DNA from: Chloroflexota bacterium
Lineage (GTDB): Bacteria > Chloroflexota > Dehalococcoidia > CAUJGQ01
Direction: 5' to 3'
Assembly: GCA_963170165.1 (NCBI GenBank)
Contig: CAUJGQ010000047.1
Span: 1 to 64,000, forward strand
Length of the DNA: 64,000 nt
Shown here: in pieces, positions 1 through 64,000 of the stretch
Layout: each line of letters opens with the position of its first letter
How positions within the stretch are numbered: position 1 is the stretch's first letter
Position numbers and translations under genes: made by a program
Notes under the pieces: generated by a model
Database searches by the model: none
The model's input: only the letters and a program-made list of their open reading frames with translations
Told to the model about the DNA's origin: nothing

Positions 1-9
1 TCGCGCCGC

Positions 10-552
10 TCAGTCCACCGGGAACAGGTACTGCGCACGCGCCCAGCCGCGGCCGGTCACCTCGCTCCACACCTCAAACCAGTCCTCGCCATCCTCTTCA
101 ATCGGGCCGTTGGTTACCAGAAACCGATGATAGCTGGCTACGCAGTGGTCGTACGGCGCCGACGCCCCTGGAAACGCACGCACCGACAGGCAACCACTGG
201 CAACGATTGCCTGAACGACGTCTTGCGGCTGAAAGGTGAAGCCGGGCTCGCAGGTGTAGGCTACCCGCGCCAGAACGTCTGCCACACGTGCCCCGCCAAC
301 CCAGTAGTAGGCCGCCCGCGAGTAGACCAGGTACCAGCCATCCTGCTCGCCGGCCACGGTCAGCCATTCGCCGCAGGACGCGACGTGGGCAATTCCAGCG
401 TCGCTCGACGGCTCGCCTCGCAGCGCGGCGCCGTACGGCTTGATGACCTCCACCGCTTCTGGCAAGGTCGTGGCCTGCACCCGGTCGCTGCCGCGGTTGG
501 ACAAGGCAAGCAAGGCAATCATCAGTGCTGCTCTCAACAGCGTTCGCGCCAT
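10..552 (-). CDS. Secreted SH3-like domain protein
   Basis: ORF from internal ATG (MARTLLRAALMIALLALS...) with signal-like N-terminus; repeated 'LRGEPSSDAGI...CGEWLTVAGEQDGWYLV' and 'WFEVWSEVTGRGWARAQYLF' SH3_3-like segments. Confidence 0.55.
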   Translation of the reverse strand: MARTLLRAALMIALLALSNRGSDRVQATTLPEAVEVIKPYGAALRGEPSSDAGIAHVASCGEWLTVAGEQDGWYLVYSRAAYYWVGGARVADVLARVAYTCEPGFTFQPQDVVQAIVASGCLSVRAFPGASAPYDHCVASYHRFLVTNGPIEEDGEDWFEVWSEVTGRGWARAQYLFPVD

Positions 553-797
553 CGGCTGCACCTCCATGCATCTGAGTTCCCCGAATTCCGGCACCGGCCG
601 GCTGTGGACACCGGCACGATCTCCCCGGGCAGTATCCATGTCCTGGCGAGGGGCACAAACGGGCGAGCGGCCACGGCCAGCCGGACAATCGACAGGCGGA
701 GCCCCGGACTTCGGATACGCGGCGCGCCGTGCTGGTGGCGTCGCACACAACGTGCCGCGTCATGCTGTGCAAGCTACCATGAGCGCAGGAGGCGCGC

Positions 798-1931
798 GTG
801 CAAGGACAACCAGCAGAACGGGAACGTGCGGCCCTCGCAACGGAACTGGCAGCGTGGATGGCGGAGGGTATCCCGCCACCTAGCACACCGCCGGATGAGC
901 AGCGATTTGCTGCGTTTGCCCAACGGGTCTTCACCTATCAGTTCACCGCCAACCTGGCCTACCGCCGCTACTGCGAATGGCGGGGAGTGACGCCGGAGAC
1001 GCTAGCCGGCTGGCAGGATATCCCCGCCGTCGCCACCGACGCCTTCAAAGAGGCGTCGCTCACCTGCTTTCCCCCAGAGCGGTCCGAGCGGATATTTGAA
1101 ACCAGCGGCACGACGCAGGGAGAGCGGCGCGGGCGCCACTATCTGCGCTCGGATGCGTTGTATCGGGCGGCCGCGCTGCCCAACTTTGACGCGCATGTGC
1201 GCCCAGACGGCCGGCCGCTCACCCCGGTTGTGCTGTTCTTCGCGCCAGCCGCGCTGCCCAGCTCGTCGCTGGCGCACATGTTTGGCATGGTCACCGGCAG
1301 TTGGGGCTCAGCGGGCTCGCACGGCGATGGACATACCTACTTTGCCGGCCCGGCCGGACTGGACCTGGAGGGGGCGGCGCAACGGCTGGCCGGCCTGGCA
1401 GCAGCGGGTGCACCCGTGTTGCTGATGGGCGCCGCCTTTGCCTTCGTCCACCTGCTCGATCACCTGGCTACGGCCGCCCGGCGGATCCCATTGCCGGCGG
1501 GCTCGCGCATTATGGATACCGGCGGCTACAAAGGACGATCACGCGAGGTGTCCAAGACAGACCTCTATCGCATGTACACCACGGCCCTCGGTATCCCGGA
1601 TGATCACATCGTCAACGAGTACGGCATGACGGAGATGTCCTCCCAGTTCTACGATGGTGTGCTGCGTGGCGAGCGCACGCGCAGGAAGATGCCCCCGCCC
1701 TGGGTGCGCACACGCGTTGTCGACCCGGAGACGCTGGCGCCCGTTCCGCTCGGGACCACCGGCGTCCTCTGGCATCTAGACCTGGCGAATCTTGACTCGG
1801 TAGCGGCGCTGCAAACCGCGGACCTGGGCGTCGCGCTCCACGGCGGCTTCGAGGTGCTGGGCCGCGCGGCCGGGTCCGCGGCGCGCGGCTGCTCACTGGC
1901 GGTTGAGGACCTGCTCCATGCCCAGCGCTGA
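798..1931 (+). CDS. LuxE-family acyl-protein synthetase / acyl-activating enzyme
   Basis: FETSGTTQGERRGRHYL and NEYGMTEMSSQFYDG motifs typical of the LuxE family; GTG start with upstream AGGAGG. Confidence 0.85.
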   Translation: MQGQPAERERAALATELAAWMAEGIPPPSTPPDEQRFAAFAQRVFTYQFTANLAYRRYCEWRGVTPETLAGWQDIPAVATDAFKEASLTCFPPERSERIFETSGTTQGERRGRHYLRSDALYRAAALPNFDAHVRPDGRPLTPVVLFFAPAALPSSSLAHMFGMVTGSWGSAGSHGDGHTYFAGPAGLDLEGAAQRLAGLAAAGAPVLLMGAAFAFVHLLDHLATAARRIPLPAGSRIMDTGGYKGRSREVSKTDLYRMYTTALGIPDDHIVNEYGMTEMSSQFYDGVLRGERTRRKMPPPWVRTRVVDPETLAPVPLGTTGVLWHLDLANLDSVAALQTADLGVALHGGFEVLGRAAGSAARGCSLAVEDLLHAQR

Positions 1932-3273
1932 CGGCGACCGCTGCCAGCGATTCCCACCAGCAGCCGAGCCACTGACCCCGGCGCGGCTGAGCACGCTGGC
2001 GGCCGCGTTGCGGACGGCCGGCGCCGGCCTGTCCGCCATGCCCGTCCACGCCATCATCGCCACAGTCAACCGCGCACTGACGCGGCTGGCAGGGACCGAT
2101 GCGGTGAACGTCGCGAAGCTGGCGGCCGCATCGGGATACCACCCAGCCACGGTCCGTGCAGGGCTGCGGGATCTGTCTCTTGCTTTCTCCACGCAGCAGC
2201 TGGAGCACTTGATCGAGCGGGAGATCGGTGGCCCCGGACCGCTGGATGGCTTCGCCGCACGGCCAGATGGCCGCGGCTGGTCCCGCGCCTTTGGCCCGGC
2301 GCTGTCAGTGCTGGTGATGGCGGGAAGCGTCTATCCGGCCGTGGCCGAGAGCGTCATCCTCTGTCTGCTGGCCAAGTCACCCTGCCTGCTCAAGCTGCCC
2401 TCGCGTGACCCGGCGTTCGCGCTGATGCTGTGCGCCGCGCTGGCCGGCGAGGATGAGCGGCTCGGCCGGGCACTGGCCGCCGTGTCGTGGCCGGCCTGGG
2501 ACCATCAGATGCACGCCGCGGCCTTTGGTGCAGCCGAAACGGTGATCGCCTACGGCGGCGCGGAGGCGATGGCTGCCGTGCGAGCGCTGGTCCCGCCCGC
2601 AGTCCGGCTGATCACCCACGGGCCGAAGCTCAGCCTTGCCGTCATCCCGGCAGCGGACGCGCAGCCGGCTGCGGTGGCAGAGGCAGTGGCGGCCGACGTG
2701 GCGGCGTACGACCAGCAGGGCTGCGTCTCCCCGCACACCATCTACGTGACCGGCAGCCTTGACTCGGCCACCGCGTTCGGCGAACGGGTAGCCGCGGCGT
2801 TGGCGGCACGGGAACGCGAGCAACCACGGGGCATGCTCACCCCAAGCGCGGCTGTGGCAATCCGCCAGGCGCGCGGCGCTGCCGAGTTCCGGCCGGGGGC
2901 GGCGGTGTTCGCTTCTTCTGGTAGCACCGCCTGGACCGTGATCGTTGACCCGGAGCCGGCGTTCGCCGTCTCATGTCTCAACCGGCTGGTGTACATCAAG
3001 CCAATCGTCTCGCTCGCGGCGTTGCCCGCGGCACTCGCGCCAGTGGCGCCCTACCTGCAGACGGCCGGCGCCGGCGGTGATGACGCCTTCCGGTTGGCCG
3101 TGGCTGAGGTATGCGGGCCGCTGGGGGTGGCGCGCGTGTGCCCCCTCGGACAGATGCAGCAACCGCCCGCGGACTGGCGTCACGACGGCCGCCCGCGCCT
3201 GCTCGAGCTGCTGCGCTGGACGGACATCGACCGCACGCAGGCAGCTATGGGCGCCGCTCGTCCAACCGCTTGA
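1918..3273 (+). CDS. LuxC-family acyl-CoA reductase
   Basis: 'DQQGCVSPHTIYV' catalytic-Cys-like motif and C-terminal 'HDGRPRLLELLRWTDID'; overlaps the upstream luxE-like gene by 14 nt. Confidence 0.85.
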   Translation: MPSADGDRCQRFPPAAEPLTPARLSTLAAALRTAGAGLSAMPVHAIIATVNRALTRLAGTDAVNVAKLAAASGYHPATVRAGLRDLSLAFSTQQLEHLIEREIGGPGPLDGFAARPDGRGWSRAFGPALSVLVMAGSVYPAVAESVILCLLAKSPCLLKLPSRDPAFALMLCAALAGEDERLGRALAAVSWPAWDHQMHAAAFGAAETVIAYGGAEAMAAVRALVPPAVRLITHGPKLSLAVIPAADAQPAAVAEAVAADVAAYDQQGCVSPHTIYVTGSLDSATAFGERVAAALAAREREQPRGMLTPSAAVAIRQARGAAEFRPGAAVFASSGSTAWTVIVDPEPAFAVSCLNRLVYIKPIVSLAALPAALAPVAPYLQTAGAGGDDAFRLAVAEVCGPLGVARVCPLGQMQQPPADWRHDGRPRLLELLRWTDIDRTQAAMGAARPTA

Positions 3274-3406
3274 CCGGCCACGGGCCGCCTACCGATAATG
3301 CGCGCGTCTCCGATTCCACCCCGCTGCACTCGGCGTCACCGCGACCATTGCCGGTCACTACCGGCTGTACGGCGCGGGCTTGACCGGTAAGGGGGAGGGA
3401 GCAGAC

Positions 3407-4588
3407 ATGAGCCGGCCAGCACGGATGGGGCTTCGTGTCACGGCCGTGGCGGCGCTGCTGGCGGTCGCCGTGTTGATCGGACCGGTACAGGCGCCGGCCG
3501 GCGCCCAATTGGAAGCCGCCGTCAATATCCAGGGGTTTGCCTTCACGCCGGCGGATCTGACCGTCAGCGCCGGGACGACGGTGCGCTGGACGCAAAGCGA
3601 CAGTGCGCTCCACACCGTGACCTCCAGTGTGCCCGACGCGGCCAATGCGGGTGCGGTGTTCCGCTCCGAGTCCCTTGGCGCCGGTGAGGCCTTCTCGTTC
3701 ACATTCAGTGAGTCTGGGGTGTTCCCTTACTTCTGCGAAATCCACCCGCGGATGCGCGGCATGGTGACCGTCACCGGTGAGGCGCCCGCGGCCGGCGGCG
3801 AACCGGAGCCGGAGCTACAGCCGGCGCCGGGGCCGTCGACGCAGATCGAGGCGCCGGCCACCGCCATCGTTGCCCGTGACTTCTCCTTCTCTGCGCCTGC
3901 GGCCATCAGCCAGGGGCTAAACAAGCTCACGCTCACGAACGAGGGCCAAGAGCCGCATCACGCCCAACTGTTGCGGCTGAATGACGGCGTAACGGCAGAG
4001 CAATTCGGCGCGGCTGCGCAGCAGGGGCCCGGCCCCCTCTTCACTCTGGTCACCTTCCGTGGCGGCCCGGGCGCCATCGACCCCGGTGGCGAGCAGGTGG
4101 TGTGGGTGGATCTGCCGGTGGGTTCGTACCTGATGATCTGCTCAATCGCGAGCCCAGACGGTCTGAGCCACGCAGCCAAGGGCATGACGCAGCCGCTTCA
4201 GGTATCACCGGCAGCGATCTCCGCCGCGCCACCCCAGTCCAGCGCCGAAGTTGAGATGGGAGATTTCGGCTTTGACCTGCCGGATCTCCGGGCCGGAACG
4301 CAGGTCATCATGCTGACAAACACGGGCGCCCAGGCGCATGAAATGACGCTGATCAAGCTCGCAGCCGGGGCAGGGGCGGCAGACACGCTCGCCTTCTTTG
4401 CCGCTCCCGCCGGGCCGCCGCCGTTCAGCAGCGCCGGTGGCTTCCAGGCGGTGGGTCCGGGCCTGTCCGGTTGGGCACAGATAGACCTCAGCGCTGGGAG
4501 TTACCTCGCGATCTGCAGCGTGCCTGACCCGGACAGTGGCAGGCCACATTACGAGCTGGGCATGGTCAGCAGCTTCGCGGTCCCGTAG
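3407..4588 (+). CDS. Secreted multi-cupredoxin (plastocyanin-like) protein with three possible copper sites
   Basis: Signal peptide; N-terminal HTVTS...FPYFCEIHPRM plastocyanin-like site; two further repeats with H...C...H...M spacing. Confidence 0.75.
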   Translation: MSRPARMGLRVTAVAALLAVAVLIGPVQAPAGAQLEAAVNIQGFAFTPADLTVSAGTTVRWTQSDSALHTVTSSVPDAANAGAVFRSESLGAGEAFSFTFSESGVFPYFCEIHPRMRGMVTVTGEAPAAGGEPEPELQPAPGPSTQIEAPATAIVARDFSFSAPAAISQGLNKLTLTNEGQEPHHAQLLRLNDGVTAEQFGAAAQQGPGPLFTLVTFRGGPGAIDPGGEQVVWVDLPVGSYLMICSIASPDGLSHAAKGMTQPLQVSPAAISAAPPQSSAEVEMGDFGFDLPDLRAGTQVIMLTNTGAQAHEMTLIKLAAGAGAADTLAFFAAPAGPPPFSSAGGFQAVGPGLSGWAQIDLSAGSYLAICSVPDPDSGRPHYELGMVSSFAVP

Positions 4589-4623
4589 CGTCGCCCGCGC
4601 CAAAGCCGCGAGTTCGCGTGCCA

Positions 4624-5472
4624 TCAATGGCGGGGCTGCTGCTGCAGCCACCACTCCGCCACCTCCAGTTGGGTGGCGAAGCGCACACCTGCGCGGGCGC
4701 GCATATGGCGCAGCAGCCGCTCCAGCATCAGGATCCGGTGCCCGCGGCCGATGATCTGCGGATGCATGGTCAGCGTAAACACGCCGCCGGGCACGCGGTC
4801 GTACATGAAGTCGAACTCGTCCTGCCAGATCTCCAGTACCTGCGAGGCCGGGGTCAGCCCGGTGCGCGTCTGATAGCTGTACTGAAAGTACGGCGCATCG
4901 TCCAGAATCCAGTGCACCGGCATCTCAATCAGGTCCGTCTCCTGGCCAAAAGTGTAGGCGCGGTCTTTGTGCGCCACATCGCCGGCCCGGCAGCGGTACA
5001 GGGAGAAGTCATCGCCCATCAGGCTGGAGTCGTACACAAAGCCCTGATCACGCAGGATATCCAGCGAATTGGGGCTGAGATCCCAGGAGGGCGAGCGAAA
5101 GCCGCGCGGGCGGACCCCGGCGGCGCGCTCGATGGCGTCACTACCCCGCCGGATGACGGCGCGCTCGGTATCCGCGTCCAGCGTATTCGGTACTTCGTGC
5201 ATGTATCCGTGGTTGCCGAGCTCGTGGCCGCGCCGGGCCATCTCCGCCACCAGCGCCGGCCACGTGTCGGCGCTGTGGCCCGGCACAAAGAAGGTCGCCT
5301 TCGCCTCAAACCGGTCCAGGGTCTCCAGCACGCGCGGCACGCCGACGCGGGCGCCATATTCCCCACGTGAGAGCGGCGTCGGCGAATCCATATCGCGGAA
5401 GATCCACGACGACATGGCGTCGAAGTCGAAGCTCAGACACACCCACGCCCGCGGTCCGTTGTCATCAGTCAT
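4624..5472 (-). CDS. Polysaccharide deacetylase family protein
   Basis: LSFDFDAMS, ELGNHGYMHE and FRSPSWDLSP motifs; TATAAT and GGGAG upstream of ATG. Confidence 0.85.
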   Translation of the reverse strand: MTDDNGPRAWVCLSFDFDAMSSWIFRDMDSPTPLSRGEYGARVGVPRVLETLDRFEAKATFFVPGHSADTWPALVAEMARRGHELGNHGYMHEVPNTLDADTERAVIRRGSDAIERAAGVRPRGFRSPSWDLSPNSLDILRDQGFVYDSSLMGDDFSLYRCRAGDVAHKDRAYTFGQETDLIEMPVHWILDDAPYFQYSYQTRTGLTPASQVLEIWQDEFDFMYDRVPGGVFTLTMHPQIIGRGHRILMLERLLRHMRARAGVRFATQLEVAEWWLQQQPRH

Positions 5473-5676
5473 CGCGCCGCTCCCTGGCCATCATCAGGGG
5501 GATTATACGCATCGCGGCCTCTCCGGGCGGAGCGTGTCACCGCTTGTCGTGCCGGCATCCCACCAAGCCAGGTGTGAGCGTAACCATCGCGCCGGTATAC
5601 CTCATAGCCAGCCGCCAGGCGCAGCTTCCCGGCGGCGACAGCGCTCACGTTGCCTTCCAACCCGTATCATGACTGC

Positions 5677-6942
5677 ATGGGACGGCGTGACCGCGGCCGG
5701 TGGGACATCCCGCCCGCCGGCGAAACCTTACGGCTGCATCTCGACTCGCTCAGCCATCAAGGGGCCGCGATTGGCCGGCTCGATGGCCAGGTGGTGTTTG
5801 CCGCCTATGGCATCCCCGGCGAGGAGGTCGACGTCTACATCGAGAAAGTGCACAAGGACTATCTGGAGGGGCGGGTAGTGGCGGTGCACACGCCCTCACC
5901 CGAACGAGTGGCGCCGCGCTGCGAGTACTTCGGCGCGTGCGGTGGCTGCCAGCTTCAGCACATCTCGTACGAGGGCCAGCTCGCCTTGAAACGCCAGATC
6001 GTTGGTGAGCAGCTACGCCGTATCGGCAAGCTGCACGATGTCACCGTGGGGCCAGCCCTGCCCTCGCCCGATCCCTGGTACTACCGCAACCATGCCCGCT
6101 TCACGGTGGACCGCGACGGCTTCCTCGGCTTCACCATGCGCGGTCGCAGGCGCATCGTCCGCACTATGACCTGCTACATTCACAATCCGTGGATCCGCGA
6201 TACCATGCAGGCGCTCCAGGGACGCTGTCGCGGGCTGCGGCAGGTGGCGTTGCGGACGGGCATCTATACCGGCGACCGGCTGATCCAGCCGCCGCTAGAC
6301 GGTAAGCTCAGCGACCGGCCGGCCGAGAGTGAAGGTACGCCATTGCCGCCGCTGCCACTGCCGCTGCCACTCATCGCAAGCGGCCAGCGCGAATACGATG
6401 AGTGCCTGCTCGGCGCCCGCTTCCACGTCTCAGCCGCTTCGTTCTTTCAAGTGAACACGCTCCAGGCCGAGAACCTGATCCGGCTGGTGCGTGATGGCCT
6501 GGACCTGGGTCCGGATGACATCTTACTGGATGCCTATGCCGGCGTGGGCACGTTCGCCAAGACATTGGCGCCGCTGGTGAGCAAGGCCATCGCCATCGAA
6601 GTGTCTGCCTCCTCGGTGGCAGACGGCCGCCGCAACACCGAGGACGTCGCGAATGTCGAGTGGCTGCTCGGTGAGGTGGAAGCGGTGCTGCCTGTCATGG
6701 CCGAGCGGCCCACCGCCGTCGTGCTGGACCCGTCCCGCCAGGGCTGCGGCGTCTCCACACTGGAGGCGCTGATCGCCGCCGGTGTGCCGCGCCTTGCCTA
6801 TGTCTCGTGTGAACCGGCAACGCTTGCGCGGGACCTACGGATCCTAGTCGATGGCGGCTACCGAGTGGCATCGTTGCAGCCGGTCGATATGTTCCCGCAG
6901 ACCTACCACATCGAATGCGTGGCGGTGCTGCGGCGTGACTGA
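5677..6942 (+). CDS. RNA (uracil-5-)-methyltransferase, RlmD/TrmA family with TRAM domain and Fe-S cysteines
   Basis: TRAM-like N-terminus; CEYFGACGGCQLQH; DAYAGVGTFAKTLA; LDPSRQGCG; YVSCEPATLARDL. Confidence 0.87.
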   Translation: MGRRDRGRWDIPPAGETLRLHLDSLSHQGAAIGRLDGQVVFAAYGIPGEEVDVYIEKVHKDYLEGRVVAVHTPSPERVAPRCEYFGACGGCQLQHISYEGQLALKRQIVGEQLRRIGKLHDVTVGPALPSPDPWYYRNHARFTVDRDGFLGFTMRGRRRIVRTMTCYIHNPWIRDTMQALQGRCRGLRQVALRTGIYTGDRLIQPPLDGKLSDRPAESEGTPLPPLPLPLPLIASGQREYDECLLGARFHVSAASFFQVNTLQAENLIRLVRDGLDLGPDDILLDAYAGVGTFAKTLAPLVSKAIAIEVSASSVADGRRNTEDVANVEWLLGEVEAVLPVMAERPTAVVLDPSRQGCGVSTLEALIAAGVPRLAYVSCEPATLARDLRILVDGGYRVASLQPVDMFPQTYHIECVAVLRRD

Positions 6943-7564
6943 GCCCGCGTTGGTGCTGGCATCGGCATCGCCACGGCGGCAGGAACTGCTGGCCGCGCTT
7001 GGCCTTCCGTTCGCGGTGAGCGCCACCGACGTCCCCGAACCGCTGGACCCGCACCTTCCCGCCGCCGAGCAAGCGTGCGCGCTGGCGCTGGCCAAGGCGC
7101 GTGCCGCCGCGCGGCATCGCGCTGCACTGACGTTGGGCGCAGATACCATCGTCGTGCTGGATGGCCGGCCGCTGGGAAAGCCTGCCGATGCCGCGGATGC
7201 GCGCCGGATGCTGACAGCGCTGCAGGGCCGAACGCACCGCGTCATCACCGGGTTGGCGGCCGTCCGGAGCGGGCGGCGACAGACAGTGTACGCCGAGACG
7301 GCGGTCGTGATGCGGCCATACACCGACGCCGAGATCACCGCCTACATCGCCGGCGGGGACCCATTCGACAAGGCAGGCGCGTATGCGATCCAGCATCCGG
7401 GCTTTGCGCCAGTAGAGCGGATTGCGGGTTGCTACTGCAACGTGATGGGCCTGCCGCTGTGGACGGCTAGGGCGCTGCTGCTGGACATGGCGCCAGAGCT
7501 GGAGCCTGCCCAGCCCAGCGACACGTTCAGTCGCTGCGCCGTCTGCCCGCTGCGAGGCGGCTGA
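6935..7564 (+). CDS. maf: Maf-like nucleotide pyrophosphatase
   Basis: LVLASASPRRQELL; LGADTIVVLDG; FDKAGAYAIQHPG; GTG start overlaps the upstream stop. Confidence 0.87.
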   Translation: MTEPALVLASASPRRQELLAALGLPFAVSATDVPEPLDPHLPAAEQACALALAKARAAARHRAALTLGADTIVVLDGRPLGKPADAADARRMLTALQGRTHRVITGLAAVRSGRRQTVYAETAVVMRPYTDAEITAYIAGGDPFDKAGAYAIQHPGFAPVERIAGCYCNVMGLPLWTARALLLDMAPELEPAQPSDTFSRCAVCPLRGG

Positions 7565-7567
7565 GCA

Positions 7568-8110
7568 CTACCAGCCACCCTCAGTAGCCGCGATATCGCC
7601 GGATGTGACGCCAAAGTCCGCGGTCCAGTACCAGCCGTAGGAGCCACCTGCCCGGCGGGCGATACCGATGTACCGAATGTCGGGATTCATCATGTTGGCG
7701 TAATGCGCTGGTGAACCGGCCCACATCCCCACCGTGGCCACGCCTTCGGCGTAACCGGCGGCCAGATTCTCGCTCACCCAGTCGGTGATGCGATAACCGC
7801 AGTCGTTGAGCCGCTGGGTCCACGACCGGAAGCTGTCGTCATGGCCAAACACGGCGCCGGAGGCCAAATCGCCTGACTTCCACTCGGCGGCGCGGGTGAG
7901 CGTTCCCGAAATCGACAGCGGCGCCAGACCGCCACGGGCGCGCAGGCTGTTGATGCCGTCCAGCGCTGCCTGCTCTTCACCGTCGACCTGGGTGCCGGCG
8001 GGATTGACCGTGCAGGTGTCATAGCCACGCGCGGGCGCGGCTGGGGTCAAGTTACTGAGGCCAATCGCCGCGGCGACGCCCAGCGCAGCGAGCAAGATAC
8101 GTGTTCGCAT
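7568..8110 (-). CDS. Secreted CAP (SCP/PR1) domain protein
   Basis: Signal peptide; LDGINSLRARGGLAPLSIS...W..SENLAAGY...GSPAHYANMMNPDIRYIGIA. Confidence 0.83.
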   Translation of the reverse strand: MRTRILLAALGVAAAIGLSNLTPAAPARGYDTCTVNPAGTQVDGEEQAALDGINSLRARGGLAPLSISGTLTRAAEWKSGDLASGAVFGHDDSFRSWTQRLNDCGYRITDWVSENLAAGYAEGVATVGMWAGSPAHYANMMNPDIRYIGIARRAGGSYGWYWTADFGVTSGDIAATEGGW

Positions 8111-8400
8111 AGCCAATATGCTCGTGTGTCACCGATTCGCCGGATTCCCGGCTACCGTGATCATCGGCTGGATCCCCGATGCGCTGCAGTGACCATCCGG
8201 ATAATGCACCCGCGGGTCGGCAGGCAAGGAGAAGTGTGCAAGAGCAGACGAGGGGGAAGATGGCCAGCGATGCTGGGCTGCTCTGGGCGTCACCGCGCAT
8301 GGGATGGCGCCTGGCCCTACCCTACGAAGCGAACTTCAGGCTGTCAAGCCGAGCAACCGGGCGGCGCAGTGTGCGCGATCCGGCGCACCGCGTGGCGACG

Positions 8401-9159
8401 CTAGACGCTGCTCAGATGGCTGCGCGGGACGACCGCAGTGAAACGTGCCCGTTCGCCGCGCATGTAGATACGTCGAACCTCAATCAACTGGTCGCCCGCG
8501 TACGTGCGCCGCTGAAGCAGCAACCCCGGGCTGGCCGGCGGCACGTCAAGTGCGGCAGCGTGGTCTGCATCGAGCAACACACCACTGACCGACTCCTCGG
8601 CGTGCGACACCTGGAGCCCTAGCTGCTGTTCCAGGTGCGCATAGAATGCCGATGGCCCGCCGTTTGACCGGCCGTGTTCCAGCGCCAGTTGCGTGACCTC
8701 CAATGCGGGCAGCAACAGCCGCTCAACGGCGCACGGACCAGCGCTGTCCTGGATCACGCGCACGACTTCCAGTACTTCCCCACTCCCCAGCGCCGCCAGC
8801 GGACGCAGGTCTTCGTTGGGGGCGATCAGCGCGGTGCTAACCACACTCGCCTTCCATTCACCATCGCTTGCCTGCAGCACACTGGCAAAGCTGAACGATG
8901 GCGTGGGCGGCCGGCGGTCCGCCGTGCCCACGAAGGTGCCCTGACCGCGACGGCGCCACAGCATCCCTTCGCGCACCAGTTCGTCGATGGCCTGGCGGAT
9001 GGTGGGCCGGGAAACTCCTGTCCGCCGCGAAATCTCCGCCTCGGTCGGGATCATGTCGCCCTGGCGCAACTGCCCGCCAGTGATGGCGGCGCGAAGCTGC
9101 TGGCGTAGCTGGAAGTACAACGGCACTGGGCTGGCGTGGTCGAGCTGCAGCGATTCCAT
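8401..9159 (-). CDS. GntR-family (HutC/UTRA) transcriptional regulator
   Basis: N-terminal winged HTH 'IPTEAEISRRTGVSRPTIRQAIDELVREGMLWRRRGQGTFV' plus UTRA-type C-terminus. Confidence 0.87.
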   Translation of the reverse strand: MESLQLDHASPVPLYFQLRQQLRAAITGGQLRQGDMIPTEAEISRRTGVSRPTIRQAIDELVREGMLWRRRGQGTFVGTADRRPPTPSFSFASVLQASDGEWKASVVSTALIAPNEDLRPLAALGSGEVLEVVRVIQDSAGPCAVERLLLPALEVTQLALEHGRSNGGPSAFYAHLEQQLGLQVSHAEESVSGVLLDADHAAALDVPPASPGLLLQRRTYAGDQLIEVRRIYMRGERARFTAVVPRSHLSSV

Positions 9160-9387
9160 TCCTGGCTCCTGCCACGTGGTAGGGGGGCACGGCGACATTC
9201 AGGCCCCGTGGCACCGATGGCCATGTTACAGGAAGCTTGCAGCTCTGCCTAGACAAATTCGCCAAAAAAGAAACCAGTTGGCAACTCAGGGCCACCAACA
9301 GCCGCTGAGCACCGCGCCACGGCCCAACGGGCGGGCAGCATGTGCCCGCGCGTCACGCTGAGGCAGATGGCAGAGGCAGGCACGCGG

Positions 9388-11352
9388 TCAGCCCGCGGCC
9401 ACCACTGCCCCGGCCAGGGCCTCCCAGCGCCGCTCGGCCAGCTGCACTGCCAGGTCAACATCGCTCGCCAGCAGGTAGCGCTGTGCGACCAGCGCATCAG
9501 CGGCGGCGCGCACCTGCGCCAGATAGGCCGAGCGACTCGCGTAGCGCTCTGCGATGGAGCGGCGCGGGTCACCACGACGCGCACGCTCGGCCGGATCGCG
9601 GGCAAGAGGCAGGGTGGATCCGGTCATGTCCATGATCTGGCCGGGACCGCCGATCTCGGGATGGCGGGGGTTCCAGCCGGTAACGGTGGCCAGGGGCACG
9701 CTCACCTCGGGCAGACGGATACCTGCAACCTCGTTCCCGTCCTCATCCACGGCCGGCACCAGACAGGGGTACGGGTCGCTCTCGACCGCCGGGAAGCGGC
9801 CGGTTCCGGCGACAGCGTCCGGTCCCAGGTCCAGCCGCGGCACCCGGCGTAGCCGCCCGGCTTCAGGCACGGTCACGGCAGGGAAGCGGGCAAAGGTTGC
9901 CAGCACGACATCGCGTGGCACCGCGGTGCCATCGTCCAGACGCGGCGCCGCGCTGGGGGGCGGTTCGGCCCCGGCCGTCACCCAGCCATCGAGCGCCTCC
10001 AGCAGCGCCCGCATGGCCATGGAGTAATCCACGCAATTGAATGGATGGGCGCCGCGCGAGCCGTCCAGGGGACTGCGGTCAATCAGCGGCACCACGCCGG
10101 AGGTGTGCTGGGTACCCGCCAGGTGGTAGATGCGTACGTCAGGCGCGGGCTCGATGTCACAGGCGCCATCCGGGGTGATGTGCAGCAGCGCCGCGTCCCC
10201 CCTCCAATACTCGGCGGCGGTGTTGACGAACATGATCTTGGGCACGCCGCCCCGCGCCCGCTGCCGGTCGAGCAGGCCGCCCTCCGGCGCATCGGCAGCA
10301 AACGGCGGCAGGTGACCGAAGCCAGGCGTGTACTGAACAGACGGCTGGGCAAACCGCTGATTGAATTCGCCCCGGCGCGCGCCGGCGATATGCGGCATCA
10401 CCCCGTCAAACACCGGCCGGCCGTCTTCATCGAGGTTGATGCCCAGGTGCAGATACTCTCGAAGAAAGCGGCCGCTCTGCGATGCGCCGAACGCGTAGGC
10501 GTAGCGCACGGCGCCAGCGCTGGGGTTGCCCTGATTGGCGCCGGCGTAGCGCAGGAATGACACGCAGTCCCGCACCGCCAGCAGGCCAGTCCCAGCCACC
10601 GGACAATGGCTGGTGGTGTATACCACCTCGTAGATCCGGCCGGCGTCGAAGCCATCAGCCAGCCAGACACGCGTAGCATCCGGCTCCGGCCGCCCATCGA
10701 CATCGCGGGCAAATCGCCAGCGCTCGCGCGGGATCAGCACGCGGGCTGCGCCCGGGTAGTCGCGCACATACAGCGCCGCGCTCGGTTCCTCCCGGTCGAC
10801 CGCCGGATACGGCTGGTGAATACGATCCGCCAGCAGCGCATCGCGGGCAGCAGCCACCGGCTGAATACTGACCTGGACCTGCCCCTGCACTGGCCGGCCG
10901 TCGCGCAGTGCTTCCGGCGCCTCCAACCCCAGCAGTGGTCCGGGCCGGGGTACGTCCCATTGCCACCCGCACCAGGCGACTGCCCAACCGCGCGTCAACA
11001 GGAAGCCATCACCGGGATCAATGCGCTCCGTGGGTACCAGCTCGCGTGGGGCACGGTTGAACTGGCCCTGGACGGTCTTGCGGCCGCGGTTGAGCACATC
11101 GAACAACAACCGCCCCGATCCGCGTGCGGGATCTGCCGGCTGCAACAGGCAGAAGTCTGCGGCGAAGCGCACCCGACCAGCGGGGTCACGCGGGGCAAGA
11201 TGCAAGTCCACGATGCCGGCGTTGGCGACGTGATCCGGGTCGACGGCGAAGCGCAGCACCCCATCGATCCGTTCATAGGCGCCGGCTTCACCGAACGGCT
11301 GCCCATCCTGATAGGGCGTCCGCAACAGCACTTCAAGAGCAAGGACCGCCAT
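9388..11352 (-). CDS. Alpha/beta hydrolase-domain containing protein (PF20091-like)
   Basis: Long ORF; 'AFGASQSGRFLREYLHLG', 'LFDVLNRGRKTV', 'HTSGVVPLIDRSPLDG' typical of this family. Confidence 0.65.
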   Translation of the reverse strand: MAVLALEVLLRTPYQDGQPFGEAGAYERIDGVLRFAVDPDHVANAGIVDLHLAPRDPAGRVRFAADFCLLQPADPARGSGRLLFDVLNRGRKTVQGQFNRAPRELVPTERIDPGDGFLLTRGWAVAWCGWQWDVPRPGPLLGLEAPEALRDGRPVQGQVQVSIQPVAAARDALLADRIHQPYPAVDREEPSAALYVRDYPGAARVLIPRERWRFARDVDGRPEPDATRVWLADGFDAGRIYEVVYTTSHCPVAGTGLLAVRDCVSFLRYAGANQGNPSAGAVRYAYAFGASQSGRFLREYLHLGINLDEDGRPVFDGVMPHIAGARRGEFNQRFAQPSVQYTPGFGHLPPFAADAPEGGLLDRQRARGGVPKIMFVNTAAEYWRGDAALLHITPDGACDIEPAPDVRIYHLAGTQHTSGVVPLIDRSPLDGSRGAHPFNCVDYSMAMRALLEALDGWVTAGAEPPPSAAPRLDDGTAVPRDVVLATFARFPAVTVPEAGRLRRVPRLDLGPDAVAGTGRFPAVESDPYPCLVPAVDEDGNEVAGIRLPEVSVPLATVTGWNPRHPEIGGPGQIMDMTGSTLPLARDPAERARRGDPRRSIAERYASRSAYLAQVRAAADALVAQRYLLASDVDLAVQLAERRWEALAGAVVAAG

Positions 11353-11481
11353 CGCCGTACCTCCGGAACGAGCCACGAACGATGAGCAACCAGCGCGGCT
11401 CCAAGGGCGGCAGATACAGGTGGCGGATAAGCGTTCGCCTCCGCTCCCATGCCCGCTGCCCAGTGCTTGTTGCCCAGCCGC

Positions 11482-12660
11482 CTAACCGCGCGGCAGCCCC
11501 AGACCGCGTGTGGCCATGATGTTGCGCTGCACCTCGCTGGTGCCCGCGGCGATGGTGCTCGAGACGCTGCCAACGTAGGACACCTGGAGCTTGGCATCCA
11601 GCGGCGCCCACCGCGTGCCCTCCCACAGCCCGCCGTACAGGCCCATCATGTTGACGCCCGCCTGCGCCAGCCGCTGCCGCAGCTCCGAGCCGTAGAGCTT
11701 GGACATCGAGGCTTCGTAGTTTGGGATCTTGCCGGCGCCCTGCATCCAGGAAACGCGATAGGCAATCAGCCGGCCGACCTCATGCTCGATGGCCAGCTCC
11801 GCCAGTTGGGCGCGCACGCCGGGCTTTTCCGCCAACCGCACGCCGCCGATGGTCGTGTCGCGGCAGAAGTCGGTCAGCTCTTCCAGCAGCTTCTTGCCCG
11901 CGGCGAACACCGACACCCCCGAGCGCTCGAAGTCCAGCGTGGTGGCGGCGGCGTACCAGCCGCGGTTGGCCTCACCGAGCACGTTGCTGCGCGGAACGCG
12001 GACGTTATCGAAGAACGTTTCGTTAAAGCCGGAGCGGCCGTGCATCTGGACGATTGGGCGGACGGAGATGCCGGGTGACTTCATGTCCAGCAGGAAGTAG
12101 GTGATGCCCCGGTGCTTGGGCGCATCCGGGTCCGTCCTGGCCAGCACATGGATGTAGTCCGCAAACTGCGCGCCCGAGGTCCAGATCTTCTGACCGTTGA
12201 TAACGTAGTCGTCACCGTCGAGCGTGGCCCGCGTCTGGAGAGACGCCAGGTCAGAACCGGAGCCGGGCTCGGAGAAGCCCTGACACCACATCACCTCGGC
12301 GCTGGCAATCGGCGGCAAGAAGCGCTGCTTCTGGTCCTCGGTGCCATGCACCATGATGCACGGGCCGATCATGTTGATGCCCTGGCCGCCACTGCCCGGC
12401 GCGCCGAAGTAGGCACACTCCTCGCGGAAGATCATCTGCCGGATGTGGCTGGCGCCCTGACCGCCGTACTCGTTGGGCCAGGCCATCGTCAGCCAGCCGC
12501 GCTCGGCCAGGCGCTTCTCAAACGCGCGGGTGCGCTGGTGGGTCTCCAGGTCATCGACCTCACCACCGCCACCGCTGCCGCTCTCGCCCCAGTTGGCCTT
12601 GATGAAGGCACGGACTTCCTGCCGGAACTGCTGATCCTCCGCGGTGAACTGGAATTCCAT
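11482..12660 (-). CDS. Acyl-CoA dehydrogenase
   Basis: WCQGFSEPGSGSDLASLQTRA; GVRLAEKPGVRAQLAEL; GTSEVQRNIMATRGLGLPR. Confidence 0.92.
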   Translation of the reverse strand: MEFQFTAEDQQFRQEVRAFIKANWGESGSGGGGEVDDLETHQRTRAFEKRLAERGWLTMAWPNEYGGQGASHIRQMIFREECAYFGAPGSGGQGINMIGPCIMVHGTEDQKQRFLPPIASAEVMWCQGFSEPGSGSDLASLQTRATLDGDDYVINGQKIWTSGAQFADYIHVLARTDPDAPKHRGITYFLLDMKSPGISVRPIVQMHGRSGFNETFFDNVRVPRSNVLGEANRGWYAAATTLDFERSGVSVFAAGKKLLEELTDFCRDTTIGGVRLAEKPGVRAQLAELAIEHEVGRLIAYRVSWMQGAGKIPNYEASMSKLYGSELRQRLAQAGVNMMGLYGGLWEGTRWAPLDAKLQVSYVGSVSSTIAAGTSEVQRNIMATRGLGLPRG

Positions 12661-12845
12661 CGCTGCTCCCCTTACCTCGGCGCGCGGGCGCTTCCCGGCG
12701 CTGCCCGCGCCATCAACGGCGCCAGTCTACGCCTATCCGGCATCGTAGGTTAAGGGCGCAAGTAGGCAGGATGAGGACAAAAGCAGGCAGCCGGCCGGTG
12801 CAGGGGCGCCGGCCAGCCGCTCTCTACTGCGTGCCACTGCTGCCG

Positions 12846-14054
12846 TCAAGAGGCGGCGCGTAGGGTATAGCCGGCTTCCTCCTCGTCATCATCGCGACCG
12901 TCACCACGCATCATCAGGAACTTGATGCTGGCGACCATCCGGCGGAACGATGCAGCCAGGTCCGCCAGTTCGTCGTTGCTGTCCACATCGATATCAACGT
13001 CGGTGACGTCGCCGGTGGAGACGCGGTCGGCGGCGTCGCGCAGCCGGATGATCGGCTTGGTGATGGTACCGGCGAAGATCCAGCCTGCCAGGCCCGCTAC
13101 GGCGAACGCGATCAGGCTGATGATCGTGATTTGGAACTCAGCGCCACTCACCGCGGAGGTGGAGTCCTCTTTGGCGGACGTCATCTGGGCGGACTGCCGC
13201 TCCACATAGCCGGCAAGCTGCCCGCTGATGCGGTCGCTCGCTTCTGGAAAGGCGCCGCGCGCCCGACGCGAGACGTCGCCGGCGTTGATCATGGCGCGCG
13301 CGCTGGTCTCGAAGGCGCGCATGCTGCCCTGCACGCCCTGGAGAATGACGCGATCCTCGCTGCCGCCAGCGTTGTACGCCACCTGCAACGACGAGCTGAA
13401 CAGCGTGCTGGCGGTGTTGAGTTCTTCCTTGAGCGCATCATCGGGAGACAGCACGAAGGCGTTCGCAATTTGGAACTCGCGCGCCACCTGGTGCAACATC
13501 CCTTCCGTGCCCAGCAGCAGGTCGTTCACCTGGTTGCGCAGCGACACGGGCACCGCGCCGACATCGGAGGCGGCGCCGCCGGTGGGGACGAAGCGCTGCC
13601 GGATCTTGTTCAGTTGCTGCACCATCTCCTCGTAGCGGCTGCGCAGACTGGTGGTGCTGCGGTCCACAGTGTCGCGCGAGGTGAGCAACTGTGAGCCCGC
13701 CTGGGTGAACTTGGCGCGTTCAGCGGAGATCTCCGCCAGAAGCGCCTTGCCTTCGTCACTGCTGTCCTCGGCCTTGAGCTTGGCCAGCTCTGCGTCGAAT
13801 CGCTCCGACAGGTCCAGGTAACGCTGCCGATCCTCCGGGCGGCCGGAAGCGACGTAGCTCAGCGCCGCCATCTGCTGCTCGCGCTGCGTCTGGCTGAGCC
13901 GCTCAGCGAGCTGCAGCCGGGGGATAGCGTTGTCTGCCAGATCCTGCACGCTCTTGTCGATACTGCGCACACGACTGTAGGCGGCGCCGCCCAGCATCGC
14001 CACCAGCGAGGCGATGATCAGAAAATAGGCAACCAGTTTGGTGCGAATGCGCAT
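12846..14054 (-). CDS. Membrane sensor protein ending in a HAMP domain (no kinase, cyclase or MCP output domain)
   Basis: N-terminal TM, long helical periplasmic region, second TM, HAMP 'ITKPIIRLRDAADRVSTGDVTDVDIDVDSNDELADLAASFRRM', then stop; GGGAGGAG RBS. Confidence 0.75.
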   Translation of the reverse strand: MRIRTKLVAYFLIIASLVAMLGGAAYSRVRSIDKSVQDLADNAIPRLQLAERLSQTQREQQMAALSYVASGRPEDRQRYLDLSERFDAELAKLKAEDSSDEGKALLAEISAERAKFTQAGSQLLTSRDTVDRSTTSLRSRYEEMVQQLNKIRQRFVPTGGAASDVGAVPVSLRNQVNDLLLGTEGMLHQVAREFQIANAFVLSPDDALKEELNTASTLFSSSLQVAYNAGGSEDRVILQGVQGSMRAFETSARAMINAGDVSRRARGAFPEASDRISGQLAGYVERQSAQMTSAKEDSTSAVSGAEFQITIISLIAFAVAGLAGWIFAGTITKPIIRLRDAADRVSTGDVTDVDIDVDSNDELADLAASFRRMVASIKFLMMRGDGRDDDEEEAGYTLRAAS

Positions 14055-14153
14055 GGCGGCTCCTCCCACCGGCCGGCACGATGGCGCCAGCCCGCTCTAC
14101 CGATAGCAATCGGCACAGCCGGCCGGTGGAAAAGCGACCCGCGGGTATGGATG

Positions 14154-14294
14154 TTACGGCTGAGCCGCGCGGTGAGCCTGCTCCTCGGCGCTGCGCTCCG
14201 CGCGATGGTGGGCCCGGAGTCTGCGGTACAGCCACAGCACCACGGCGCCAGCGAGCGCTACGCGGACCAGGTTCACCGCGTCATTGGTGTTCAT
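14154..14294 (-). CDS. Small putative membrane protein
   Basis: 46-aa ORF with one hydrophobic helix; ATG overlaps the stop of the upstream udg gene (14291-14294). Confidence 0.4.
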   Translation of the reverse strand: MNTNDAVNLVRVALAGAVVLWLYRRLRAHHRAERSAEEQAHRAAQP

Positions 14295-14941
14295 GGCGAG
14301 CGCTCCATCACCGGCGCCGGTTCTCCACGCAGCACGGCGGCGGCAGTGGCCAGGTCGCGAGCCAGCGTCTGCGTTGCCGCGTCGCTGTCCTCCGGGCTGT
14401 GCGGCTGCAGATGCAGGATATAGGCCGGGTGAAAGGTGGCCAGAGTGCGCGCGCCGTGCGGACCCAAAAACCACTCACCGCGCTGCTCGGTCAGACGGAA
14501 GTCCTTGCCCAGCAGCGCCCGAGCGCTGGTGCCCCCGGCGCAGACGATCACCCGCGGCTGCACCGCCGCCAGTTCCTCGAGCAGTAACGGCAACCAGGCC
14601 TTCAGTTCTCCGGCCAGCGGCGCCCGGTTGGTCACCCGTCCGCCCTGTTCACGGATCGGGCGGCATTTGACCGTGTTAGTCAGCCATATCTGCTGCCGCT
14701 CGAGACCGGCCCCTGCCAGCAGGCTGTCGAGCAGCCGCCCGGCTGGTCCGGCGAACGGATAGCCCTCCGCCACCTCGCGCTCCCCCGGCGCCTCCCCAAC
14801 GAGCACCAGCGACGCCGTGGGGTCGCCTTCGCCCAGCACGGGCCCCAGCCCGGAGGGACATCCCAGCAGCAACATGCGCTGTTCAATGCCTTGGAGCACG
14901 GGCGGCGGCGGTGCAGTCAGGCGGCGTCCGGATGGCGGCAT
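14291..14941 (-). CDS. Family-4-like uracil-DNA glycosylase
   Basis: LVLVGEAPGEREVAEGYPFAGPAGRLLD; TNTVKCRP; TFHPAYIL. Confidence 0.82.
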   Translation of the reverse strand: MPPSGRRLTAPPPPVLQGIEQRMLLLGCPSGLGPVLGEGDPTASLVLVGEAPGEREVAEGYPFAGPAGRLLDSLLAGAGLERQQIWLTNTVKCRPIREQGGRVTNRAPLAGELKAWLPLLLEELAAVQPRVIVCAGGTSARALLGKDFRLTEQRGEWFLGPHGARTLATFHPAYILHLQPHSPEDSDAATQTLARDLATAAAVLRGEPAPVMERSP

Positions 14942-15052
14942 GGCGTTCCTCCCCTGGGTGCTGCCTTCAGCGTGCATCGGCCGGCGCCGCGCCGCATGAT
15001 GCGGCCGGGGTAGGTAGGCAGAACGGACTGCCCGGCCTGCTACAATAGATGT

Positions 15053-15415
15053 ATGACGCAACAGGTACATACCGAGCCGGCGGAGCTGGCACAGCGGGTC
15101 GTCGATGAGTTGAGCGAGAAGCAGGTCGAAGACATCGCCCTGATCGACGTCAGCAAGATCTCAAGCTTCACCGATTACTTCGTCGTGGGCACGGCAGGCA
15201 ACGAGCGGCAGATGAAAGCCGTGATGGACGCTCTGGACCGCGACCTGGGCCTGGATGGCGTGCGCCTGCGCGCGCGCGAAGGCAGCGCCGGGTCGGGCTG
15301 GGTGTTGCTGGACTTCGGTGACGTCGTCGTCCACCTGTTCAGCCCGGAGGCCCGCGGCTTCTACCGGCTGGATGACCTTTGGGGCCGCCAAGCGCCGGTG
15401 GTGCGGTTCACCTGA
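15053..15415 (+). CDS. rsfS: Ribosomal silencing factor RsfS
   Basis: DIALIDVSKISSFTDYFVVGTAGNERQMKAV; GWVLLDFGDVVVHLFSPEARGFYRLDDLWG. Confidence 0.9.
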   Translation: MTQQVHTEPAELAQRVVDELSEKQVEDIALIDVSKISSFTDYFVVGTAGNERQMKAVMDALDRDLGLDGVRLRAREGSAGSGWVLLDFGDVVVHLFSPEARGFYRLDDLWGRQAPVVRFT

Positions 15416-15432
15416 GCGGCCTTCCCGTCACA

Positions 15433-15882
15433 TTACTCGATGATCCAGCGATCAACATCGCGGGTGTGCTCGACGATGCCCTCCTCACCGAACCAGAGGG
15501 CGATCTCGCGCGTTGCGGACTCGGCCTTATCCGAGCCATGCACCAGATTGCGGCCCTTATCTACCGCCAGGTCGCCACGGATCGAGCCGGTCTCGGCGTC
15601 CAGCGGGTTCGTCTTGCCAATCGTCTGGCGGCATAGGGCAATCGCGTTCGGCCCCTCCAACACCATGGCGATCAGCGGCTTGGAGGTGATGAATGAGACA
15701 AGGCCCGGGAAGAAGGATTTTCCCTCATGCTCGGCGTAGTGCTGGCGCGCCAGATCCTCGGTGACCTGCATCAGCTTCATCGCCACGATTCGCAGCCCGC
15801 GCCGCTCAAAGCGCGTGAGAATCTCGCCGGCCAGCCCGCGTTGCATGGCGTCCGGCTTGATCAGAATCAGCGTCCGTTCCAA
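15433..15882 (-). CDS. ndk: Nucleoside diphosphate kinase
   Basis: [36 protein letters not shown]. Confidence 0.95.
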
Positions 15883-15930
15883 GCGGTGCTCCCTTCTCCT
15901 TGACCATTGCTGCCACCCGCACCGGCAGGC

Positions 15931-16611
15931 CTACGGCCGTTGGGCGCGACTGGGGGTGATGTTCGGCTCGCGCAGGTAGATCGGTTCCAGCGCCAGATGC
16001 GAATCGCGCGCTCCGGCAGCGTATCGCGGCCAGGCCAGCGCCGCGATGGTGACGGCGCGGCGGGCGTGCGCGGGCCCATCGCTGATCGTCACGTCCGGTC
16101 GCTCGGCGCGCAAGGCATCGTGCAGCTGCGCCTCAACCTCTCCACACACCAGCGACCCGGGCGGGAGCCCGGCCACCAGCCCGGCAATGCTGGTCAGGCG
16201 GGGACCCTCGCGTTCGTGCCATGCCCCAGCGGAGGTGTAGATCGCCCACGCCTGATCGCCGCGTCCGGCGCTGTGCACCGGCACGATCGGGCCGTTCCAG
16301 CCGGCGTGGACATACGCGTCCGCTTCCAGCCGGCCGGCGCCTAGCACGGCCGCGTCCAGCGCCAGCGCCAGCCCCAGCGCGGTGCTCACACCCACTCGCA
16401 GCCCGCCGTAGCTGCCCGGCCCCTTGCAGATGAAGACCGCGCTGATCGCCGTACGTTCCACGGCGCTGCGCGCGAGCACATCTTCCACGGCCGGCAGCAA
16501 CTCGGCGGCGGGCCCGGTGCGGGTGCGCCAGTTCAGCTCCGTCACCAATACACCGTGATCCGTCAGCGCCACGCCCGCCACCGGTCCGGCGGTATCGATG
16601 GACAGCTCCAT
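15931..16611 (-). CDS. tsaB: tRNA threonylcarbamoyladenosine biosynthesis protein TsaB
   Basis: LSIDTAGPVAGVAL; GPGSYGGLRVGVSTALGLALAL. Confidence 0.85.
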   Translation of the reverse strand: MELSIDTAGPVAGVALTDHGVLVTELNWRTRTGPAAELLPAVEDVLARSAVERTAISAVFICKGPGSYGGLRVGVSTALGLALALDAAVLGAGRLEADAYVHAGWNGPIVPVHSAGRGDQAWAIYTSAGAWHEREGPRLTSIAGLVAGLPPGSLVCGEVEAQLHDALRAERPDVTISDGPAHARRAVTIAALAWPRYAAGARDSHLALEPIYLREPNITPSRAQRP

Positions 16612-17117
16612 CAGCCCTCACCTCCGGCCGCTGCCGCAAGCGCCGAGGAGAGCCGCGCAGCCAGCTCGCGCGAGCGGTGGCCGCGTGGAACGAACGCGAG
16701 CTCCCGCTGCTCCGGGGAGCGGTAGGTGAGCCGGACTAGCAGGTGATCGTCGGGCAGCAGCCCGGCGCCACGCTCCGGCCACTCAACCACCAGCGCGCCA
16801 TCGAGCGAGACACCAGGTAGGTCCAGGGCCGCAACCTCGTCCGGATCATCGAGCCGGTAGAGGTCAGCGTGATAGACCGTCAGGCGGGCGTGGTACTCGT
16901 TCAACAAGATGAAGGTGGGGCTGTTCACCACCTCGTCGGTTCCGGCGCCGCGGGCGATCCCCTGGGTAAACGTGGTCTTGCCCGCCCCGAGATCGCCCTG
17001 CAGCAGCACCACATCCCCCGGCTGCAGCAACCAGCCGAGCACACGGCCAGCGGAACGCGTCTCCTCTGGTCCGTCGGTGCGAAGCGTGAGCTCCGGCTGC
17101 TCGTTGTCGCTGGTCAT
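16611..17117 (-). CDS. tsaE: tRNA threonylcarbamoyladenosine biosynthesis ATPase TsaE
   Basis: VVLLQGDLGAGKTTFTQGIARGAG; SPTFILLNEY; HADLYRLDDPDE; VVEWPERG. Confidence 0.9.
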   Translation of the reverse strand: MTSDNEQPELTLRTDGPEETRSAGRVLGWLLQPGDVVLLQGDLGAGKTTFTQGIARGAGTDEVVNSPTFILLNEYHARLTVYHADLYRLDDPDEVAALDLPGVSLDGALVVEWPERGAGLLPDDHLLVRLTYRSPEQRELAFVPRGHRSRELAARLSSALAAAAGGEG

Positions 17118-17239
17118 GCCTGCGGCCACCCCCCTGTGTTCGAGCATAGCAGGAGCCGTCATCCCGAGGACAACTGCCCCTTTGCACCAGCGCCCGCACT
17201 CCCGCAGGATGAAAGCCGAGCCTTCATCGGAGCAGGCCC

Positions 17240-17977
17240 GTGCGCATCGCCCTTCTCACCGACGTTCACGCCAACCTTGCTGCCCTGGAGGCCGTGCTGC
17301 GCCATGCCGAAGATCAGCGGGCGCTTGACGAAGTGTGGGTCGCTGGCGACCTGGTGGGATACGGCCCGCAGCCAGGGGAGTGCCTGGCGCTGATGCAGCA
17401 GTATCCACTGTTTGCCGTTGCGGGCAACCACGACGCAGCCGCCACCGGTGGCATGAGTACGGACGGCTTCAACCTCGAGGCCGCCTACGCCAACGCCTGG
17501 ACGGCCGAGCGCCTCACACCGGATGACGCCGCGTTCCTCAAGTCCCTGCCCGATGTGCTGCAGCGGGAGGGCATTACCATGGTACACGGCTCATTGCGGG
17601 CGCCGTACGTCGAGTACATTTTCGGTGAGGATGCGGCGCTCGCCCAATTCGAGCGGCAGCCAACCCATTACAGCCTCGTGGGGCACACGCACGTACCGTT
17701 GCTGATCGAGGAGGTACCCGGCCGCCGCCGGCCCATCCTGTGGCCACTATCCGATGGGGACGTTATTGAGTTGGGCGAGCGGCGGCTGATCATCAATCCC
17801 GGTGGCGCCGGCCAGCCGCGTGACGGCGACCCGCGCACGGCGTACGCCACCTTTGACACCGATGACCGCACCATCGCTTGCTTCCGGCTGCCCTATGACA
17901 TCGAGAGCACGCAACAGGCAATGACCGCGGCCAAGCTCCCAGAACGGTTGATCCGGCGCCTCACCTTCGGCCGCTGA
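17240..17977 (+). CDS. Calcineurin-like metallophosphoesterase (YfcE/MJ0936-like)
   Basis: LLTDVHANLAALEAVL; VAGDLVGYGPQP; VAGNHDAA; LVGHTHVPLL; INPGGAGQPRDGDPRTAYA. Confidence 0.88.
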   Translation: MRIALLTDVHANLAALEAVLRHAEDQRALDEVWVAGDLVGYGPQPGECLALMQQYPLFAVAGNHDAAATGGMSTDGFNLEAAYANAWTAERLTPDDAAFLKSLPDVLQREGITMVHGSLRAPYVEYIFGEDAALAQFERQPTHYSLVGHTHVPLLIEEVPGRRRPILWPLSDGDVIELGERRLIINPGGAGQPRDGDPRTAYATFDTDDRTIACFRLPYDIESTQQAMTAAKLPERLIRRLTFGR

Positions 17978-18012
17978 TGGCTGGCGCTACCGGTACGCCG
18001 GTGGGCTGCCCG

Positions 18013-18795
18013 CTAGCCGCGTCGCGGCGCTGTGCTGCCTGCCAGCGTCGGGGAGCCGCGCCGGTGGAAGCGACGCACCACGGGCAAATGTGCGGCGTCC
18101 ATCCGCTCGTTGCTGCGCAGGAAGCCCAGAAAGATGATGGCAATCCCGGCCATATTCCCGGCATAGAGCAGGCTAGGATAGCCGAACTTCTCCAGGCTGC
18201 CGGCGCTACCGGCGATCACCGCGCCGGCGGCAATCAGCACGTTGGAGACGACGCGAAAGCGGGCGGTGCGCCGCCGCCAGAAGCTGAGCGCGCTCCATGC
18301 CGCCCCGGCGAACAGGACCAGCGTCCCCAGTGAATTGAGCAACACCGCCGTGGAGCGGATGTCCGGCGGCAGCGTCTGCGTATCGGGGTGGGTGGCGCCG
18401 GCGGCCGGGGAGAGGTCAATCAGCGCCGCCTCCACACCATAGATGCGGGCAAAGCCCCAGAACATCAGCTCCAGGGCGATGACGGTTCCGGCGATCTTCG
18501 CCCAGCGCGGGCACAATAGATAAATGGAGCCCAACCCCAACAGCGGCACCGCATACAGCGCGCCAAAGCCGTACCACAGCCGGAAGAGCAGCACCGACCA
18601 GCCCGTTAGCGCAGCGACAAACTGCGCGGTGAATGCGATGGCAAAGGCGCACAGCGCTATCGACCACACCAGCTGGTAAGCGCGGCGGCGTCCCAGATAC
18701 TGATCCAGCACCGCCGCGGCAAATAGATAGGTCACCACCGCCGCCAGCAATGATAGCGCCACACTCACAATGATGGCCTCTCGGCGCCTGCGCAT
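18013..18795 (-). CDS. Multi-pass integral membrane protein of unknown function
   Basis: About seven hydrophobic segments starting MRRRREAIIVSVALSLLAAVVTYLFAAAVLDQYL. Confidence 0.62.
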   Translation of the reverse strand: MRRRREAIIVSVALSLLAAVVTYLFAAAVLDQYLGRRRAYQLVWSIALCAFAIAFTAQFVAALTGWSVLLFRLWYGFGALYAVPLLGLGSIYLLCPRWAKIAGTVIALELMFWGFARIYGVEAALIDLSPAAGATHPDTQTLPPDIRSTAVLLNSLGTLVLFAGAAWSALSFWRRRTARFRVVSNVLIAAGAVIAGSAGSLEKFGYPSLLYAGNMAGIAIIFLGFLRSNERMDAAHLPVVRRFHRRGSPTLAGSTAPRRG

Positions 18796-18898
18796 CCGGC
18801 GGGCTGCCGTTCCATTGTAGCGGCCGGATCGCGTTGGGCGATGATTGTCCCGCACCACTCCTGCCCCGTACGATCCGGCGCACAGGGGAGGAGCGTGC

Positions 18899-19891
18899 AT
18901 GGTGCAGGTATTGTTGACGGTGCCGTTCAATGAGGAGTTCGTAGCACGGGTGCAGGCAGCCGAGTCCGCGTGCACGGTGCAGATCGCCCCGCAGGAGCTG
19001 CGCCGCTGGCTGCGCTCCGATGGCAGCCAGCCGCTGTCTCCAGAAGCTGCCGGCATACTGGCACAGACGGAGGTGCTGATCGGCTGGCCGAATCTGTCCC
19101 AAGCAGCACTCAAACAGGCGAAGCGGCTGCGCTGGATCCAGACCCTGAGCGCCGGCGTTGACCACCTCGACCCTGCCGATTATGCGCACCTCACGCTGAC
19201 CAACGCCTCCGGCGTGGCGGCCGTCGCCATCGCTGAGTACTGCATCGGTATGGTCCTGCTGTTCGCGAAACGACTTCCCCAGCTGATGCGGCTGCAACAG
19301 CAACACACATGGGATCGCACGGTGGAAGGAGTGGAGATCTTCGGCAAGACCTGTGGCATTGCCGGCATGGGCGCCATTGGCGGTGAAACGGCCCGCCGCG
19401 CCAAGGCGCTGGGCATGCGTGTCGTCGCCACCCGACGTTCGGCCGTCCACCGCCCTACCGATGCCTTCGCGGATGTGCTGCTCCCTCAGGAACAGCTCGA
19501 CACGCTGCTGGAGCAGAGTGATTATGTCGTGCTTACCGCACCGCACACACCGGAGACGCATCATATGATCGGCGCCGCGCAACTGGCACGGATGAAGCGC
19601 AGTGCGGTGCTGATCAACATCGGCCGTGGCGCGCTGGTCGACGAGGTGGCGCTGATCGGCGCCTTACGAGAGGGGGTCATCGCCGGCGCCGGGCTGGACG
19701 TATTCGAACAGGAGCCCCTGCCCGCAACCTCACCGCTGTGGGACCTGGAGAACGTCGTGATCACCCCGCACAGCTCGTCCGGCAGCGAGGTGTACGAGCT
19801 GCGCGCCGCGGAGGTGGTGTGCGACAACCTGCGCCGGTTCGTCCGCGGTGAGCCGCTGCGCAACGTGGTGGACCTGGGCCGCGGCTACTGA
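18899..19891 (+). CDS. D-isomer-specific 2-hydroxyacid dehydrogenase
   Basis: GIAGMGAIGGETARRAKALGM; INIGRGALVDEVALIGAL; AGLDVFEQEPLPATSPLWDLENVVITPH. Confidence 0.88.
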   Translation: MVQVLLTVPFNEEFVARVQAAESACTVQIAPQELRRWLRSDGSQPLSPEAAGILAQTEVLIGWPNLSQAALKQAKRLRWIQTLSAGVDHLDPADYAHLTLTNASGVAAVAIAEYCIGMVLLFAKRLPQLMRLQQQHTWDRTVEGVEIFGKTCGIAGMGAIGGETARRAKALGMRVVATRRSAVHRPTDAFADVLLPQEQLDTLLEQSDYVVLTAPHTPETHHMIGAAQLARMKRSAVLINIGRGALVDEVALIGALREGVIAGAGLDVFEQEPLPATSPLWDLENVVITPHSSSGSEVYELRAAEVVCDNLRRFVRGEPLRNVVDLGRGY

Positions 19892-20005
19892 CCTGACCGG
19901 GTGAGGCAGCGACGCACTGGAGCGGTGACAATGGCGCGGGGATGCGGCATGGGGCGGGCACAAGGACGTGCCGGCCGGCCGCGACCGTGGGGAGGGGCGC
20001 GCGCC

Positions 20006-22057
20006 ATGGTGAACCGTCTGGCACAGGAGACAAGCCCGTATCTGCTGCAGCACGCCCATAACCCGGTGGACTGGTACCCCTGGGGCGAGGAGGCGCTGAC
20101 TCGCGCGCGCGCCGAGAACCGGCCAATCCTGCTCAGCGTCGGCTACTCGGCCTGTCACTGGTGCCACGTGATGGAACGTGAGTCGTTCGAGAATCCCGAG
20201 ATCGCGCGGCTGATGAACGAGCACTTCATCAATATCAAGGTGGACCGCGAAGAACGGCCGGATATCGACGCGGTATACATGAGCGCCGTCCAGGCGCTAA
20301 CCGGGCGCGGCGGCTGGCCGATGACGGTCTTTCTGACGCCGGATGGGCGGCCGTACTGGGGCGGCACGTACTTCCCGCCGGAGGACCGTCACGGGATGCC
20401 GGGCTTCCCCCGTGTGCTGGTGGGTATGGCGCAGGCCTACCGTGAGCAGCCCGAGCAGGTGGCCCAGCAGGCGGCGCAGATTACGGCTCACATCCAGCAA
20501 TCACGCGATATTCATACCCCCGGCGAACTGACGCCGAGCATCCTGGAGCACGCCGCCCGCGCGCTGGGCCGCGATTTCGACGCTGAGCACGGCGGCTTCG
20601 GCGGCGCGCCCAAGTTTCCGGCGGCGATGGCGATGGACTTCCTGCTGCAGCAGTGGCAGCGCTCGGGAGAGGCACGGCTGCTGGCGATGGTGGAGTTTAC
20701 GTTGGGTAAGATGGCGCGCGGCGGCATCTACGACCAACTGGGCGGCGGCTTCCACCGCTACTCGGTCGATGCCGTGTGGCTGGTGCCCCACTTCGAGAAG
20801 ATGCTGTACGACAATGCGCTGCTGGCGCGGGTATACCTGCACGCCTGGCAGGCCACCGGCAATGAGGGCTATGCCGCTATCGCCCGGGAGACGCTGGATT
20901 ACGTGTTGCGCGAGATGACCAGCCCCGATGGCGGCTTCTACTCGACGCAGGACGCGGACAGCGAGGGTGAGGAAGGCAAGTTCTTCGTCTGGACGCCGGA
21001 GGAGATCACTTCGGTCATCGGCACCGAGCCAGCGCGGCTGTTCAACGCCTACTACGGCGTTACGGCTGGAGGCAACTTCGAGCACCGCAACATCCTCAAT
21101 GTGCCACGCGACATGGCGGCCGTGGCCTCCGAGCAGTCGGTCAGCGTGGAGGAGTTGCGCGCATCGCTGGCTGCCTCCCGCACCGCGCTGTTTGCCGCGC
21201 GGGAACAGCGCATTCATCCCGGCCGCGACGAGAAGGTGCTGACCGCCTGGAACGGGATGCTCCTGCGCACGCTGGCCGAGGCCGCCGCCGCCTTCGACCG
21301 GGAGGATTACCGCGCCGCTGCCGTCCGCAATGCCCGCTTCCTCATGACCACGTTGGTGCGCAACGGCCGCGTGCTGCGCACGTACAAGGACGGTCGCGCC
21401 AGGCTTGATGGCTACCTGGAAGACTACGCGCTGCTGATCGATGGGCTGCTGGGCGTGCATGAATTGACCTTCGATGCCGGCTGGATCCATCAGGCACAGG
21501 AGCTGGCCGCGCGTATGCTGGACCTGTTTTGGGACAGCGACACCGGGGCCTTCTACGATACGGCGCGCGATGCGGAGCCACTGGTCGTGCGCCCGCGCGA
21601 CGTGCTGGACAACGCCACCCCGGCCGGCAACTCCGTAGCGGTGGCGGTGCTGCTGCGGCTGGCGCTGATCACGGGTGATGAGCGCTACGAGCAGCAGGCG
21701 ACGGCGGTGCTGTCGTCTCTGCGTGAGGCAATGTCCCGCTACCCCTCGGCCTTTGGCGAGCTACTCCAAGCCCTGGGCTTTGCCCTCGGCCGGCCGCTGG
21801 AGCTGGCGATCGTGGGTACGCCAGAGGCGGTGGACAGCCGCGCCTTGCTGGCCGAACTATACCGCCGGTACGTGCCGCACCGTGTGGTGCTCGGCCGCAC
21901 GCCGCAGGATGAAACGCTGGCCGCGCTGTCACCGTTGATGGAGCAACGCACGGCGATCGGCGGACGGGCGACCGCCTATCTCTGCCAGCGCTATGTCTGC
22001 CAGACGCCCGCCACCGCCCCAGAGTCGCTTGCTGCCCAATTGGACGCGTCGCGTTGA
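20006..22057 (+). CDS. Thioredoxin-domain protein of the YyaL/SSP411 (DUF255) family
   Basis: [68 protein letters not shown]. Confidence 0.93.
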
Positions 22058-22183
22058 CAGGCGGCGCCCGCACGTACCAACGTAGTGACGGTATAAGTGA
22101 TGTCCGACTGACTGCAGCTTGACTGGCGGCCGCGCCCTGGCAGGTTGCTTGCCGGCCGGGAGCGGCGGGCCCGAGGAGGCAGC

Positions 22184-24325
22184 GTGTCGCACGAAGTGAC
22201 ATCGCAGCGGCCGCTTCGGCGAAGCGTACTGCGCCGGCTCGCCCGGCTCGTTCCCGCGGCGGGCCGCCCACCGGCGGGCCACGTATTCATCGCCGGCGCG
22301 GCGCTCATGCTGCGGGCATTGTTGATGGTCATCCCCCTGGTGGTACTGTGGGGCCGCGATGCAAACGGCGCCAGCTGGTGGTTCACCTTTGCGGTGCTGT
22401 GCCTGATGCTGGTCGTGCCGGCATGGCTGTACGGGCGTCCCGGGAGCGGCGCCCGACCTGCGCTGACATCTGGCCTGATCTGCGCGGGCGTTATCGGTGT
22501 GGCTTTGACGCTGGCGGCGGCGCTGACGGACAGTCCGGCGCTCGTCGGCCTGCTGTTCGCTGCTCTGGCGATGGTGCTTGCCTGTCTCTATCCCGTCCTC
22601 CATACCGGTCGCGTCACCGCGGCCGTCACCGCCGCCATGTACGGCGTGCTGTTCGGCGCCACCGTATTGGCGCAGCTTCAGCTTTCGCCCGCCCACCACT
22701 TGTCCCGGGAACGTATGATCGCAGCCGTGTGGCCCCTGGGACTGGTCGCCGGCGGCGTGTGGTACGTCTCCCGCGTCATGCGTCGCGAAGCAGCGGCACA
22801 GCAGCAATTCACCGGTCTGGCGCTGACTGACACCGTCACCGGCCTGCCCGTACGCTCTGCCTTCTTCGCTGAGGCTGAGCGCCGTGTTTCCCAGGCGGCC
22901 CATGGCGGCCCGGCCTGCACGCTACTGCTCGCCGATCTGGATGGATTGAAGGACATCAATGACTCTTTCGGCCATGCTACCGGCGACGCCGCCCTCCGCC
23001 GGCTAGGAGAAGCACTGCGACGGCGGGCGGGTCCGCACGACATCGTCGCCCGGTTAGGCGGCGATGAGTTCGCAGTGCTGGGGATGCACGACGTCGCGGG
23101 TGTCCAAGGGGTCATTGACCGGTTTGCCCCGGTGCTCGACGCCACGCCGTATCACGACCCCGCAACCAACCACACCATCCGCCTGTCCGCATCCTGGGGG
23201 ATCGCCACGACCCAGCCGGGCACCCTCGGGCTGCTGCACCTGTTTGCGCAGGCGGATGAGCAACTGCTCCGCCACAAGTCCAGCGCCCGGCAGCCGGCGC
23301 CGCCCGAGGAGACCGCCGAGCCGCCGTTTGTGCCCCGTGGGCGGCGGGCGCTGGCTGAGGCGCTGGCATCGCTGATCGTGCTGGCGCGTGACGTCACCGC
23401 CGTGACCGATGGCGCGGAGTTCGTTCGCCAGGCCGCAACCGGCGCGGCTGCGTTGCTCGGTGCCCGCAGCGCGACGATCACCGTTGTGCGGGGTGGCGAA
23501 CGGTGGGGATACCGCGCCCGCCGGTCGCCCGCAGGCTGGATCTACGAAGCGGCGATCTTCCCCGGCCGCCACTCAATCGTTCAGCACGTCCTGGACACCG
23601 GCACGCCGTATGTCACCAACGACGTCACTCAGGACCCATTCGCCGACCACGATGCGGCCCAGCGGATCGGTATCCATGCCTGCCTGTGCGTGCCGGTGCA
23701 TGGCGCCGACAGTCGCGTCATGGGAACCCTGTTCCTGGCCGACAAGCACGGTCGCGCCCCGTACACCGACCACGATGTGCACGTGGCGCAGGCGCTGGCG
23801 GACCTGGCCGGAGCGGCGCTACAAAAGACCGAGGCACTCGCCGGCGCACAGGCGCAGACCGACACCGCCGAACGCGTCCTGACCGTGATGGCTCGGGTGC
23901 AGGCACATATGCCGCGCGATGAGATGCTGGCGCTGCTGCTGGTCGAAGTGGCCGCGCTCACGGGCGCCGGGTCGGGCCTGGTGGCGCTAGTGGAGGCAGA
24001 TGGAGCGCTGCGCATCCGCACCAGGTATCATGCACCACTGGGAGGAGACAGCGTGGACGCGGCTCACGTCAGTATGGCGCTCATCAATGCAGTCGCGGCC
24101 GGCGGCGCACCGATGGTGACCAGTGCCGCCAGCGGGCAACCCGCCGCGCTCGTCGTCCCGGTGCTTGGTGCGGCGGGCCGCGTGCTGGGTGTGATTGGCG
24201 TAGCCCACCAGGCGCCGGAAGGCATCTTCACCACGGATCAACAAGCTCTGCTGGAAGCGGTGGCCGCCCAGGTGTCGCGGGTGCTGGAGGCGCGTAGCAC
24301 GGGCGCGGCGTACCCGCTGGCCTAA
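22184..24325 (+). CDS. Membrane diguanylate cyclase with GGDEF followed by GAF domains
   Basis: N-terminal TM helices; DLDGLKDINDSFGHATGDAALRRL...ARLGGDEFAVL; GAF-type segments downstream (TGTPYVTNDVTQDPFADHDAAQRIGIHACLCVPV...); GTG start with GAGGAGG. Confidence 0.85.
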   Translation: MSHEVTSQRPLRRSVLRRLARLVPAAGRPPAGHVFIAGAALMLRALLMVIPLVVLWGRDANGASWWFTFAVLCLMLVVPAWLYGRPGSGARPALTSGLICAGVIGVALTLAAALTDSPALVGLLFAALAMVLACLYPVLHTGRVTAAVTAAMYGVLFGATVLAQLQLSPAHHLSRERMIAAVWPLGLVAGGVWYVSRVMRREAAAQQQFTGLALTDTVTGLPVRSAFFAEAERRVSQAAHGGPACTLLLADLDGLKDINDSFGHATGDAALRRLGEALRRRAGPHDIVARLGGDEFAVLGMHDVAGVQGVIDRFAPVLDATPYHDPATNHTIRLSASWGIATTQPGTLGLLHLFAQADEQLLRHKSSARQPAPPEETAEPPFVPRGRRALAEALASLIVLARDVTAVTDGAEFVRQAATGAAALLGARSATITVVRGGERWGYRARRSPAGWIYEAAIFPGRHSIVQHVLDTGTPYVTNDVTQDPFADHDAAQRIGIHACLCVPVHGADSRVMGTLFLADKHGRAPYTDHDVHVAQALADLAGAALQKTEALAGAQAQTDTAERVLTVMARVQAHMPRDEMLALLLVEVAALTGAGSGLVALVEADGALRIRTRYHAPLGGDSVDAAHVSMALINAVAAGGAPMVTSAASGQPAALVVPVLGAAGRVLGVIGVAHQAPEGIFTTDQQALLEAVAAQVSRVLEARSTGAAYPLA

Positions 24326-27000
24326 CCGGCCGGCGCCTGCCGGCGTGCCCGCGTCCGGGCCGGTTTGGTGGCGCCTGCCGTCGCCCGGCCGTTTCCCTGC
24401 TTCAAGTCAGCGCGAATACGGTCACGCGGCGGGACGGGTTTGGCCTGCAACGCCGTGTTCAGCACATCATCGACATGACCGGCGAACACGAACGTGATCT
24501 CGTCGCGCAGATCCTCGGGCACATCCGCCAGGTCGCGCTCGTTATCCTTCGGCAGGACGATGGTGCGAATGCCGGCCCGGTGCGCGGCGAGGACCTTTTC
24601 CTTGATACCGCCCACCGGCAGTACCTTGCCGCGCAGGCTGATTTCTCCGGTCATGGAGACGTCCTGGCGGACCGGCCGTCGTGTCACCGCCGAAACCAAC
24701 GCCGTGGCCATCGTGACGCCCGCTGATGGACCATCCTTCGGGATTGCGCCGGCCGGTACATGCACATGGAGGTCGTGTGTCTCAAAGAACTTGGGTGTGA
24801 CGCCGAAGTCCTCGGCCCGCCGCCGCGTGTACGTAAGGGCAGCGCGGGCTGACTCCTGCATTACGTCGCCCAGCTTACCGGTGAGGCTGAACTGCCCCTT
24901 CCCCGGCACCACCGCCGCCTCGATGAAGAGGATGTCGCCGCCCACGGAGGTGGCCGCCATGCCGGTGACGACACCGACCTCGGCCTGCTCGGCCGCGACC
25001 TCCTCGGGAATCGGCTGGCTGCCCAGCAGATCGGGCAGTTCGTCGGGGGTGATGATGAAGGTCTCGCCCTCGTCCGGCAGGGGCAGCCCGCGCTCACCGG
25101 TCGCTGCCGCCAGCACAGCCTCCTCGGGAGAGACGACGGCCGTGGGCGGCACGGTTGCCTCCGGCTCTCCTCCAGCGGCGTGGCTCTGGGCCACGCGGCG
25201 AGCGACGCGGCGGCAGACGGCGCCGATGGCGCGTTCCAGGTTGCGGACTCCGGCCTCGCGCGTGTAGCCACGGATCAGCGCGTGAATCGTCTCCTCGGGC
25301 AATACCACCTGGCCGGGTTGCAGGCCGTTTTCCCGCGTCTGCCGCGGCAGCAGGTAGCGGCGGGCGATCTCCAGCTTCTCGCGCTCGGTATAGCCGGGGA
25401 TCTCGATGATCTCCATGCGGTCGCGCAGCGGGCCGGGGATAGGATCCAGCTGGTTGGCGGTGGTGATGAACAGCACGTTGGAGAGGTCAAAGGGGACATC
25501 GAGATAGTGGTCCTGGAACGTGGAGTTCTGTGCCGGGTCCAGCACCTCCAGTAGCGCCGAAGCCGGGTCACCCCGGTAGTCCGAGCCAAGCTTGTCCACT
25601 TCATCCAGCATGATCAACGGATTGTTGACGCCGGCCCGGCGGATCTCCTGAATCAGCCGCCCCGGCATAGCGCCGACGTACGTCCGCCGGTGTCCGCGGA
25701 TCTCCGCCTCATCGCGCATCCCGCCCAGCGCCATCCGGATGAAGTTCCGGCCGGTGGCGCGGGCGATGCTCTGCCCGAGTGAGGTCTTGCCCACACCGGG
25801 CGGCCCGGCGAAGCACAGGATCGGCCCGCGCGAGTCCTGACGTAGTTTGCGCACGGCCAGGTAGTCCAGAATGCGCTGCTTGACCTTGTCGAGGCCGTAA
25901 TGGTCCTCATCCAGGATGCGCTGCGCCTCGGTGATATCGATGTGAACATCGGTATGCTTGTCCCAGGGCAGGTCGGCCAGCCACTCCAGATAGGTGCGCG
26001 CCACCTGGTATTCCGAGGAGTTCGACGGAATCTGGCCTAGCCGCTTCAGTTCGCGGCCGGCTTCGCGCTGGGCCTCTGGCGGCAGGTTGGCGGCATCGAG
26101 CTTGGCCTTGAGTTCAGCCAGCTCTGGCTGCTCATCCTCGCCCAGTTCCTTCTGGATCGCCGCCAGTTGCTCTCGCAGGATGAATTCGCGCTGACGCTTA
26201 TCCAGGTCGCCCTGCACGCGGGTGCGGATCTTCTGGCCGACTTCGGCCACCTCCACCTCGCGCGCCAGGTAGCCGTTAACCAACCGCAGCCGCTCGGTCA
26301 CGTCATTGGCGGCCAGCACCGCCAGCCGCTCCTCGGGCTTGAAGCCGAGGTTGGCAGCGATGAAGTCGGCCAGGTTGCCGGGGTTCTGGATGCCGGTGAC
26401 GGCCATCGCTAGCTCGTTCGGCACCGACTCCGTCAACGCGACCACTCGTTGGAAGGTGGCCAGCACGCTGCGGGTGAGCGCCTCCAGCTCCGCGCTCGGG
26501 TGGATGATGTCCGGCAGTCGCTCCAGCCGCACGCGCCAGTACGGCTCCTGCTGAAGCACCTCGACCAGCCGCACCCGCGCCACTCCCTGCAGAATCGCCT
26601 GCACGCCACCCTGCGGTCCGCGCGCCATGCGCATGATGGTGGCGGCCGTGCCGACCGGGGTCAGGCCGCCGGTGTACTCGCCTTCTTCCGTCTCCTGTTG
26701 GGCAAAGATCGCCACCAGCCGTTGCGGTTGCGCCGTCGCCTCGTCCACCGCCTTGACGTCCACCTCCTCGCCGGAGACGAACGGCACGACGATGGCCGGA
26801 TACAGCACGTTGGGGCCAGTGGCCAGCACGGGCAGCGTATCCGGAATCACCGGTCCGTCCTCACCTGGCCGGGTCGCATGCCCTTCGACATCGGCCGGCA
26901 GGGCAGCGGCGCCCTCGGCCTGGTCGTGCGGTTCGGCACTGTCAACAGAGCCGGCGGTGTCACCGGCATCCGGAGTGGTGTCCTGGCGCTGATCGTCCAT
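24322..27000 (-). CDS. lon: ATP-dependent Lon protease
   Basis: FAGPPGVGKTSLGQSIARATGR; MLDEVDKLGSDYRGDP; PKDGPSAGVTMATALVSA; ATG at 27000. Confidence 0.96.
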   Translation of the reverse strand: MDDQRQDTTPDAGDTAGSVDSAEPHDQAEGAAALPADVEGHATRPGEDGPVIPDTLPVLATGPNVLYPAIVVPFVSGEEVDVKAVDEATAQPQRLVAIFAQQETEEGEYTGGLTPVGTAATIMRMARGPQGGVQAILQGVARVRLVEVLQQEPYWRVRLERLPDIIHPSAELEALTRSVLATFQRVVALTESVPNELAMAVTGIQNPGNLADFIAANLGFKPEERLAVLAANDVTERLRLVNGYLAREVEVAEVGQKIRTRVQGDLDKRQREFILREQLAAIQKELGEDEQPELAELKAKLDAANLPPEAQREAGRELKRLGQIPSNSSEYQVARTYLEWLADLPWDKHTDVHIDITEAQRILDEDHYGLDKVKQRILDYLAVRKLRQDSRGPILCFAGPPGVGKTSLGQSIARATGRNFIRMALGGMRDEAEIRGHRRTYVGAMPGRLIQEIRRAGVNNPLIMLDEVDKLGSDYRGDPASALLEVLDPAQNSTFQDHYLDVPFDLSNVLFITTANQLDPIPGPLRDRMEIIEIPGYTEREKLEIARRYLLPRQTRENGLQPGQVVLPEETIHALIRGYTREAGVRNLERAIGAVCRRVARRVAQSHAAGGEPEATVPPTAVVSPEEAVLAAATGERGLPLPDEGETFIITPDELPDLLGSQPIPEEVAAEQAEVGVVTGMAATSVGGDILFIEAAVVPGKGQFSLTGKLGDVMQESARAALTYTRRRAEDFGVTPKFFETHDLHVHVPAGAIPKDGPSAGVTMATALVSAVTRRPVRQDVSMTGEISLRGKVLPVGGIKEKVLAAHRAGIRTIVLPKDNERDLADVPEDLRDEITFVFAGHVDDVLNTALQAKPVPPRDRIRADLKQGNGRATAGATKPARTRARRQAPAG

Positions 27001-27065
27001 GCTCGCAACCCTCAACTGGCCGGGCAACCGGCCGGGAGCTTCTGCATGCGCGCGGGCCCGGCGCG

Positions 27066-27509
27066 CTACTGGCCGCGGACGGTGAGCTTGATCCGCTGCG
27101 CGGGCGCCGCCTGGCGCTTGGGCATGGTGATCTCCAGCATGCCATCCTCGTAGCGGATCGCGGTCTGCTCGGCGTCGACCAGGGCGGGCAGCGGCACACG
27201 ACACTCAAATGGCCCGCGTGCGATCTCCATCTGGCTATACTGGCGGGCCGTGTGCTGGTCAAACGGGTGCGGGTCCTGCTTCTCACCGCGCACCAGCAGC
27301 CGGCCATCGGCGATGCTCATCTCGATGTCTCGGCCGCGCATCCCGGCAATCTCGATCACAACCACGACGGCGGTATCGGTCTGGTACACATCGGTCGGTG
27401 GCTCAATCACCGGGGCCCGGAAGCGTGGATGTCCCGGCGGCCCGCCCGTGAGCCGCTCGAACATCCGGTCCATGTGCTCCTGTAAATGCTCAAACTCAGC
27501 GAACGCCAT
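27066..27509 (-). CDS. Small heat-shock protein, Hsp20/alpha-crystallin family
   Basis: PPTDVYQTDTAVVVVIEIAGMRGRDIEMSIADGRLLVRGEK; FECRVPLPALVD; DGMLEITMPK. Confidence 0.92.
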   Translation of the reverse strand: MAFAEFEHLQEHMDRMFERLTGGPPGHPRFRAPVIEPPTDVYQTDTAVVVVIEIAGMRGRDIEMSIADGRLLVRGEKQDPHPFDQHTARQYSQMEIARGPFECRVPLPALVDAEQTAIRYEDGMLEITMPKRQAAPAQRIKLTVRGQ

Positions 27510-27792
27510 GACCGGCCTCCGGTTTGGGGGCGATACGGTGCTGACGCGGCCCGGCGCGTCCTCAGCGCTCGCCTCCCAAGTACTTTGTCATCCCTTCGTG
27601 AGCACGCACATAGCCCAAGTGTTCATGGAAGCCATGCGCCGCCGCCCTTTGGCGGCCGGCCGGGCGGGCGGTGGCGCGATGGCGGCAAGCGCGCTGCGGC
27701 TCCCAGGCTGCGGCGTTGGCGCCATTGTATACATCTGTGTGCTCCACAACGCATCCTGTAGCCACACACCGGCCACACGGAGGGAACCACGC

Positions 27793-28914
27793 ATGAGCAC
27801 CGGCAGCGCGCAATCTTACGTCCCAGGGCAGCAGTGGGCACAGCGGCCCGCGCATGCCGTGGGAATGGACGCCGGCGCACTGGCTGCCGCCGCTGCCTAC
27901 ACCGAGACACACGAGACCCCCTGGCCGCGCGATGTCGAGCAAGGGCTTCGCGCCACGCTGCTGGCCAATGAGGGGGAGCACGGCGCCATCATCGGGCCTA
28001 TGCGTCCGCGCGGCGGCGTGAACGGCCTCATCCTCCGCCACGGCTACATTGTCCACGAGTGGGGCGACACCGCGCGGGCTGACATGACCTTCAGTGTCAG
28101 CAAGAGCTTTGTCGCCACCATGGCAGGGCTGGCGCTGGATCGCGGCCTGCTCACGGACCTCGATGCACCGGTGCGCGCACTGGTGGACGACGGTGGCTTC
28201 GACGGTCCGCACAACGGCGCCATTACCTGGCGGCACCTGCTCCAGCAGACGAGCGAGTGGGAGGGGACGCTGTTCGGCAAGCCCGATCAGGTGGACCGCA
28301 ACCGCACGGTCGGCGGCGATACCCAGGCTGTGGCCAAGGGCAGCGCGCGGGAACTGCGGGTGCCCGGCACGTACTGGGAGTACAACGACGTGCGCGTCAA
28401 TCGCGCCTCGCTGGCGCTGCTGCGCGTGCTGCGCCGGCCGCTGCCGGAACTACTGCGGGGCGCGATCATGCAGCCGCTCGACGCATCAGACAGTTGGGAG
28501 TGGCACGGTTACACCAGCTCGTGGGTAGACATCGATGGTCAGCAGGTCCAGTCGGTCAGCGGTGGCGGTCATTGGGGCGGCGGCATGTTCATCAGCACAC
28601 GCGACCTAGCGCGTTTCGGCCTGCTGCACCTGCGCCGCGGTAACTGGAACGGCCGGCAACTGCTGTCCGAGCGCTGGATCGATATCGCCACCACGCCCTG
28701 CACCGTGAAACCGGAGTACGGCTGTATGTGGTGGCTGAACACCGGCCGGGGCCAGGCGCCGAGCGCGCCGGCGTCCAGCTTCTTTGCGCTGGGGGCGGGC
28801 AGCAATGCGCTGTGGATTGACCCCGAGCACGACATCATCGCGGTCGTGCGCTGGCTGGCGCCGGGCGCGCTGGACGGGTTTGTTGCGCGCGTGCTGGCGG
28901 GTGTGCGGTCGTAG
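27793..28914 (+). CDS. Serine hydrolase, beta-lactamase class C-like
   Basis: MTFSVSKSFVATMAGLALDRGLL (SxxK); WRHLLQQTSEWEG; ATG at 27793. Confidence 0.82.
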   Translation: MSTGSAQSYVPGQQWAQRPAHAVGMDAGALAAAAAYTETHETPWPRDVEQGLRATLLANEGEHGAIIGPMRPRGGVNGLILRHGYIVHEWGDTARADMTFSVSKSFVATMAGLALDRGLLTDLDAPVRALVDDGGFDGPHNGAITWRHLLQQTSEWEGTLFGKPDQVDRNRTVGGDTQAVAKGSARELRVPGTYWEYNDVRVNRASLALLRVLRRPLPELLRGAIMQPLDASDSWEWHGYTSSWVDIDGQQVQSVSGGGHWGGGMFISTRDLARFGLLHLRRGNWNGRQLLSERWIDIATTPCTVKPEYGCMWWLNTGRGQAPSAPASSFFALGAGSNALWIDPEHDIIAVVRWLAPGALDGFVARVLAGVRS

Positions 28915-28950
28915 CTTCTCCGGGCGCGACCGGACAGCTACCATTTCCGC

Positions 28951-29961
28951 ATGCCGATTGCACGCCGGACGCTGGCCCAACTCCGCGACGTTCTCTCCAC
29001 CTGGGGGCTGGCGGACGCCGCCATCCACGACATCCGCTCAGGACGGGTCAACACCCACTGGCGTGTGGAGACCGGCGCCGAGCGCTATGCACTCCGCCGC
29101 TATGCCGGCCACCGCCGCATCGAAAGCATCGCCTTCGAACACGCGCTGCTGTGGCACGTCGAGCAGAAGGGCTGGCCCGTGGCGATGGCGTTGCCGTCCC
29201 GCTCCGGCAGTATGGTGGTCGAGCGCGACGGCAACCACTTTAGCCTGTTTCCGTTTCTGGAGGGCAGGCGGGCGCCCTATGACAGCCTCAGGCATGTCCA
29301 GCGCAAGGGCGCAGCGCTGGCGGTGCTGCACGCCGACATGGCAGATTGGGACGGCCCAATCCGCCGTGACGGGGTGGGGCGGGTGATGGAACTGGACATC
29401 CTCGCCCAGTCGGCAGGAGCGGAGTCGTTCACCGCACTGCTAGACAGGTACGCGGCCGTCGACGCGGCCGGCGCAGCAGCATGGCGGACCGCCCGCGCCG
29501 CCAACCTGCGCACGCTGGTGGATCTCGATTTCTACCCACTGCCGCTGGTACCCGTGCACGGTGACTTCCACACCGACAACATGCTGTGGCGCGGCCAGGA
29601 ACTAACCGGGCTGCTGGACTTTGATTGGGCACACGTCGATGCACGGGTGGCAGATATCGCCCGCAGTATCTGGCTGGACTGTGCGGAAGGCCCGGCGTAC
29701 GAGGCGCTCAGCCCGCAGGCGGTTGCACGCTTCATCCACGGATACACCACGCTCGCCACCCTCACTGCCGCCGAACAGGCACTGATCCTGCCCTTGGTGG
29801 AGGCTGGCCTGTACTGGCACGCCGCCTACCGGCTGGCCGAATGGACGGCCGGTAGGGAAGAGGCGCTGCGTGGGGTACAGCGCACCCTCACCCGCCGCCT
29901 GCCGCTGCTACGCGCGCACTGGGCCGGTTTGGAGGCGGCCGTGCGCGCCGGGGTGCGGTGA
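28951..29961 (+). CDS. Aminoglycoside phosphotransferase/homoserine-kinase-like (APH) family protein
   Basis: LVPVHGDFHTDNMLWRGQELTGLLDFDWAHVDARVADIARSIW. Confidence 0.85.
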   Translation: MPIARRTLAQLRDVLSTWGLADAAIHDIRSGRVNTHWRVETGAERYALRRYAGHRRIESIAFEHALLWHVEQKGWPVAMALPSRSGSMVVERDGNHFSLFPFLEGRRAPYDSLRHVQRKGAALAVLHADMADWDGPIRRDGVGRVMELDILAQSAGAESFTALLDRYAAVDAAGAAAWRTARAANLRTLVDLDFYPLPLVPVHGDFHTDNMLWRGQELTGLLDFDWAHVDARVADIARSIWLDCAEGPAYEALSPQAVARFIHGYTTLATLTAAEQALILPLVEAGLYWHAAYRLAEWTAGREEALRGVQRTLTRRLPLLRAHWAGLEAAVRAGVR

Positions 29962-29995
29962 GCCGGGTTGTCCCAGCTCACCGGCGCCATGGGTC

Positions 29996-30958
29996 TTATT
30001 CGCTCACCGCTACGCCCGCCGGCTCCTCGGCGCCGTCGCGGCGGCGGGCCAGCACCGAAGCGCTGATTGCCACGCCCAGCACCACGACGATCACCGCCAG
30101 CGACACCAGCGCCGGGATCTTGTAGACGTCCACCAGCAGCATTTTGGCGCCCACGAACACCAGCACGCCGGCCAGCGCGGGCTTGAGGTACTTCAGCCCG
30201 GCCAGGTAGCCGCTCAGCACGAAGTACAGCGCGCGCAGGCCAAGGATAGCGAAGATGTTAGAGGTGAAGACGATGAACGGGTCCTCGGTGACGGCGAAGA
30301 TGGCGGGGATCGAGTCCACCGCAAAGACCAGGTCAGTGCTTTCAATCAGCAGCAGCACCAGGAACAGCGGCGTCATCGTCAGCCTGCCGAGGTGACGGAC
30401 GAAGAACTTCTGCCCGTGATAGTGGTGCGTGGCCGGGAAGAAGCGCCGCGCCAGGCGTACCAGCCGGTTATGCTCCAGATCCGGTGCTTCTTCGGTGTCC
30501 TTGAGGAACTTGATGCCGGTGAAGATCAGGAACGCACCGAAGATGTAGATGATCCAGTGGAATGAGCCGAGCAGCGCCGCCCCCACGGCGATCAACACGG
30601 CTCGCATCACCAGTGCGCCGAGGATGCCCCAGAACAGCACCCGGTGCTGATACTGCACCGGTACTTGGAAGGTTGCGAAGATGAGCAAGAACACAAAGAC
30701 GTTGTCGACGCTCAGCGACTTCTCAATCAGGTAGCCCGTCGTCCACTCCAGCCCGCGCTGCGAGCCCGAGAACACGTACACGCCGATGTTGAACAACACC
30801 GCCAGGCCGATCCAGACCGCACTCCAGATCAGCGCCTCGCGGCGGCTGACGGCGTGGGCGTGCCGGTGGAAGACGCCCAGATCCAGCGCCAGCATCCCGG
30901 CGACAAACGCCAGAAACAGCGTCCAGGGCAGAACAGAGGACAGGTCAAACGCAGGCAA
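29996..30958 (-). CDS. TerC/Alx-family integral membrane protein
   Basis: SLSVDNVFVFLLIFATFQVPVQYQHRVLFWGILGALVMRA; LLLIESTDLVFAVDSIPAIFAVTEDPFIVFTSNIFAILGLRALYF; TTG start with GGGAGG 9 nt upstream. Confidence 0.9.
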   Translation of the reverse strand: MPAFDLSSVLPWTLFLAFVAGMLALDLGVFHRHAHAVSRREALIWSAVWIGLAVLFNIGVYVFSGSQRGLEWTTGYLIEKSLSVDNVFVFLLIFATFQVPVQYQHRVLFWGILGALVMRAVLIAVGAALLGSFHWIIYIFGAFLIFTGIKFLKDTEEAPDLEHNRLVRLARRFFPATHHYHGQKFFVRHLGRLTMTPLFLVLLLIESTDLVFAVDSIPAIFAVTEDPFIVFTSNIFAILGLRALYFVLSGYLAGLKYLKPALAGVLVFVGAKMLLVDVYKIPALVSLAVIVVVLGVAISASVLARRRDGAEEPAGVAVSE

Positions 30959-30979
30959 CGGAACACACCTCCCGCGGAG

Positions 30980-31128
30980 ACACGGCAAGACCCCGGCCGT
31001 ACCCGCATGTGGATACTGCCAGGGTCTCACCACACGGAAGCTGCTCCGTGCCCGCCGCCGCCCCGAGCTATCGGGGGTGATGACGAAGGCGGGCCGCCCA
31101 CGATGGGCGCAGGTTACTCCCCCTGATG
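30980..31128 (-). ncRNA. yybP-ykoY-type (manganese) riboswitch leader upstream of terC
   Basis: Minus-strand RNA: AUCAGGGGGAGUAACC ... CUUCGUCAUCACC ... GUGAGACCCUGGC[..]GCCGGGGUCUUGCC. GACCCUGGC pairs with GCCGGGGUC (one G-U); GGGGAGUA and UGAGACC are class hallmarks; sits directly upstream of a TerC gene. Confidence 0.8.
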
Positions 31129-31179
31129 CACCATTCCAGAATACCGGATCAGGGGTGCGCGGCGCATTACCCTGTCGCG

Positions 31180-33759
31180 CTATTCCTCTGCCTGCACCCC
31201 GTTCGTACCGGGCACGTGGCCGGCCGGGTTATGCCCCGCTCGCGCCCCGCTTCCCCGCCCGGGCGCCGCACCGTTGACGGTACGGCCGCGTTTGGGCCCG
31301 GCATCCTCGTCAGCGCCCGCTACACCTTCGATCACGGAGATGGAGACGATTCGGTCGCCCGGCGCCGGCTTCATGACCGACACACCCTCCGCGGCACGGC
31401 CGGTCTGGCGAATGCTGTCCAGCGTGGTGCGCAGGACGATGCCATCTTGAGATATCAGCATCAACTCGCCGGTGCCATCCACAATGCGAGCGGCGGCCAC
31501 CGGTCCGGTCTTGTCGGTCACCTTGAAACCGATCACACCACTTCCGCCGCGGCCTGACTGGCGGTAATCCGCGACCCGCGTGCGCTTGCCGTAGCCGTTG
31601 GCGCTCAGCGTCAGCAACTCGACTTTCGCCTTCGGGTCCGCGACTTCCATTGAGACGACCGCATCTCCGGCATCCAGACGCATGCCGCGTACGCCGCCAC
31701 TGGCGCGTGAGGCCATGCGCAGGTCCGCCACTTTGAAGCGGATGGTCTGGCCCTGCGCCGTGGTCATAAGCACGTCGTCAACGGACTTCGCCATGCGCGC
31801 GGAGATCAGCTCGTCACCGCTCTCCAGATTCATCGCGATCAGGCCTTGCCGCCGTACCTGCTCGAACTCAGCGAGGCGGGTACGCTTGATCTCGCCCAGC
31901 TTGGTGCCCAACACCAGGCAATCTCCCTCGAAGTTCGAGGTCGCGATGATCGCCGTCACCAACTCACCTTGCTCAATATCCACGACGTTAATCAGCGGGA
32001 TGCCCTTTGCGGTGCGGCCGGCGTCTGGCACCTCGTGGACACGGAGCGGAAAGACGCGGCCACGATCGGTGAAGAACAGCACGTGCGCGTGCGTACAGGC
32101 GACGACCAGCCGGCGGACGGCGTCTTCCTCGCGGGTCTGCATGCCGATGATGCCCTTGCCGCCGCGGCGCTGGCGCTTGTAGGTGTCAAGTGGCACCCGC
32201 TTGATGTAGCCGCGATTGGAAAGGGTGACGACGACATCCTGATGGGGAATCAAGTCCTCGTCGGAGAAGTCCTCCAACTCCTGGTCAACAATCTGGGTGC
32301 GGCGCTCGTTGCCGTGCTTCTTCTTGAGCTCGTTGGACTCGCTCTTGATCACGCCGTCAATCTTGGCGGGATTGGCAAGCAGATCTTCCAGATAGGCGAT
32401 ACGCTTGCGCAGCTCGTCATACTCGTCCTGAAGTTGCTTGCGCTCCAGCGCGGCCAGCCGCCGCAGCTGCATATCGAGGATCGCCTGCGCCTGCCGGTCG
32501 CTGAAACCGTAGGCGGGCTCCATGAGCTGCACTTTCGCTTCGGCAGCGGAGGGAGCGCCACGGATCAGGGCGATGATCCGGTCAAGCATGTCGATGGCGC
32601 GCAGCAGCCCTTCGAGGATGTGGGCGCGCTCCCGCGCCTTCGCCAGGTCAAACTCCGTGCGGCGACGGATCACCTCGCGACGGAACGTGATGAAGTGCTT
32701 GAGCGCCGCTGGCAGGTTGACGGTCTGCGGCCGGCCATCGACCAGACAGAGCATGTGGACGCCGAAGCTGCTCTGCATGGAGGTGTGCTTGTACAGGGAG
32801 TTGAGCACGGTCTTGGGGCTGGCCCCGCGCGACAGCTCAATCACCATCCGCATCCCAGTGCGGTCCGACTCGTCGCGCAGGTCGGAGATGCCGTCGATGC
32901 GCTTGTCTTTGACCAACTCGGCGATCTTCTTGAGCAACTCCGCCTTGTTCACCTGAAACGGCAACTCAGTGACCACAATCTGCTGGCGGCCGCCGCGAGG
33001 CATGTCTTCGATCAGCGAGCGGGCGCGGATGACTACCTTGCCCCGGCCAGTGCCGTAGGCCTGGGTAATTCCGGCGCGGCCGATGATGACACCAGCGGTA
33101 GGGAAGTCCGGCCCGCGCACGATTTTGAGCAGATCATCAGTGGCGGTGTCGGGTTTGTCGATCAAGCGCACGATGGCGTCACAGATTTCGCCCAGGTTGT
33201 GCGGGGGGATGTTGGTGGCCATACCCACGGCGATACCGGAGGAGCCGTTCACCAGCATGTTCGGCAGCCGCGCGGGCAGCACCACCGGCTGCTGTTCGGA
33301 GCCATCATAGTTGTCCACCATGTCGACGGTGTTCTTCTCGATGTCGACGAGCATCTCATCGGCAATCGCCGCCAGCCGCGCTTCGGTGTAACGCTGCGCT
33401 GCCGGCGGGTCACCGTCGACCGAGCCGAAGTTGCCCTGGCCATCAACCAGCGGGTAGCGCATCGACCACTCCTGGGCCATACGCACCAGGGTGTCGTAGA
33501 TCGGGCCGTCACCGTGGGGGTGGTACTTACCCATCACCTCGCCAGTGATCTTGGCGCTCTTGCGGTAGGCGGTGGTGGAGCGCAGACCCAGTTCATACAT
33601 CGAGTAGAGGATGCGGCGTTGTACGGGCTTGAGGCCGTCCCGTACATCGGGGATAGCGCGCGACATGATCACGCTCATGGCGTAATCGAGGTACGAGGCG
33701 CGCATCTCCTCTTCGATCTTGATCGGCTGAATCCGCCCACCGGGGGTCTGCGTGGTCAT
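31180..33759 (-). CDS. gyrA: DNA gyrase subunit A
   Basis: [84 protein letters not shown]. Confidence 0.97.
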
Positions 33760-33849
33760 GGGTGTCCTCGTCTCAGGTCATGCATGGGTGGCCCGCACGG
33801 CGCCGGGGCAGCGCCACGAGTGTGCGGCGGGGCGGCACGAACCAGCGTC

Positions 33850-34599
33850 TTAGCCGCGGGCGGGTGTCGCCTGGCGAGAGCGAGCGGCAGCATCGAGGAA
33901 GTCGCGGAACAGCGGACGGAACGGCTCTTCCACCTCATCGCGCTCCGGATGCCACTGCACGCCGACGACCCAGCGGTGGGCCGGGCTCTCCATCCCCTCC
34001 ACCAGCCCGTCCGGCGACATGGCGGAGATGACCAGCCCGTCGCCCAGCGCCTCAGGCAGCACCGCTTGGTGGTGGCGGGAGTTGGTGCGGATAGTGCCGG
34101 CGCCGATCAGCGCACTCAGCCGCGTCCCAGCGCGCACCTCGATATCGTGCCAGCGCGAGTCGCCGGCGCCACCCTCGAGCGCGCGGTGACCATCGCCATC
34201 GATGTGCTGCAACAGCGGGCCGCCCAGTGCAACGTTCAGCGCCTGGTGTCCGCGACAGATGCAGAACACCGGCAGGTCCCGTGCCATTGCCGCCTGAATC
34301 AGCCCGATCTCCAGGCCGTCGCGGGCATCGCTAATACCGGCAGTCTCGGGATGCGGCTCCTGATCGTAGCGGCTGGGATTGATATCCGGCCCGCCGGAGA
34401 TAATCACACCGTCAAGGTCCATCAAGAGCTGCTCGGCAGCCGCCGTCATCGCTGGATGGAGGTCCACCGGCTCGCCACCTGCCTCGCGCACCCGGTCATG
34501 GTACTTCTGATAGCTGAACGGGATGGTCTCAACAGGGAGGGAAGGAGCAAGGCTGCGGGTGATGCCGATGCGCGGAGCCGCCATCCAAAACCTCCTCAT
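33850..34599 (-). CDS. Class I glutamine amidotransferase-like gamma-glutamyl-GABA hydrolase family protein
   Basis: VIISGGPDINPSRY; PVFCICRGHQALNVALGG; VVGVQWHPE. Confidence 0.88.
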   Translation of the reverse strand: MRRFWMAAPRIGITRSLAPSLPVETIPFSYQKYHDRVREAGGEPVDLHPAMTAAAEQLLMDLDGVIISGGPDINPSRYDQEPHPETAGISDARDGLEIGLIQAAMARDLPVFCICRGHQALNVALGGPLLQHIDGDGHRALEGGAGDSRWHDIEVRAGTRLSALIGAGTIRTNSRHHQAVLPEALGDGLVISAMSPDGLVEGMESPAHRWVVGVQWHPERDEVEEPFRPLFRDFLDAAARSRQATPARG

Positions 34600-34609
34600 G
34601 TGCCGCTTC

Positions 34610-34638
34610 AGTATACCACAACGGCCGTTGTGTATGAA
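34610..34638 (-). promoter_or_regulatory. Promoter with palindromic operator in the spacer
   Basis: Minus strand TTCATA (34633-34638) - 17 nt - TATACT (34610-34615); spacer holds the perfect 16-nt palindrome CACAACGGCCGTTGTG (34617-34632). Confidence 0.6.
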
Positions 34639-34755
34639 AGCGAGATGTCTAATCTTAGTCTGTTATGACGAGTGCTGGTTGCCGGCTACAGACACAGCAA
34701 TGGCTGCCCGAGCACTCTGCCCGCGCAGCCACCGTGTCCCCGGAGCGAGGGGGGC

Positions 34756-35658
34756 TTACTCTTCGAAGTCGTCGTCGCCGCTGTCAGCCTCTGCGGTACG
34801 CTCGTATTCGGAGAAGCGCACCTCAGGGCCGGACTCGGTTTCGGTGTCGCCCTCCCACTCGCCGTCGCCGTCGCCTTCGGTGTCGTCTAGCTCGTCCTCT
34901 TCCAGGAGGCTGCGCAGCATGCTGTCCTTGGTGTAGGCGCGGACGCCCTGCTCAGTGGCAGGGAAGGACAGCCGGCCAACATTCTCGGGTGATTGGCGGG
35001 TCTCCTTGATGATGACGCGCGCCTTGTCGCCGCCCGGCGAGACGGCCGCGATGGCGGCAGCGTACTCGTTGCCGCTCTCCATCAGGCGGGTCAGCCGCAG
35101 CGCCAGCCGGGTTTCCAGCATGCCCAAATACTCACCGGCCAGAGATGCCACGGTGAGGGCGTTACCCTGCCGGCGCAGCTCCACCGAATCACCGGCCTGC
35201 ATATGCTGAAGCACGGCGCCGTCCGGCTGGACCAGATTGGCCACGCCGGTCTTGCCGGTTTCCTCGATGAACAGGTCCGGATCAACCTTCTGACGGCCTT
35301 CAATCGGGCCCGGCGCCGCCTCGCCCAACGCCTCCAGCCGCTGGAGGTTCTTCTTGGCGATAGCGTTGTTGCCGTCCCAGCGCAGCGTCTTACCATAGAC
35401 CGAGCGGGCGTCGCCATAGCGGCCCAACTCGGTGAAGGCCTTGCCCAGGCGGTTGTGCGCGTCGAGATAATGGCGGAACTGCTCGGGCCGGTTCTTGCGG
35501 ATCAGGTCGATTCCGTTGTCCTCGGCGGGGTACATCTGGATGATCTGGAGATTCTCGCGGGCAGCGTCATCCCACTGGCTTTGCGCGGCCAGCTTGATGG
35601 CGCGCTCGGCCCGCTGGCGCAGCACCGCGCTTGGGCTCTGATTGGTCTGGCTGGTCAT
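34756..35658 (-). CDS. TPR-like conserved protein with acidic C-terminus
   Basis: RAERAIKLAAQSQWDDAARENLQIIQMYP...LDAHNRLGKAFTELGRYGDARSVYGKTLRWDGNNAIAKKNLQRL; Asp/Glu-rich tail. Confidence 0.68.
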   Translation of the reverse strand: MTSQTNQSPSAVLRQRAERAIKLAAQSQWDDAARENLQIIQMYPAEDNGIDLIRKNRPEQFRHYLDAHNRLGKAFTELGRYGDARSVYGKTLRWDGNNAIAKKNLQRLEALGEAAPGPIEGRQKVDPDLFIEETGKTGVANLVQPDGAVLQHMQAGDSVELRRQGNALTVASLAGEYLGMLETRLALRLTRLMESGNEYAAAIAAVSPGGDKARVIIKETRQSPENVGRLSFPATEQGVRAYTKDSMLRSLLEEDELDDTEGDGDGEWEGDTETESGPEVRFSEYERTAEADSGDDDFEE

Positions 35659-35841
35659 GTGCGTGTCCTCGTATAGATGAGGCAACGCCGGCCGGCCCGG
35701 GGAGTCGGGGGGCCGCCGGCGTACGTGCGTTCCTTTGGCTCAACGCGGGGATTGTAGCCCGCAGCCATCAGCGTAGCAAGAACCGGACTGCCAGCGCTGC
35801 GCCTGCTCGCGCCAGCGCAGAGGGATGCCTATACTCGAAGG

Positions 35842-36516
35842 GTGGACCCGCTGGAACAGGATGTCCGCCGGATTCTCCTGAGCCTCGGGCCGCTGCCACC
35901 GTCCCGGCCCCGGCCAGCGCTGGTGATTCTGTGCGGCGTCCCCGGCAGCGGCAAGAGCACCGTCGCCCACGCGCTCGCCGGCCGCGCGGCCGTAGCGCTG
36001 GTACAAAGCGATCAGGTGCGTAAGCTGCTGGTGGCGGTGCCGCAGTATACAACCGAAGAGAGCGCGCGGGTGTTCGGCGCGCTGCACGTGGCCGTGGAAC
36101 GGCTGCTGCGGGCAGGTATCTCCGCCATCGTGGACGCCACCAACCTCCAAGAACAGCATCGGGCGCCGTTGCGCGTGATCGCCGCGCGATGTGGCGCACG
36201 CTGGCGGGTGGTCGTGGTGACGGCCTCCGAGCGGTCCATCCGGCAGCGGCTGCGGGCGCGGAGCGCGGGTCAGCGGGAGGCGTTCGACGTGTCGGACGCA
36301 GGAGAAGCGGTCTATGAGTTGCTGCGCGCGCGGGTCGAGCCGGTGCGCGGCCCGCACATGGTGATTGATACGGAGCAGGATATGTCGCCCGCGATTGCGG
36401 CGCTAGCCGGCTGGCTGGAGGATGGCATCTCGCCCGCGCACTCCCCCCAGCGCCCGGCCGAAACCCAACGCGGGCCAGCCGCCCCGGACGGCCGGGGTGA
36501 GGGGGATCAACGATGA
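35842..36516 (+). CDS. P-loop kinase/ATPase (zeta-toxin/polynucleotide-kinase-like)
   Basis: VILCGVPGSGKSTVAHALAGRA; AIVDATNLQEQHRAPL. Confidence 0.8.
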   Translation: MDPLEQDVRRILLSLGPLPPSRPRPALVILCGVPGSGKSTVAHALAGRAAVALVQSDQVRKLLVAVPQYTTEESARVFGALHVAVERLLRAGISAIVDATNLQEQHRAPLRVIAARCGARWRVVVVTASERSIRQRLRARSAGQREAFDVSDAGEAVYELLRARVEPVRGPHMVIDTEQDMSPAIAALAGWLEDGISPAHSPQRPAETQRGPAAPDGRGEGDQR

Positions 36517-37445
36517 GTCAGCGACGGCAAGAGTCGCGCCGGGCCGAGCAGGACCGCCGCCGCGAGGAGCGCCGCAAGCAGCGCGTGGACCAGCGCCGCC
36601 AGCGCGCCACCTCCGGGCCAAGCACCGCCAGCGGCACACCCCTGGTCAACACGACCCAGACCGCCGCGCAGCGCGTGGCCAAGATGAGCAAGTCCGCGCC
36701 CGCCAGACCGCCACGCCGCATCAAGCCGCTGTGGATCGCCGGCGGCGTGGGTGGGGGCCTGGTGCTGGCCGCCGTCGCGCTGTGGTTCTTCACGGTCAAG
36801 GCATCGCCGCTGCCGGGCGAGAAGTTCGAATCCAACGGCAACGAGCACGTTCAGCAAGGCGGCGCGCACGGCTCCTACTTCTCCAACCCGCCCACATCCG
36901 GCTGGCATCTGGAGGAGATCCCCCGCCCCGGCATCTACGACCAGCCGCGCAGCCCGGAATCGCTGGGCCATCACATGGAGCACGGCGGTATCTGGGTGCT
37001 GTACCGGCCCGACACCGACCAGGCGACGATCAAGCAGTTGCAGGAACTCGTGCAGCAGCGACTGGACGACAAGAAGCCGGTATCGCTCGCCCCGTACCCG
37101 GCGCCCGGGTACGCCGTGCCCGAAAAGCCGATTAATGTCATCGCCTGGCAGTACCTCCTGGCGATGGACAGTGTCGATGCAGGCAAGATCAATGACTTCA
37201 TCGACCGCCACGCCTGCCGCTACATCCCGGAGGCCAGCGGCTACGGCTGCCCGGCCACCGTACGCGGCAGCACTGGTCCGGCCAAGGACGCCGGCGGCGA
37301 GGGCTTCAACCCGGCCGCGGCGGGCGCGACGCCGGCCCCCGGTGCCTCGGCAGTCCCGGGCGGCGCCTCTGGTCCCACTCCCGCCCCGGGCGCGGTGATG
37401 ACCCGCACGGCCACGCCGTCGCCGGCCGCCACGCCGGCTCGGTAG
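36513..37445 (+). CDS. DUF3105-like membrane-anchored protein
   Basis: Basic N-terminus, one TM, HVQQGGAHGSYFSNPPTSGWHLEEIPRPGIYDQPRSPESLGHHMEHGGIWVLYRP; Pro/Ala-rich tail. Confidence 0.78.
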   Translation: MSQRRQESRRAEQDRRREERRKQRVDQRRQRATSGPSTASGTPLVNTTQTAAQRVAKMSKSAPARPPRRIKPLWIAGGVGGGLVLAAVALWFFTVKASPLPGEKFESNGNEHVQQGGAHGSYFSNPPTSGWHLEEIPRPGIYDQPRSPESLGHHMEHGGIWVLYRPDTDQATIKQLQELVQQRLDDKKPVSLAPYPAPGYAVPEKPINVIAWQYLLAMDSVDAGKINDFIDRHACRYIPEASGYGCPATVRGSTGPAKDAGGEGFNPAAAGATPAPGASAVPGGASGPTPAPGAVMTRTATPSPAATPAR

Positions 37446-37471
37446 CCGGCGCCAGCTGGGCAGATCTTGCG

Positions 37472-37499
37472 GGCCCCCTCGCCCTACTGGCAGGGGGCC
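37472..37499. terminator. Strong GC hairpin downstream of the DUF3105 gene (no clear U-tract)
   Basis: GGCCCCCTCGCCCTACTGGCAGGGGGCC: inverted repeat shortly after the stop at 37445. Confidence 0.4.
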
Positions 37500-37602
37500 T
37501 CGCCGCCAGCCGGCGCTTCGCCCCATGCCACAACCTGGGATACCATGACCACCACTGCCGCCCGGACCCGGGCGTGAAGCCTTTACCCAGGAGCAACCAA
37601 CC

Positions 37603-39123
37603 ATGGTCACGATCCGCGTTGCCCAGGCCGCCATCACCGCGTTCCAGAGCAAGGCCATCGTCGTCAACCACTTCGAGGGCGTCAGTGTGCCGGGTGGTGG
37701 TACGGGCGCGGTTGATGAGGCACTGGGCGGGCAGATCAGCCGCCTGATCGCCGAGGGGGAGATCACCGGCAAGCGCGGCGAGATCACCCGCTTGCAAGCA
37801 GATGGCAAGCTAACCGCTGCCCGCGTGATCGTCCTCGGCCTGGGCAAGCGCGAGAAGTTCGATCTCGACACCGTGCGCGACCTGACGGCAGACTTGTGCC
37901 GCTACCTGCGTCGCACGAACATCGATGAGGCGGCCAGCATCGTCCACGGCGCCGGCAGCGGCGGGCTCGATCCGGCCGCCTGCGCTCAGGCCATGGCCGA
38001 AGGCGCCGTACTCGGCCTGTACACCTTCACCCGCCACAAGAGCAAGGTGGAGGACAACAAGCAGTTGAACGCGCTGACCCTCGTCGAGAGCGACGCAACC
38101 AAGCTGGCGGCGCTGGAGGTGGGGGTGACGCGCGGCGTGATCACCGCCGAGGCGGCCAACTTCGCACGCGACCTGGAGAACGAGCCCTCCAACTTCATGA
38201 CCCCTACCGACCTGGCCGCTGCCGCCCGTCAGGCCGCCGACGAGGCCGGCCTGGAGTGTGTGATCCTCGACCGCGAGGAGATGATCGAGCTGGGTATGGG
38301 CGGCTTGCTCGGTGTAGCGCAGGGCAGCCACCAGCCGCCGAAGTTCATTGTCCTCCACTACAAGGGCGATCCCACCACCGACAAGGCTATCGGCTTCGTC
38401 GGCAAGGGTATCACCTTCGACACCGGCGGCATCTCGATCAAGCCGGCGGCAGGCATGGAAGAGATGAAGGGCGACATGAGCGGTGCCGCCACCGTGATCG
38501 CGACACTGCGCGCCCTGGGCAAGCTCGGACCGCGCATCAACGTGACCGGTATCGCCTGCTGCACCGAGAACATGCCCAGCGGCAGCGCCATCAAGCCCGG
38601 CGACGTACTGCGCGCCATGAACGGCAAGACCATGGAGGTGGTCAACACCGACGCCGAGGGCCGCTTGGTCCTCTCCGACGGCCTCTCCTATGCCGTCAAG
38701 CTCGAGCTGTCGCCGATCGTCGATATCGCCACCCTCACTGGCGCCATCTCCGTTGCACTGGGTAACGTCGCCATGGGCGTGATGAGCAACAACGATGCGC
38801 TGGTGGAGGAGCTGCGCGCCGCCGCCACCCAGGCCGGCGAGAAGATGTGGCAGTTGCCGATGTTCGAGGAGTACAAGGAGCAGATCCGCTCCGAGGTGGC
38901 AGACATGAAGAACACCGGCGGCCGCCCCGCCGGCTCCATCACCGCCGCCTGGTTCCTGCGCGAGTTCGTCGATGACACCCCCTGGGCACACATCGACATG
39001 GCCGGCGTGGACAACTACGAGCGCGAAAAGGGCGTGCTGGTGAAGGGCGCCAGCGGCATCCCCGTCCGCACGCTCGTTGCCTTCGCCCTGGCCAAGGCGG
39101 CCGTGCCGGCGGCGGCCAAGTAG
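37603..39123 (+). CDS. pepA: Leucyl aminopeptidase (M17)
   Basis: GKGITFDTGGISIKPAAGMEEMKGDMSGAA; NTDAEGRLVLSDGLSYA. Confidence 0.95.
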   Translation: MVTIRVAQAAITAFQSKAIVVNHFEGVSVPGGGTGAVDEALGGQISRLIAEGEITGKRGEITRLQADGKLTAARVIVLGLGKREKFDLDTVRDLTADLCRYLRRTNIDEAASIVHGAGSGGLDPAACAQAMAEGAVLGLYTFTRHKSKVEDNKQLNALTLVESDATKLAALEVGVTRGVITAEAANFARDLENEPSNFMTPTDLAAAARQAADEAGLECVILDREEMIELGMGGLLGVAQGSHQPPKFIVLHYKGDPTTDKAIGFVGKGITFDTGGISIKPAAGMEEMKGDMSGAATVIATLRALGKLGPRINVTGIACCTENMPSGSAIKPGDVLRAMNGKTMEVVNTDAEGRLVLSDGLSYAVKLELSPIVDIATLTGAISVALGNVAMGVMSNNDALVEELRAAATQAGEKMWQLPMFEEYKEQIRSEVADMKNTGGRPAGSITAAWFLREFVDDTPWAHIDMAGVDNYEREKGVLVKGASGIPVRTLVAFALAKAAVPAAAK

Positions 39124-39878
39124 TGCAGCAGCCACCGGGCGCCCGGTTCGCCGTAGCCGCCTGCCTTGCTGCCGTGGTGTTGCTGGCAGCGGCCTGTGGC
39201 GGCGAGTCGAAGCAGAGCGTCCGCCGGCCCACCGCCACCCCGGCCGAGCCCGCTCTGCCGGCGGCCACGCCCTCCGCCGCCGGCATTGCCGCCACCCCGC
39301 AGGCGGCATCAGTAACGCCCAACCCCGCGCAGGCAGCCGAAGCACTGCTGGCACGCGTGACGCTCTTCGCGACGGACCTACCGCCGGGATACGGTACCGG
39401 TCAGCCCCGCTTCGAGAGTTCAGAGGCAACCGCATCCCGTGCCCCAGACCGAGACGCCTTTCTGCGCGATGCCACAGCCCGGGGCCGCCTGGGCATGGCC
39501 GTCGTGGACTTTCTCTCCATGCCGCTCGACCAGGGTGGCGCGTACTTGTTTGTGGCCCGCATCGCCTTCGCAGCCGAGAGTGGCGCGCGGGCACAGATGA
39601 CCGCTTTTCAGGATGGTGGTCTGCCCGCCGTGCGCGCCGCGCTTGGTGACACCGGCGTGCCTGCCCTGCCCGGCGAAGCTCGGCTCAGACCAGCGGATGG
39701 CGCGGGCGAACAGGCGGTCAGCGCCGAGCTGCCGCCGGCACGAGACGCCGGAATCCCCGCCGGCCGTGGGCTTGCGTTTCGACGTGGCCGGATCGTGATC
39801 ATCCTGATCGGGCGCAACGTCCCCGATCTCGTTCAACCAGCGCAGATTCTGGATAGCCGCGCCGTCGCGGCACAGTAG
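39123..39878 (+). CDS. Putative lipoprotein of unknown function
   Basis: GTG start overlapping the pepA stop; lipobox-like LLAAAC followed by a Pro/Ala/Thr-rich linker. Confidence 0.62.
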   Translation: MQQPPGARFAVAACLAAVVLLAAACGGESKQSVRRPTATPAEPALPAATPSAAGIAATPQAASVTPNPAQAAEALLARVTLFATDLPPGYGTGQPRFESSEATASRAPDRDAFLRDATARGRLGMAVVDFLSMPLDQGGAYLFVARIAFAAESGARAQMTAFQDGGLPAVRAALGDTGVPALPGEARLRPADGAGEQAVSAELPPARDAGIPAGRGLAFRRGRIVIILIGRNVPDLVQPAQILDSRAVAAQ

Positions 39879-39957
39879 CGGGCAGCTTCGCAGATTTGCG
39901 CCGCCCGCCCAGCGGCGCTACAACAGGATCAACCGATGGCCAAAGCAGGAGCGCGAT

Positions 39958-40509
39958 GTGACACGTTGGGCAATGCTGGCGGGCGTGACCATCCTGGTAC
40001 TGGCGCTGGCACTGCCGGCCGGCGTGGTGCGGGCAGAGGCATCCCGAGAGGTGGCCGGCCACCGGCTGACGCTATGGTTTGAGACCACGCCGGTCTACCC
40101 CGAAGAACGCAACGCCATGTTTGTCCGCGTGCAGACGGCAGAGGGTGCTCCGGTTGAGGGGCTGGCAGACGGCAACCTGCGCCTGCGCATCGGCATCCCC
40201 AACCAGGTCACCGAAACGCTGGCGATGGAGGCACTCCCCGGCCAGCCGGGCGTATACCGCGTCGATATTCTCCTGCCCCGCGCCGCGCCGTACACCATGC
40301 AGGTGCTGGCCCGCATCGGTGGCGCCGCTATCGACGAGACGTTCATCACCGGCCGGGAACTGGATAAGGTGATAGTCCGTGACCGTCAGTACCCGCGCGG
40401 CGCCGAGTGGGCGGTGATCATCACCTTCGGCGGCTATCTGGTCGGGCTGGCATTCCTGCTCATTCGCTCGGCGATCAAGCGCCGCCGCCGCACCGCATTC
40501 GGCCACTAG
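39958..40509 (+). CDS. Secreted/membrane protein, N-terminal signal and C-terminal TM, beta-rich ectodomain
   Basis: MTRWAMLAGVTILVLALALPAGVVRA...; C-terminal WAVIITFGGYLVGLAFLLIRSAIKRRRR; GTG start with AGGAG. Confidence 0.62.
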   Translation: MTRWAMLAGVTILVLALALPAGVVRAEASREVAGHRLTLWFETTPVYPEERNAMFVRVQTAEGAPVEGLADGNLRLRIGIPNQVTETLAMEALPGQPGVYRVDILLPRAAPYTMQVLARIGGAAIDETFITGRELDKVIVRDRQYPRGAEWAVIITFGGYLVGLAFLLIRSAIKRRRRTAFGH

Positions 40510-40855
40510 CGCCCCACTCACCCAGGCCGGTTCACTTCGGAGCATCGGGGTTGCGGAGGTCCCGCCCCGGCCGGTGTGGCACGGCCGCGTCTCCCACGCT
40601 GCGTTCGCTTCTGCCGCCCTCACCAAGGCGGCAGTGCAGGCGCCGGTTGGGTGAACGAGCGGCGCGCCGTCGCGTTCCCCCTGCGCGGGAGGGATGGCCG
40701 GATGGGGGTGAAGGGGCTGCCGTCGCTCTGGCCGCATCGCGCTCCCGCCAAGGGCCAAGCGCGTAGCGGGCTTGGGCTGCCGTGGCCATCCTGCGATACT
40801 GGCGCGGACGGGCGGTACTGCGGCGTCCGCCGATATCACCAAGGGAGGGCCGCCC

Positions 40856-42229
40856 ATGACCGCCACCGGCATTCACTGGGACACCATCCGAGACGAAGCC
40901 GTCACCTACCTGGGCGACCTGCTACGCATCGACACCACCAATCCACCCGGCAACGAGCGCGCCGCCGCCGAGTACCTGGCAGAGGTGCTGCGCCGCGAGG
41001 GCATCGAGCCGCAGTTGTTCGAGCCGGAGCCGGAGCGCGTCTCGCTGGTGGCGCGGCTGGCGGGCACGGGCGAACGCGGTCCGCTGCTGTTGCAGGGGCA
41101 TACCGACGTCGTCCCCGCCAATCCGGATGAATGGAGCCGGCCGCCCTTTTCCGGCGAAATCGCTGATGGCTGCGTTTGGGGCCGCGGGGCGCTGGACATG
41201 AAGGGCACCGTCGTCATGCAACTGATGGCGCTGCTGCTGGTCAAGCGTTTGGGGCTGCGCCCGCGCGGAGACATCATCTTTGCCGCCGTGGCGGACGAGG
41301 AGGCGGGCGGCTTTGTCGGAGCAGGCTGGCTGGTAGACCATCATCCGGATCTGGTACGCGCCGAAGTGGCGCTGGGCGAGGTGGGCGGCTTCACCGTCTT
41401 CATTGGTGACCGCCGCTTCTATCCGATCCAGGTGGCGGAGAAGATCGGCAACAGCCTGAACGTCACCGTGCGCGGTGCCTCCGGTCACGGGAGCCAGCCC
41501 ATCCGTGACGGAGCTATGGCGAAGGCGGGTGAGGTGCTGCGGCGGTTGACCGACAACCGCCTTGGTCACCACGTCCATCCTGCTGCCGAGGCGTTCGTAC
41601 GCGGCCTGGCGCAGGCGCAGCCGGAGCTGCTGGGGCTGCTGGACGAACGCCGCGCCGCCGCCGTGCTGGCGGAGATGGGCGCCGACGCCCGCCACTTCGA
41701 GGCGATGCTACACAACACGGCCAGTCCCACCATCATCAGCGGCGGCAACAAGGGCAACGTCATCCCCGGCAGTGTCGAGATCACCGTCGATGGTCGCATC
41801 ATCCCCGGTCAGACGCCGGAGTCGTTCTTGGCCGAGGTGCGCGCACTGCTGGGCGAGGAGGCCGAGGTCGTGGCGCGACGGACCATCGCCGGCGATAGCG
41901 CCACCGCCGAACAGCAGGCGCAGCGCGCGGTGCAGGCGGCCGGCATCCCGCCCACCACCGAGGCGCCGGTGAACGAGTTCTTTGCCCAGTTCCAGCCGAT
42001 CATCGACGAGCTGGACCCCGGCGCGCTGGTCGTGCCGTACCTGATGCCGGCCGTCACCGACGCCCGCTGGTTCGCCCGCCTGGGCACGCCCACCTACGGC
42101 TTCGGCCCGGTGAAGCTGACGCCGGATCTGCCCTTCTGGACCCTGTTCCACAGCGCCGACGAGCGCATCCCCATCGACGGCCTGCTGTCCGGCACACGCG
42201 CCATCTTCCGCGTGCTGGAGCGGTGGTAG
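40856..42229 (+). CDS. M20-family metallopeptidase/deacylase
   Basis: LLLQGHTDVVPA; WGRGALDMKGTVV; FAAVADEEAGG; internal ATG with GGGAGGG upstream. Confidence 0.9.
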   Translation: MTATGIHWDTIRDEAVTYLGDLLRIDTTNPPGNERAAAEYLAEVLRREGIEPQLFEPEPERVSLVARLAGTGERGPLLLQGHTDVVPANPDEWSRPPFSGEIADGCVWGRGALDMKGTVVMQLMALLLVKRLGLRPRGDIIFAAVADEEAGGFVGAGWLVDHHPDLVRAEVALGEVGGFTVFIGDRRFYPIQVAEKIGNSLNVTVRGASGHGSQPIRDGAMAKAGEVLRRLTDNRLGHHVHPAAEAFVRGLAQAQPELLGLLDERRAAAVLAEMGADARHFEAMLHNTASPTIISGGNKGNVIPGSVEITVDGRIIPGQTPESFLAEVRALLGEEAEVVARRTIAGDSATAEQQAQRAVQAAGIPPTTEAPVNEFFAQFQPIIDELDPGALVVPYLMPAVTDARWFARLGTPTYGFGPVKLTPDLPFWTLFHSADERIPIDGLLSGTRAIFRVLERW

Positions 42230-42285
42230 ATGCCACAGGGTGAGCGGGTAGCCTGCGGTGTCACTGCTATCTGAACGTTGCCGTC

Positions 42286-43470
42286 TCAGATCACGCCGTC
42301 TATCCGCAATCGCTCGATCTGCTCCCACGTGTAGCCGAGGGCGAGCAGCGTCGCTTCGGTGTGCTGGCCCAGTTCGGGGGCAGGGCGCACCGGATCGGGC
42401 GGTGTGCCGGAGAGATGGATGGGAATACCGTACGTACGGAGCACGCCCAAGTTGGGATGGTCAACGGTGGTGAGGTAGCCATTTGCGAGCACCTGCGGGT
42501 CTTCGGCGATGGCGCGGTAATCGTTGACGGGGCCACAGGGGACATCGCAGGCCACCAGCCGTGCCAGCCACTCGGCGGCGGGGCGCTGGGCAAAGCGCTC
42601 CTCCAGCAGCGTCTCTAACTCGGCAGCGTTGCGGTCACGATCCCACGGGCCGGCAAAGCGGGCGTCTGCCTCCAGGTCAGGAAGATCGAGCGCACGGCAC
42701 AGCCCCGGCCACATCTTCGGATCCACAGCGGCGATCGCTACCCAGCCGTCACTGGCCTGGTAGTGGCTGTACGTGGGGCTGCGCCGCCAACGCGCCCGCC
42801 CCTGACGGCCAGAGTACAAGTAGCGGGTGATCTGCCGCCCCTGGAGCGCCAGCATCGAGCCAAGCAGCGAGACTTCGATGTGCTGCCCCTCGCCGTTCTT
42901 CTCCCGCGCCAGCAGCGCCGCCGTGATGCCGTAGGCAAACAGCATTGCGCTGACCTGATCGGCCATCCCCGGCAGCCCGGGCTGCGGATCGCGGCCGGAT
43001 TGCGGCCCGCCTGCCTGCTCCACCATCAGGCCGCTCACCGCCTGGGCGATATGGTCGTAACCCGGCCGGCGGGCGTCGGGGCCGGCCGGTCCGAAAGCGG
43101 AGGCGGAGGCATACACCAGCCGCGGCAGGCGGGCATGCACGGCAGGGTAGCCGAAGCCGAGACGATCCATCACGCCGGGGCGAAAGTTCTCGACCAGCAC
43201 ATCGGACTGCGCCAGCAGCGCCCACACGATCTCCTGGGCCTCGGGACGGCGCAGATCAAGAGTGATGGAGCGCTTGCCACGGTTGTAGGACTCGAAGTAG
43301 GGGGAGAAGCCGTCCGGCAGCCCCTCCATCCGCCGGCCGATCTCGCCGTCGCCCCGCTCCTCGACCTTGGTGACCTCCGCGCCGAGGTCGGCCAGCAGCG
43401 TCGTGGCGAAGGGCCCTTGCTGGTAGCGGGTGAAGTCCAGCACACGGATGCCGTCCAGCGGTCCAGCCAT
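42286..43470 (-). CDS. CaiB/BaiF family (class III) CoA-transferase
   Basis: GPLDGIRVLDFTRYQQGPFATTLLADLGAEVTKVEE; VENFRPGVMDRLGFGY. Confidence 0.92.
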   Translation of the reverse strand: MAGPLDGIRVLDFTRYQQGPFATTLLADLGAEVTKVEERGDGEIGRRMEGLPDGFSPYFESYNRGKRSITLDLRRPEAQEIVWALLAQSDVLVENFRPGVMDRLGFGYPAVHARLPRLVYASASAFGPAGPDARRPGYDHIAQAVSGLMVEQAGGPQSGRDPQPGLPGMADQVSAMLFAYGITAALLAREKNGEGQHIEVSLLGSMLALQGRQITRYLYSGRQGRARWRRSPTYSHYQASDGWVAIAAVDPKMWPGLCRALDLPDLEADARFAGPWDRDRNAAELETLLEERFAQRPAAEWLARLVACDVPCGPVNDYRAIAEDPQVLANGYLTTVDHPNLGVLRTYGIPIHLSGTPPDPVRPAPELGQHTEATLLALGYTWEQIERLRIDGVI

Positions 43471-43474
43471 GGTC

Positions 43475-44266
43475 TTACCGTCCCTGCCACACTGGCTCGC
43501 GCCGCTCCTTGAAGGCGGCGGCGCCCTCCAGCACGTCCTCGGTTTCTAGCATGGCGTTGTAGAACTGCCCTTCCAGCCGCATCCCCTCGCGGAAGGTCAT
43601 ATCGAGGCCACCGCGGTAGGCGGCCTCCTTGGTGGCGCGCACCGCCAGCGGGCCGTTCTTGCAGATCCGCTCGGCCCAGTCGAAGGCCGTTGTGAGTAGT
43701 TCCGGCTGCGGCACGACCTTGTTGACGAGGCCGATACGCTCGCACTCGCCGGCGCTGATGTGGTCGCCGAGCAGCAGCAACTCCAGCGCCTTGGCGAAGG
43801 GCACGTAGCGCGTCAGCCGCTGCGTCTGCCCGCCGCCGCCGAGCAGATTGCGCTTAACAGCCATGCTGCCCAGCCGCGCCGTATCGGCAGCAATACGCAG
43901 ATCGCAGGCCAGTGCCAGAGCGAAGCCGCCGGCCAGCGCGTAGCCATTGATCGCGCCGATCACCGGCTTCCAGATACCCTCAGGCGTGTAGTGCACCTCG
44001 CGCGGTGGCACGACCTCGCCCTGTGCTTTCCTGGCACGATGGTACTCCGGCGAGCCGGGGGCGCCGGCCAGCAGGTCTCGCCCCGAGCAGAAGGCACGGT
44101 CGCCAACGCCGGTGATGATCGCCACCCAGATGCCGTTGTCGTCGCGCACCCGCCGCCAGTACTCGGACAGCTGGTCCATCATCTGCGCGTCGAGCGCGTT
44201 CATCTTCTCCGGGCGGTTGAGGGTGAGCAGCGCCACCCGTCCGCGCATCTCGAAGTCCACCGGCAT
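43475..44266 (-). CDS. Enoyl-CoA hydratase/isomerase
   Basis: VALLTLNRPEKMNALDAQMM; VGDRAFCSGRDL; VIGAINGYALAGGFALALACDLRIAADTARLG; ATG at 44266. Confidence 0.92.
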   Translation of the reverse strand: MPVDFEMRGRVALLTLNRPEKMNALDAQMMDQLSEYWRRVRDDNGIWVAIITGVGDRAFCSGRDLLAGAPGSPEYHRARKAQGEVVPPREVHYTPEGIWKPVIGAINGYALAGGFALALACDLRIAADTARLGSMAVKRNLLGGGGQTQRLTRYVPFAKALELLLLGDHISAGECERIGLVNKVVPQPELLTTAFDWAERICKNGPLAVRATKEAAYRGGLDMTFREGMRLEGQFYNAMLETEDVLEGAAAFKERREPVWQGR

Positions 44267-44368
44267 GTCTGATCTCTCCTCGCTGACCGCGGCACGCTCA
44301 GCCATGCCGCGCTGCCCGTGGTGTAGGATAGGCTGCCAGTGGCACAGGGGGAACAGCGTGGGGGAACG

Positions 44369-45157
44369 ATGCGCATCAGCGGCAGCGTGGCGATGGTGAC
44401 GGGGGCGTCGCGCGGCATCGGCAAGGAGACGGCAAGAGCGCTGGCAGCGGGCGGCGCCGCGGTGGCGCTGGTAGCGCGCAACCAGGAGCACCTGGAGTCG
44501 CTGGTTGCAGAGCTGCGCCCGGGCCGCGCCTGTGCGATCCCCGCTGACCTGACCGATACCCGCCAGTGCCGCATCGCTTTCGAGACCGCCATCAATCGCT
44601 TCGGCCGGGTGGATATCCTTGTCAACAACGCGGGGATGGCGGATGGCGGTGACCTGCTGACACAGCCGGTGGAGGATCTGGCGCGGATCGTCGATGTCAA
44701 CTTCCGCGCACCGGTGGTGCTCACCCGCCTGGCGGCTGAGCGAATGGCTGCGCAGGGCGGCGGCCACATCGTCAACGTCTCTTCGCTGGCAGGGGTGACG
44801 GGCATTCCCGGAGCCGCAACGTACGCCGGCACGAAAGCAGCGCTTCGGCTATTCACCAGCTCACTACGCGTGGAACTGAACGAGCAAGGAATCTATCTCA
44901 CTGATGTCGTGCTCGGCTTTGTCAAGACCGGCATGCTGGAGCAGGTGGAAAACAGCTCGCGCGTCGGTACGCTGTTCAACCGCGCCCGCCGCTTGCGGCT
45001 GATGCACGACACACCGGCGCCGGTGGTGGCCCGGGCCATCGTCGATGCCATTGAGGCGCGGCAGACGGTGGTGGTGATCCCCGGCTACGCCCGGCTGCTG
45101 TATCTGCCGCTCCAGGGGCTCTCGCGCCGGTTCGTGCAGTGGCTCACGCCAAGCTGA
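44369..45157 (+). CDS. Short-chain dehydrogenase/reductase
   Basis: VAMVTGASRGIGKETARALA; VDILVNNAGMA; HIVNVSSLAG...YAGTKAAL. Confidence 0.92.
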   Translation: MRISGSVAMVTGASRGIGKETARALAAGGAAVALVARNQEHLESLVAELRPGRACAIPADLTDTRQCRIAFETAINRFGRVDILVNNAGMADGGDLLTQPVEDLARIVDVNFRAPVVLTRLAAERMAAQGGGHIVNVSSLAGVTGIPGAATYAGTKAALRLFTSSLRVELNEQGIYLTDVVLGFVKTGMLEQVENSSRVGTLFNRARRLRLMHDTPAPVVARAIVDAIEARQTVVVIPGYARLLYLPLQGLSRRFVQWLTPS

Positions 45158-46628
45158 CCCACCGCCCGCGCACCTTCCACCACACCGCCACCACGATGGA
45201 TGGCAGGAACAGTGTCAGCATCACGGCCAGCGGCATATGGTCGGTGGGCCGCATGCCCCAGAACAGCCCGCGGAAGTTGATGGGAATATAGGCCAGCAGT
45301 CCGGCACTGGTAGCTGTTGCTGCAAGCAGCGCCGGCAGGCGCCGGGGGAGCAGCGCCGCTGCCGGCAGCAACCAGAGCGCGTACCACGGCCACAGCCACC
45401 AGCTCAGCGTACACAGCTCCAGCGCCAGCACCCAGAACGCCGCATGCGCCAATCGTTCCATCCCGCAGCCGGCCGCGCCTGCCAGGCGAACCTGACACCA
45501 CAGCAGCGCCGCGTACCCCAGTACGAAGGTCGCGGTGAGCAACACGACGACCGGCAACTGCGCCCCTTGCCAGCCAAGCGCGTGCTTCAGCCCCTGGCGC
45601 AGCAGCCAGCCGGGGGAGGAGATCATGCCTCCGGAAGCGCCGCGTACCGCATCGAAGGTGGCGAGACCATCCCAGAAGAGCATATACAGTGCCACAACCA
45701 GGACGGCTGACAGGGAAATACCGGTCAGCACCGGGCGCAGCGCTGCACGGCCATCCCGGGCCAGCGCCTCTGCCAGCAGCACCGGGCCAAGCAGCACGAC
45801 GACGTACTTGGTCAGCACCCCCAGCGCCAGTGCCGGGAAGGCGAGCGTCCAGCGCCGGCGCACCGCCAGGTAGAGCGCCAGAGCCGTCCACCACAGCATG
45901 AGCAGGTCGTTATGGGCATTGGCCGCTGCTTCGTATAACGCCTGCGGGTTCCATGCCACCAGCACCGCGCCGATCAGGGCCGCCTCGGGCCGGACGCGGC
46001 GCAGCGTCAGGTACGTCAGCGCGGCGGTTCCGGCCAGGCAAGTGATCATCAGCAGCTTGTAGCTGATCACCTGCACCGCGAAGCTATCCCCGGCGCTTCG
46101 GCCAATCAACCCGGCCGGCAGATTGAACGCAGGACCATAACGAGAAGGCTCGTCACCCCAGGAGGTGATTACCCAGGCGAGCGGGTCATCAGCGTAAGCG
46201 TTGGGCGGCACGCGCAGCGGGTTGTCGCCGTAGACGGCGAGAATCCGGCCCTCCATCAGGTAGTGATAGACGTCGTTGGAGGAGGCGGGGAGCGTGAACA
46301 GCAGCGTGCCGGCGAACAGCACCGGCAGTGCCAGCAATGCCCGCCGCGCTCCCGGGGTCAGCGGCCCGCGCGCCAGCCACAGCGCCGCCGCGTAGCCGCC
46401 GATCCACACGGCGCACACCAGCGCCAGCCGGGCCACCCCAATGGCATTCGCACCCAGCAGCGCAGCCAGCGGCTCGAAGGTGTGGAGAGCGGCACGCTTG
46501 GACGGCGAGAACAGCCACAGCGGCGGCAGCAGTGCGAGCAGCACCGCCACCTCCACTGCCGCGCCGGCCAGCAGCACGACGCCCACGCCCCGCGGCCGGA
46601 TGGCGGCAGGAGGCGCGTCCGCGCTCAA
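45144..46628 (-). CDS. GT-C-type membrane glycosyltransferase (mannosyltransferase-like)
   Basis: About 12 hydrophobic segments; 'SSNDVYHYLMEGRILAVYGDNPLRVPP' acidic loop and 'WNPQALYEAAANAHNDLLMLWW'. Confidence 0.72.
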   Translation of the reverse strand: MSADAPPAAIRPRGVGVVLLAGAAVEVAVLLALLPPLWLFSPSKRAALHTFEPLAALLGANAIGVARLALVCAVWIGGYAAALWLARGPLTPGARRALLALPVLFAGTLLFTLPASSNDVYHYLMEGRILAVYGDNPLRVPPNAYADDPLAWVITSWGDEPSRYGPAFNLPAGLIGRSAGDSFAVQVISYKLLMITCLAGTAALTYLTLRRVRPEAALIGAVLVAWNPQALYEAAANAHNDLLMLWWTALALYLAVRRRWTLAFPALALGVLTKYVVVLLGPVLLAEALARDGRAALRPVLTGISLSAVLVVALYMLFWDGLATFDAVRGASGGMISSPGWLLRQGLKHALGWQGAQLPVVVLLTATFVLGYAALLWCQVRLAGAAGCGMERLAHAAFWVLALELCTLSWWLWPWYALWLLPAAALLPRRLPALLAATATSAGLLAYIPINFRGLFWGMRPTDHMPLAVMLTLFLPSIVVAVWWKVRGRWVSLA

Positions 46629-47809
46629 ATCACCTTCGCCTCACGCAGCGCCGCGATCTGCTCCCAGTCATACCCCAGGTTCAGCAGGATCTCCTCGGTG
46701 TGCTGGCCCAGCTCGGGCGCGGGCATCGTGATCGAGGCCGGTGTCTCCGACAGCCGCACCGGCGAGCCGACCACCCGCAGCGAGCCGAGGTTGGGATGGT
46801 CGACGGTAGTGATATAGCCATTCTCGAGTGCTTGCGGGTCGCTGCCCATCTCAATGTAGTCCTGCACGGGCCCGCAGGGGACATCGCCGGCAATCAGCCG
46901 CTCCAGCCAGGCAGCGCGCGTATCGCCGGCGAAAGCGGCGGATAGCTCCACCTCCAGCGCGTCGGCGTTAGCGTACCGGGCGAACGGCTCCGCGAAACGC
47001 GGGTCGGTGGCGAGATCCGGCCGCAGCACCGCCTGACACAGCCGCGGGAATACGGCCGGGTCGAGCACCCCCACCGCCAGCCATTTGCCGTCCTGGCAGC
47101 CGTAAGGCTTGAAGGTGGGGTTGCCGCGCGGGCGTGAACGCTGATGGACGCCGTTGCGCAGCGCCATGGTCACGTTCATCGCCTGGAGGGCGATCTGCGA
47201 GCCATACAGCGAGGCGTCCACTTGCTGACCAAAACCAAACCGCTCGCGGGCGATCAGCGCCATCGAGATGCCATAAGCGAAGTACATCGCCCCTACCTGG
47301 TCAGCCACGCCGGGCATGACCATGTGCGGCTCCCCTTCCGGCCCGCCTCCCTGCGTCACCATGATGCCGCCCATCGCCTGGCCGATGACATCGTAACTGG
47401 GGCGGGTCGCCAGCGGCCCCACCGGGCCAAAGCCGGAGGCGGAGGCGTAGATGATGCGCGGATTGACGGCCTTGACCGCCTCGTACCCCAATCCCAGACG
47501 GTCCATGACGCCGGGCCGGAAGTTGTGCGCCAGCACATCGACGTGCTCCACCAGCTTGAGCGCGATAGCGCGGCCCTCCGGTGTGCGGACATCGACGGTG
47601 ATGCTTTTCTTGTTGCGGTCGTGGGCCTCGAAGTAGGCGCAGAAGCCATCCGGCTGGCGGCCGAGGGCACGGCCCAGGTCGCCGGTGGTGCGCTCCTCCA
47701 GCTTGATGACCTCTGCGCCCATATCACCGAGCATGACCGTGGCCCACGGTCCCTGCTGCCAGCGGGTGAAGTCCAGCACCCGAATGCCGTCGAGCGGGCC
47801 CATCGTCAC
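46625..47809 (-). CDS. CaiB/BaiF family (class III) CoA-transferase
   Basis: MGPLDGIRVLDFTRWQQGPWATVMLGDMGAEVIKLEE; HNFRPGVMDRLGLGY; paralog of 42286..43470, both 394 aa. Confidence 0.92.
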   Translation of the reverse strand: MTMGPLDGIRVLDFTRWQQGPWATVMLGDMGAEVIKLEERTTGDLGRALGRQPDGFCAYFEAHDRNKKSITVDVRTPEGRAIALKLVEHVDVLAHNFRPGVMDRLGLGYEAVKAVNPRIIYASASGFGPVGPLATRPSYDVIGQAMGGIMVTQGGGPEGEPHMVMPGVADQVGAMYFAYGISMALIARERFGFGQQVDASLYGSQIALQAMNVTMALRNGVHQRSRPRGNPTFKPYGCQDGKWLAVGVLDPAVFPRLCQAVLRPDLATDPRFAEPFARYANADALEVELSAAFAGDTRAAWLERLIAGDVPCGPVQDYIEMGSDPQALENGYITTVDHPNLGSLRVVGSPVRLSETPASITMPAPELGQHTEEILLNLGYDWEQIAALREAKVI

Positions 47810-47875
47810 GTACCTCCCGCCACACGAGTCTTTACCGGGAGTGTACGCAAGGCCGAAGGCAGGCCCAAGGGCTCA

Positions 47876-48115
47876 CTACGCCGGAGAGGCGGGCTCTTCT
47901 CGCACACCGATGTCGAGGCGCGGGCGCGTGGCGCCGCCAAAGGGCAGGCGGTGCTGGTGATGGGGAGAGTTGTGTTCCCACGAGGTATAGCGCATCGCGC
48001 CATCGCCAATGACCACGCGGTGCCGGTGCAGCCGTCCTGTCAGGCTGTACTCGGGCCGGATGTTGAGGTCCCATGCCTTGTGGCTGTGCAGGTGGTCAGC
48101 GGTGCGCGCGCTCAT
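47876..48115 (-). CDS. Small His-rich hypothetical protein
   Basis: 79-aa ORF MSARTADHLHSHKAWDLNIRPEYSLTGRLHRHRVVIGDGAMRYTSWEHNSPHHQHRLPFGG...; GGGAGG upstream of ATG. Confidence 0.45.
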   Translation of the reverse strand: MSARTADHLHSHKAWDLNIRPEYSLTGRLHRHRVVIGDGAMRYTSWEHNSPHHQHRLPFGGATRPRLDIGVREEPASPA

Positions 48116-48189
48116 GGTCGCTGCATCCTCCCTGCATCCAACCATCGGCACGGAAGGCGAATGGTTTCGACCAGACGGCCGGTATGTGC

Positions 48190-48834
48190 CTACTCCTGTG
48201 CTCGGCGCTCCTCGGCACTGCGCTCGCTGATCTCGCGCGCCTCCTGCTCCCACTGGGCGGCGAAGTCCGGGCTCTGCGGTGCCGGTGGCCGTGCTTCCAA
48301 CCGCCGTTCCAGCGCGGCGTAGCTAAACCCGCCCAGGTAGTGCAGCGGCCGCTCATCCGGGTCGTCGAGCAGCCAGACCTCCTGATACGCCTCCTCCTCC
48401 GCGGAGACGGCCAGCACCCGCCCCACGAACAACGTATGGTCGCCGATAGCGATAGCGTCTTGGAGTCCGCACTCAATCCAGCCGACGCAGCCTTCCAGCA
48501 GCGGCGCCTCTACCTTGCGCGCCTTGAAGGTGGGCAGGCGGCTGATGGCAAGCTTGTCGCCCTCACGGCCGGAAATCGAGCCGAAGTAGGCAGCGTGATT
48601 CAGCAGCCGTGGCGAGGGGATGTTGAGGGCAAACTCCTCGCTGAAGCGGATCATGTCGTGGGTGTGGCGGCTCGGGTGGACACACACGCCGACGAGTGGC
48701 GGAACGGCGCTGAGTGGTGTGGTCCAGGCCACCGGCGCGACATTCTCGGCGGCCCGCCATTTGCTGGTCACCAGTGCTAGCGGCCCCGGGATCAGCAGGC
48801 GGCGGGCATCATGCTCCGTGAGATTGAGGCGCAT
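48190..48834 (-). CDS. Flavin reductase-like (FMN-binding) domain protein
   Basis: PGPLALVTSKWRAAENVAPVAWTTPLSAVPPLVGVCVHPSRHTHDMIRFSEEFALNIPS; DHTLFVGRVLAV. Confidence 0.85.
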   Translation of the reverse strand: MRLNLTEHDARRLLIPGPLALVTSKWRAAENVAPVAWTTPLSAVPPLVGVCVHPSRHTHDMIRFSEEFALNIPSPRLLNHAAYFGSISGREGDKLAISRLPTFKARKVEAPLLEGCVGWIECGLQDAIAIGDHTLFVGRVLAVSAEEEAYQEVWLLDDPDERPLHYLGGFSYAALERRLEARPPAPQSPDFAAQWEQEAREISERSAEERRAQE

Positions 48835-48968
48835 AGCGGTGACTCCGGCACAGATTCCGCCATCAGTGTAGGCTTCGCACCACATCGGAGGCGACAGGCG
48901 CCAGCGCCGCGGCCGTGGTACGCTGTGCCCCGCCGTACGGCCTACACTGACGAGGAGGGGCCACCACC

Positions 48969-49856
48969 ATGACGCACCTGCTCGTTGATCCACTGCCAGA
49001 GCTCAACGACCCGGTGCTGATCACGGCCTTCGCTGGCTCGAATGACGCGGGTGAGGCCGCGACGGCCGCCGTCCGCTGGCTGGCCCGCCACCTGCCCGCG
49101 CGGCGCATCGGCGGCATCGACCCTGAGAGCTTTCATGTGTTCAGCGACACGCGCCCCACCGTGCGTGTTGCGAACGGTGAGCGGCGCATCTCCTGGCCGG
49201 GACACGACTTGCTGGTTGCCCTTGGCCAAAGCCGGCGGCGCGATCTGTTGCTGCTGATCGCGCGCGAGCCGGAACTGCGCTGGCGGAGCTACTGCGACGA
49301 GCTGATCAGCTTCGCCCAGCGGTCCCAGGCGAGCCTGCTCGTGTCACTCGGTGGATATCGGGCCGATACTCCGCACACCCGGCCGGTGCCTGTCTCCGGC
49401 TTCGCCACCAGCGGCGCCTGGTGGAACCTGCTCCACGATCAGGGCGTCAGCCCATCGGACTACCACGGCCCCAGCGGCGTCGTCGGCGCGCTCCATGACC
49501 GCTGCCGCGGGGCGGGGCTGGCCAGCTTCAGCCTGTGGAGCGCGGTGCCGATGTACCTGCCAAACACCGCTAACCCCAAAGCCGCGCTCGCCCTACTGCG
49601 TCAGCTAGATTCGCTGGCCGATCTGCATCTCGATCTGCGGCGGCTGGAAGCAGCGGCGGCCTACTTCGAGCGGCAGGTGGATGAGGCGATCAAGCGGGAC
49701 CGGCGCGCCGGCAGTTATGTCCGTGAGCTGGAGCGGCGAGCCGACGCCGCCGGAACAGCCGAAGATCATGAGGACAGTGAGCCGCTCCCCTCTGCCGCCG
49801 AAATCATCAAGGACCTGGAGGACTTCCTGCGCGGCGGTGCGTCCGGCAACCCGTAG
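48969..49856 (+). CDS. PAC2 family (proteasome assembly chaperone-like) protein
   Basis: LITAFAGSNDAGEAATAAVRWL; VSLGGYRADTPHTRPVPV; YHGPSGVVGALHDRC; YFERQVDEAI. Confidence 0.85.
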   Translation: MTHLLVDPLPELNDPVLITAFAGSNDAGEAATAAVRWLARHLPARRIGGIDPESFHVFSDTRPTVRVANGERRISWPGHDLLVALGQSRRRDLLLLIAREPELRWRSYCDELISFAQRSQASLLVSLGGYRADTPHTRPVPVSGFATSGAWWNLLHDQGVSPSDYHGPSGVVGALHDRCRGAGLASFSLWSAVPMYLPNTANPKAALALLRQLDSLADLHLDLRRLEAAAAYFERQVDEAIKRDRRAGSYVRELERRADAAGTAEDHEDSEPLPSAAEIIKDLEDFLRGGASGNP

Positions 49857-49869
49857 CGCTCGCGGAGGA

Positions 49870-49892
49870 CGCCGGCAAAAAAAAGGCCGGCG
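49870..49892. terminator. Perfect 7-bp hairpin with A8G loop in a convergent intergenic region
   Basis: CGCCGGC-AAAAAAAAG-GCCGGCG after the PAC2 stop (49856) and before the MEMO gene stop (50067). Confidence 0.35.
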
Positions 49893-50066
49893 ACTTTACG
49901 GATTCTCTCTTGCGAGACCTCCACGCCAGCAGCGATAGTCGGAGTGCGTCGGGGCGATGTCACTGTACTTCCACCCCACCCCGCCACCGGAGACCATCAA
50001 GCCGACGCAGAGCTGGCCGCCCGCAGGTCCGGGGAGGGACTGAGGGCGGCCAGCTTCTTTGTGCCG

Positions 50067-51323
50067 TCAGCCGCCGCGCCGCCGCAGCAGGGTACCCGCG
50101 ATGGTGACGATGGAGCCATCTCCTCCATCATGATCCGCTGGGCACTGGTCATACCCGACCGTCTCTGCCCGCACCGGTCCGGTGAAGGCGAGCGTCAGCG
50201 CAATGGGAGAGAGGCCGCAGATGCGATAGCGGTCGCCTGTGCGCCCAGCACTGGCCAGCACCGCCGCGGGGCCAGACTCACACGCCGCGAGCAGGTCCTC
50301 GTCGGCCCGCCGCACGGCTGTCTTGGCCGCTGGTGAGTACGGGCGCGGATCACCGAATGCGGGACCAACGTGGGCCAGATCTGCTGCGGCCACCACAATC
50401 ACCCGTTTGCCCGCCGTCGCGGTTCGCAGCGCCTCCAGCGCGGCCATCACGGTCTGCCACGAGGGATCGTCCGCCATCCCGCGCTCGCTGCTCTGCATCC
50501 AGCCCAGCGGGTGGCCGCACAGCACCGGCACCACCGGCACCGGCCGGCCGCCGCGGGCATGATGGAGCCACACCGCCGCCAGCTCTACAGAATGCTCATC
50601 ACGGTGGTGCAGCTCCTCGGCGAAGGCCTCGTCCTCGCCCAGCACATCTACCATGGCATCCACCGCCGCCGGCGCGGCCGGCAGCACACCCCATGGTGTC
50701 GCGTAAGGCTGGCGAGTAAGCGTGAGCCTGCCAGGTGAACCGTGATGGTCGGTGCCAAAGATCACCACGAGATCCGCCTCGCGCAGCGCCGGGGCGGCCC
50801 GCCGCCACAACGCGCCGTAGACCGGCCCGCCACGCTGGTAGTCGATATGGGGGCTAATCAGCCCGGCCAGTCCATCAGCGGTGCCGTCTTCATAGGCGCT
50901 CGCCTGGTGTTCCCAACCGCGCAGCATCGTGCCGAGCGCGTGCCGGTCGGCGGGGTATACCCGATCGGTCAATGCCGGTGATCGGTGCGGTGCTGACCGC
51001 CAGCCCGCCCGCAGTTCTGCCAGGGCTGAACGGTACGCCGCGTCCTCCAGCAAGTAGCAGGCCGACAGTGTCTGCATCAGGCCAAGGATCTGTTCGCGTT
51101 CCAGCGTTAGCCCGTATTGGGTCCGAAGGTTAGACAGCGCGGCGGTGACGGTGTGGCGGCCGTCCAGGAGCAGCAGCAGCGGTCCCAGCGCCACCGGCAC
51201 GAGCAACGTCTCCTCGCCGGCCAGCTGCAACCGGTCACGCATCAGGAAGAACTCATCACCCTGATGGCGCACGCGGTCAATACTCAGCGGGCGCAGTCGG
51301 GGAAGCAGCGAATCGTCATTCAT
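50067..51323 (-). CDS. MEMO/AmmeMemoRadiSam system protein B with an extra N-terminal domain
   Basis: GLISPHIDYQRGGPVYGALWRR; VVIFGTDHHG; HHRDEHSVELAAVWLHHA; VVAAADLAHVGPAFGD; about 110-aa N-terminal region preceding the MEMO core. Confidence 0.83.
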   Translation of the reverse strand: MNDDSLLPRLRPLSIDRVRHQGDEFFLMRDRLQLAGEETLLVPVALGPLLLLLDGRHTVTAALSNLRTQYGLTLEREQILGLMQTLSACYLLEDAAYRSALAELRAGWRSAPHRSPALTDRVYPADRHALGTMLRGWEHQASAYEDGTADGLAGLISPHIDYQRGGPVYGALWRRAAPALREADLVVIFGTDHHGSPGRLTLTRQPYATPWGVLPAAPAAVDAMVDVLGEDEAFAEELHHRDEHSVELAAVWLHHARGGRPVPVVPVLCGHPLGWMQSSERGMADDPSWQTVMAALEALRTATAGKRVIVVAAADLAHVGPAFGDPRPYSPAAKTAVRRADEDLLAACESGPAAVLASAGRTGDRYRICGLSPIALTLAFTGPVRAETVGYDQCPADHDGGDGSIVTIAGTLLRRRGG

Positions 51324-51403
51324 CCCGCGATTGTACGCCCTGGCTGACCGTGGCTGGCGGGGCCGCTATCATGCCAGCAGAGCAACGCGCCGGAGGGCCA
51401 ACC

Positions 51404-52276
51404 ATGGCCGGGAGCCACACCGCACACACCGATGAGCACACGACCGCCGGTGAGCCGGAGGTGTGGGACGACGTGATTGAAGGCTCACGCGGATTCGTAA
51501 TCCAGCTGGTACACCACATCGACCGCGATGTGAACGTTACCCTGACCCCGTATCTATGGCGCGGTGAAGCCGTGCTTGATATCGCCATGGAACTGCACGG
51601 CGGGGTCCGTCACTTGGCGGTCTCCTCCGACCGGCTCCTGCTCTGCCGCCGCGACCCCCACATTCTCGAACATGACCTGGAAGAGCACATTCACTCCCTC
51701 CACCGGGAAGCGGCTGCCCATGGCCATGCTACCGGCCACGACCACGGAGCAGCGGTGCCCGATGCCGCGCTGGGCCAGCTGCAAGAGCCAGACGCCGTCA
51801 GCGCCCGGGCAATTGCGCTGGACGCCGAAAAGTCGCCGGCGGTGATCGCCTCCGGGCTACATCATGGAATCGCCGAGCAGTTCGTACCAGAGATGACGCT
51901 TCAGCAGCAGGAAGCGCTCACGGCGCACGGCCACGAGACAGATGCTCCTGGCACGCCGCGAGAGTTTGACCCGCTGGATCCGGCCGACCGCGGTGTGATC
52001 GAGAAGACCATCCACCTCGTCCATCACCTGCTTGAAGAAATCGAGCCGGCCGCCACCTTCAAGTTCGAGGAATACCACTGGCGGGGCGAGATGACGCTCG
52101 ATATCGCCGTCAGCCTGGGCGGGCACCTGCACCATTACGAGGTCAGCGTCGAACGGGCCAAGCTGTTCCTGCGCGATCCCCACATGCTGGAGCACGACCT
52201 CGAGGGGGTGATCATCGAGCTGCGGCGCGAAGTGGCGGGCGGCGCCGAGCACCACGAGCCCGCTCACCAGGCGTGA
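51404..52276 (+). CDS. Protein with two tandem copies of an ~80-aa His-rich domain, function unknown
   Basis: Copy 1 51473-51715, copy 2 about 51995-52243 share 'Y.WRGE..LDIA..L.G...H..VS..R..L..RDPH.LEHDLE..I..L.RE'. Confidence 0.78.
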   Translation: MAGSHTAHTDEHTTAGEPEVWDDVIEGSRGFVIQLVHHIDRDVNVTLTPYLWRGEAVLDIAMELHGGVRHLAVSSDRLLLCRRDPHILEHDLEEHIHSLHREAAAHGHATGHDHGAAVPDAALGQLQEPDAVSARAIALDAEKSPAVIASGLHHGIAEQFVPEMTLQQQEALTAHGHETDAPGTPREFDPLDPADRGVIEKTIHLVHHLLEEIEPAATFKFEEYHWRGEMTLDIAVSLGGHLHHYEVSVERAKLFLRDPHMLEHDLEGVIIELRREVAGGAEHHEPAHQA

Positions 52277-52412
52277 GCCGCCGTGCTAGCCTGGGTATTG
52301 CCTCCCTCCCTAATGTCCGAAGACTAAACTAGCGGCACGCAAGATTTCTGAAACGAAACCGGCGCGACGCTCGTGCCACCCGATAGCGACTGCTTCCCTG
52401 GGAGGCTGCCCC

Positions 52413-53744
52413 ATGGCGTTGAACACGGAACGCGGCAAAGTGGCGCATCTGCTGCGCCGGGCGACGTTCGGCGCAAGCGCGGCGCAGATCGACGCCGCCA
52501 CCCAGGCCGGGCTGTCCGCCACCATCGACGAGATCGTCAGTGCCGGCGGGGACGGCGCTGGGGTCGAGAGCGCTATCCCCCGCAGCGCGTTCGACTTCAC
52601 CAAACCCGCCGACTGCATACGCTACTGGACACAGCGGATGGTGACCGTCAACCCAGGCTTCCAGGAGAAGATGACCTTCTTCTGGCACGGGCACCTGACC
52701 AGCTCGCTGCGCAAGACCGGCGGCAACTCCCAGTACATGATCAATCAGATTGACACCTACCGGCGGCTGGCCCTGGGCAGCTTCCGCGATCTGGTGCTGG
52801 CCTCCGCCAAAGAGCCGGCCATGATCTTGTGGCTGGATAACATCCAGAACCGCCGTGGCCGGCCGAACGAGAATTACGCCCGTGAGCTGATGGAACTGTT
52901 CACCATGGGCATCGGCAACTACAGCGAACAGGATGTGCGCGAGGCGGCGCGCGCCTTCACCGGCTGGTTCCAGCGGGACGGCCAGTTCCTGTTCGTCCCC
53001 AACCAGCACGACAACGGCTCCAAGACGGTGCTGGGCTATACCGGGAACTGGGACGGCGGTGACGTTGTCGACATCGTCGTGCGTCACCCGGCGACCAGCA
53101 CCTTCATTGCCCGCAAGCTGTGGAGCTTCTTTGCCTACCCCGATCCCGAGGCAGCGGTGGTGGCAGAGATTGCCGGGGCGTTCAGCCAATCCGGCTACAA
53201 CATCCGCGACACAATGCGCGCCATCTTCACCCATCCGGCCTTCTACTCAGACAAGGCCTACCACGCGCTGGTGAAGAGTCCGGTGGAGTTCGGCATGGGC
53301 TTCCTGCGCAGCCTGGAGGCCAAGACCGATGGCGCCGCGCTGGCGGGCGTCCTGCCGGTCATGGGCCAAACACCCCTGGCGCCGCCCGATGTTTCCGGCT
53401 GGCCCGGCGGCGACGAATGGATCAGCACCACGATGCTGATCACGCGCTACAACTTCGTCACCGGTGTGCTGCGGCTGGGAGCCGATCAGCCCACCTACAT
53501 CGACGTGGCCGCGCTGCTGCGCCGGCGAAACCTGACCACGAACGATCAGATTCTCGACTTCTTCGTCGATCTAATGGTGGATGGCGACCTGTCCGCCGCC
53601 AAGAAGCAGGTGTTGAGCAACTACCTGGTCGCCCGCGATGACGGCACACCGGGCAGCTTTACCCTCGATGACCGCACCATCAACAACAAGGTGCGCGGCC
53701 TGATCTACCTGCTGGCCGCCACGCCGGAGTATCAACTGAACTAG
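52413..53744 (+). CDS. DUF1800 family protein
   Basis: KVAHLLRRATFGASAAQIDAA; FFWHGHLTSSL; NENYARELMELFTMGIGNYSEQDVREAARAFTGW. Confidence 0.93.
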   Translation: MALNTERGKVAHLLRRATFGASAAQIDAATQAGLSATIDEIVSAGGDGAGVESAIPRSAFDFTKPADCIRYWTQRMVTVNPGFQEKMTFFWHGHLTSSLRKTGGNSQYMINQIDTYRRLALGSFRDLVLASAKEPAMILWLDNIQNRRGRPNENYARELMELFTMGIGNYSEQDVREAARAFTGWFQRDGQFLFVPNQHDNGSKTVLGYTGNWDGGDVVDIVVRHPATSTFIARKLWSFFAYPDPEAAVVAEIAGAFSQSGYNIRDTMRAIFTHPAFYSDKAYHALVKSPVEFGMGFLRSLEAKTDGAALAGVLPVMGQTPLAPPDVSGWPGGDEWISTTMLITRYNFVTGVLRLGADQPTYIDVAALLRRRNLTTNDQILDFFVDLMVDGDLSAAKKQVLSNYLVARDDGTPGSFTLDDRTINNKVRGLIYLLAATPEYQLN

Positions 53745-53778
53745 CCGCCCTGCCGCGGCCACGCAGACGGAGCGAGCC

Positions 53779-55014
53779 ATGCAGAACCGGCGTGACTTCA
53801 TCAGAAACGGACTGGTTGCCTTATCGTTGGGCGTCACCGCCCCGGCAGTGCTGATGCGCACGGCCTACGCCAAGCCCGCCGCCGCCGAGTCGCTGCGCCG
53901 TCAGGGAGTGCGCACGCTGGTGGTGATCGAACTGGCGGGCGGCAACGACATCCTCAACATGACGATCCCCTACGCGGATGAGACGTACTACCGCGTGCGG
54001 CCGACCCTGGGCATCAAGCGGGAAGAAGCTGTGGTGATCTCGCCGGAGCTGGCGCTGCATCCGGCGCTGGCGCCGATGGCGGAGCTGTACCAGGCCGGAC
54101 ACCTGGGGATCGTCCAGGGTGTCGGCTACCCCAATCCCAACTTCTCCCATTTCCGGGCCATGGAGATCATCAAGAGCGGCGTGCCGGATCGCTATGAGCC
54201 CATCGGCTGGCTGGGCCGCTATCTGGACCTCACGGCCGGTGACGAGGTCTTCGCCGGGATGCGCCAGGGCGGCACTATGGACCACGCCCTCCGCGCCGGC
54301 GATACGCCCGTGCCGGTCGTTCAGACCCCGCAGCAGTACAGCTTCCAGACGGACCCGCGCTACGCCGGCGACCGCCAAAACCGGCTCAACGCCTTCAACC
54401 TGCTCAACAGCGGCGACGCCAACGGCCGCGCGATGGTGCCGCTCATCCAGGACACGGCCCAAGCGGCCTACGTCTCCTCGCGCGAGCTGGCGCAGATGGT
54501 GAGCGCCTATCAGACCTCCGTGAACTACCCGCAGCAGAATGGGCTGGCCCAGGGGCTAAAGCTGCTGGCACAGGTGATCACCGCCGATGTCGGACTGCAG
54601 GTGGGCTACGTGACGATCGGCGGCTTCGATACCCACGCCGGCCAGCCCAACCAGCACCGCACCCTGCTTACCCAACTGGCGACGGCTGTCCAGGCGTTTC
54701 AGCAGGACCTGGACGTTCACGGCGCCGCCGGCCGGGTGATGGTGCTCATGACCTCTGAGTTCGGCCGGCGCGTGGCCGAGAACGGCAGCAGCGGCACCGA
54801 CCACGGCTCCGCCACCTCCTACCTGCTCGTGGGATCGACGGTGAAGGGCGGCCTGTACGGCCGGGCTCCGAGCCTTACCGACCTGGACAATGGCAACTTT
54901 AAGTTCACGACTGACTTCCGCTCGGTGTACGCCACCATCCTCACGAACTGGCTCAACGCAGACGCCACCGCTGTGCTCGGCCGCCCTTGGGACACGCTGG
55001 GGTTTGTTGCCTGA
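53779..55014 (+). CDS. DUF1501 family protein with Tat-like signal
   Basis: MQNRRDFIRNGLVALSLGVTAPAVLM; VVIELAGGNDILNMTIPY; GFDTHAGQPNQHRTLL; MTSEFGRRVAENGSSGTDHGSATSYLLVG. Confidence 0.93.
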   Translation: MQNRRDFIRNGLVALSLGVTAPAVLMRTAYAKPAAAESLRRQGVRTLVVIELAGGNDILNMTIPYADETYYRVRPTLGIKREEAVVISPELALHPALAPMAELYQAGHLGIVQGVGYPNPNFSHFRAMEIIKSGVPDRYEPIGWLGRYLDLTAGDEVFAGMRQGGTMDHALRAGDTPVPVVQTPQQYSFQTDPRYAGDRQNRLNAFNLLNSGDANGRAMVPLIQDTAQAAYVSSRELAQMVSAYQTSVNYPQQNGLAQGLKLLAQVITADVGLQVGYVTIGGFDTHAGQPNQHRTLLTQLATAVQAFQQDLDVHGAAGRVMVLMTSEFGRRVAENGSSGTDHGSATSYLLVGSTVKGGLYGRAPSLTDLDNGNFKFTTDFRSVYATILTNWLNADATAVLGRPWDTLGFVA

Positions 55015-55059
55015 CCCGGACCCGGCGACAATGATGCGCGCGACGGGATAGGATCGAAC

Positions 55060-57057
55060 GTGTCCCGTCGCGCGTTGTGGCGTCTCCTCCCCCCGGTAAT
55101 CCTCGTGCTCGCCGCGCTGCCAGGCGCGTGGCCACTGCTTGGCGTACACGGCATCATCACCGGCGCCGGCGATTGGCCGGCCCAGTCCTATCGCATCAGC
55201 CTCGTGCGCGCCCACGGCCTGGTTTCATGGTCGCATGAGTGGGCGGGTGGGCTACCGCTGTGGTCTGGCTATCAGCCGGTGCCGCATCTGCTCACCGCTC
55301 TGGCGGCAGACGCTACCGGCGCCTCAACGACTCGCGCCATCACCATCGCCCTCGCCCTGGTGATGCTCGCGCTGCCGCTATCGATGTACGCGGCGTTGCG
55401 CCATGCCGGGCTGACGGTGTTGCCGGCGCTGACGGGCGCGTTGCTGACGCTGGCGCTGGACAGCCGCCGCCAGCCGGCCGCCAACTTCACGGAGCTATGG
55501 GGGCTCGCGCTCACCCCGCTCTTGTGCGCGTTCGCCTACCGATCGGCGGGGCGGCGCAGCGCCCTCCTTGCGGCACTCGCCGCGGGGCTCTCCGTGTATA
55601 TCCACCCACTGGCAGCGGTGACGGGGCTGCTGGCCGTGCTGGTGGCCGCTGCCATGCGCGTTTCTCCGCGGCCGGTGTGGCGCAGCGCCGTACGCACCGG
55701 CCAGACCGCTGCGGTCTGTCTGGCAGTGTGGACCGGGGCCGCGGCGTTCTTCATACTCCCTGCCTTCATCTCGGCCAGGCCAGCCTATGAGGTCCAGTAT
55801 CTGACCTCAGCCACCTTCGAACGGCTGCTTGCCCGGCTGCAGGTCGCCGGCTTTGCGCCCGGCTGGCCCCTGTGGTTGGGGCTAGCGGCGCACGCGGCGG
55901 TGTGGGTGGCGTGGCGTGGGCCAGCGCCGCTCCAGAACGGCGCGCGCTACCTCCTTCTGCTCGCGGCCGCCGTGCTAGGGGCCGTGCTTGTCTCGCTGGC
56001 AGGCTGGGGGCCGCGAGCCTTTCTCAACGTCCAGATGCCACGGCTGTTGTCGCTGCTCCCCCTGCTGGCAGCCGCCAGCGGCGCGCTGGGGATGGCGGCG
56101 CTGCCCGGACGGTGGCAGCGCCGTCTGCGGGTACTGCCCATGGTTCTCGTGCCGGCTGTCATGCTGAGCGGCGGGCCGGAGTTCGCCACCGCATCAGCGT
56201 CGCGCCCGGACAGCCTGGGGGGCTGGCTCCAGGGCCAGCCCCCCGCCGAGCGGCATGTGTCCGGCCGGATCGCAGCTGCACCAGTGGCCGTCGCAGTGGC
56301 GTCCGCGGCGGTTCCCGGGCGCGCCTGGTACACCAGCTCATATAGCGGGCAGGACTGGAGCATCCTCAGCGGCCCGCTGGCAGCCTACCTCGATGGGTTC
56401 AGCACCGCCGAGACGCGCGCCGCCTATCTGGCCGCCATGGGGGTTACCCATGCGTTGGTGACGCGCGGCGCTCGCCCTGCGATCGCACACCCGCTCAGCC
56501 GGGAACCGGCGGCATGGGAACTGGTGGCAGAACTGGCAGAGGGTGATCTGCTGCGCGTGCCGTGGCCGGCTTCGCCGGCGGCGATCGTGCCCGCGGCGAC
56601 CCTGGTAGGGCTGGAGGTGCCGGACAGCACCTTCACCAGCTTCGCCACCGCGTACGTCCGGGATGAGCTCACGCGGCGGTTCGCGGTGCTGTTGTTCGAC
56701 CCGGCGGCGATTCCCGTTTCCGTCCGCGCGCCAACGCCGGAGCGGCTGGTGATCCAGACGCCCGCCCATGCCGGCGGGCCGCTGGTGCTGACGGTGAACT
56801 GGGACACCGCCTGGCGGGCGCAGACAAGCGGCATGCCGCTGGCCGTGCGGCGCGCTGGACCCAACTACGTGGCGGTCGAGCTACCCGCCTCAGCCGCACC
56901 CGCCGAGGTCGAGCTGTACCACGTGACGCCTTGGACGTGGCCCGCCGGGCTGGCAATCACCGCTGTCACCGTGCTGATCACCGCCGGCGCGTTGCTGACG
57001 CGTCCTTTGCGGGCATGGTGGTGGCACAGGAGCGCGCCTAGTGCGGCCCTGACCTAG
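55060..57057 (+). CDS. Large multi-pass membrane protein, GT-C glycosyltransferase-like
   Basis: GTG start; many TM segments in the N-terminal 350 aa; C-terminal beta-rich region before a final TM helix. Confidence 0.65.
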   Translation: MSRRALWRLLPPVILVLAALPGAWPLLGVHGIITGAGDWPAQSYRISLVRAHGLVSWSHEWAGGLPLWSGYQPVPHLLTALAADATGASTTRAITIALALVMLALPLSMYAALRHAGLTVLPALTGALLTLALDSRRQPAANFTELWGLALTPLLCAFAYRSAGRRSALLAALAAGLSVYIHPLAAVTGLLAVLVAAAMRVSPRPVWRSAVRTGQTAAVCLAVWTGAAAFFILPAFISARPAYEVQYLTSATFERLLARLQVAGFAPGWPLWLGLAAHAAVWVAWRGPAPLQNGARYLLLLAAAVLGAVLVSLAGWGPRAFLNVQMPRLLSLLPLLAAASGALGMAALPGRWQRRLRVLPMVLVPAVMLSGGPEFATASASRPDSLGGWLQGQPPAERHVSGRIAAAPVAVAVASAAVPGRAWYTSSYSGQDWSILSGPLAAYLDGFSTAETRAAYLAAMGVTHALVTRGARPAIAHPLSREPAAWELVAELAEGDLLRVPWPASPAAIVPAATLVGLEVPDSTFTSFATAYVRDELTRRFAVLLFDPAAIPVSVRAPTPERLVIQTPAHAGGPLVLTVNWDTAWRAQTSGMPLAVRRAGPNYVAVELPASAAPAEVELYHVTPWTWPAGLAITAVTVLITAGALLTRPLRAWWWHRSAPSAALT

Positions 57058-57112
57058 AATAACCACAAGTGGTTCCAGCTTCGTGCTGGCGCCAGGCACC
57101 CGGTATGACGTT

Positions 57113-58078
57113 ATGAAGCTCGTGATCCTCGTCGGCGGCTTCATTCCGGAAGTGGGCGAGCCGCAGATCCAAGCCGTGGCAGAGATCGCTGCCGCCGCGG
57201 GGCTGGAAGTCGCCATCGCCCGCGACCGTGAGACCCAGATGGTGGAGGTCGAGGAGGCGGACTGCGCCTTTGGCCGGCTTCCGGCCGAGGTATTCGCGCG
57301 GGCGCGGCGGCTGCAATGGCTGCAATCCGTCGGCGCCGGTGTCGATCCCCAGCTGTATCCTGAGTTCATCGCCTCACCGGTGGTGCTGACCAGCGAAAAG
57401 GGCCTGGTGGGTAACCAGCTCTCAGAGCACGCGTTCGCCCACCTGCTGGCGCTCACCCGCGGCATCAATACCGCCATCCGCGAGCAGCGGTGGGACGCGC
57501 GTTTCGCCATCCGGGCGGCTGCCTGGGAGCTCAGCGGCCGGACGATGGCGGTCATCGGCCTGGGCGGCACCGGCGTCGAGGTAGCGCGGCGGGCGGCAGC
57601 ATTCGGCATGGACGTGCTGGCGATGGACCCGGAGCCGGTCGAACAGCCGCCATTCGTCCGCGAACGATGGGGAACGGAGCGGTTCCATGACCTGCTGGCC
57701 ATCGCTGATGCGGTGGTGATCACCTGCCCGCTGGCTCCGGCCAGCCGCGGCATGTTTGACGCCCATGCCTTCGCCCGGATGCGACCACATTGCGTGCTGG
57801 TCAACGTCTCTCGTGGTGAAGTCGTGGAGATGGAGGCGCTGATCACGGCGCTGCGCACCGGGCAGATCGCCGGAGCAGGGCTGGATGTCACGCCGGAAGA
57901 GCCACTACCACCCGACAACCCGTTGTGGCAGATGCCCAATGTGATCATCACCTTTCACACCGCCGGCGCCTCCCCGCACCGCGGGGATCGCATCGTCGAG
58001 CGCTTCCGCCGCAACCTCGACCGGTTTGTCGCCGGCGCGCCACTGGAAGGCGTCATCGACAAGGTGAAAGGATACTAG
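57113..58078 (+). CDS. D-isomer-specific 2-hydroxyacid dehydrogenase
   Basis: MAVIGLGGTGVEVARRAAAFGM; LVNVSRGEVVEMEALITAL; AGLDVTPEEPLPPDNPLWQMPNVIIT. Confidence 0.88.
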   Translation: MKLVILVGGFIPEVGEPQIQAVAEIAAAAGLEVAIARDRETQMVEVEEADCAFGRLPAEVFARARRLQWLQSVGAGVDPQLYPEFIASPVVLTSEKGLVGNQLSEHAFAHLLALTRGINTAIREQRWDARFAIRAAAWELSGRTMAVIGLGGTGVEVARRAAAFGMDVLAMDPEPVEQPPFVRERWGTERFHDLLAIADAVVITCPLAPASRGMFDAHAFARMRPHCVLVNVSRGEVVEMEALITALRTGQIAGAGLDVTPEEPLPPDNPLWQMPNVIITFHTAGASPHRGDRIVERFRRNLDRFVAGAPLEGVIDKVKGY

Positions 58079-58169
58079 CCGTCCGCCGTAATCGTACGAG
58101 CCGGTTCAGAAACCGCGGCGCCACCCTGTGACGTTGCGCGGGAACCCGAAACCACCATCAGGAGGAACG

Positions 58170-58502
58170 ATGAAGATTGAGACGTATCTCGGGCGCGGCT
58201 GCTCACACGAGTCCGCGACCCGCCAGGTGATTGACCAGGCGCTGGCCGAGGCGAGCATCACCGACGCGGAGCTGGTGTTCATCTCAGTGGACAGTCCGGA
58301 GGACGCCCGCGCCAAGCGCATGCTGGGTTCCCCCACGATCCGCGTCAACGGCATTGACGTCGAGTACGGGGACCGCGAGCCGGACGAGACCACCACCGGC
58401 TGTCGCTACTTCAACACCCCGGACGGCTGGAAGCCAGTCCCCCACAGTGGCATGATCGTGCGGACGATCAACGTCGCCCGCTCCCGCGAGAAGAAAGCCT
58501 AA
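58170..58502 (+). CDS. Thioredoxin-fold-like small protein (active site CSHE rather than CxxC)
   Basis: MKIETYLGRGCSHESATRQVIDQAL...KRMLGSPTIRVNGIDVEY...TGCRYFNTPDG; GGAGG RBS. Confidence 0.65.
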   Translation: MKIETYLGRGCSHESATRQVIDQALAEASITDAELVFISVDSPEDARAKRMLGSPTIRVNGIDVEYGDREPDETTTGCRYFNTPDGWKPVPHSGMIVRTINVARSREKKA

Positions 58503-58573
58503 CGCATACCGGCGGGCGGGGCCGCGGGAAACACTTCCCCGCCCGCCGGCGTTATCCCCGCAGGAGGCGCGCC

Positions 58574-59275
58574 ATGTTTCGCATCCTGCTCATCGTTACC
58601 GTCCTCGTGCTGGCTGCGGTGGCCGCAAGCCCCGGCCCGGCGCTCGCCCAACCGGCATTGCAGGTCACGCTTTCCACCGATCGGGCTGCTTACCCCATGG
58701 GCACGCCCATCCAGCTCACACTCACCGTCCGCAACACCTCCGATGCGCCGGTGCGGCTCACCTTCCCCTCCGGCCAGACCTATGACTTCACGATCGGCTC
58801 CGGTCAATCCGCCGCCACGATCTGGACGTGGTCGCAGAACCGTGGCTTCACGGCCGCCATCGTCGAGCGGACCATGGCGCCGGGCGAGGCGGTCAGCTAT
58901 ACGGAGACGTGGAACCCGCGCGCTCCCAACGGCGATCCCGTGCCCACCGGCATCTATCGGGCGACCGGCTTGCTGACCACGATCACCCGGATCACGGCCA
59001 CGCCGGTGCTGTTCGTCATCGGAGAAGAGCAGCCATTGCCTGGCCCCGGTTGCCAATCACTCGTATCGCGCTACCCCAACGGCACGCCGGCGGATCTGCT
59101 GTTCCGGGCGATCAGCCCGGCCAACGTGCTGCAGGCAGTCTGGAAGCAGGCCGGTACATCCTGGTCCGGTTGGTCCGCCGTCCCCGGCGCTCCCAACGAC
59201 CTGACGACGATCAACTTCGGCGACCAACTGCGCATCTGCCTATCCGGGCCAGCCCGCTGGATTGTGCCGGTGTGA
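58574..59275 (+). CDS. Secreted BsuPI-like (intracellular proteinase inhibitor fold) domain protein
   Basis: Signal peptide; LTLTVRNTSDAPVRLTFPSGQTYDFTI...W.W..NRGFT...PGEAVSYTETWN. Confidence 0.68.
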   Translation: MFRILLIVTVLVLAAVAASPGPALAQPALQVTLSTDRAAYPMGTPIQLTLTVRNTSDAPVRLTFPSGQTYDFTIGSGQSAATIWTWSQNRGFTAAIVERTMAPGEAVSYTETWNPRAPNGDPVPTGIYRATGLLTTITRITATPVLFVIGEEQPLPGPGCQSLVSRYPNGTPADLLFRAISPANVLQAVWKQAGTSWSGWSAVPGAPNDLTTINFGDQLRICLSGPARWIVPV

Positions 59276-59372
59276 GCAGGCAGACCGGCTGAACGGGAAC
59301 GAGGATTCGATAGCCGGGGGCCGCCAGAACGCTGCGGCGCTTGCTGCCTCCGGCTGCCGGGCAACTCTGCTC

Positions 59373-60458
59373 CTACGTCCGCAGTACCGCCTCGATGAAG
59401 CGGGCGCTGTTGACGAGATTGGCAATGGAGAGCTGCTCGCGCGTGGTGTGGAAGTTCGATCCACCCATACCCAACACCGCCGCCTCAATGCCGTGACCGG
59501 CAAAGATGTTGGCGTCGGTCGCGCCACCGGAGGCCAGGTATCGCGGTTCCATCCCCAACGAGTGCAGCGCCGCCGCACACTGCTGCAACACTGGATGCGA
59601 CGGCGCAAGCTTGTAGCCATCGAAGATCTTCTCGATGCGAGCATCCACTTTAGCCGCCGGGTGACGGGCCGCAACTGAGGTGATGTGCAGGTCAATTTCC
59701 TGGCGGACAGCCTCCAGCCGCTCCGGGTTGCGGCTGCGGAACTCCGCCTTGAAGCTGCACTGCTCGGGCACGGCATTGCGGGCACTTCCGCCGCTGATCA
59801 GGCCCACATTGGCGGTGGTCTCGCGGTCCAGCCGCCCTTGCGGCAGCTCGACGATCAACTCCGCCGCGATCAGGATGGCGGGAACGCCACGCTCGGGCTC
59901 TACCCCCGCGTGTGCGGCCCGGCCGGTGATATCGACATCGATGATGTACTGGGCGGGCGCCTCGTTCGTGATCTCGCTGATGGCGCCCTCGCCGTCCAGC
60001 ACCACGCCCTGGCGGGCCGTTACCATGTGGTAGTCCAGGCTGCGCGAGCCGAGCAGCCCCACCTCCTCGCCACGCGTGAAGACCAGCTCGACCGGCCGGT
60101 GCGCAGTATCTGCCTCCCGCAGCACCGTCAGTGCTTCGAGGATCGCCGCGACGCCGGCCTTTGGGTCACCACCCAGAATCGTGCTGCCATCCGTGCGGAT
60201 CACGTCGCCTTCAATCATGGGCCGGATACCGCGACCGGGCTCCACCGTATCCATGTGTGCCGAAAGCAGGAACGGCGCCACGCCGGCCCTGGCGCCTAGC
60301 CGAGCGATCAGGTTGCCGTGCGCATCACGAAGCACGTCCGCTCCGAGCGCACCCAAGCGGCGGGCGATTTCCTGAGCGACCGGCTCCTCCTCACCTGAGG
60401 GGCTGTCGATGCGCACCAGATCGAGGAAACTGCTCAGCAGGCGCTCGCGATCCACCAT
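59373..60458 (-). CDS. M20-family peptidase (tripeptide aminopeptidase/PepT-like)
   Basis: LLSAHMDTVEPG; LGGDPKAGVAAILEAL; LVFTRGEEVGLLGS; VMSTART at 60458 (or ATG at 60494). Confidence 0.87.
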   Translation of the reverse strand: MVDRERLLSSFLDLVRIDSPSGEEEPVAQEIARRLGALGADVLRDAHGNLIARLGARAGVAPFLLSAHMDTVEPGRGIRPMIEGDVIRTDGSTILGGDPKAGVAAILEALTVLREADTAHRPVELVFTRGEEVGLLGSRSLDYHMVTARQGVVLDGEGAISEITNEAPAQYIIDVDITGRAAHAGVEPERGVPAILIAAELIVELPQGRLDRETTANVGLISGGSARNAVPEQCSFKAEFRSRNPERLEAVRQEIDLHITSVAARHPAAKVDARIEKIFDGYKLAPSHPVLQQCAAALHSLGMEPRYLASGGATDANIFAGHGIEAAVLGMGGSNFHTTREQLSIANLVNSARFIEAVLRT

Positions 60459-60562
60459 GGTGTTGACGCTCCGTTCGCTGTGCGTGCGCAACATTATAGA
60501 CAGGCTGACACCAAGGGCTCATCCGCGCTACACTGCCGCCCAACTCCCGCGAGGTCAAACCC

Positions 60563-61111
60563 ATGCCATGGATAACTACGGTCCCCGAGGATGAGGCAGA
60601 GGGCCCGCTCAAGCGCGAGTACGAGCAGGCGATCCGCCGCGCGGGGCATGTGTTTCACATTCTCAAGGTGCAAAGCCTCACGCCACGCATCCTGCACGCA
60701 GGTATGGGGCTCTATCAGGCGCTCATGCTCAGCGATGCATCGGCACTGAGCCGGACGGAGCGAGAGGCAATCGCCACCGCCGTTTCCCAGGCCAACGGCT
60801 GCCGCTACTGAACCCAGGCTCACGGGGAGGATCTCCGTGCCGTCTCGGGCGACGCCGCGCTGGCCAACGCCGTCATGAACGGGGATCGCACCGGACCGAT
60901 GCCGGAACGGCTGCGGTCGCTGCTGGATTTCGGCGTCCAGGTGGCCACGGACGTTCACTCCGTCACGCCCGCCCGGCTGGACAGCCTGCGCGCCACCGGG
61001 CTGACCGACGAAGAGATCCTCACCTGCATCCACGTGGCCGGGTTCTTCAGCTACTACAACCGTCTGGCAGACGCGACCGGCATCGACCTTGAGCCGTTCA
61101 TGCACGCGTGA
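60563..61111 (+). CDS. AhpD-like/carboxymuconolactone-decarboxylase family protein with in-frame TGA at the CxxC resolving position: predicted selenoprotein (CxxU)
   Basis: Two track ORFs (60563-60811 and 60875-61111) are in the same frame; readthrough gives ...EREAIATAVSQANGCRY-[TGA]-TQAHGEDLRAVSGDAALANAVMNGDRTGPMPERLRSLLDFGVQVATDVHSVTPARLDSLRATGLTDEEILTCIHVAGFFSYYNRLADATGIDLEPFMHA, full-length family architecture with no other in-frame stop. Confidence 0.82.
60813..60849 (+). promoter_or_regulatory. Candidate bacterial SECIS element
   Basis: Immediately 3' of TGA (60809-60811): CCC-A-GG-CU-CACGGGG-AGGAU-CUCCGUG-CC-GUCUC-GGG; 7-bp upper stem (60821-60827/60833-60839, one G-U), apical loop AGGAU starting 17 nt after the TGA with G in the first two loop positions. 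Confidence 0.62.
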
Positions 61112-61227
61112 CCGCCGGATGGCAAGAAACCTTCACTAACTACTAGTCATACCCGAACAGGTGTGCTATAGTGGCCCAACGCCAAGAGGGTCCACCACAG
61201 TTGCCGCAGCGGCGGGAGGAGCCACCT

Positions 61228-61629
61228 GTGATCGCTCTGTGCCATGCACCCCAACGAACCGAACCGCCCGTCTCCGCGTTGCTCGCCCGCATCGATGCCG
61301 CCACCGCCGCCCTGCCTGCACGCCCGGATGCCGCGCTGCGCGAGCTACGCGCCGCACGTTCGCTACTGATCAGCGCTCCCCCGGCCCCGCAGGCGCACGC
61401 CGGCAGTCCCGAACCTGGAGTACGGCTCACGGCCCGGGAGCTACAGGTGCTGGACCTGCTGGCAGAAGGGGAGCGCAACAAGACCATCGCCCTCCGGCTC
61501 CGCCTGCGCGAGCGCACCGTTAAGTTTCACGTCGCAAACCTGCTGCAGAAGCTCAACGCCCAAAGCCGTACCGAAGCGATGCGCCGGGCCATCGAAGCCG
61601 GACTGCTGCACCCGACCCCACGGGAGTGA
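61228..61629 (+). CDS. Small LuxR/GerE-type HTH protein without receiver domain
   Basis: RLTARELQVLDLLAEGERNKTIALRLRLRERTVKFHVANLLQKLNAQSRTEAMRRA; GTG start with GGGAGGAG. Confidence 0.8.
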   Translation: MIALCHAPQRTEPPVSALLARIDAATAALPARPDAALRELRAARSLLISAPPAPQAHAGSPEPGVRLTARELQVLDLLAEGERNKTIALRLRLRERTVKFHVANLLQKLNAQSRTEAMRRAIEAGLLHPTPRE

Positions 61630-61663
61630 CCTGCACATCTACCCCTCAGCAGCGCAGGAGCAC

Positions 61664-62605
61664 ATGGGCCGCGTTCTGATCACCGGTGGCGCCGGATTCA
61701 TCGGCTCGCACACGGCCGAGCAGTTGGTGTGCGCCGGCCACCACGGCACCATCCTCGATGACTTCAGCAGTGGCAGCCGCGCCAACCTGGCAGCGATCGG
61801 CGCCGGTATGGAGGTTCTCACCGCGGATGTGTGCGACACGGAGCGGATGCGACGGGTGATTGCCAGCCACCGGTATGACGCCGTCATCCACCTGGCGGCT
61901 CGTCCCTCCGTGGCCGGCTCGCTGGCAGACCCATTGGGCAGCTTCGCCGTGAACGTTAACGGCACGCTCAACGTGCTGGAGGCAGCCCGGCAGGCAGGAG
62001 TGCGGCGGGTCGTAGTAGCTAGCTCGGCCGCCGTGTACGGGCGTACGACGGCGCCACCGTGCGACGAGCAGGCGTTGACCGTCCCCTGCTCGCCGTACGG
62101 CGCTCACAAGGTCGCCGCCGAAGCGCTCTGTGCCGCCTACTATGCTGCCTATGCCATGGAACCGGTCATCCTGCGCTACTTCAACGTCTACGGCCCCCGC
62201 CAGCCGGCCGGCGGGCCGTACTCCGGTGTGATTGCCGCTGCGATCACACACCTGCGCGCGGAGACTCCGCTGATCATCGACGGTGATGGGGAGCAGACCC
62301 GCGACTTCGTTCACGTCTCGGACGTTGCTGCCGTCAACCTACGCGCCGCGCTGGGGCCATATCCCGGCCCGGAGCCGATCAATATTGCCCGCGGCCGGGC
62401 AACGAGCGTCCTTGGCCTGGTGACGCTCATCCGCCACCTGCTCCGCGTCGATGCGGTGCTCCGGTTCGGCCCGGCACGGCCGGGTGATGTGCGCCACTCC
62501 TGGGCGTCAGTGTCGCGATTGCAGCAGTGCCTGGGGTACGAAGCGGCTATTCGGCTGGAGGATGGCTTGCAGCGTCTGCTCGCCGGAGATGATACCTCGC
62601 CGTGA
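61664..62605 (+). CDS. NAD-dependent epimerase/dehydratase (UDP-glucose 4-epimerase-like)
   Basis: VLITGGAGFIGSHTAEQLV; VVASSAAVYG; SPYGAHKVAAE; RYFNVYGPRQ. Confidence 0.9.
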   Translation: MGRVLITGGAGFIGSHTAEQLVCAGHHGTILDDFSSGSRANLAAIGAGMEVLTADVCDTERMRRVIASHRYDAVIHLAARPSVAGSLADPLGSFAVNVNGTLNVLEAARQAGVRRVVVASSAAVYGRTTAPPCDEQALTVPCSPYGAHKVAAEALCAAYYAAYAMEPVILRYFNVYGPRQPAGGPYSGVIAAAITHLRAETPLIIDGDGEQTRDFVHVSDVAAVNLRAALGPYPGPEPINIARGRATSVLGLVTLIRHLLRVDAVLRFGPARPGDVRHSWASVSRLQQCLGYEAAIRLEDGLQRLLAGDDTSP

Positions 62606-62770
62606 CAACCTGCTCGCTGGCCCTGCCCGTACCGGGGTATCCCTGGTGCCTGGCGGTGTACCGCGAATGAGCGGGGCGCAAATTTCCCTGTGCGCGGTAT
62701 GTTCTATTCGTCACAATCACCCGATACTAGCGGGAGATACCTCGCGCGAACCTGAACAGGTGGTACTCCG

Positions 62771-63049
62771 GTGCATCCAAATGAACTCAGACCGCTGTAT
62801 GGCCGCCGCTGCCGGGCTACCGTGCGGTGCGCGCCCTGCGGTGGCTACCACACCATCACCGGCACGCTGTCCCCGGCCAAACTCAAGGGAGACGTGGTGC
62901 TGGAAGGGCACACGTTGCCGGTATCGGACCTGATGAGCGTCAACGCGGAACAGCCAGTAGCACTGCGGACATCGTCGCTGGCCCGCGGCGTGCCATATCT
63001 GTGGCTGGCGTGGCTGCTACTGGTCTGGCTGTTGCTGCTGGCGCGCTAG
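62771..63049 (+). CDS. Small protein with C-terminal transmembrane helix
   Basis: ORF ...CRATVRCAPCGGYHTITGTLSPAKLKGDVVLEGHTLPVSDL...GVPYLWLAWLLLVWLLLLAR; GTG start. Confidence 0.45.
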   Translation: MHPNELRPLYGRRCRATVRCAPCGGYHTITGTLSPAKLKGDVVLEGHTLPVSDLMSVNAEQPVALRTSSLARGVPYLWLAWLLLVWLLLLAR

Positions 63050-63059
63050 CTGCCTTTAC

Positions 63060-63232
63060 ATCAGCAGGTCTCCGGGCGATACTGGGCGCAATCGCATATG
63101 GCCGCGACGTGCAGGGGAAGACCGGTGCAAGACCGGCGCTGACGCGCAACTGTGACCCCTCTTGGGGAAGCCAGAGCACCTGCCGCGGACCTGGACCTGC
63201 GCCCCACCTCCGCGTGTGAGGAGGGCAGGAGA
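63060..63232 (+). ncRNA. Cobalamin (B12) riboswitch
   Basis: AGGGGAAGACCGGTGCAAGACCGGCGCTGACGCGCAACTGTGACCCCTCTTGGGGAAGCCAGAGCACCTGCCG: B12-box and GGGAA...CCGGTGCAA..CCGG..CGCAACTGTGA hallmarks. Confidence 0.9.
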
Positions 63233-63239
63233 CGGCCCC

Positions 63240-63275
63240 AACCCGCCGGATTCTGCCTCCCGGCGGGTTTGTTGC
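63240..63275 (+). terminator. Rho-independent terminator / riboswitch expression platform
   Basis: ACCCGCCGG-ATTCTGCCTC-CCGGCGGGT followed by TTGTTG. Confidence 0.8.
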
Positions 63276-63320
63276 TGGTCGGTCAGGCCGCGCCGTTCCG
63301 GCCGCAGGAGGCCGGCCGGT

Positions 63321-64000
63321 ATGTCCCGCCCACGACGTCTCGTCCCGTTGACGCTGCTCGTGCTCACGCTTGCACTGCTGGTGAGCTGTGCATCCGGCAG
63401 CGCCGGCACCGCCCAGATCAGCCCCGCCGCCGGCCGGCCGGCAGTGGCCACCCCAGCCGCCACACCGCCGCCGTTCCCGTTCACCCTCCACGGCACCGAC
63501 GGCAGTAGCGTCAAGTTGTCGAAGGCGCCAGAGCGGATCATCAGCCTGTCAGCGGGGTCAACCGAGACCCTGTTTGCCATCGGCGCCGGCAAGCAGGTCA
63601 TTGCCGCCGACCGTTTCTCGGACTTCCCCGAAGCAGTGAAGTCGCTGCCCAAGGTGGAGTACACCCGCCCTTCTGTGGAGTCGCTCGCCGCACACCGGCC
63701 CGACCTGATCCTGGGCGCCGGCCGGCACAAGGATATCGTGGCGGCCGTGCAGGATGCCGGGCTGCCGGTGGTGCTGCTGGAGGAGCCCGCTACCGTCGCC
63801 GGCGTGATTGAGCGCGTGCGGCTACTAGGCCAGGCTACCGGCCACCAGGCGGAAGCCGAACAACTCGCTACGGCCATGGACCGCCGCATCAAGGCCGTTA
63901 CGGACCGGCTGGCCGCTGCCGGGACTGGACCGCGCGTCTTCCATGAAGTGGCATTCTCAACCGGCATCTTCAGCGCCACATCAAAGTCCTTTGTCGGCGA
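63321..64000 (+). CDS. Cobalamin/iron-type ABC transporter substrate-binding lipoprotein (BtuF/FecB-like), truncated by window end
   Basis: MSRPRRLVPLTLLVLTLALLVSCASG... lipobox; RIISLSAGSTETLFAIGAGKQVIAADRFSDFPEAVKSLPKVEYTRPSVESLAAHRPDLILGAG; open reading frame to the window edge. Confidence 0.88.
   Translation, partial: MSRPRRLVPLTLLVLTLALLVSCASGSAGTAQISPAAGRPAVATPAATPPPFPFTLHGTDGSSVKLSKAPERIISLSAGSTETLFAIGAGKQVIAADRFSDFPEAVKSLPKVEYTRPSVESLAAHRPDLILGAGRHKDIVAAVQDAGLPVVLLEEPATVAGVIERVRLLGQATGHQAEAEQLATAMDRRIKAVTDRLAAAGTGPRVFHEVAFSTGIFSATSKSFVG

Follow-up and report, generated by a model that had tools for sequence, protein, structure and literature searches.

A predicted AhpD-like CxxU selenoprotein gene in an uncultured Dehalococcoidia genome

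Introduction

Selenoproteins that carry a CxxU motif in an AhpD-like or CMD fold have been recovered repeatedly from environmental sequence. The Sargasso Sea survey reported CxxU AhpD-like and CMD selenoproteins (27 and 4 sequences, respectively; PMC1088965), and the GOS survey counted 299 sequences of AhpD-like 1 (COG2128) and 70 of AhpD-like 2 (pfam02627; PMC2398784). Such proteins also occur in bacterial genomes (PMC1794560), and "AhpD-like protein TIGR01926 CxxU" is an entry in Table 1 of a 2026 catalogue (PMC13188914). Metagenomes have yielded AhpD-like CxxU selenoproteins since 2005, and the kind is not new. In AhpD itself, the proton relay comprises Glu118, Cys130, His132, Cys133 and His137 in Mycobacterium tuberculosis, and Glu36, Cys48, Tyr50, Cys51 and His55 in PA0269 of Pseudomonas aeruginosa (PMC3141380).

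Here, we describe a candidate member of this group in a 64,000-nucleotide stretch of a Chloroflexota draft genome (class Dehalococcoidia), hereafter the window. An initial annotation, made from the letters of the window, had proposed an AhpD-like selenoprotein there and had noted reports of AhpD-like selenocysteine (Sec) proteins in environmental surveys, in agreement with PMC1088965 and PMC2398784. Given how thoroughly CxxU selenoproteins of the AhpD-like and CMD types have been catalogued (PMC1088965, PMC2398784, PMC13188914), the gene is less surprising than that annotation took it to be.

Results and discussion

Gene structure and the in-frame TGA

The gene and its signals lie near the end of the window:

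60563..61111, + strand: AhpD-like (TIGR01926) selenoprotein gene, 182 residues with predicted Sec at position 83; the end includes the TGA stop
60551..60555, + strand: Shine-Dalgarno-like sequence GAGGT, separated by 7 nt from the start codon at 60563 (ATG), read directly from the letters
60809..60811, + strand: in-frame TGA for the predicted Sec83, where the family CxxC has its second Cys; of 56 homologues, 36 hold TGA in this column and the other 20 hold TGC or TGT

The initial annotation held that the mechanical ORF list splits one gene at a single in-frame TGA, that read-through restores one AhpD/CMD-family protein of 182 residues, and that the TGA occupies the second cysteine of the family motif. 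Each of these points stands. The frame opens at ATG 60563 and closes at TGA 61109-61111, TGA 60809-60811 is its sole interruption, and the list does give two pieces, 60563-60811 and 60875-61111. The read-through product is a single CMD/AhpD protein that matches PF02627 (59 bits) and TIGR01926 (peroxidase-related, AhpD-like; 145.3 bits over residues 2-174, above the curated cut-off of 81.8). Because the TIGR01926 match spans the TGA, the two mechanical ORFs represent one gene. Read through the TGA, the active-site motif is NGC-R-Y-TGA-T-Q-A-H-G, and the GC content at the three codon positions resembles that of coding sequence before the TGA as well as after it (0.67/0.48/0.77 upstream, 0.71/0.47/0.88 downstream).

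Sec and Cys codons share one column in homologues

Homologues were sought in 294 genomes of the class Dehalococcoidia (Chloroflexota), with matches in 80. All internal stops listed in this search were TGA (TAA 0, TAG 0). Residue 83 aligns with TGA in 36 of 56 distinct homologues, with TGC in 18 and with TGT in 2, counts that do not represent a frequency of TGA since some TGA loci were fetched for holding one, while the position of the TGA was unselected. Every homologue without TGA at this column has a Cys codon there, and TGA is found in each of the three nearest orthologues, which are 53-55% identical to the window protein. Sec and Cys thus fall at one column, as the alignment check proposed in the initial annotation anticipated, and its argument that the TGA sits where chance would hardly have placed it is strengthened accordingly.

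Two of the loci recur under other accessions: the place of L027 (genome G251) is the same as one in JAUWYP010000001.1 (Dehalococcoidia bacterium), and that of L025 (G129) the same as one in CAJXNA010000154.1 (uncultured Chloroflexi), which assigns the window to class Dehalococcoidia of phylum Chloroflexota. A search with the protein alone gave no named relatives, and one with the tighter alignment A3 returned six loci, two of them being the G129 and G251 places. Downstream of the TGA, selection is purifying both in the pair L025/L026 (dN 0.018, dS 0.069, dN/dS 0.26) and in the pair L025/L027 (dN 0.26, dS 0.84, dN/dS 0.31).

These data bear on the possibility that a recent nonsense mutation, or a sequencing or assembly error, interrupted a Cys-type AhpD-like gene. 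A single base change turns TGC or TGT into TGA, and the window comes from a draft assembly. However, TGA stands at the same codon in homologues of many independent assemblies, relatives show purifying selection on both sides of it, and the gene has a predicted SECIS hairpin in a genome with the full Sec machinery (both described below). We consider this explanation very improbable and reject it, contradicted as it is by the independent homologues with the same TGA.

tRNA-Sec was detected in 209 of the 294 class genomes, and in 23 of 26 genomes with a TGA homologue compared with 14 of 24 with Cys-only homologues (Fisher p = 0.024; genome-level counts transcribed by hand from two search listings). 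With tRNA-Sec so widespread in these genomes, the association is modest. It also counts against Sec use that tRNA-Sec was not detected in three TGA-homologue genomes (G005, G249 and G211), which are drafts of 80-90% completeness.

Gene neighbourhood is not kept. The window gene lies beside an M20-type peptidase, a LuxR-type regulator and an NAD-dependent epimerase, which are not retained around the orthologues, and a shared operon context was sought for orthologues L096 and L097 and not found, as their neighbours differ. The same genome also encodes an all-Cys paralogue (C168:22988-23500).

A covarying SECIS-like hairpin follows the UGA

The initial annotation had suggested looking for a bacterial SECIS element in 60800-60870, and a candidate was found:

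60821..60839, + strand: predicted bacterial SECIS hairpin, an 8-bp stem (60821-60828 with 60832-60839) and loop GGA (60829-60831), 17 nt after the UGA

The hairpin reads CACGGGGA-GGA-TCTCCGTG, with 8 pairs over 19 nt and a folding energy of -10.1 kcal/mol. Published bSECIS criteria comprise a loop of 3-9 nt, a stem of 4-16 bp, G in the first two loop positions, a spacing of 16-37 nt and an MFE of at most -7.5 (PMC13188914). Applied by hand rather than via bSECISearch, all of them accommodate the window hairpin (3-nt loop GGA, 8 bp, spacing 17 nt, -10.1 kcal/mol).

The hairpin recurs in Sec homologues with compensatory changes and is mostly missing from Cys homologues. In 22 distinct Sec sequences that carry this stem, pairing holds in 91.5% of cells, a percentage biased upward by the choice of sequences with at least 6 of 8 pairs, which affects the double changes and the Cys control less. 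Double-change cells number 18 against 5.3 ± 1.6 after shuffling, and the covariation score is 0.330 against 0.130 ± 0.019, with none of 500 shuffles as high. Sliding the stem partners lowers every measure of pairing and covariation. All 26 distinct sequences counted begin the loop with G. Two stem positions occur, and 35 of 36 Sec homologues but only 5 of 20 Cys homologues form a stem at one or the other (Fisher p about 1e-8), and fold z-scores differ likewise (median -1.8 for Sec vs 0 for Cys, p about 2e-7). Of the 36 Sec genes, 27 have a stem that starts 10 nt after the UGA, and 8 (L036, L037, L044-L046, L067, L076 and L077) have one that starts 18 nt after it.

Within the window gene itself, synonymous resampling of TQAHGEDLRAVSGDAA gave all 8 pairs in 85 of 20000 versions (0.4%). 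The total folding energy of this 28-nt stretch is, however, ordinary for GC-rich synonymous sequence, with 19% of recodings as low, and the 45-nt fold z-score of the window gene is -1.25.

The genome encodes the Sec-insertion machinery

The draft assembly comprises 4.41 Mb in 213 contigs and is 97% complete and 3.5% contaminated. A lack of Sec machinery, which the initial annotation had named as grounds for abandoning the selenoprotein reading, was not encountered, as selA, selB, selC and selD are all present. The tRNA-Sec gene selC scores 70 bits and is called by ARAGORN as tRNA-SeC with anticodon TCA; selA scores 503 bits, selB 318 bits plus a C-terminal piece within the same 732-aa frame, and selD 355 bits. 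The last has an in-frame TGA of its own:

G000:C150:16052-16984: selD (L018), predicted Sec-containing selenophosphate synthetase with an in-frame TGA in MVSCGGUASKAG

The four loci lie on four different contigs, making contamination an improbable source of all of them, and their GC content (0.67-0.72) is close to that of the window (0.68).

The machinery also weighs against a reading of UGA as some other amino acid, such as Trp, through genome-wide reassignment or suppression. The frame is open whenever TGA is taken as sense, as this explanation would have it. On the other hand, the window gene and its closest orthologues terminate in TGA, the aligned residue in homologues is Cys, and selA, selB, selC and selD are in the genome. 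On these three grounds code reassignment is rejected, and we give it next to no weight.

Active site and fold of the read-through protein

The read-through protein retains the AhpD relay pattern E-x11-C-x2-C-x3-H as E68, C80, U83 (Sec for Cys) and H87:

60764..60766, + strand: Glu68 codon, invariant in alignment A1; counterpart of the AhpD proton-relay Glu (Glu36 of PA0269, Glu118 of M. tuberculosis AhpD)
60800..60802, + strand: Cys80 codon (TGC), first residue of CxxU, invariant in alignment A1; TGC or TGT in every scored locus
60821..60823, + strand: His87 codon, invariant in alignment A1; counterpart of the relay His (His55 of PA0269, His137 of M. tuberculosis AhpD)

Glu68, Cys80, Tyr82, Sec83 and His87 have AhpD spacing, and their columns are invariant in alignment A1 when Sec is written as Cys. 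The nearest solved relatives are the peroxidase-related AhpD-core structures 2pfx, 3c1l, 6k40, 2prr and 2oyo (E = 3e-23 to 5e-19), and in the alignments with 2pfx, 3c1l and 6k40 a Cys stands at the Sec column. The predicted fold of the window protein is fixed by these PDB relatives (E about 1e-23).

Programmed termination, with a functional 82-residue N-terminal product and a separate downstream ORF, would agree with the two ORFs of the mechanical list but is rejected as exceedingly unlikely, because the TIGR01926 match crosses the join, each Cys homologue is one uninterrupted protein, the TGA precedes the catalytic His87, and family sequence restarts right after the TGA, ahead of the ATG of the second ORF.

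Proposed explanation

Sec recoding of the UGA, as the initial annotation proposed, is supported by the machinery, the Sec/Cys column and the covarying SECIS-like hairpin, from which we infer insertion. The gene is very probably intact, given the full Sec machinery, the same stop at the same site in relatives and the matching hairpin downstream, and its UGA is very probably recoded as Sec. Taken as a whole, we regard it as almost certain, on sequence grounds, that this is an intact gene for an AhpD-like (TIGR01926) thiol/selenol oxidoreductase in which SelB and the hairpin at 60821-60839 direct Sec to UGA 60809-60811. During translation, SelB loaded with Sec-tRNA-Sec would bind the hairpin, and Sec would be inserted to give a C-R-Y-U active site. 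By analogy with AhpD, Glu68, Cys80, Tyr82, Sec83 and His87 would form a proton-relay active site; the conserved positions suggest that Sec83 would be the reactive residue, reducing a peroxide or a peroxiredoxin partner, and that Cys80 would resolve the selenenylsulfide. The protein most likely acts as a thiol/selenol peroxidase or reduces a peroxiredoxin partner.

Other selenoprotein-related loci

Several further loci were noticed. In the window, 58173-58499 (+ strand) encodes a small protein scoring 71.6 bits against NCBIfam NF049942, DF family (seleno)protein (cut-off 70); it is a Cys form (GRGCSHES), and its gene precedes that of the predicted AhpD-like selenoprotein by 2 kb. Elsewhere in the genome, a second CMD-family gene (L060; G000:C176:783-1010, minus strand) has an in-frame TGA in a CPFU motif and resembles NF053654, YciW-related (seleno)protein, along its length, with 144 bits falling under the cut-off of 310. 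Four TGA-containing AhpD-like matches on the same strand, within about 3 kb of another genome (G238:C22:19376-22541; L078, L082), form an apparent tandem cluster of selenoprotein genes.

Evolution of Sec and Cys forms in Dehalococcoidia

A tree of the 56 homologues, with several long branches and weak deep support, needs three Sec/Cys changes, a provisional guide to the number and direction of conversions. We tentatively suggest, while holding it somewhat doubtful, that Dehalococcoidia AhpD-like genes switched between Cys and Sec more than once, with SECIS elements built at two positions. If true, the class would offer a natural record of repeated SECIS origin.

Comparison with known systems

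Our analysis joins into one complete redox gene two pieces that ORF calling based on stop codons keeps apart. As the prevalence of tRNA-Sec indicates, selenoproteins of the AhpD-like and CMD types are frequent in Dehalococcoidia, a class for which our literature search on selenoproteins found little. What is new here is a single member from an uncultured lineage, together with two alternative positions of the SECIS in the family; the understanding of how selenoproteins work is unchanged.

With M. tuberculosis AhpD (PDB 1gu9) and P. aeruginosa PA0269 (2o4d), the window protein has relay residues in common at the spacing E-x11-C-x2-(C/U)-x3-H (PMC3141380). It differs from them in its predicted Sec for the second Cys and is not AhpD sensu stricto, scoring 19.3 bits against TIGR00777 (curated cut-off 192). 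NF041238, AhpD-related (seleno)protein (Sargasso hypothetical protein 1), and the CMD-like PF02627 CxxU selenoproteins share its superfamily and CxxU motif, but at 68.2 bits against a curated cut-off of 175 the window protein lies outside the NF041238 equivalog. The closest described system is AhpD-like TIGR01926/COG2128 CxxU (AhpD-like 1 of GOS), which has the same family model and the same CxxU with Sec at the second Cys, and from which the window gene differs only in its host lineage, an uncultured Dehalococcoidia draft genome.
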